Source of the DNA: a virus
IMG/VR virus record: IMGVR_UViG_3300030101_000481
Coordinates: 1 to 20,346 of that record
Reading direction: 5' to 3' (one strand)
DNA: 20,346 nt
Part shown: one piece after another, positions 1-20,346 of the stretch
Layout of the letters: every line of letters starts with the position of its first letter
Numbering within the stretch: position 1 is the stretch's first letter
Notes under the pieces: model-generated
Told to the model about the DNA's origin: nothing
The model's input: only the letters and a program-made list of their open reading frames with translations
The model's database searches: none
Position numbers and translations under genes: made by a program

Positions 1-2
1 CT

Positions 3-1067
3 AGCAAGACCTATTCGCTTTGTCAATTGTTTATTGTTAAATGCTTAGAAGAAACAGGCAAAGTGTTTACTATATGCAGAAAGACACTACCTGCTCTTAA
101 AGGTACAGCATATCGTGATGTTTTGAATATCCTAAAAGAACTAGAACTATACTCAGAAGAAAATCATAACAAATCAGAATTATCATATACCCTCAATGGA
201 AACTTAATAGAATTTATTTCAGTGGATCAGCCAGTAAAGATACGCGGAAGGAAACGCCACTATCTATGGTGTAATGAAGCAAATGAATTTAATTATGAAG
301 ATTGGCAACAGCTAATACTTAGAACAACAGAAAAGATATACTTAGACTACAATCCTTCTGATCCTTATTCTTGGATATATGAAAAGGTACACACGAGAGA
401 TGATTGCACATTTTTACAATCTACATATAGAGCCAATCCATTCTTAGATGAAGATACTATTGCAGAGATTGAAAGATTAAAAGATATTGATCCTGACTAT
501 TGGCGTGTGTATGGATTAGGTGAGATAGGAACAGTACAGACAATGATATTTAGAAACTTTAATTTAGTAGATGACGTACAAGGTCGTTTAGTTGGTTATG
601 GTTTGGACTTTGGCTTTACTAATTCACCAACAGCATTAGTAGAAATTAGACAATTAGATGATAGTTTATACATTAAAGAATTATTATATGAAAAGAGATT
701 AACCAATACTGACTTAGCTAATAAGCTAAAAGAAATGGGAATAGATAGACAAGCAGAAATAGTAGGTGATTCAGCAGAACCAAAATCAATAGAAGAAATA
801 TATCGTCAAGGCTTCAATATAAAACCTGCTAAGAAGGGAGCAGGAATACATTTAGGTATTGACATAATGCGTAGATACAAACTAAACATAACAAAAGATA
901 GTCTAAATGCAATAAAAGAATTTAGAGGTTATAAATGGGCGACAGACAAAAATGGTGATGTATTAAATACTCCCGTAAAGGTAAACGATCATCTCGTTGA
1001 CGCAACGCGGTATCTATGTTTGAACAAGCTATCTATCAATCATAGTGGCAAGTATTATATATTGTAA
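3..1067 (+). CDS. terL: Terminase large subunit (5' end outside window)
   Basis: ATP-driven DNA packaging motor and headful/cos nuclease that docks on the portal. The reading frame is open to the left edge, and the first codons read SKTYSLCQ, which fits the end of a Walker A P-loop (G-x-x-S-S/G-K-T). So the true start lies upstream and the TTG at 27 is not a real start. Counting from that TTG, a Walker B-like segment HYLWCNEA sits at residues 78-85. The RNase H-like nuclease domain shows three acidic motifs: YGLDFGFTNSPTALV (D194), GDSAEPKSIEEI (D248) and VNDHLVDATRYL (D325). The DSAEPKS motif is typical of Terminase_3/PBSX-type large subunits. The C-terminus is complete. No small terminase is visible, presumably because it lies upstream. 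Confidence 0.93.
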   Translation, partial: SKTYSLCQLFIVKCLEETGKVFTICRKTLPALKGTAYRDVLNILKELELYSEENHNKSELSYTLNGNLIEFISVDQPVKIRGRKRHYLWCNEANEFNYEDWQQLILRTTEKIYLDYNPSDPYSWIYEKVHTRDDCTFLQSTYRANPFLDEDTIAEIERLKDIDPDYWRVYGLGEIGTVQTMIFRNFNLVDDVQGRLVGYGLDFGFTNSPTALVEIRQLDDSLYIKELLYEKRLTNTDLANKLKEMGIDRQAEIVGDSAEPKSIEEIYRQGFNIKPAKKGAGIHLGIDIMRRYKLNITKDSLNAIKEFRGYKWATDKNGDVLNTPVKVNDHLVDATRYLCLNKLSINHSGKYYIL

Positions 1068-1077
1068 AAAACGAATA

Positions 1078-1095
1078 TTAACATTTTATATTTAT
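1078..1095 (+). promoter_or_regulatory. Repeated TTAAC/TTTATATTTAT element, copy 1
   Basis: TTAAC at 1078-1082 and TTTATATTTAT at 1085-1095, ending 5 bases before the ATG at 1101. The same 11-mer precedes three other genes in the window. The core TATATTTA resembles the Bacteroidetes -7 box TAnnTTTG with the last base changed. A promoter giving a nearly leaderless mRNA is the likeliest reading, but an unusual translation-start element is also possible. Confidence 0.5.
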
Positions 1096-1100
1096 TAGTA

Positions 1101-1682
1101 ATGAAAGAGGTTAAATTAATAATACCTGATAATTGGAAAGACATAACTATTGGAACATATCAAAAGTATGTCAAGATTCAGGAAGGCAAAGGAACAGACA
1201 AAATAAAGGTTGTAAAGAGTTTAGCGTTATTATGTGGCACTTCACCCTTTATTGTTAAGAAAATGGCTTACAAGGACTTGTTGGAGATAATGGACATAAT
1301 TAAAAAGATGATTGATACTGAACCTACAGAACAAGATTTTAAAAAGCTGTTTACATTTAAAGGTGAAGAATATGGATTCTGCCCTAACCTTAGCAAACTT
1401 ACGACAGGTGAGTATATTGATTTAGAGGCTTATTGCAAAGAACCTATAGAGAACTTGCATATTATTATGTCAATACTTTATAGACGTGTTACAAATAAGG
1501 TGAATGAAAGATATGCTGTAGAGTCTTACGATCCTGAAGAATTTAAAGAAGAATTATTCAAGGACTGTCCAATGAATATAGCTCTGTCAAGTCTAGGTTT
1601 TTTTTTGACTTTAGGAGAAAGATTGGCGAAGATTTCGCACCGCTTTTTGGAAGCTCACCAAACGACACCACAAAAGGCGTAA
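1101..1682 (+). CDS. Tail assembly chaperone, short (G-like) form
   Basis: 193-aa protein made by normal decoding. It starts with MKEVKLIIPDNWKDITIGTY, a 'P-x-x-W-x-D-I-T-I' opening I associate with phage tail assembly chaperones. It is helical, mixed-charge, and has no membrane segment. Its last 25 residues follow a run of nine T at 1598-1606 and end at TAA 1680-1682. After that, 150 bases would be non-coding before the next ATG, which is unusual in such a packed region. Slipping -1 at the T run resolves this (see the 1101-1846 entry). By analogy with lambda gpG, the short form would coat or chaperone the tape measure protein during tail assembly. The start is the first ATG after the repeated upstream element. 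The role is inferred from architecture and the downstream domain rather than from a strong match. Confidence 0.72.
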   Translation: MKEVKLIIPDNWKDITIGTYQKYVKIQEGKGTDKIKVVKSLALLCGTSPFIVKKMAYKDLLEIMDIIKKMIDTEPTEQDFKKLFTFKGEEYGFCPNLSKLTTGEYIDLEAYCKEPIENLHIIMSILYRRVTNKVNERYAVESYDPEEFKEELFKDCPMNIALSSLGFFLTLGERLAKISHRFLEAHQTTPQKA

Positions 1683-1846
1683 CAATGCAAAGCAAATGGG
1701 GTTGGTATAATGTTTTGTATAGCTTATCCAATTCTATCTTAGACATTGAAAAAATAACTAGATTACCCATATTAGAGGTACTAACATACTTGGCTTTTAG
1801 TCAAGATTATAATAATAAACAACGTAGCAACTATGATAACTTTTAG
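1101..1846 (+). CDS. Tail assembly chaperone, -1 frameshifted (GT-like) form
   Basis: Predicted 248-aa fusion. Zero-frame codons GGT TTT TTT TTG offer T TTT TTT (1598-1604) as an X XXY YYZ slippery heptamer. After a -1 slip the frame reads on through GAC TTT AGG and stays open to TAG at 1844-1846. The added 80 residues contain KWGWYNVLYSLSNSILDIEK followed by ITRLPILEVLTYLAF, which resembles the C-terminal 'T' domain of phage tail chaperones (W-x-x-Y, then 'L/I-x-E-x-L-T-Y-L'). The stop lies 14 bases inside the next gene (ATG 1833), the kind of coupling seen elsewhere in the window. The T domain would contact tail tube subunits. Alternatives are transcriptional slippage on T9, or a homopolymer sequencing error: a tenth T would fuse the gene into one frame. 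Confidence 0.72.
1598..1606 (+). promoter_or_regulatory. Slippery T9 frameshift site
   Basis: Nine consecutive T between GG and GAC. In the chaperone frame the codons are TTT TTT TTG, so both P- and A-site tRNAs can re-pair after a -1 shift. A 5-bp stem with a 3-base loop (1626-1630 with 1634-1638) lies about 20 bases downstream, farther than a usual stimulator. T9 is also long enough for RNA polymerase slippage. Confidence 0.68.
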
Positions 1847-2324
1847 AAACGTAGTAGGATTTTTAGAAACAATAGCAACAAAGCATTATGAGATAAACAG
1901 CTTTCATTCAGGTTTGTTAGATGAAGTAGACATCAATAAACTTGGTGCTACTGACTATACTATTCTATATGCAGAGCCAGGAAGTGCTACAGTTAATCAA
2001 GGAGTTATGACATATTCTTTTACTTTGTATGTAATGGATATGATTAATGACGAAGTTGGGGATGCACCAAATAAACAAAGATTAGGACGTGTAGACACAT
2101 ATTCAGAAACATTACAAATACTAAATGATGTTATTGCTGAATTTAAACAAAGTTTATCAACGCAGTCTTGGGTTGATAATCAAGTGGTATTACAATTACC
2201 TATAACGTGTGAACCATTCACAGCTAAATTTAATAACCTTTTAACGGGTTGGAGTGCCACAATAAATGTAGATGTAAACAATAAAAATAACCTTTGCATA
2301 GCACCAGTAATAGCTAATACATAA
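1833..2324 (+). CDS. Tail completion/terminator-like structural protein
   Basis: 163 aa, with no signal peptide or membrane segment. The N-terminal half is helical (FRNVVGFLETIATKH). The C-terminal half is beta-rich and carries NLLTGW at 135-140, then a strand and NNLCIAPV near the end. This 'L-x-G-W ... N-x-x-L-C' ending is one I associate with small structural proteins of Bacteroidetes phages, placed where tail terminator or tail completion proteins sit. The start overlaps the frameshifted chaperone by 14 bases, and the stop overlaps the next ATG in TAATG, so translation is probably coupled on both sides. The exact role is inferred from size and position only. Confidence 0.5.
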   Translation: MITFRNVVGFLETIATKHYEINSFHSGLLDEVDINKLGATDYTILYAEPGSATVNQGVMTYSFTLYVMDMINDEVGDAPNKQRLGRVDTYSETLQILNDVIAEFKQSLSTQSWVDNQVVLQLPITCEPFTAKFNNLLTGWSATINVDVNNKNNLCIAPVIANT

Positions 2325-2857
2325 TGCAGTTTAAAAATACCATACAAGCACTACAGAAACTTGGCACTAATGTTGTTAAAGAAGGTAAAGGTATATTAAA
2401 GAAAAAGAAAAAGACAACTAGTGGCAATACACTATTTAATGACTTTGATTATCTAGTTACCAATCAACGAGATTCAGTAACACTAGAGTTTGAATTTGGA
2501 GGTGCTGAGGACTATTGGCAATTCGTGGATGAAGGTGTAAAAGGCGTTGGTGGTTTTAAAGGTTCAGGACGTGCAAGAGGACAGGGAAGCCCGTTTAAGT
2601 TTTCTAGCAAGATGCCTCCTAGGGGTGTTATAGACAGATGGATTGTTAGCAAACCTTTAGCAGAAGCAAGAGATGAAAGAGGGCGTTTTATATCGAGAAA
2701 ATCTTTAGCCTTTTTAATACAGCGTTCTATATTTCAAAGAGGATTAGAAAGAACACAATTTTTTAGCAAACCATTTACAGAACAATTAAACAAACAAACA
2801 GATAACATAACTGAGGCTTTCGCAAATGATTTAGAAATAGCCTTAGAACAAATATAA
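2324..2857 (+). CDS. HK97 gp10-like tail completion protein
   Basis: 177 aa, strongly basic near the N-terminus (KGILKKKKK at 23-30). The central motif YWQFVDEGVKGVGG at 64-77, then SPFKF, a conserved proline-rich turn, and a C-terminal helix with LAFLIQRSIFQRGLERTQFF resemble HK97-gp10/neck-type proteins (pattern 'Y-x-x-F-V-D-x-G' followed by 'I-x-x-K-G-x-x-x-x-x-F-F'). Such proteins join the completed tail to the head or cap the tail tube. It starts by TAATG overlap with the previous gene, and a 9-base AT-rich gap separates it from the next. The family call rests on the motif spacing, so an unrelated tail protein cannot be excluded. Confidence 0.55.
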   Translation: MQFKNTIQALQKLGTNVVKEGKGILKKKKKTTSGNTLFNDFDYLVTNQRDSVTLEFEFGGAEDYWQFVDEGVKGVGGFKGSGRARGQGSPFKFSSKMPPRGVIDRWIVSKPLAEARDERGRFISRKSLAFLIQRSIFQRGLERTQFFSKPFTEQLNKQTDNITEAFANDLEIALEQI

Positions 2858-2866
2858 ATATAAAAT

Positions 2867-4378
2867 ATGGCAGTTTCATTTGTACAATACCCAAACAATC
2901 TACAAATACCTATAATAACAAACTGGACACCTATGATAGGGTATATGGTGTTTAGTAATGATAATAATACTTCTTTTTTTTATCAAAAATTAATACTTCA
3001 AGTCAGATTGGATTCAAACACAGGAGATGTTATTGCTTTATTAAAACAAAGAGGCAATAGCTATGCTGTTGATATAACAAACAACAATGCAAGAGCATTT
3101 TTCGATTTACGAGAAATAGCCAATTCTCAAACAGGAGACACATATTTTGACCAAAATTGTGATGGCGCACCATTTCAACCTATTCACTCAGTGGGAGCAA
3201 ATACAGGTGAAAATGATTCGGGAACAGATTTGACAGATTTTATTTTTAGTTTAAATGGTGATAGACAAAGGGGATTGAGTCAGATTACAAAGTTGTATGT
3301 ACAAGCAACTCAAGAGTATAGCACAAATATAAGTGAGGCACCTAGTTATGTTTTTTCAGGCTCAAGTCCTAATGATACTCTGTACTATATGCAGGCTACT
3401 TTGCCCCTATTTACACCAAGATTTACTAATGTTAGTACAGTCAACACAGATTATATACAAGGTAGTGCTTTTACTGATTATAGACTAGATGAAGCAAGTA
3501 GTCAGTTTTTAAGCGATATACCCAATGAATCATTTATGTTAGGTGGTTCTACTATTCAAGCCAGAAGAAATTTTGTAAATTATAATACAAGTACAACTAT
3601 TGGTGATTATCATACTTTAGCTTTTTTAAATGGTAGTGATTTTCTCTCTGTAGCCTTATCAATAAAAGTTCAGTATTTTCAAAGTAACGGCGGCTCACTT
3701 GGAACATTTTATTTTAATAATGAATCATCTACAGGAGGAATGGCTCCTGCCTCTGTTACAACAAATACTGAAAGGTTATTATATTTTGGCTGTGGTCCAG
3801 GTAATTTACAAGGTCAGACGATAAATACATCAGCAAGACCAAGTGCTATGACAGGTTGGGCTTATTATACTGTGACAGCACATAGTACAGCTTCAGGTGT
3901 GGGTGGTTCTGCGTTAAGTAAACCATATTATTTTGTAAAATCTGAATCTTGCAGCAAATATGAAGCAAGAAGATTAGGGTTTTTAAATAGTGTTGGCGGC
4001 TATGATTATATGAATTTTACTTTAAGAAATGTTCAAACTGTTGAAATAAAAAGAGAAACTTATGATAAAATGCTTGGTTTTTTTCAGGGAAGTAAATATA
4101 GATATGACGATACAGACAGGGGTGTGACAACAAGAAAAGTAACAGCTAAACTTACTGAAACTTTGCAAACTGATTACATAAGTGAGGAAATGGTACCTTT
4201 TATTGAAACTATGCTACTATCTAAAAGAGTTGATGTAATACAATCAGAAAATGATAGATATACTGTCCCTGTAATTATTACAGATAGTAGCTTTGTTAGA
4301 AAAACAACTGCAAATAATAATTTGATTCAATACACAGTTAAAATAGAATATGCTCATCCTATAAACACAAATACTTAA
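2867..4378 (+). CDS. Tail/baseplate structural protein
   Basis: 503 aa, rich in Asn, Thr and Ser and beta-strand forming, as phage tail-tip proteins are. Two recognisable stretches lie in the C-terminal quarter: RRLGFLNSVGGYDYMNF at about 368-384, and a region with 'L-L-S-K-R-V' then VPVIITDSSFVRKT (about 467-480) leading to a final strand pair. The 'F-L-N-x-x-G-G-Y-D-Y' signature recurs, as far as I recall, in large tail proteins of Bacteroidetes phages whose function is not defined. It is joined to the next gene by TAATG, and both lie directly before the tape measure gene, so a distal tail or baseplate position is likely. The start AAAATATGGCAG is typical of this window. No Cys cluster, signal peptide or enzyme motif is seen. 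Confidence 0.55.
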   Translation: MAVSFVQYPNNLQIPIITNWTPMIGYMVFSNDNNTSFFYQKLILQVRLDSNTGDVIALLKQRGNSYAVDITNNNARAFFDLREIANSQTGDTYFDQNCDGAPFQPIHSVGANTGENDSGTDLTDFIFSLNGDRQRGLSQITKLYVQATQEYSTNISEAPSYVFSGSSPNDTLYYMQATLPLFTPRFTNVSTVNTDYIQGSAFTDYRLDEASSQFLSDIPNESFMLGGSTIQARRNFVNYNTSTTIGDYHTLAFLNGSDFLSVALSIKVQYFQSNGGSLGTFYFNNESSTGGMAPASVTTNTERLLYFGCGPGNLQGQTINTSARPSAMTGWAYYTVTAHSTASGVGGSALSKPYYFVKSESCSKYEARRLGFLNSVGGYDYMNFTLRNVQTVEIKRETYDKMLGFFQGSKYRYDDTDRGVTTRKVTAKLTETLQTDYISEEMVPFIETMLLSKRVDVIQSENDRYTVPVIITDSSFVRKTTANNNLIQYTVKIEYAHPINTNT

Positions 4379-7300
4379 TGAAAACTAGATTAGTTGCATA
4401 TAGAAAAACTACAGCGTTAGATCCCCTTGGTACCGCTAAAGAAAAAGCGTTTGAACTTGATTTACAAAAAGATCCAAATATTCCTATTAATTTTCAATTA
4501 TCTGACATAACAGAACCAAGTAAAAGAAAAGCCAGTTTTTCTCAAACTTTTAAATTACCATTTACACAAAGAAACAATTCATTTTTTCAAAATTGGTTTG
4601 ATGTAAATTTAGACACATTAGTTTATAGTTCAGCAAAAAAATTTCCTGCTGTTCTTTACGTTGGTACTTTAGTACAATTTGAAGGCGTTATACAGTTAAA
4701 ATCTGTATATATGAAAGCAGAACTCTATGAAGTGGTTGTATTAGGAACAACAGCAGATTTATTTACTAATATAGGCAGTCAAAAATTAAGAGATATTTTT
4801 TTAAATAGTGACGGCGTAACATATAACAGGGACCTAAATCACACATTTAATAAAGCAAACATAGAGAGTAGTTGGACGGGTGATGGTACGGCTTCTTTTA
4901 ATAATATGGATGGAGAATCATTAAGAGATACTGTTGGTAATGTGCAAAAGGTTATGTACCCACTATCTATCACGGAACCTAATTTTGTTTATAATTCTGC
5001 TGAACAACAACATCTAAATATGGATCAAACCACAATAGATAATACTATAGCAAACAATGAAGATGGTTTAGCTATTGTGTCTCAGAACATAGTTAATATT
5101 ACACAATTTAGACCTGCTGTTCAAATTAGAGAAATTTTTACAAGATTACTAAATAGAGCAGGTTTTACTTACACCTCTAATTTTATTAATGGAACATATT
5201 TTAGAAAATTGTTTATGACCACTTGTAATGATCAAGTTGTCTCTGGACCTATGATAAGAAATGGCTCATTAATTGGTTCAACTCAATTAGATGGTTTTTT
5301 AGTAGCAGGTAATGATGACTATAATTACAATAATACAATTGGTCCTGGAGAAAATATTTTTTGTAATCCCTTCCCAGGTAGTCCTTTTAATGGATTATTT
5401 TTAGGCAGATTTCAAGCTAATACAACTTCGGCATATACAGGATTTACTGTTCCTAACGATCCAATGAACATAGTTAGAGATAATGGTAGACTTTTTAAAA
5501 AAGTCAGTAATAATTTACAGCCTTTAAAATTTAAAACGTGGTTAGAATTTAACAATTTAAGACCTTGTGGTGGTATGGCACCTGCATATGGACCATGGTC
5601 AAATATGGTGTTGCAAATAACTGTAAAAAAATATGTACCTAATGCTAATTCATCATCTCAGTTTTCTTATTACTCTGATTTATATACATTTGATGTGCCT
5701 CTTGTTGCTGACACAGATTTGCAAACGCAACAAAATATTATAGGAGAAACACCTGTAAATATACCTATAGAATTTGATATATCCTGGGTGAATATTTCGT
5801 TTGGGCAAGCATACAGTATTAGTATGAGACTAGTGGGTTGCACAAAAGGAGATGTAAACGCTTCTACAACAATCAGATTAGGCAGAAGATGTTCACCTTC
5901 ACTTGCAATTGGTGAAACTTGTGGTGATGCTTCACCTACAAACTATTTATTTGCAGGTCAGTTTAATCAAGTTAGTATAGGTTGGAGTGGATATGCTTCG
6001 ACAGGTATTTATGACAAAGAAGTAGACATACCTACTTGTATTGATGCTTCTATTACTCAAAAAGATTTTTTACAAGATATAATACAAAGATTTAATTTAG
6101 TTGTAGCACCTGATTCTAATAACCCCACGAATTTAAGAATTGAACCTTATAGTGATTATCTAGCAATTTCTGAATTTAAGTCATGGAGTGATAAGGTTGA
6201 TTTAAGCAAAGAGATTGTTATAAAAGACACTTCATCTCTGCAGAATCAAAATATTAAATTACAGGATTTAGAAGATATTGATCTTAACAATAAAAGAATT
6301 GCTGAAACTACACCTGTACACAATCCTTATGGCAGGGTTTCAATAGAAAATACATTAAATGAGTTTGCTAAAGGAGAATTAAAAAACAAATCTATTTTTG
6401 CACCATTTATTAATGATAAGGTTTGGTCTAGTACAACAGATGCTACACTTCCTACTCAGCAAGAAAATATGACTGTTCAATATGAAATTAGTTATAGCAG
6501 GAATAGTGAGGGACTTGTTGAACAAAAATTAGAAGCTACTAAACCTAAAATGTTTTATTATAGTGGCATGCCACACAGCACACCTATACCGTTTGGTAAT
6601 TGGTATATGCACAGAATTTATGAAACTGTGCCTGATAATGAAACTGTTGTTGATGCATTTCTTTTTCAATCACACCCTGTATGTTCACCATTTGAAATAT
6701 CACCCACTACAACAATACAAGGCGATACAAGGTCATTATATTGGAACGGAAATCCGCCTATTGCACCCGATCTTACTTGTTTTGATTACAACTCTAATAC
6801 TACTAATATTGCTAGAAGTTTGTATTTTGAATATTGGGCGACATATTTAAATGCTATTTATGCTACAAACAGTAGGATAGTTGAATTACATTTAAATCTT
6901 AATTCAACTGATATTAATAATTTTAAGTTTAGTGATGAGATATTTATTAAGGATAATTATTACAGGGTATTAAGTATTAAAAATTATATAATAGGCGGCA
7001 ATCAAAGTACAAAAGTTACATTGCTTTTAATTAATGAATTGTATAATAAAACCTGTCCTGAGTGTGAATATGTTGTTTCATCAATTACTTCAGATCAGAA
7101 TAATACTCTGGGACCTATTATGTTGTGGTGTCCTGAAGATGATGCAGATTGTAATCCTGGTCTAGCAGGCATATTTACTACTGACGCGTGTTGTAGTTGT
7201 AACAATGGAGAGTTTTTTCCAACTTCTGCATCTGGGGGTGAAGGATGGTGTCTTGCAAATTCAAGCAGCTTGAGTGTACAATCATCTAATCTTAGAAATT

Positions 7301-8007
7301 TAATACCTATATTCAGTGGCTCATTATCTAAAAATTTATCTTCTTTTATTATTTCAAATGGCAAAAATGGTGGTTTAACTATTGGTAATAACACCAGTGC
7401 TTACAGACCAAACATATTAGCAAGAACTCCAAATGACTATGTAATAAAATACAAAAACGAAAATGGTAAATCAGCACCATTTCAAGGTGAGAGTCATAGG
7501 ATAATATTAATGGGTTACACAGAAGGTAATACTAGAGGATATGCTACAAGTACAGGTGACAATTCTAATAAGTCTATTAAAGTACCTAGTTTAGGTATAG
7601 CTGTAATAAGATTAAAAGGTTCTGCTACAGTTGTTGGCGGAACTAGCACCGATTACCCCCTCGGATATACTGAAAGTTTTGCTTACTTTACAGCGTTTAG
7701 TAAAAATAGCAAAGCAGAAGTAACACAGATAGGAACAGCGGGGGGTGTTCAAGAAGTTGCTGTAAAACAAGACCACACAAAACCTGCTACTTGCACTTTA
7801 TATATCACAACAATAACAGACTCAGGAGTAATACAATTTGGGTTAGACGATAGCCAAACTGATTTAAAAAGAACTTGGACATTGACAGTAGATATAGATG
7901 TTCAAATGATCCCAAATATAGGTATTCCATATCAGGAAAAAATGAGTTTATTCCAAGATGGAGAATTAATATTATACCAAAATAATGAATATTTAATATG
8001 GAACTAA
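4378..8007 (+). CDS. Large baseplate/tail-hub-like protein
   Basis: 1209 aa, the largest protein in the window. The N-terminus shows DITEPSKRKASFSQTFKLPF at 43-62, a 'kR-x-x-x-F-S-x-T-x-x-L-P-x-T' opening I associate with hub or baseplate proteins of Bacteroidetes phages. Further on are an 'I-R-E-I-F-x-R-L-L-N-R-A-G-F' helix near 250, KDFLQDIIQRFNLVVAPD near 562, and IFIKDNYYRVLSIKNYIIGG around 857-876, which together suggest a gp27-like hub core. Residues about 892-958 hold eight cysteines (C-P-E-C, two single, C-C-S-C, one more), then about 250 beta-rich residues that could be a fibre or receptor-binding extension. TAATG coupling links it to the upstream gene, and its last 10 bases overlap the next small ORF. 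The hub role is inferred. Confidence 0.55.
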   Translation: MKTRLVAYRKTTALDPLGTAKEKAFELDLQKDPNIPINFQLSDITEPSKRKASFSQTFKLPFTQRNNSFFQNWFDVNLDTLVYSSAKKFPAVLYVGTLVQFEGVIQLKSVYMKAELYEVVVLGTTADLFTNIGSQKLRDIFLNSDGVTYNRDLNHTFNKANIESSWTGDGTASFNNMDGESLRDTVGNVQKVMYPLSITEPNFVYNSAEQQHLNMDQTTIDNTIANNEDGLAIVSQNIVNITQFRPAVQIREIFTRLLNRAGFTYTSNFINGTYFRKLFMTTCNDQVVSGPMIRNGSLIGSTQLDGFLVAGNDDYNYNNTIGPGENIFCNPFPGSPFNGLFLGRFQANTTSAYTGFTVPNDPMNIVRDNGRLFKKVSNNLQPLKFKTWLEFNNLRPCGGMAPAYGPWSNMVLQITVKKYVPNANSSSQFSYYSDLYTFDVPLVADTDLQTQQNIIGETPVNIPIEFDISWVNISFGQAYSISMRLVGCTKGDVNASTTIRLGRRCSPSLAIGETCGDASPTNYLFAGQFNQVSIGWSGYASTGIYDKEVDIPTCIDASITQKDFLQDIIQRFNLVVAPDSNNPTNLRIEPYSDYLAISEFKSWSDKVDLSKEIVIKDTSSLQNQNIKLQDLEDIDLNNKRIAETTPVHNPYGRVSIENTLNEFAKGELKNKSIFAPFINDKVWSSTTDATLPTQQENMTVQYEISYSRNSEGLVEQKLEATKPKMFYYSGMPHSTPIPFGNWYMHRIYETVPDNETVVDAFLFQSHPVCSPFEISPTTTIQGDTRSLYWNGNPPIAPDLTCFDYNSNTTNIARSLYFEYWATYLNAIYATNSRIVELHLNLNSTDINNFKFSDEIFIKDNYYRVLSIKNYIIGGNQSTKVTLLLINELYNKTCPECEYVVSSITSDQNNTLGPIMLWCPEDDADCNPGLAGIFTTDACCSCNNGEFFPTSASGGEGWCLANSSSLSVQSSNLRNLIPIFSGSLSKNLSSFIISNGKNGGLTIGNNTSAYRPNILARTPNDYVIKYKNENGKSAPFQGESHRIILMGYTEGNTRGYATSTGDNSNKSIKVPSLGIAVIRLKGSATVVGGTSTDYPLGYTESFAYFTAFSKNSKAEVTQIGTAGGVQEVAVKQDHTKPATCTLYITTITDSGVIQFGLDDSQTDLKRTWTLTVDIDVQMIPNIGIPYQEKMSLFQDGELILYQNNEYLIWN

Positions 8008-8171
8008 AAAAATATATAGAAAATACAAGTAAGTTAATTACACATAGTATAGACCACTTACAATTAGTAGAATACAAAGACAAAGAATTAGATTTTGCTT
8101 ATGGCATGGAAGAATATCATTCAAGCATACGCAGAATGTTTAAACAATTATACAGAATAATATGGCGGTAG
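7998..8171 (+). CDS. Small 57-aa hypothetical protein
   Basis: A short ORF, ATG at 7998 to TAG 8169-8171, fills the otherwise empty interval between the hub-like gene and the tape measure gene. It overlaps the first by 10 bases and the second by 10 bases, the same tight packing seen around it. The product begins MELKKYIENTSKLITHSIDH, is helical with mixed charge, and has no cysteine, signal peptide or membrane segment. I do not recognise a family. Its position just before the tape measure gene would suit a small tail assembly factor, but this is only a guess from place. Confidence 0.55.
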   Translation: MELKKYIENTSKLITHSIDHLQLVEYKDKELDFAYGMEEYHSSIRRMFKQLYRIIWR

Positions 8172-9880
8172 AAAAAACAATAAAAATAAATGTAGATACA
8201 AGGTCTGCAATATCTGACATCAAAAAACTTAGAAGCGAAACAGATGCAGCATTTGCTGATTTTCGTAGAACTATGCCTGTAGATATTGATGCAACACAAG
8301 CAAAAACCACTCTTGGAGATGTAAGTGCTAAAGCGAAAGGAACAGCTCAAGAGGTTAAAGATATAGGCAAAGGGGCAGAAGAATCTAAGAAAGGATTTAA
8401 GACAATGAAAACAGGGATTTTGTCAGTTAATACAGCCTTGAAAGCAATGGGGATTGGTTTAGTTGTTGCTGCTTTTGTACAATTACAAAATGCGTTATCT
8501 AAGAATCAGGTTTTTATAGACAAAATGTCTGTTGCTAGTGAAGCCTTAGGTCTTATTTTTAAAAAACTAGGTGATATTATAATAAATACTTTTAGTAGCC
8601 CTAAAGAATTTATAAAAAGCTTTTGGGAGGCTTTAAAAGAAAATATAGTAAATAGAGTAACGGCAATAATTGATTTATTTGGTGCTTTAGGTACAGTTAT
8701 AAAAGGAGTATTTAAAAAAGATTTAGATTTAATTAAAGAGGGTGCTAAGGATGCAGGTAATGCATTAACACAGATGACTACAGGAGTTACACCTGAGCAA
8801 TTTGAAAAAATAGGTGTAGCTATAAAAAACACTACTACAGAAATAAAAAAATCTACGCAAGAAGCTATTAAATATGGTAAGGCAATAACAGCTCTTAGAA
8901 ATGAGGTAAAACTTGCAGAAGCAAATCAAAGACAATTACAATTAACATACCAAAAAGATGCTGAACTACAAAGACAAATTAGAGATGATATAAGTTTAAC
9001 ATTTGATGAACGTATTGCAGCTAACACTAAACTAGGAGAAATATTAGAAGAACAATTTGCAAAAGAGGAAGCACTAGCACAAAAGAAGGTAGCACTAGCA
9101 GAATTAGAACTAAGCAAAAATAAAAATAACATAGATTTACAAGTTGCTTTAATAGATGCTAAAACTGAACTGGCGGACTTAGATGAAAGAATTACAGGAC
9201 AGAGGTCTGAACAACTTGTAAATGAAAAGGCGTTAGAGGCAGAAAGAGAAGTTTTTCAACAAGAACTACTTGCCAAGCAACAAGAAAGAACTTTACTAGA
9301 ACAACAAGCTGCAGAATTAAATTTAGAATTTGATAAAAGTATAAGTGACGCAAGACTTAAAATTTTAGTTGATGAAGCCAAAAAAGAATTAGCAATAACA
9401 GAGGCTAAAATTAAAGCAGATAAAGCGTTGCGGGTAGGTGCGGCTAAAGATATTTTAAGTAGCATAGCACAACTTGCAGGTGAAGGTACAGCAGCAGCAA
9501 AAGCAGCAGCATTAGCAGGTATTCTAATAGATACAGCAAAAGGTGTGTCAGGTGCTATAGCTGCAGGTGCAGGATTGCCATTCCCCCTTAACTTAGGTGC
9601 AATAGCAACAGGTGTGGCATCTGTATTAGCAGGTATTGTAAATGCTAAAGCTGTTCTTAAAAAAGTACCTGGAGGTGGTGACGGTCCTGATCCTCAAATA
9701 GATGTGCCTTCTGAAAGCGGGGGTGGTCCTCAAGGTATAGAATTAGGCGCACCAAACATTGAAGCAGTAGAGCAGCCTGAACTAGGACAAATGGCACCGA
9801 CACAAGCGTATGTAGTAGAAAGTGACATTTCAAATGCTCAAGCATTACAGCAAGAATTAGAAATTCAAGCAACATTATAA
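8162..9880 (+). CDS. Tape measure protein
   Basis: 572 aa. It sets tail length, fills the tail tube and is ejected ahead of the DNA. The N-terminus (VEKTIKINVDTRSAISDIKK) is typical of tape measures. A first hydrophobic stretch is at about 96-110, a long Glu/Gln/Lys/Ala coiled coil runs over about 220-430, and a strongly hydrophobic Ala/Gly-rich region lies at about 440-500. A Gly/Pro-rich linker follows, then a C-terminus with AYVVESDISNAQ (549-560), which I recall as a recurrent ending of Bacteroidetes phage tape measures. At roughly 0.15 nm per residue the tail would be near 85 nm. The gene follows the hub-like gene instead of preceding it and is about 6 kb from the chaperone gene, both unusual. 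Confidence 0.82.
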   Translation: MAVEKTIKINVDTRSAISDIKKLRSETDAAFADFRRTMPVDIDATQAKTTLGDVSAKAKGTAQEVKDIGKGAEESKKGFKTMKTGILSVNTALKAMGIGLVVAAFVQLQNALSKNQVFIDKMSVASEALGLIFKKLGDIIINTFSSPKEFIKSFWEALKENIVNRVTAIIDLFGALGTVIKGVFKKDLDLIKEGAKDAGNALTQMTTGVTPEQFEKIGVAIKNTTTEIKKSTQEAIKYGKAITALRNEVKLAEANQRQLQLTYQKDAELQRQIRDDISLTFDERIAANTKLGEILEEQFAKEEALAQKKVALAELELSKNKNNIDLQVALIDAKTELADLDERITGQRSEQLVNEKALEAEREVFQQELLAKQQERTLLEQQAAELNLEFDKSISDARLKILVDEAKKELAITEAKIKADKALRVGAAKDILSSIAQLAGEGTAAAKAAALAGILIDTAKGVSGAIAAGAGLPFPLNLGAIATGVASVLAGIVNAKAVLKKVPGGGDGPDPQIDVPSESGGGPQGIELGAPNIEAVEQPELGQMAPTQAYVVESDISNAQALQQELEIQATL

Positions 9881-9887
9881 ACAAAAT

Positions 9888-9905
9888 AGACAACTTTATA
9901 TTTAT
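9888..9905 (+). promoter_or_regulatory. Repeated TTTATATTTAT element, copy 2
   Basis: TTTATATTTAT at 9895-9905, ending 7 bases before the ATG of the protease gene. It shares TTTATATTTATTAGT (15 bases) with copy 1. The upstream box is degenerate here (GACAAC instead of TTAAC). It is the likely start of a head-gene transcript. Confidence 0.48.
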
Positions 9906-9912
9906 TAGTGTT

Positions 9913-10896
9913 ATGAAGAAAAAGAAAAAACTTATAGAATTAATCATAGATGAAACTGCAGACCACTTTGGTGTAGATGCCATTTCCGTTGTCAAATTCC
10001 CTGCTATAGAGGAAAACTTTGTTTTCTTTAATAATGACTTTTTAAGTCTAGCAAAAGCAGATGAAGAAAAGAAACAATTAATTGGTGCTATTCTGATTCC
10101 TGAGAAACGTATTCCAAGACTCGATAAGGAAACTAACGAGGAGTACGACGTTTACTTTACTAAAGAAACTATAAAACAAGCTCAGAAGCTATTTATGGCT
10201 AGTTTAAACAACAATAATCACACTTATGAACATAAAGAGCCAATACAAGGTTTAACGGTCGTAGAATCGTGGATTAAGGAAGATAAGAAATTTGACAAAT
10301 CCAATATGTATGGTTTTAAAAACTTACCTGTTGGAACGTGGTTTGTTCAGGTATCAGCAGAAAATAATCCTGAGATTTGGGATGCTATCAAGAATAAAGA
10401 GGTTAGAGGTTTTTCTATTGAAGGCTACTTCACAGACAAGCTAATAGAAGCATCTAAGGAAGTAGATATATTAGACGAAGTATGTGAGGATTGTCCTGAT
10501 GAGGTAACAATGAGCAGAATTAAAGACGTTATTCTACAAAATGAACTACAGCCTGTAGGTGCTTTAGATGGTGAGCCTTTATTTAGAACTAAAGAGGAAG
10601 CTGAACTATATGCTGAAATGTTTAAAGGTTGTTCAGGTAGTCACCCTCATACAGTAGACGGTGTTAAATTATTTATGCCATGTGCTGACCATTCATCGGC
10701 TACAATGCGAGAGGAACACGCTGAAACAGGACGTAAGAAACGCAAGAAAAAATACAAGATGTTAGAATATATTGCTTACGCTAAACGTAAAGCTATGTTA
10801 AAGTATTCTTGGGACGAATGTATGAGAGATCAAATGAAACAATATGGCAATAAAGAAACTGCTGCAAAAGTATGTGCTACAATTAAATTCAAGTAA
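9913..10896 (+). CDS. XkdF-like prohead serine protease with extra C-terminal modules
   Basis: 327 aa. Residues 1-175 match the XkdF/Peptidase_S78-type prohead protease pattern: GVDAISVVKFPAIEENF (20-36), LIGAILIPEKRIPRLD (56-71), HTYEH (103-107, candidate catalytic His) and VRGFSIEGYF (164-173, candidate nucleophile Ser168). It would cleave scaffold and capsid precursors during head maturation, and it lies just upstream of both. The remainder is unusual. A Cys/His cluster C240-x3-H244-x-H246 ... C257-x2-H260 looks like a metal site. A very basic segment (274-282) leads to a terminal module SWDECMRDQMKQYGNKET (299-316) followed by AAKVCATI. Both tail modules recur, as I remember, on other phage head proteins with no known function. 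The start follows the repeated upstream element. Confidence 0.8.
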   Translation: MKKKKKLIELIIDETADHFGVDAISVVKFPAIEENFVFFNNDFLSLAKADEEKKQLIGAILIPEKRIPRLDKETNEEYDVYFTKETIKQAQKLFMASLNNNNHTYEHKEPIQGLTVVESWIKEDKKFDKSNMYGFKNLPVGTWFVQVSAENNPEIWDAIKNKEVRGFSIEGYFTDKLIEASKEVDILDEVCEDCPDEVTMSRIKDVILQNELQPVGALDGEPLFRTKEEAELYAEMFKGCSGSHPHTVDGVKLFMPCADHSSATMREEHAETGRKKRKKKYKMLEYIAYAKRKAMLKYSWDECMRDQMKQYGNKETAAKVCATIKFK

Positions 10897-10922
10897 AAAA
10901 ACGCTAAAAGAAATAAACAATA

Positions 10923-10941
10923 TTAACTCCTTTATATTTAT
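10923..10941 (+). promoter_or_regulatory. Repeated TTAAC/TTTATATTTAT element, copy 3
   Basis: TTAAC at 10923-10927 and TTTATATTTAT at 10931-10941, 7 bases before ATG 10949. Its position supports 10949 as the scaffold start and suggests that scaffold and capsid have their own transcript. Confidence 0.5.
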
Positions 10942-10948
10942 AAATGTT

Positions 10949-11644
10949 ATGAGTACACTAGAAAAAATTTTAAATATCTTAAAAATGAAAAATGAACCTA
11001 AATCTTATAGCGTAAAATTCTACGCTGAAATGAAATTAGAGGACGGTCGTATACTTGCTACAGAAGATGAGCAGTTTATGATTGGCTCTAAAGTATTTGC
11101 TGTCGGTGATGACGGCGAAGCTAGTCCATTAGAAGCGGGAAGCTACACTATGGAAAATGGTAATAAAATGACAATCGGTGATTCTTCTGAAATCCTAGAC
11201 TTAGGAGAAGAAAAAGAAGCTGAAGATGTTGAGGCATCTGAGGAAGAACTTTCTGAAGAAGTAGAGTCTAAAGAAGAAGTTGAATCTAAAGAAGAAGAAT
11301 TAGCTGAAGAAGCTGATGTTGCTGATTGGAAAGGAATGGAAATTAGAATTAAGAATCTTGAAGATGCTGTTGCAGACCTTAAAGCAGACAAAGTAGAAGC
11401 ATCTGCTGAAGAATTATCTGAAGAAGAAGAAGTAGAACAAGATAAAACAGAAATGTCTAGCGAGGTTATAGGTGAACTTATGACTCAAATCGAAGATCTT
11501 AAAAGTAAAATAGTAGAACTAAGCGGAGAACCTGCAAGTGAGGGTATTGAATACAATCCTGAGGGAAGAAACTTTAACTCTACTGTTGATTTAACGAAGT
11601 TGTCTACTAAAGAGAGGGCAGCATATTACATTAATAATAAATAA
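10949..11644 (+). CDS. Acidic scaffold-like protein
   Basis: 231 aa from ATG 10949. The frame is open back to 10844, but that earlier ATG would overlap the protease by 53 bases and swallow the repeated upstream element, so 10949 is preferred. Residues about 22-84 form a small beta domain (FYAEMKLEDGRIL, then AGSYTMENGNKMTIGDSSEI). About 86-170 is very acidic and contains repeated VESKEE units, and 130-147 and 170-192 could form coiled coils. An acidic, coiled-coil protein between protease and major capsid genes is the classic place and composition of a scaffold, digested by the protease after assembly. A role as a capsid-associated or decoration protein is the main alternative. It ends 9 bases before the capsid gene. 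Confidence 0.68.
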   Translation: MSTLEKILNILKMKNEPKSYSVKFYAEMKLEDGRILATEDEQFMIGSKVFAVGDDGEASPLEAGSYTMENGNKMTIGDSSEILDLGEEKEAEDVEASEEELSEEVESKEEVESKEEELAEEADVADWKGMEIRIKNLEDAVADLKADKVEASAEELSEEEEVEQDKTEMSSEVIGELMTQIEDLKSKIVELSGEPASEGIEYNPEGRNFNSTVDLTKLSTKERAAYYINNK

Positions 11645-11653
11645 TAATTAAAA

Positions 11654-12637
11654 ATGGCAAATAACAAATATAATTTAAGTAAAGATTATCAGTTTGATAT
11701 AACCGTAACTGATAACACCTATGCAGGTAAATTAGCATTGCCTTATGTTACTGCTGCTGTAAAGTCACCTGATACTATAGCAAAAGGATATGTAAGACAA
11801 ATAGACGGTTTAAATTCAAAAGCTGTAATTTCTAACTTAGGTGTTAGTGATCCTGTAGTTGCTGCACTTTGTTCATTCTCATCAGGTAATGACACTTCAT
11901 TAACTGAGCAAGTTCTTACTTTAACTGATATGAAAGTAAATGAAGAAATATGTAGAGGAACAATCTTCCCTACTTGGATTGGTGAGAATATGGACAGAAA
12001 TGGAAATTTACCAGGAACATTTGAGGACTTTTTATTATCAGCAGTTGCTGCAAAAGCAGGTGCGCATATTGAAAATATGATTTGGAAAGGTTCTTCACCA
12101 TTTGGAACAGGATTCTTATCTAACGATGGAACACAAGATGAGGCAGGTGCAGACGCAAGTCAATTAAAAGACTTTACAGAAGTTGATTTCGCAAACGCTT
12201 TAGCTGCTTCTGACATCTTAACTGACATGGCTTCAGTATATGATGCAGCAGTTGGTATTGCAGGTTTAACTTCTAAGCCAGGTTTTGGTTTCTATATGAA
12301 CTCTAAAACTTATGCTTTCTTAATACAAGCACTAGCTAACGCAGGTTCTAATCAAGGTATCAACAGTCTTGGTGTTGCACAATCATTTGAAGGTATTACT
12401 TACTTTGGATTCCCAATTTACGTATGTCCTGGAATGTTTGATGATGTTATCGTTGCAACATACAAAGAGAACTTAGTATTTGGAACTAACTTAGCTACAG
12501 ATTGGACTGAAGCAAGAGTTATACCAACTTATCAATTTGATGGTTCTGATAATGTTAGAATCGTTATGAACTTTGCATTAGGAGTACAAGTTGGAGTTGC
12601 TGCTGATGGAGTTTATGGTTCAACTGTTTGGACTTAA
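11654..12637 (+). CDS. Major capsid protein
   Basis: 327 aa, probably HK97-fold, forming the icosahedral shell. The segment with KVNEEICRGTIFPTWIGENM (about 93-112), then 'F-E-D-F-L-L-S-A-V-A-A-K-A-G-A-H-I-E-N-M-I-W-K-G', matches the capsid pattern I know from Bacteroidetes phages. The C-terminal half has 'F-Y-M-N-S-K-T-Y' and 'F-G-F-P-I-Y-V-C-P-G-M', typical of the A/P-domain strands of such capsids. No long delta domain is visible, consistent with a separate scaffold gene. A strong terminator lies 14 bases after the stop, as expected for a very highly expressed gene. The start is A-rich with no Shine-Dalgarno. Identification rests on motif pattern and gene order (protease, scaffold, capsid). 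Confidence 0.82.
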   Translation: MANNKYNLSKDYQFDITVTDNTYAGKLALPYVTAAVKSPDTIAKGYVRQIDGLNSKAVISNLGVSDPVVAALCSFSSGNDTSLTEQVLTLTDMKVNEEICRGTIFPTWIGENMDRNGNLPGTFEDFLLSAVAAKAGAHIENMIWKGSSPFGTGFLSNDGTQDEAGADASQLKDFTEVDFANALAASDILTDMASVYDAAVGIAGLTSKPGFGFYMNSKTYAFLIQALANAGSNQGINSLGVAQSFEGITYFGFPIYVCPGMFDDVIVATYKENLVFGTNLATDWTEARVIPTYQFDGSDNVRIVMNFALGVQVGVAADGVYGSTVWT

Positions 12638-12651
12638 TAGATACTTTAAAT

Positions 12652-12681
12652 GGGGAGTTGTAATATACTCCCCTTTTATTT
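12652..12681 (+). terminator. Rho-independent terminator after major capsid gene
   Basis: Perfect 7-bp stem GGGGAGT (12652-12658) with ACTCCCC (12667-12673), an 8-base loop, then TTTTATTT. It is the most GC-rich patch in an AT-rich neighbourhood and lies directly behind the capsid stop codon. Confidence 0.87.
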
Positions 12682-12696
12682 AACTTTTAAAATAAT
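12680..12696 (+). promoter_or_regulatory. Degenerate copy of the upstream element
   Basis: TTAAC at 12680-12684 followed by TTTTAAAATAAT, upstream of ATG 12703. It shares TTAACTTTTA with copy 4 but lacks the exact TTTATATTTAT. A promoter is needed here if the preceding terminator is efficient, which is the main argument for it. Confidence 0.3.
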
Positions 12697-12702
12697 AATA
12701 AT

Positions 12703-13311
12703 ATGGCTTGTGATATAACAAGAGGACGATTAATAGATTGTAAAGACAGTATAGGTGGTCTAAAAGCTATTTATATTTGTAAATCATATAATAATAATAT
12801 TTCTGCTGTTGCTAATATAAACACTACAGAAATGACTGAAGCGGGTTTTGCAACTTGGAGTGGTGCTAGTGGTGGTGCTACAACAGTATTTAAATATGAC
12901 TTAGTGCCAAATTTATCTAGTATGACTGTTAATGTACAATCTGACAATGCTAATGGAACTACATTCTTTAATCAAACGCTATCTATAACACTACAAAAGA
13001 TTGACCACGATATGACTAATGAGCTTAGACTTATTGCATATTCAAGAGCGCAAATTTTTGTACAAGATGAAAATGATAATGTATTCTTATTAGGTATTGA
13101 CGGAGGTTGTCACGTAACAGGTGGTACAGTTATAACAGGTGCTGCTAAAGGTGATTTAACAGGATATACAATAGAATGGGGTGCAGAAGAAAGAAATGCT
13201 GTAATTCAAGTAATACCAACACTTGGTGCTTCACAAACTAAGTATCCATTTGACCAATTGACTGATGTACTTGCATCTTCAGCAGTTTTAACAATTACAG
13301 AAGGAAGTTAA
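12703..13311 (+). CDS. Probable major tail tube protein
   Basis: 202 aa, beta-rich, with no signal peptide or membrane segment. The N-terminus contains CKDSIGGLKAIYI (13-25). The C-terminal half has 'G-G-T-V-I-T-G-A-A-K-G-D-L-T-G-Y-T-I-E-W-G-A-E-E' (about 139-162), which fits the 'tG-a-a-x-G-D-x-x-G-y-t-l-x-x-x-x-x-E' pattern I associate with tail tube proteins of Bacteroidetes phages. The gene stands alone between two strong terminators, an arrangement that suits a product needed in very many copies. The alternative is a head decoration protein, which would also be abundant and sit next to the capsid gene. The start AATAATATGGCT is the local A/T-rich type. Confidence 0.55.
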   Translation: MACDITRGRLIDCKDSIGGLKAIYICKSYNNNISAVANINTTEMTEAGFATWSGASGGATTVFKYDLVPNLSSMTVNVQSDNANGTTFFNQTLSITLQKIDHDMTNELRLIAYSRAQIFVQDENDNVFLLGIDGGCHVTGGTVITGAAKGDLTGYTIEWGAEERNAVIQVIPTLGASQTKYPFDQLTDVLASSAVLTITEGS

Positions 13312-13332
13312 TCGTTACTCTAAATAGAAAAG

Positions 13333-13358
13333 AAAAGGGGTTTTTTGCCCCTTTTTTT
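13333..13358 (+). terminator. Rho-independent terminator after the tail tube-like gene
   Basis: Stem AAAAGGGG (13333-13340) with CCCCTTTT (13348-13355), loop TTTTTTG, and an uninterrupted T7 tract (13352-13358). The A-rich upstream flank could make it work in reverse too, but no - strand genes are present. Confidence 0.87.
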
Positions 13359-13378
13359 GTACACTAAAAAACAATATC

Positions 13379-13395
13379 TTAACTTTTATATTTAT
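13379..13395 (+). promoter_or_regulatory. Repeated TTAAC/TTTATATTTAT element, copy 4
   Basis: TTAAC at 13379-13383 and TTTATATTTAT at 13385-13395, 20 bases after a strong terminator and 11 bases before ATG 13407. Sitting between a terminator and a gene start is the best evidence that this repeat is a promoter. Confidence 0.58.
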
Positions 13396-13406
13396 AATAA
13401 ACTACT

Positions 13407-13574
13407 ATGGCTTGGAAATTAAAAAAAGAATGGGAAGGTAAAAGCATTGATACTATCAATATCCCATTAAATGACTTAACACAAAAGCAAATTGCAGGAC
13501 TTAATGAAAGCGTTAGAGATGCTTTATTTGTAAAAGAAACTAAAAAGAAAAAAGATGTTTCAAGTAAAGCCTGA
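13407..13574 (+). CDS. Small 55-aa hypothetical protein
   Basis: ATG 13407 to TGA 13572-13574, the first gene after a terminator and the fourth copy of the upstream element. The start CTATGGCT matches the local pattern of ATG followed by a GCN codon. The product begins MAWKLKKEWEGKSI, contains NDLTQKQIAGLNE and ends in a lysine-rich tail. The 'L-T-Q-K-Q-I-x-x-L' segment recalls short proteins near head-tail genes in Bacteroidetes phages, but I cannot name a family. It overlaps the next small ORF by 20 bases. Confidence 0.65.
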   Translation: MAWKLKKEWEGKSIDTINIPLNDLTQKQIAGLNESVRDALFVKETKKKKDVSSKA

Positions 13575-13674
13575 ATTTAGAGGACATATAAAGCCTGAAC
13601 CTACACAGGAAAAAATGGAAACAATAAAAGAAGTGTGTATTGAATTGTTTAACGAATTATTTGAAGAGATATGA
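13555..13674 (+). CDS. Small 39-aa hypothetical protein
   Basis: ATG 13555 to TGA 13672-13674. It overlaps the previous small gene by 20 bases and the next gene by four (ATGA). The product begins MFQVKPEFRGHIKPEP and ends with an acidic amphipathic helix (EVCIELFNELFEEI). Without it, a gap of nearly 100 bases would remain. No family is recognised. The ATGA overlap with the next start is the main support. Confidence 0.48.
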   Translation: MFQVKPEFRGHIKPEPTQEKMETIKEVCIELFNELFEEI

Positions 13675-14111
13675 TGCAAACTAAAAAAGATAAAGCACCT
13701 ACTGTTTTTGCTTCAAATTTTTATCTTAATTTATTTGATAAAATGACAACTGTTGATAATGGCGTATTGATGACCATTACAAGTCAATTAACAGGCAATT
13801 CAAAAACATTCCTTCCTACTTCTGTTGTAACAACAGACAAAGAAAGGTATTTGAGACTTACAATTATAGTATCTAACTCAGACAATTTTTCTTTGGGTAT
13901 TTTAAACTTAGGAAATACTGATTTCCCTCTTGGTTTTTATGATGTTACAATATATGAAAATTCAAGTGCTGCAAATCTTGATCCTTCAGGTCTTTCTGTT
14001 ATTTTTACAGGTTTACTAAATTTATCTAGTATGGATGATACTAGAGCAGTTACATATACTGAATATACTACAAACGATTCTGATACTGAAAGCGTTTATA
14101 TAACAATATAA
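13671..14111 (+). CDS. Structural protein of unknown function
   Basis: 146 aa, beta-rich, with no signal peptide. The start is ATGATG, so translation could begin at 13671 or 13674; the first overlaps the upstream stop as ATGA. Residues about 95-110 read 'F-P-L-G-F-Y-D-V-T-I-Y-E-N-S-S', and the C-terminus 'V-T-Y-T-E-Y-T-T-N-D-S-D-T-E-S-V-Y-I-T-I' is a repetitive strand-like ending I have seen in proteins next to portal genes of Bacteroidetes phages. It lies 2 bases before the portal gene, so it is probably a head or neck component. No enzyme motif is visible. Confidence 0.55.
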   Translation: MMQTKKDKAPTVFASNFYLNLFDKMTTVDNGVLMTITSQLTGNSKTFLPTSVVTTDKERYLRLTIIVSNSDNFSLGILNLGNTDFPLGFYDVTIYENSSAANLDPSGLSVIFTGLLNLSSMDDTRAVTYTEYTTNDSDTESVYITI

Positions 14112-14113
14112 CT

Positions 14114-16276
14114 ATGAAATTAGATTTAATAAAACTATCACACTACAATATCCCGCACTTAGTAGAAGATTCAAAGAATGATTGGGTTTCTTTTGGTGAG
14201 GACAATCTATATCCTAACTACTTACTAGACCTATTCTTAGGCAGTGCTATTAATGGTGCTTTAATTAAGTCTATAGGTGCAATGATTTATGGTGAAGGCT
14301 TAGCTGCTACAAATGCAGATGATAATACAGACACTAAAGAATCATATCTACGTTTAACAGAACTATTACATAATTCAGATGATGATGTACTAAAAGACCT
14401 AGCAATGGACTTAAAGCTATTCGGTGGCTGCTATGTTAATGTTATATGGTCTAGGGATCGTAGTAAGATTGCTAAAATGAAACACATACCTGCTCAGTAC
14501 ATACGTTCAGGTAAAATGATTGACGGTGAAATAGACACGTATTATTATAGTGCTAATTGGGCAAAATGTAAAAAGGCAGAATACAGACCACGTGCTTATG
14601 CAGCTTTTAATACTGAGGATAGAACACAAGCAAGTCAAATCTTAATGATTAGAGATAAAAACCCTGCTTTATTTTATGGGTTTGCACCTGATTATGTAGC
14701 TGCAACGGATTGGATTCAAATGGAATTAGAGATTGCTCAGTTTCACTTGTCTAATATAACTAGCGGTATGACTCCTAGTATGCACGTTGGATTCTCTAAC
14801 GGTGTCCCTACAGATGAGGAACGTCGTACTATAGAACGCCAATTAAACGCTAAATTTGCAGGTAGTGGCAATGCAGGTAAAATACTTATTACTTTTAATG
14901 ACGGAAAAGAAACAGCACCAATTATAGAACCTATCCAAATGAATGATGCACAAAGTGCTTGGGAAGGTATGTCAAAACAAGCTGTAAATCAAATTTTAGC
15001 AGGTCATAGAGTTACATCACCGATATTATTTGGAATACGAGCAGAAGGCGGTGGTTTAGGTAATAATGCTGATGAATTACGTGATGCTTTTAGTTTATTT
15101 ACAAACACAGTGGTTATTCCGTTCCAAAACACGCTTTTAAAGGGTTTAGATAAGATATTTAGAGTTAATGATATAAACCTTGATTTATACTTTAAATCGC
15201 TTAAACCTGCCGATTTCATTGATTTAGAAGTTACTAAGACACAAAGCGAGGAAGATCAAGAGAAAGAAGGTGTTACTAAAGAGGATATAAATACAGATAA
15301 TTTAAAGCAAGAATTTAAAGACTTACAAGATATAGACACTAAGCCAACGCAAGGAATGATTGACGAAGCTATAAAGGGTTTAGAGTGGCGTAGAGAATAC
15401 GGACGTGGTGGCACAGAAATTGCGGTTGCTAGAGCAAGAAATATCTCTAATAATGACAACCTTAGTTTAGACACCATAAAAAGAATGAATAGTTTCTTTG
15501 CTAGACACGAAGTAGATAAACAAGCCGAGGGTTTTAATCCTGGCGAAGAAGGTTATCCTTCAGCAGGGAGAATTGCTTGGGCATTATGGGGTGGTGATGC
15601 AGGACAAAGTTGGTCAAAAAAAAAAGTTAAAGAAATAGAGGGCGTTAGAGATGATTTGTCTGATGATGAGTTTGATGAATTATTAGATAATTTACAAGGC
15701 GAACAAATAGATTTAGACAAGTGGGAAATAGTTGATGAACAAGATGAAGGTGTTATAGAAGATTATGAAGAATGGGCAGATGATTTAATTAGAAAAAAAG
15801 AAAACTTTGCAGATGAAATTAGAAGCAAAGAAGATTTGCCAAGTCAATTAGATAAATCATACTATAGGGTTAGATTTAAGTATTACAGAAAAAATAAAAG
15901 AGCAAATAAAAAAGGAAATGGATCGAGGAAATTCTGCCAAAATATGATGCGACTATCAAACGCAGGTTTTGTTTATAGATTAGAAGATATAGACAAAGCT
16001 AGTAGAGAGGGTGTAAATAGGCAATTAGGACATAAGGGCAGACCTTATTCGCTTTGGAAATGGAAAGGCGGAAGGTGGTGCAAACATTCTTGGAGAACGA
16101 TGCTTTACAGGCTTAAAGAAGGAACAGAATTAAAAGAAGGACAAAGTTTAGATGATGACTATAAAAAAGTAGATAGCATACCTAAAAGCTATAAACCAAG
16201 ACCTAGAGGAATAGATATTGCAGAGGGTGTAGCAAATGCAAGTAATAATTGGTATAAATATCCAGGAACAAAATAA
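14114..16276 (+). CDS. Portal protein with two extra C-terminal modules
   Basis: 720 aa, longer than the usual 400-550 for portals. Residues 1-370 form a portal body: 'W-V-S-F-G-E-D-N-L-Y-P-N-Y' (24-36), 'D-L-K-L-F-G-G-C-Y-V-N-V' (99-110), and HLSNITSGMTPSMHV (211-225) before the wing/clip region with VTSPILFGI (300-308). It forms the dodecameric ring for DNA entry and docks terminase and connector. Module A (about 412-505) contains 'F-F-A-R-H-E-V-D-K' and YPSAGRIAWALWGGDAG (481-497), a motif I recall on assorted phage head proteins. A very acidic linker (508-560) follows. Module B (583-668) has S604-R-K-F-C-x2-M-M, 'Y-R-L-E-D-I-D' and YSLWKWKGGRWCKHSW (645-660), resembling a C-terminal domain of phage head morphogenesis proteins. 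The fusion is in one frame, though A10 at 15616-15625 separates the modules. Confidence 0.85.
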   Translation: MKLDLIKLSHYNIPHLVEDSKNDWVSFGEDNLYPNYLLDLFLGSAINGALIKSIGAMIYGEGLAATNADDNTDTKESYLRLTELLHNSDDDVLKDLAMDLKLFGGCYVNVIWSRDRSKIAKMKHIPAQYIRSGKMIDGEIDTYYYSANWAKCKKAEYRPRAYAAFNTEDRTQASQILMIRDKNPALFYGFAPDYVAATDWIQMELEIAQFHLSNITSGMTPSMHVGFSNGVPTDEERRTIERQLNAKFAGSGNAGKILITFNDGKETAPIIEPIQMNDAQSAWEGMSKQAVNQILAGHRVTSPILFGIRAEGGGLGNNADELRDAFSLFTNTVVIPFQNTLLKGLDKIFRVNDINLDLYFKSLKPADFIDLEVTKTQSEEDQEKEGVTKEDINTDNLKQEFKDLQDIDTKPTQGMIDEAIKGLEWRREYGRGGTEIAVARARNISNNDNLSLDTIKRMNSFFARHEVDKQAEGFNPGEEGYPSAGRIAWALWGGDAGQSWSKKKVKEIEGVRDDLSDDEFDELLDNLQGEQIDLDKWEIVDEQDEGVIEDYEEWADDLIRKKENFADEIRSKEDLPSQLDKSYYRVRFKYYRKNKRANKKGNGSRKFCQNMMRLSNAGFVYRLEDIDKASREGVNRQLGHKGRPYSLWKWKGGRWCKHSWRTMLYRLKEGTELKEGQSLDDDYKKVDSIPKSYKPRPRGIDIAEGVANASNNWYKYPGTK

Positions 16277-16284
16277 ATTAAAAT

Positions 16285-16608
16285 ATGGCAATACAATACA
16301 CATTTACAAGTTCAACAGGTATCACTTCTAGTAGTGCTTACCATAAAATATATAAAATTATTTATAATGCAAAACAATCAAATACCGCAAAAGTTTATGC
16401 AGAAGTTTTTCACGACGCAGCAGCTAGAAATTCAAATAAGGTGCCGATAGATGTTGTAGAATTTAATTTTGCTATGTCAATAGGTGACACTGATAAAAAC
16501 TTAGTAAAACAAGCATATGTTGCAATGAAAACGAAAACTAAAGTTAAAGATAGTAGAGGTAAGAATATATCATTAGATTACACGCACAGAGACGTGCGAG
16601 ATGTTTAA
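16285..16608 (+). CDS. Small hypothetical structural protein
   Basis: 107 aa, with no signal peptide or membrane segment. It begins MAIQYTFTSSTGITSSSAYH, then beta-strand-like KIYKIIYNAKQSNTAKVYAE and a charged C-terminus (KTKTKVKDSRGKN, then YTHRDVRDV). It lies between the portal and connector genes with 8- and 11-base AT-rich spacers, and its start AAAATATGGCA is identical in style to that of the connector. Neighbouring position suggests a head, neck or fibre-attachment part, but no family is recognised. Confidence 0.58.
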   Translation: MAIQYTFTSSTGITSSSAYHKIYKIIYNAKQSNTAKVYAEVFHDAAARNSNKVPIDVVEFNFAMSIGDTDKNLVKQAYVAMKTKTKVKDSRGKNISLDYTHRDVRDV

Positions 16609-16619
16609 ATAATTAAAAT

Positions 16620-17207
16620 ATGGCTATACAACACACATTATTTATATCAGCAACAAGATTAAAAAAAGACACAGCATTAGGCGCTTCAGTAGATGACAAC
16701 CTTATAATGCCATATATACTATTGGCACAGGATATGAATATATTACCTGTACTTGGTACTGATCTATATGAAGCACTAAAAACTAAAATACAAGGTGGCA
16801 CACTTACAGGTGATTACAAGATTTTAATGGAAACTTATATACAACCTGCATTGGTACAATTTGCGTTTGCGCAATTAGCGCCGTATTTAAGGCTAAGATT
16901 CGTAAATAATGCAGTTGTAGTTATGGGAGCAACAGAACAATCCTCTAGTGCTACTTATGACGATATAAAGCCTTTAATGGACACAGCTACAGATGCAGCA
17001 CAATTTTACAGACAAAGATTAATTGATTACTTAACTGACAAAGGAAGTGCAACATTCCCTGAATATGCGAGTAATAATGATGCAGGTGAAATGAGTCCGA
17101 CGGTACGTAGTAACTACTATGCAGGATTGAATTTAGATGTAGCACCATTAAGCAATAGAATGAAAAGTTTTTTACAAGGCGCAAATATTACTACTTATGA
17201 CTGTTAA
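16620..17207 (+). CDS. Head-tail connector (adaptor) protein
   Basis: 195 aa, mainly helical. The pattern fits gp6/Ad1-like connectors of Bacteroidetes phages: an N-terminal helix with 'D-D-N-L-I-M-P-Y-I-L-L-A-Q-D', then DMNILPVLGTDLYEALKTKI (38-57), 'Y-I-Q-P-A-L-V-Q-F-A-F' and a C-terminal helix 'A-A-Q-F-Y-R-Q-R-L-I-D-Y-L' followed by FPEY. 'I-L-P-x-L-G-x-x-L-Y-x-x-L' is the strongest signature. Such proteins form a ring under the portal and connect it to the tail or to further neck proteins. Its place two genes after the portal supports this. The last 20 residues differ from what I remember and may be specific to this group. Confidence 0.68.
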   Translation: MAIQHTLFISATRLKKDTALGASVDDNLIMPYILLAQDMNILPVLGTDLYEALKTKIQGGTLTGDYKILMETYIQPALVQFAFAQLAPYLRLRFVNNAVVVMGATEQSSSATYDDIKPLMDTATDAAQFYRQRLIDYLTDKGSATFPEYASNNDAGEMSPTVRSNYYAGLNLDVAPLSNRMKSFLQGANITTYDC

Positions 17208-17275
17208 AAGGCGGACATATCCTAGTAGCTTAGAAAACTTTAAAAAGCTAAAAAATTATATTAAAAAATTAAACA

Positions 17276-17806
17276 ATGGCAGGACAAAGACTAACAGACA
17301 AGACAGCACTAGAACAACAAGTAGGTAGTGGCGATCTACTCATGGTAGTGGACGTAAATGACACTACAGGATCAGCTGAAGGCACATCCAAAAAAATGGA
17401 TTTCAAATACCTTATGCAAACTGATAAAATAAGCGTGTCTAATGCGGAAGTGCAGGATTTGCATAATAACGCAAAAACTTTAGTTGGTGCATTAAGTGGT
17501 TATATGATTACCCCCATAAGTGTTACTTTTTTATGTACATACGCTGCATCTACTGAAAGCTCTAATAAAAATCTATACATAGGTTATAATCATTCTTCTG
17601 ATACTGAATATTGGGACATTAGCTCTAGATTTATGGGCAATGTTACAACTGATGCTAGTTTTGTTTTTGGAGGACGTTCGGGGGGAGCAGGAACAAAAGA
17701 CACTTCTATTATAAATTCACCTTTAGAAATATGGTCAAATGGAGCATTTAATGGTGGGTGGTCTGCTGATGTTTATGTTACTTACGCTTATACTAAAGTA
17801 TTATGA
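17276..17806 (+). CDS. Fibre-like or tail-associated structural protein
   Basis: 176 aa. The first 50 residues, with 'L-T-D-K-T-A-L-E-x-Q-V-G-S-G-D-L-L-M-V-V-D-V-N-D-T' then GTSKKMDFKYLM, form an N-terminal module I associate with virion-attached fibre or appendage proteins of Flavobacteria phages. The remainder (about 75-176) is Ser/Thr/Gly/Asn-rich and beta-strand-like, ending 'W-S-A-D-V-Y-V-T-Y-A-Y-T-K-V-L'. This suits an anchor plus a small receptor-binding or decoration domain. A 68-base gap precedes it with no obvious terminator. Its stop overlaps the next ATG (ATGA), so it is coupled to the exported membrane-protein gene. The receptor-binding role is inferred. Confidence 0.48.
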   Translation: MAGQRLTDKTALEQQVGSGDLLMVVDVNDTTGSAEGTSKKMDFKYLMQTDKISVSNAEVQDLHNNAKTLVGALSGYMITPISVTFLCTYAASTESSNKNLYIGYNHSSDTEYWDISSRFMGNVTTDASFVFGGRSGGAGTKDTSIINSPLEIWSNGAFNGGWSADVYVTYAYTKVL

Positions 17807-18813
17807 TAAAATATATATTATTATTATTACCCTTTTTAGGATTTAGTCAAAGTAACTTTTTTAAGTATGCTACATTCTATACTTCTATGAGTATAAATAC
17901 AAGCATGGTTGAGGATCAAAATTATATAGCTGTATCTAAAGGCTATGAAGATGTTACACAAGTTAATCCATATGATTATAACCTTACAATAGGTTTAAGA
18001 AAAATAGCAAGATTTGATTATGAATATAAAGTTAAAACATGGTACTATGGTACTGAGAAAGCTGTTAGTGACAATGTTACTATTGGTAATAGCATTGGTT
18101 GGGAGTATTTATTTAATTATTCATTTATACGTAATCGTGGTGACAAGTTTACTAACCAGGATTTTTGGCTTAGATACCTTGGAAACAAATGTGTAACTAA
18201 AATACAACTTAAAAATGATGAAAGACGTAATATGGAGTTTATATCGTTTGATACAAGGTATAGACTACAAAAGGGCAACTTTGATTTTACAATGGGCGTT
18301 TTGGGGCGTCAGCATCCTGTTTATCATATCCTTCCTATTCAGGATTTTTGGGTAAGTGGAGAAAGCACATTTAATGATTTAGCAGAAGATTTTGGATATT
18401 CAACGCAATACGTTCAAGGTGATTGGCATTGGTTTAATAATGGTGAATTAATAGCAACGTCAAATGATGAGTTTTACAAGCATTATTTTGGTCAAGCTAT
18501 AGCAAACTATAACAATGAGCAATTAAACGCTTTAGGAAACGTCTATGAGCTTTCTATGGCTATAGGAATAGCATATTACAAACACCATAATAACGCATGG
18601 CTACATACGTGGCTAAATTTAATGCCTTTACACTATGGTTTAAGTGACTATAGTTTTGAGTATGAAGGGGCAGGATTAGACCTAGATGCAGGTATTGTAG
18701 CAGGTCTTAGAGTTACTAAGCATTTAGGATTGTTTGTAGAAGGAACATATTTAAATTATTGGGAAAAGCCAATATATGAGTGCAAGTTTGGATTTAACTA
18801 TTTAATATTTTAA
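17803..18813 (+). CDS. Sec-exported outer-membrane beta-barrel-like protein
   Basis: 336 aa. An N-terminal signal peptide, MIKYILLLLPFLGFSQ (1-16), ends with the flavobacterial FSQ. The mature part is rich in aromatic residues with many alternating-pattern strands, for example 'D-Y-N-L-T-I-G-L-R-K-I', 'F-D-F-T-M-G-V-L-G-R' and 'K-H-L-G-L-F-V-E-G-T-Y-L-N-Y-W'. It ends in phenylalanine after FGFNYLIF, as outer-membrane barrels recognised by BamA do. No lipobox Cys is seen. Phages rarely encode barrels, and an outer-membrane protein expressed late could mask or replace a receptor (superinfection exclusion) or help lysis or release. It is coupled by ATGA overlap to the fibre-like gene and is 2 bases from the next exported protein gene. 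The fold is inferred from pattern only. Confidence 0.62.
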   Translation: MIKYILLLLPFLGFSQSNFFKYATFYTSMSINTSMVEDQNYIAVSKGYEDVTQVNPYDYNLTIGLRKIARFDYEYKVKTWYYGTEKAVSDNVTIGNSIGWEYLFNYSFIRNRGDKFTNQDFWLRYLGNKCVTKIQLKNDERRNMEFISFDTRYRLQKGNFDFTMGVLGRQHPVYHILPIQDFWVSGESTFNDLAEDFGYSTQYVQGDWHWFNNGELIATSNDEFYKHYFGQAIANYNNEQLNALGNVYELSMAIGIAYYKHHNNAWLHTWLNLMPLHYGLSDYSFEYEGAGLDLDAGIVAGLRVTKHLGLFVEGTYLNYWEKPIYECKFGFNYLIF

Positions 18814-18815
18814 CA

Positions 18816-19430
18816 ATGAACAGATTAATTACATTACTATTTATAACATCATTTTCTTTTGGACAAGGTTATGACTTTCAACAACTATGTTTAGATTGCG
18901 CTGAACAAAATGGTTTTTTCTGTGGTGATGATCCTGCTAACTGGACTCAGTATGCTCCTAATGGTTGTGTGCCTAATGGTGAGGGCGGATTAGAGTATTT
19001 AAATGACGGGTGGGATGACTGTGCTGATGGCTCAGACGAAAATGGTGCTGTTCCTACATCACCTGAAGATTGTGGTCCTCCGCCTCAAGAATGTGATACT
19101 ATATATGAAATAGAATACATCTACGAAACAGTTATAGAATATGTTGATGTAATTATCTATGACACCATAATAGAGACAGAATACATATATAATACAGATA
19201 CAGTATATGCAGACGTTTTAGACACTATGTTTATAGATGTTATAGAGTATGTTGAAATATTTACACAAGAATATATTGATTGTGAAACAGGATTGCCGTG
19301 TAGTACAGGCATACAAGAAGCTATAGACAAATCAAAGAATACAGGCTTAATGTACAACCTTAATGGTCAGCACATTAGAAAGCCTGAAAGTATATATATA
19401 GAAAATGGTCAAATTAAAAAAGTATTATAA
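18816..19430 (+). CDS. Exported protein with LDL-receptor class A-like domain
   Basis: 204 aa. Signal peptide MNRLITLLFITSFSFGQ (1-17). Residues 25-86 hold an LDLa-like module: C28, F34-x-C36, C51 and GWDDCADGSDENG (65-77), the classic calcium-binding D-C-x-D-x-S-D-E. The usual fourth Cys before D-G is replaced by Asn63, and C25 and C86 lie outside standard spacing. Residues 94-153 form a low-complexity Tyr/Ile/Asp/Thr/Glu stalk (IYETVIEYVDVIIYDTIIE). The C-terminus, 'M-Y-N-L-N-G-Q ... I-Y-I-E-N-G-Q-I-K-K-V-L', resembles the final hairpin of Bacteroidetes T9SS sorting domains. It is probably a secreted or surface-tethered adhesin-like protein, coupled with the barrel-like gene. LDLa domains are rare in phages. 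Function is unknown. Confidence 0.6.
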   Translation: MNRLITLLFITSFSFGQGYDFQQLCLDCAEQNGFFCGDDPANWTQYAPNGCVPNGEGGLEYLNDGWDDCADGSDENGAVPTSPEDCGPPPQECDTIYEIEYIYETVIEYVDVIIYDTIIETEYIYNTDTVYADVLDTMFIDVIEYVEIFTQEYIDCETGLPCSTGIQEAIDKSKNTGLMYNLNGQHIRKPESIYIENGQIKKVL

Positions 19431-19663
19431 TGAATATATTTAAAGACGATAACAATTGGAATGAAAAGGCAATAATAGGTTTTGTTGCTTTTATAATAAT
19501 GTGTATAATAATGATAGCTGATTTACTTACAGGGTGGTTTGGAAAAGACCTTGTTATAAATGAATTTGTTTATGATTCATTTGTGTGGGTTGTGTTAGGT
19601 TGTTTTGGTATTAGTGGAGTAGAAAAGTTTTCAGGTAAAAAATGTGATAATTCTTGTAAATAA
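19430..19663 (+). CDS. Small two-helix membrane protein, holin candidate
   Basis: 77 aa. Two predicted membrane helices: about 13-31 (KAIIGFVAFIIMCIIMIAD) and about 47-64 (VYDSFVWVVLGCFGISGV), joined by a short loop with LLTGWFGKDL, and a charged Cys-containing tail (KKCDNSCK). Size and topology fit a class II holin, which would open the inner membrane at lysis. It overlaps both neighbours as TAATG, so it is part of one coupled run. No dual-start motif is evident. The alternative is an unrelated small membrane protein; the holin call rests on topology and position. Confidence 0.52.
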   Translation: MNIFKDDNNWNEKAIIGFVAFIIMCIIMIADLLTGWFGKDLVINEFVYDSFVWVVLGCFGISGVEKFSGKKCDNSCK

Positions 19664-19944
19664 TGAAAGAACTTTCAGAAGATTCTAAGTTTGAAATAAG
19701 CCTAAAAACATTAGGTGGAATAGGTGTTTTAATAGCAACGCTAGTAGGTATGTGGTTTAGCCTTAATGCTTCTATAGATGAAGCTAAGCTATTGCCATTA
19801 CCGCCTGAGCCTGAAGTTACTAAAATGGAGTTTAGAATGAAGGACGAAAATATAAGAGCCTCAATTTATTCAACTCAGGAAGATGTTAAAGAAATAAAAG
19901 AGGACATCAAATACCTTAGAGATAAAATAGACAAAATGCAATGA
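19663..19944 (+). CDS. Membrane-anchored coiled-coil protein, spanin/holin-accessory candidate
   Basis: 93 aa. A short charged N-terminus is followed by one membrane helix at about 16-36 (TLGGIGVLIATLVGMWFSLN), a Pro-rich stretch (LLPLPPEPEV), and a charged coiled coil from about 60 to the end (EDVKEIKEDIKYLRDKIDKM). N-terminal anchor plus periplasmic coiled coil is the architecture of an i-spanin (Rz-like) or of a lysis accessory protein. No Rz1-like lipoprotein is nested or adjacent. It is coupled to the holin candidate by TAATG and to the next gene by ATGA. Function is inferred from shape and place. Confidence 0.48.
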   Translation: MKELSEDSKFEISLKTLGGIGVLIATLVGMWFSLNASIDEAKLLPLPPEPEVTKMEFRMKDENIRASIYSTQEDVKEIKEDIKYLRDKIDKMQ

Positions 19945-20330
19945 ATATAACTAACCTTATATATGTCTTACTCACTATCTTATTTTTTATAATAGGTATA
20001 GCTAGTGGTCAGGACTTTATTACTGAGTCTAACTTTGAAGATAGGATTGCAAAAGACATTGTTGCAGTAGAGTTTTGGGTTGAATGGAATAAGTCAAATG
20101 AATTTGCAGAGATTACTAAATTGAATGACTGTGAAAAATATAGAGTTGATATAGGACGTTTTCCAAGCATACAAAAGAAGTATAATGTAACCTGTATACC
20201 TACAGTAATTATATTTGAAAGCGGTGAAGAAAAGGATAGGTTTAAGGCAAACATTATGTTTCAACTAAACGCAACAAAAAAGGACGTGCAAAAAAGCATA
20301 GACAATTTGATGTTAGCAAAATTTGAATAA
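19941..20330 (+). CDS. Exported thioredoxin-fold protein lacking the CxxC site
   Basis: 129 aa. A hydrophobic signal segment ends in IASGQ (20-24), so the domain is probably periplasmic or extracellular. The rest follows a thioredoxin fold: strand VAVEFWVEW (41-49), 'Y-R-V-D-I' (67-71), 'Y-N-V' then cis-Pro motif IPT (86-88), strand VIIFESGEE (89-97) and a final helix. In thioredoxin the W-C-G-P-C motif follows the first strand; here the same place reads W49-N50-K51-S52-N53, so both cysteines are Asn. Two other Cys occur, C64 and C85, the latter directly before I-P-T. It therefore cannot be a standard disulfide oxidoreductase. A binding or chaperone role, or a rewired Cys pair, is possible. 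It overlaps neighbours on both sides (ATGA, TAATG). Confidence 0.62.
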   Translation: MNITNLIYVLLTILFFIIGIASGQDFITESNFEDRIAKDIVAVEFWVEWNKSNEFAEITKLNDCEKYRVDIGRFPSIQKKYNVTCIPTVIIFESGEEKDRFKANIMFQLNATKKDVQKSIDNLMLAKFE

Positions 20331-20346
20331 TGAGAATAAGCAAAAA
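20330..20346 (+). CDS. Start of next gene (cut by right edge)
   Basis: ATG at 20330 overlaps the previous stop as TAATG, the same coupling used by several genes before it. Only MRISK and one partial codon are visible. Some phage M15-type endolysins begin M-x-[IL]-S-K-N-F, and an endolysin would fit behind holin-like genes, but five residues cannot establish that. Confidence 0.45.

Follow-up and report, generated by a model that had tools for sequence, protein, structure and literature searches.

The gene that starts at position 1101 of the window (the whole stretch of viral DNA analysed here, 20,346 nucleotides, positions 1 to 20,346 of IMG/VR record IMGVR_UViG_3300030101_000481) almost certainly contains a programmed −1 shift at a run of nine T's, and slippage of RNA polymerase on this run is probably the main route by which the −1 frame is reached. 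One gene would in this way give products of 193 aa and 248 aa with a common N-terminal domain of 168 residues, and both are presumably made. The product is likely to be a tail assembly chaperone of the lambda G/GT type. Tail chaperones extended through a −1 shift are a familiar phenomenon.

In the frame of the 1101–1682 ORF the run is read as GGT TTT TTT TTG and contains two in-phase heptamers, T TTT TTT (1598–1604) and T TTT TTG (1601–1607). The first-pass annotation, made from this sequence, had placed the nine T's and the in-phase T TTT TTT correctly to the base, and the translation agrees with its proposal that a −1 slip opens 80 further codons up to the TAG at 1844. The residues added are FDFRRKIGEDF...KWGWYNVLY...LPILEVLTYLAF...YDNF, and the long form is predicted to be 168 + 80 = 248 aa. 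The extension fills the 150 otherwise empty bases 1683–1832 and accounts for the 14-base overlap with the next gene, as had also been proposed; within the window's clade, 65 of 73 distinct relatives share this overlap. Runs of T9 or A9 are about as frequent in this AT-rich window as expected (3 observed, 3.4 expected), and since a lone T9 is no more than expected, the case rests on comparison with relatives.

Table 1. Positions of the gene, its parts and its neighbours in the window, and of the Nonlabens phage homologues
Feature	Position	Strand	Remarks
Terminase large subunit, C-terminal part, open at window edge	3..1067	+	Pfam Terminase_3 1.3e-25, Terminase_3C 4.2e-16
Zero-frame ORF, short form, 193 aa	1101..1682	+	From ORF list; pN/pS-type ratio 0.13 before the run
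N-domain, residues 1–168	1101–1604	+	AF2 model, pLDDT 88
T9 slip site	1598..1606	+	T9 or T10 in 237/237 loci reaching the site
−1 frame extension, 80 codons + TAG (1844–1846), KWGWY motif	1604..1846	+	Open in all complete relatives
Dual-coding overlap, zero frame and −1 frame	1607..1682	+	Ratio 0.35 in −1 frame vs 0.81 in frame 0
ATG in −1 frame, just after zero-frame stop	1685..1687	+	ATG in 62/72 distinct clade members
Next ORF, 163 aa	1833..2324	+	ATG at 1833; overlaps extension by 14 bases
Tape measure candidate, 572 aa	8162..9880	+	PHROG virion structural protein 3.6e-25; tail length tape measure 1e-6
P12024L/S genes 40 and 41	L082 14001–14695, L083 4010–4704		Two halves of one recoded gene

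Among the closest relatives, taken as the best 80 of the 112 found in one scan of viral contigs, the run is exactly T9 and at the same position in all 80 loci, the zero-frame ORF is 193 aa long in 78 of them, and the −1 frame is open for 79–81 codons in all 79 complete copies. The longest invariant stretch of the gene in these relatives is GGTTTTTTTTTGA, while upstream of it none of the degenerate codons for invariant residues is frozen (0/64). Profile scans, the last of which found at least 592 relatives, extended the set. The site is reached by 237 viral loci, some of which are overlapping stretches of one contig, and counts were therefore made on the 204 distinct sequences, with identity down to ~25%. 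The run is T9 in 198 of them, T10 in six and shorter in none. The −1 extension follows the run in every locus that reaches the site, and a motif of the K[WY]GW type is recognisable in nearly all. A Bacteroidetes MAG contig likewise carries the T9 form, and no relative was found in the genome contigs scanned with alignment A1.

Among cultured phages, tblastn revealed no relative besides the Nonlabens phages P12024L and P12024S (Inhavirus); two matches to Xanthomonas phages (E 0.8 and 0.008) are weak and are regarded as chance. Genes 40 and 41 of the Nonlabens phages (phrog_32199, phrog_38404) follow the terminase gene and encode a homologous N-domain (~25% identity) and a homologous extension, with a T9 at their junction and a continuous −1 frame, although the T9 stands in another codon phase. 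In GenBank and RefSeq the halves are annotated as two separate hypothetical genes and the long form is missed. The model of the extension similarly matches separately annotated viral ORFs of 53–84 aa, one of 53 aa at 81% identity, which indicates that current annotation splits the gene. The expectation that a conventional gene call would overlook the long form has thus been borne out, in hundreds of viral contigs as well as in reference phages.

Selection on the −1 frame was assessed by pN/pS-type ratios (pooled Nei-Gojobori) for each frame and segment in the close relatives. The ratio is 0.13 in frame 0 before the run and 0.11 in the −1 frame beyond the zero-frame stop. In the overlap it is 0.35 for the −1 frame, 0.81 for frame 0 and 1.65 for the +1 frame, the last with many stops; here the −1 frame is under stronger constraint than frame 0. 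In eight distant groups with long zero-frame tails the −1 frame is once more the one with the lowest pN/pS, 0.13–0.71 as opposed to 0.44–0.98 for frame 0. The hidden −1 frameshift proposed at first pass is hence strongly supported by the T9 or T10 at all 237 loci, by purifying selection on the −1 frame and by a natural fusion of both domains described below.

Slippage of RNA polymerase on the T9 would add one U to part of the transcripts, in which ordinary translation would continue into the −1 frame to yield the 248-aa form, while a third-frame stop near the run would end the other slip products at once. In line with this, the +1 frame has a stop within 1–4 codons in 57 of 62 relatives, although these early stops may be caused by the conserved residues of the other two frames. 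Across the 204 distinct sequences a run of at least nine T's is retained in all three codon phases. Around the two central TTT codons the flanking T's are divided between left and right as 2+1, 1+2, 3+0, 2+2 or 3+1, and their sum is never below three. On a tree of 94 sequences the flanking codons changed at least 21 times on the left and at least 26 times on the right, and the run never fell below nine.

Slippage of bacterial RNA polymerase is efficient on nine As or Ts (PMC5009743) and on Tn with n > 8 (PMC3711429), which is about the length of the RNA-DNA hybrid in the polymerase, ~9 bp (PMC5009743, PMC3711429). The retention of at least nine T's in any phase despite changes in the flanks, and the match of nine to the hybrid length, lean toward RNA polymerase, whose slippage fits this pattern better than a ribosomal heptamer does. 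A homopolymer of nine is also found in Thermus thermophilus dnaX, in Shigella mxiE and spa13 and in many IS transposases; a nearby third-frame stop is described for Thermus dnaX, and in such genes, as here, it is the run length and not its phase that seems to matter (PMC5009743, PMC3711429). The present gene differs from them in belonging to the structural module of a phage, and its proposed slippage is deduced from sequence comparison.

In 338 other genes of the clade (277 kb), T9 or longer runs are absent, against 3.2 expected from synonymous-codon shuffles. A9 occurs 9 times against 21.8 expected and A10 or longer twice against 19.9, and T7 is depleted to the same extent whether or not it is in phase. 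The sign test for compensation between left and right T's was not significant, owing to the small number of independent events (5–7 phase changes), and some of the flanking T's may owe their presence to amino-acid constraints acting in two frames. With so few phase changes and a non-significant sign test, transcriptional slippage is what we infer from the pattern of the run.

Other forms of the gene come from two distant matches among 396 Bacteroidota genomes, L249 and L248. L249 (1198–1935, − strand) lies in a Bacteroidota prophage and is one uninterrupted ORF of 245 aa, which contains both domains but no slip site. Its N-domain aligned with that of the window gene at 94% in hhalign and its extension at 87%, and no relative other than itself was found in 298 genomes of its order. 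L248 belongs to a prophage-type family (L248/L250–L279) represented in 60 of the 301 genomes from a single Bacteroidota order, in which the gene lies directly downstream of the terminase gene. Both domains are homologous to those of the window gene (hhalign 96% and 94%), and a long −1 extension is present in 29 of 30 members. The extension is conserved in this family (..FEKFKYINTINSLAGGDITKW..YERVLTKLLLNKTEAEYQKRY..). All 30 contain an in-phase T TTT TTT, but here T7 is enough for most (T7 in 23, T8 in four, T9 in three) and the flanks vary freely.

A further case was observed in Flavobacterium phage 6H (L281 10048–10927). Its gp10 resembles the N-domain, and the unannotated gap after gp10 contains, in the −1 frame, an extension-like segment GLGMKGVLLSMAESG...TPLWEILIRMYDITKRS. 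A TAG immediately follows T TTT TTC in this phage.

In programmed −1 ribosomal frameshifting two tRNAs would instead slip on U_UUU_UUU (1598–1604) or U_UUU_UUG (1601–1607) of an unaltered mRNA. Tail chaperones usually rely on this route (PMC5009743), which for the present gene is a possible, though less probable, explanation. An in-phase T TTT TTT is found at every locus of both families, and its presence inside every T9 counts against the transcriptional route. So does the T7 of the sister prophage family, which keeps exactly T TTT TTT and is shorter than the known threshold for polymerase slippage. However, a ribosomal slip requires only seven T's, since the sister family manages with T7, whereas in the window's clade nine or ten are present in each of the 204 distinct sequences, in three phases. 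Moreover, no other type of heptamer was found despite the great divergence, and in E. coli ribosomes slip only weakly on U_UUU_UUU (PMC5009743). Single-sequence folding downstream of the site gave a weak signal and no clear structure (mean z-scores of −0.7 to +0.1 immediately behind the run, without a sharp peak) and was not counted in favour of a stimulator; a search of Rfam gave no match. A stimulatory RNA structure downstream of the site is frequent in −1 ribosomal frameshifting but not obligatory. The ribosomal heptamer of the first-pass annotation thus proved to be in phase everywhere, but what selection maintains is a run of nine or more in any codon phase. Judged from these sequences, transcriptional slippage seems the better supported of the two for the window's clade, while the T7 of the sister family would fit ribosomal −1 frameshifting.

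It is about an even chance that one gene family has exchanged its recoding mechanisms, with polymerase slippage on T9, ribosomal slippage on T7 or plain fusion in its different branches; as part of the same evenly balanced reading, a large Bacteroidota-type phage lineage would use slippage on its strictly maintained T9 to fix how much of one tail-chaperone form is made relative to the other. If it is RNA polymerase that slips, tail assembly would depend on transcription errors occurring at a set rate. A literature search, which mostly covered papers available without subscription, found no description of such dependence, no universal T9 pointing to transcriptional slippage, and no family combining T9, T7 and fused forms. 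The three versions of one gene provide a natural comparison on which machine slips and on why the gene is split.

The extension could also be a separate small protein, of 53 aa, translated without any frameshift by re-initiation at the ATG at 1685, which lies two bases past the zero-frame stop and is a possible restart codon. The adjoining stop and ATG, the presence of the ATG in 62 of 72 distinct clade members, the separate annotation of P12024 gene 41 and the separate 53–84 aa ORFs among viral entries would all suit this explanation, but as a whole it is very improbable. The overlap wholly precedes the ATG, so that the −1 frame is selected between the run and any restart codon. In the other 10 of the 72 members the ATG is replaced by CTA, TTA, TTC or CTG. 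For 116 of 200 relatives the zero-frame ORF continues beyond the motif and its tail reaches as many as 95 codons, which makes re-initiation after the stop impossible in these. In addition, the fused gene L249 exists in nature, and re-initiation leaves the T9 without explanation. Selection on the −1 frame before the ATG and zero-frame ORFs that pass the motif rule out re-initiation as the sole mechanism, although an additional short product may start at this ATG in the window's clade.

In L129, L165–L198, L205, L217 and others, the zero-frame tail is 55–95 codons long and covers the extension domain wholly or for the most part, and the pN/pS of this tail is mostly 0.6–1.0. The long zero-frame tails of the distant relatives represent a sizeable collection of dual-coding sequences.

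Homopolymers are error-prone and L249 does have a single ORF, but there is next to no likelihood that the true run is T10 with one continuous ORF, or that the halves are a broken pseudogene. The same −1 relation recurs across 204 distinct sequences, which come from many separate metagenomes, and in two Nonlabens phage genomes; relatives with T10 likewise depend on a −1 shift, and both domains are conserved. Neither of the two findings that the first-pass annotation had named as fatal to the frameshift, a T10 forming one continuous ORF and homologues lacking the run or similarity in the extension, was thus encountered among these relatives, all of which keep the run and a similar extension. The homologue comparison that it had suggested found the conserved homopolymer as T9 or T10 throughout the window's clade and a single uninterrupted ORF in L249.

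In the lambda G/GT type, the short form binds the tape measure protein and the extension binds the tail tube, and neither is found in the virion. By analogy with lambda gpG/gpGT, the short form of the present gene would probably form a coat on the tape measure protein, with its helical counterpart, the extension of the long form, probably recruiting the tail tube subunit. The gene resembles lambda G/GT in having two predicted forms, the longer reached by shifting to the −1 frame close to where the first ORF ends, in the conserved shift site joining two overlapping frames with selection on the −1 frame, in the C-terminal extension, modelled as all-helical with moderate confidence (pLDDT 73), and in its place in a structural and tail gene module, between the terminase and the tail genes. 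In contrast to lambda G/GT, the slip site in every relative is a homopolymer, T9, in place of a variable heptamer. Chaperone genes of this type typically lie immediately before the tape measure gene, although this position is not strictly defining. Here the tape measure candidate, presumed to be the chaperone's partner, is not the next gene but lies four genes, ~6.3 kb, downstream in the same structural module.

The model of the N-domain matches the P12024S homologue and the Flavobacterium phage 6H protein R9VW65. In BFVD it gives borderline matches to annotated tail assembly or tape measure chaperones (E 0.012–0.35, prob 0.97–0.99). Searches with Pfam and PHROG profiles gave no named chaperone family for either the N-domain or the extension, and the PDB gave no match by sequence or by fold. 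The tail assembly chaperone identity given at first pass is probable from the module context and the borderline fold matches; the extension, which had been called typical of such chaperones, matches no named family of them.

Three further features were observed elsewhere in the window. An A10 run (15616–15625) lies inside the portal ORF (14114–16276). In this ORF the portal match spans residues 4–407 of 720, and residues 403–508 match phrog_2859, suggesting a fused extra domain. The protease ORF (9913–10896) and the next ORF (10844–11644) match consecutive parts of the 349-residue phrog_24921, and their products may be one protein in other phages.

Follow-up and report, generated by a model that had tools for sequence, protein, structure and literature searches.

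Phage-encoded cargo of the type IX secretion system (T9SS) has previously been noticed only in passing, in Cryophage (Bellas et al. 2020, PMC7468147) and in crAss-like cluster 2 (PMC6949934), and in view of these reports it is not a new category. There, as may also be the case at the present locus, phage genes carry T9SS sorting signals and the host system is presumably used; however, the proteins described, which are enzymes or PA14 or BACON proteins, bear sorting domains of the canonical kind, whereas the protein considered here has a compact tail reminiscent of motifs D and E, an LDLa-like head and linkage to a cassette built around an outer-membrane barrel. It is this compact-tail, barrel-coupled, LDLa-like form of presumed phage T9SS cargo that is new. 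As to the signal itself, the last 22 CTD residues of P. gingivalis HBP35, with motifs D and E among them, have been found necessary (PMC3120885), and a review describes them as enough to bring about secretion of GFP (PMC10202324), while for RgpB the Ig-like CTD fold has been reported as essential (PMC11285876). A further parallel is T9SS type B cargo with PorP/SprF, in which a surface cargo gene likewise adjoins an outer-membrane barrel gene (review PMC10202324). The phage pair differs from it in that searches with Pfam and NCBIfam gave no match to the type B CTD (TIGR04131/PF13585) in the cargo or to PorP_SprF in the barrel, which is predicted to be 12-stranded with Tsx as its best fold match.

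The window, that is, the whole stretch of DNA analysed, is an IMG/VR viral record of 20,346 bp. Genes for a terminase (PF04466), a capsid-protease-like protein (PF14550), a portal (PF04860), a tape-measure-like protein and a DUF6712 protein identify it as a tailed phage, whose own host is presumably flavobacterial. The protease-like gene at 9913-10896 is XkdF-like, and residues 224-261 of its product match DUF3721 (PF12518, E 1e-6). Neither the LDLa-like gene nor its barrel was found among 50,697 cultured phage records, and the distant barrels and the large cargo described below gave no match there either. The features discussed are the following.

17803..18813, + strand: outer-membrane beta-barrel with signal peptide, predicted to be 12-stranded, obligate neighbour of the LDLa-like gene (AF2, fold match, adjacency)
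18816..19430, + strand: LDLa-like stalked surface protein, 204 aa, ATG start (ORF; at least 244 IMG/VR relatives; alignment; dN/dS)
18816..18863, + strand: putative Sec signal peptide, residues 1-16, cleavage before or near Q17 (pattern in 88/89 members; Q17 invariant)
18888..19073, + strand: Cys-rich head, C25-C86, LDLa-like in its second half, Cys4 replaced by N63 (89/89 members; PF00057 and PDB profile matches)
19005..19040, + strand: calcium-cage-like motif D64-G-W-D-D68-C69-A-D71-G-S-D74-E75 (conservation in 29 members)
19092..19277, + strand: stalk, C93-I154, strict two-residue alternation, no K/R, variable length (family sequences)
19278..19301, + strand: clasp D155-C156-x-T-G-x-P-C162 between stalk and tail (invariant alignment columns; same in host proteins L040, L041 and L044)
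19347..19427, + strand: compact T9SS-CTD-like tail, YNLxGQ (motif D-like) and IYIENGxIK (motif E-like) (alignment; host tails; hhalign)
19430..19663, + strand: TM77, small membrane protein of holin-like size, frequent cassette member (56/91 loci)
19663..19944, + strand: TM93, N-terminal TM followed by a presumed periplasmic coiled coil, core member (87/91 loci; topology from sequence)
19941..20330, + strand: exported thioredoxin-fold (Trx-like) protein without an active-site CxxC, core member (PF00085, E 5e-7)
20330..20346, + strand: start of an M15 endolysin gene cut by the window end (MRISK.. start as in the L003 ORF at 7449, PF08291, E 3.5e-18)

The original prediction described ORF 18816-19430 as an exported, LDLa-like, stalked surface protein of Bacteroidetes style in a phage late region, and every element that it listed is found there. 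Relatives were recovered from IMG/VR at 36 loci by a single-sequence scan and at no fewer than 244 by a profile scan; 91 loci were fetched, yielding 89 full-length members, of which 88 begin with a signal-peptide-like N-terminus (by a simple sequence pattern), all carry the head module and 87 have exactly nine cysteines. In an alignment of 29 members Q17, C25, C28, C36, C51, C69, C86, C93, C156 and C162 are invariant, and NWTxYxPxGCV and a DxWxDCxDxxDE core are also seen. A dN/dS of 0.05-0.18 between the window protein and nine close relatives indicates strong purifying selection, which together with the family size rules out a chance motif. The diversifying selection expected for an arms-race surface protein is absent, and conservation of this strength weakens a simple, fast-evolving decoy role. 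Nor is a virion structural protein favoured, given the signal peptide pattern and the lack of a match to tail-fibre families in Pfam and PHROG.

Searched alone, the window protein matched nothing in Pfam, PHROG or NCBIfam at lenient cut-offs, and its sole phmmer match in the PDB was an LDLa-like chain (E 0.56). The cysteines of the head follow the order C25..C28..C36..C51..C69..C86, and the putative calcium-ligand residues of the DGxxDCxDxSDE motif are present, D64, D68, D74 and E75 being invariant among the 29 aligned members, as is C69, and D71 nearly so. PF00057 was matched by 23 of these 29 relatives (best E 4e-4), and the family profile retrieved mostly LDLa-type chains from the PDB, led by those of VLDLR and LRP1 (E 0.03-0.4, best 0.032). 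The window protein itself, however, did not match PF00057 at E<=1 or at E<=10, the Pfam gathering score was not reached, and the canonical Cys4 of the CDG motif is N63 in the phage alignment (G in one member), so that the C1-C6 order of six cysteines is not found. Compared with LDL receptor class A modules, then, the head has the x-DGxxDCxDxSDE calcium motif and the flanking cysteine pattern, but also an N at Cys4, an extra N-terminal CxxC half and a sub-gathering score; the LDLa comparison that had been proposed stands for the motif residues and the general pattern, and not for Cys4 or for the Pfam threshold. An AF2 model of the whole protein from 29 sequences was too poor to be of use (mean pLDDT 53.8), with no structural match among those listed. 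The conserved residues suggest that the head may bind calcium and form disulfides.

A Crocinitomicaceae protein of 1138 aa (L039), which has a TIGR04183 domain at its C-terminus (35.5 bits, cut-off 23), contains the same head twice, and a Neomarinimicrobiota protein (L042) contains it with Cys4 kept and canonical LDLa repeats adjoining; the copies in both reach the PF00057 gathering score. Because the module is thus present in surface proteins of marine Bacteroidota and Neomarinimicrobiota, a bacterial source is simpler than an animal one, and the animal-like origin suggested at first can be dispensed with. By sequence, the phage head is a bacterial LDLa-like module and, by the two criteria tested, not a member of PF00057.

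Between head and tail lies the stalk of Tyr, Ile, Asp and Thr that had been noted in the window, and its regular alternation extends across the family. It runs from C-D-T to E-Y-x-D-C over about 30 to 170 residues among members, is composed of Y/I/V/D/E/T, and has a period of two, with V/I/E/D on one face and T/Y/I on the other. The spacing between successive DT pairs is even in 417 of 431 cases, as against about half in shuffles, and 7378 stalk residues include not a single K or R, which argues that the stalk is not random low complexity. The alternation would be consistent with a continuous, extended beta-type rod.

Stalks with the same even DT spacing, together with the tail, also end four otherwise different proteins from small-genome Flavobacteriales (L040, L044, L041 and G064), the heads of which are GCMD (GCxD) repeats in L040, LRR in L041, another head in G064 and, in the truncated ORF of L044, apparently GCMD-like repeats. 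In 7 of 12 genomes of one Flavobacteriales family, cellular proteins carry either the head or the stalk and tail. The phage protein accordingly shares its head with L039 and L042 and its stalk and tail with L041 (SAG AG-343-M05), but whereas head and stalk-tail lie on separate proteins in the hosts seen, they are fused in the phage. These shared modules support the Bacteroidetes-style surface architecture originally proposed for this late-region gene.

The tail of the window protein reads YNLNGQHIRKPESIYIENGQIKKVL, the family consensus being YNLxGQxIRxPxGIYIENGKIKYK, and when loci were fetched by the tail the head was present in 80 of 80. Like the T9SS type A CTD (TIGR04183, PF18962), it is C-terminal on a protein with a putative signal peptide, it has elements that resemble motifs D and E, and the three tail-bearing host genomes tested encode a T9SS; in contrast to that domain, it comprises about 27 residues instead of about 72, so few residues separate its two motif-like elements, and the greater part of the Ig-like CTD fold is missing. 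Neither TIGR04183 nor PF18962 matched the tail of the window protein, and a TIGR04183 search of ten phage records produced only a spurious 12.9-bit match with three internal stops. When compared with 30 host CTDs by hhalign, the tail scored 19.1 against 9.5 +/- 2.0 (maximum 15.8) for 100 column shuffles; the alignment pairs YNLxGQ with CTD motif D, while the likeness to motif E is by eye only. Of 296 Flavobacteriales sampled, 4 encode a strong tail protein, and each of these has just one. The eight genomes searched for SprA, which include G011-G016 and of which three bear the tail, all encode it, and the five searched for TIGR04183 domains contain 25-59 each. A FAS1-like host protein (L147) has a weaker version of the tail that looks part-way towards a full CTD.

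The lack of a match to CTD models, the shortness of the tail relative to an Ig-like CTD and its rarity in hosts could also mean that it is not a T9SS signal, and that the protein is periplasmic, situated on the inner face of the barrel, with the host tails resembling it through a shared barrel- or peptidoglycan-binding element. We regard this as improbable, however, as the host tail proteins have heads of surface-protein type, T9SS is present in the three of their genomes tested, and a protein in the equivalent position of a sister branch of the cassette carries a full T9SS CTD. The sorting-like character assigned to the tail at the outset thus survives in part: the tail is common to host surface proteins, and its slot holds type A cargo in that sister branch, although TIGR04183 misses it. 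It may well work as a T9SS signal, and in that reading display of the LDLa-like protein on the cell surface would follow.

The barrel gene lies upstream of the LDLa-like gene in all 88 usable loci of the 91 fetched, the other three being cut by the contig or locus end, and reciprocally the LDLa-like gene is present in 76 of 76 usable loci fetched by the barrel; homologues are therefore, as anticipated, always found beside the barrel-like gene. The AF2 model of the barrel (pLDDT 75.6, pTM 0.67) is closest to Tsx (Z 15.4, 183 aligned, rmsd 3.4) and then to KdgM/NanC (Z 13.5-13.8). As these are small-solute channels, the barrel might act as a porin that imports, during infection, nucleosides or oligosaccharides caught by the surface head. 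Such a role in nutrient uptake appears very improbable, as fold matches of this kind are common to many barrels, sequence identity is 6-9 percent, and neither evidence of a binding pocket nor a link to uptake genes was found. No profile matched the barrel as PorV, PorQ or PorP/SprF, and these were absent among the fold matches listed. Six host genomes with a head or tail protein contain no barrel homologue, so that the compact tail does not as a rule come with this barrel. In some barrels (L090 4937, L094 4908) a lipoprotein-like signal (LLISCATPKKCC) replaces the plain signal peptide.

A Trx-like gene is present in 84 of the 91 loci of the LDLa-like branch, and an active-site CxxC in none of the 226 members checked over three branches of the barrel (0/84, 0/66 and 0/76), the window protein having WNKSN at that position. 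The portal of the window is recognised in only 16 of 91 loci, so that the cassette spans different phage backbones. A staphylococcal-nuclease-like gene (PF00565) is often located within or beside the cassette (L028 6737-7111 and 20 other loci).

Two sister branches came to light when the barrel profile was run against 395 Flavobacteriales genomes, which gave two matches. The first lies on a 43-kb phage contig (L318, G134:C32) that also encodes a tail sheath, a tail tube, a DNA polymerase and a UvsX-like protein; the barrel there is identical to that of an IMG/VR record (L324), and the gene order is TM77, a 994-aa protein, barrel, TM93, Trx, endolysin. The 994-aa protein (L318 8202-11186) matches TIGR04183 at 53.6 bits (cut-off 23), and is thus a true cargo in the sister slot. 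The barrel of this branch has at least 541 matching stretches in IMG/VR, and among the 80 loci examined a CTD protein is present in 71 and immediately upstream of the barrel in 56, mostly within 20 bp; in all 56 the CTD ends 0-2 residues from the end of the protein. These CTDs were detected with a profile built from host CTDs, one having been checked against TIGR04183. Large GCTD-repeat T9SS cargo proteins stand directly upstream of the barrel in L318 and L324-L403, on phage contigs of up to 245 kb, and one 245-kb contig (IMGVR_UViG_3300030098_004828) has two barrel cassettes about 120 kb apart (L400 and L402). The third branch, drawn from the second match, consists of barrel, TM93 and Trx with cargo detected in 0 of 80 loci, which implies that the cassette functions without cargo; an M15-like gene is nearby in 69 of the 80. 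TM93 is present in 67 of 80 and 77 of 80 loci of the sister branches.

A cassette that persists without detected cargo and with an M15-like gene close by could be mainly a lysis device: barrel, TM93 and the Trx-like protein would form a complex across the envelope which, once the endolysin has acted, disrupts the outer membrane in place of spanins, with the LDLa-like protein in an accessory role, linking this complex to the cell surface. Genes for an endolysin (M15, amidase or DUF5675) and a holin usually adjoin the cassette, TM93 is built like an i-spanin, with one TM and a coiled coil in its sequence-derived topology, and phages without spanins are known (91/677; PMC6139136). However, no lipobox partner was seen in the window cassette, the Rz-like PHROG match of TM93 is weak (E 0.37), some loci have no recognised endolysin nearby, and surface cargo in two of the three barrel branches would be left unexplained, so that lysis as the main function seems rather unlikely.

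Taken together, the export-type N-terminus, the modules common to host surface proteins, the obligate pairing with the barrel and the true cargo in the sister slot allow a model which we consider reasonably probable, namely that the LDLa-like protein is a phage-encoded cargo of the host T9SS displayed on the infected cell, with the barrel as its partner. This model proposes that Sec exports the protein to the periplasm, from where the compact tail, as the counterpart of sorting-domain motifs D and E, would direct it through the T9SS of the infected flavobacterial host and out onto the cell surface. In that position the continuous, beta-alternating stalk would hold the calcium-binding, disulfide-rich head off the membrane, while the outer-membrane barrel may serve as anchor, shuttle or surface docking site. 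Cargo and barrel would be part of a late cassette that adjoins the lysis genes and also encodes a coiled-coil membrane protein and a redox-dead protein of thioredoxin fold. The purpose may be to change what the infected surface binds, most likely, at a guess, to keep out other phages or to stop progeny from re-adsorbing. More tentatively, as a possibility we hold with somewhat less than even confidence, barrel, coiled-coil protein and redox-dead thioredoxin could constitute a conserved envelope module, found widely among marine Bacteroidota phages, on which different T9SS cargoes can dock in exchange for one another, the LDLa-like short-tail protein in one branch and sorting-domain proteins of about 1000 residues in another, so that the phage recodes the host surface late in infection.

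Phage T9SS cargo appears here to be recurrent and locked to a defined cassette, in its LDLa-like form at 244 loci or more and, in the 80 loci of the sister branch, as the usual neighbour of the barrel. If the tail works, it would be a very small T9SS signal and directly useful for asking what the T9SS reads. The cassette itself provides a concrete candidate for how Bacteroidota phages handle the outer membrane, whether by surface change or by lysis.
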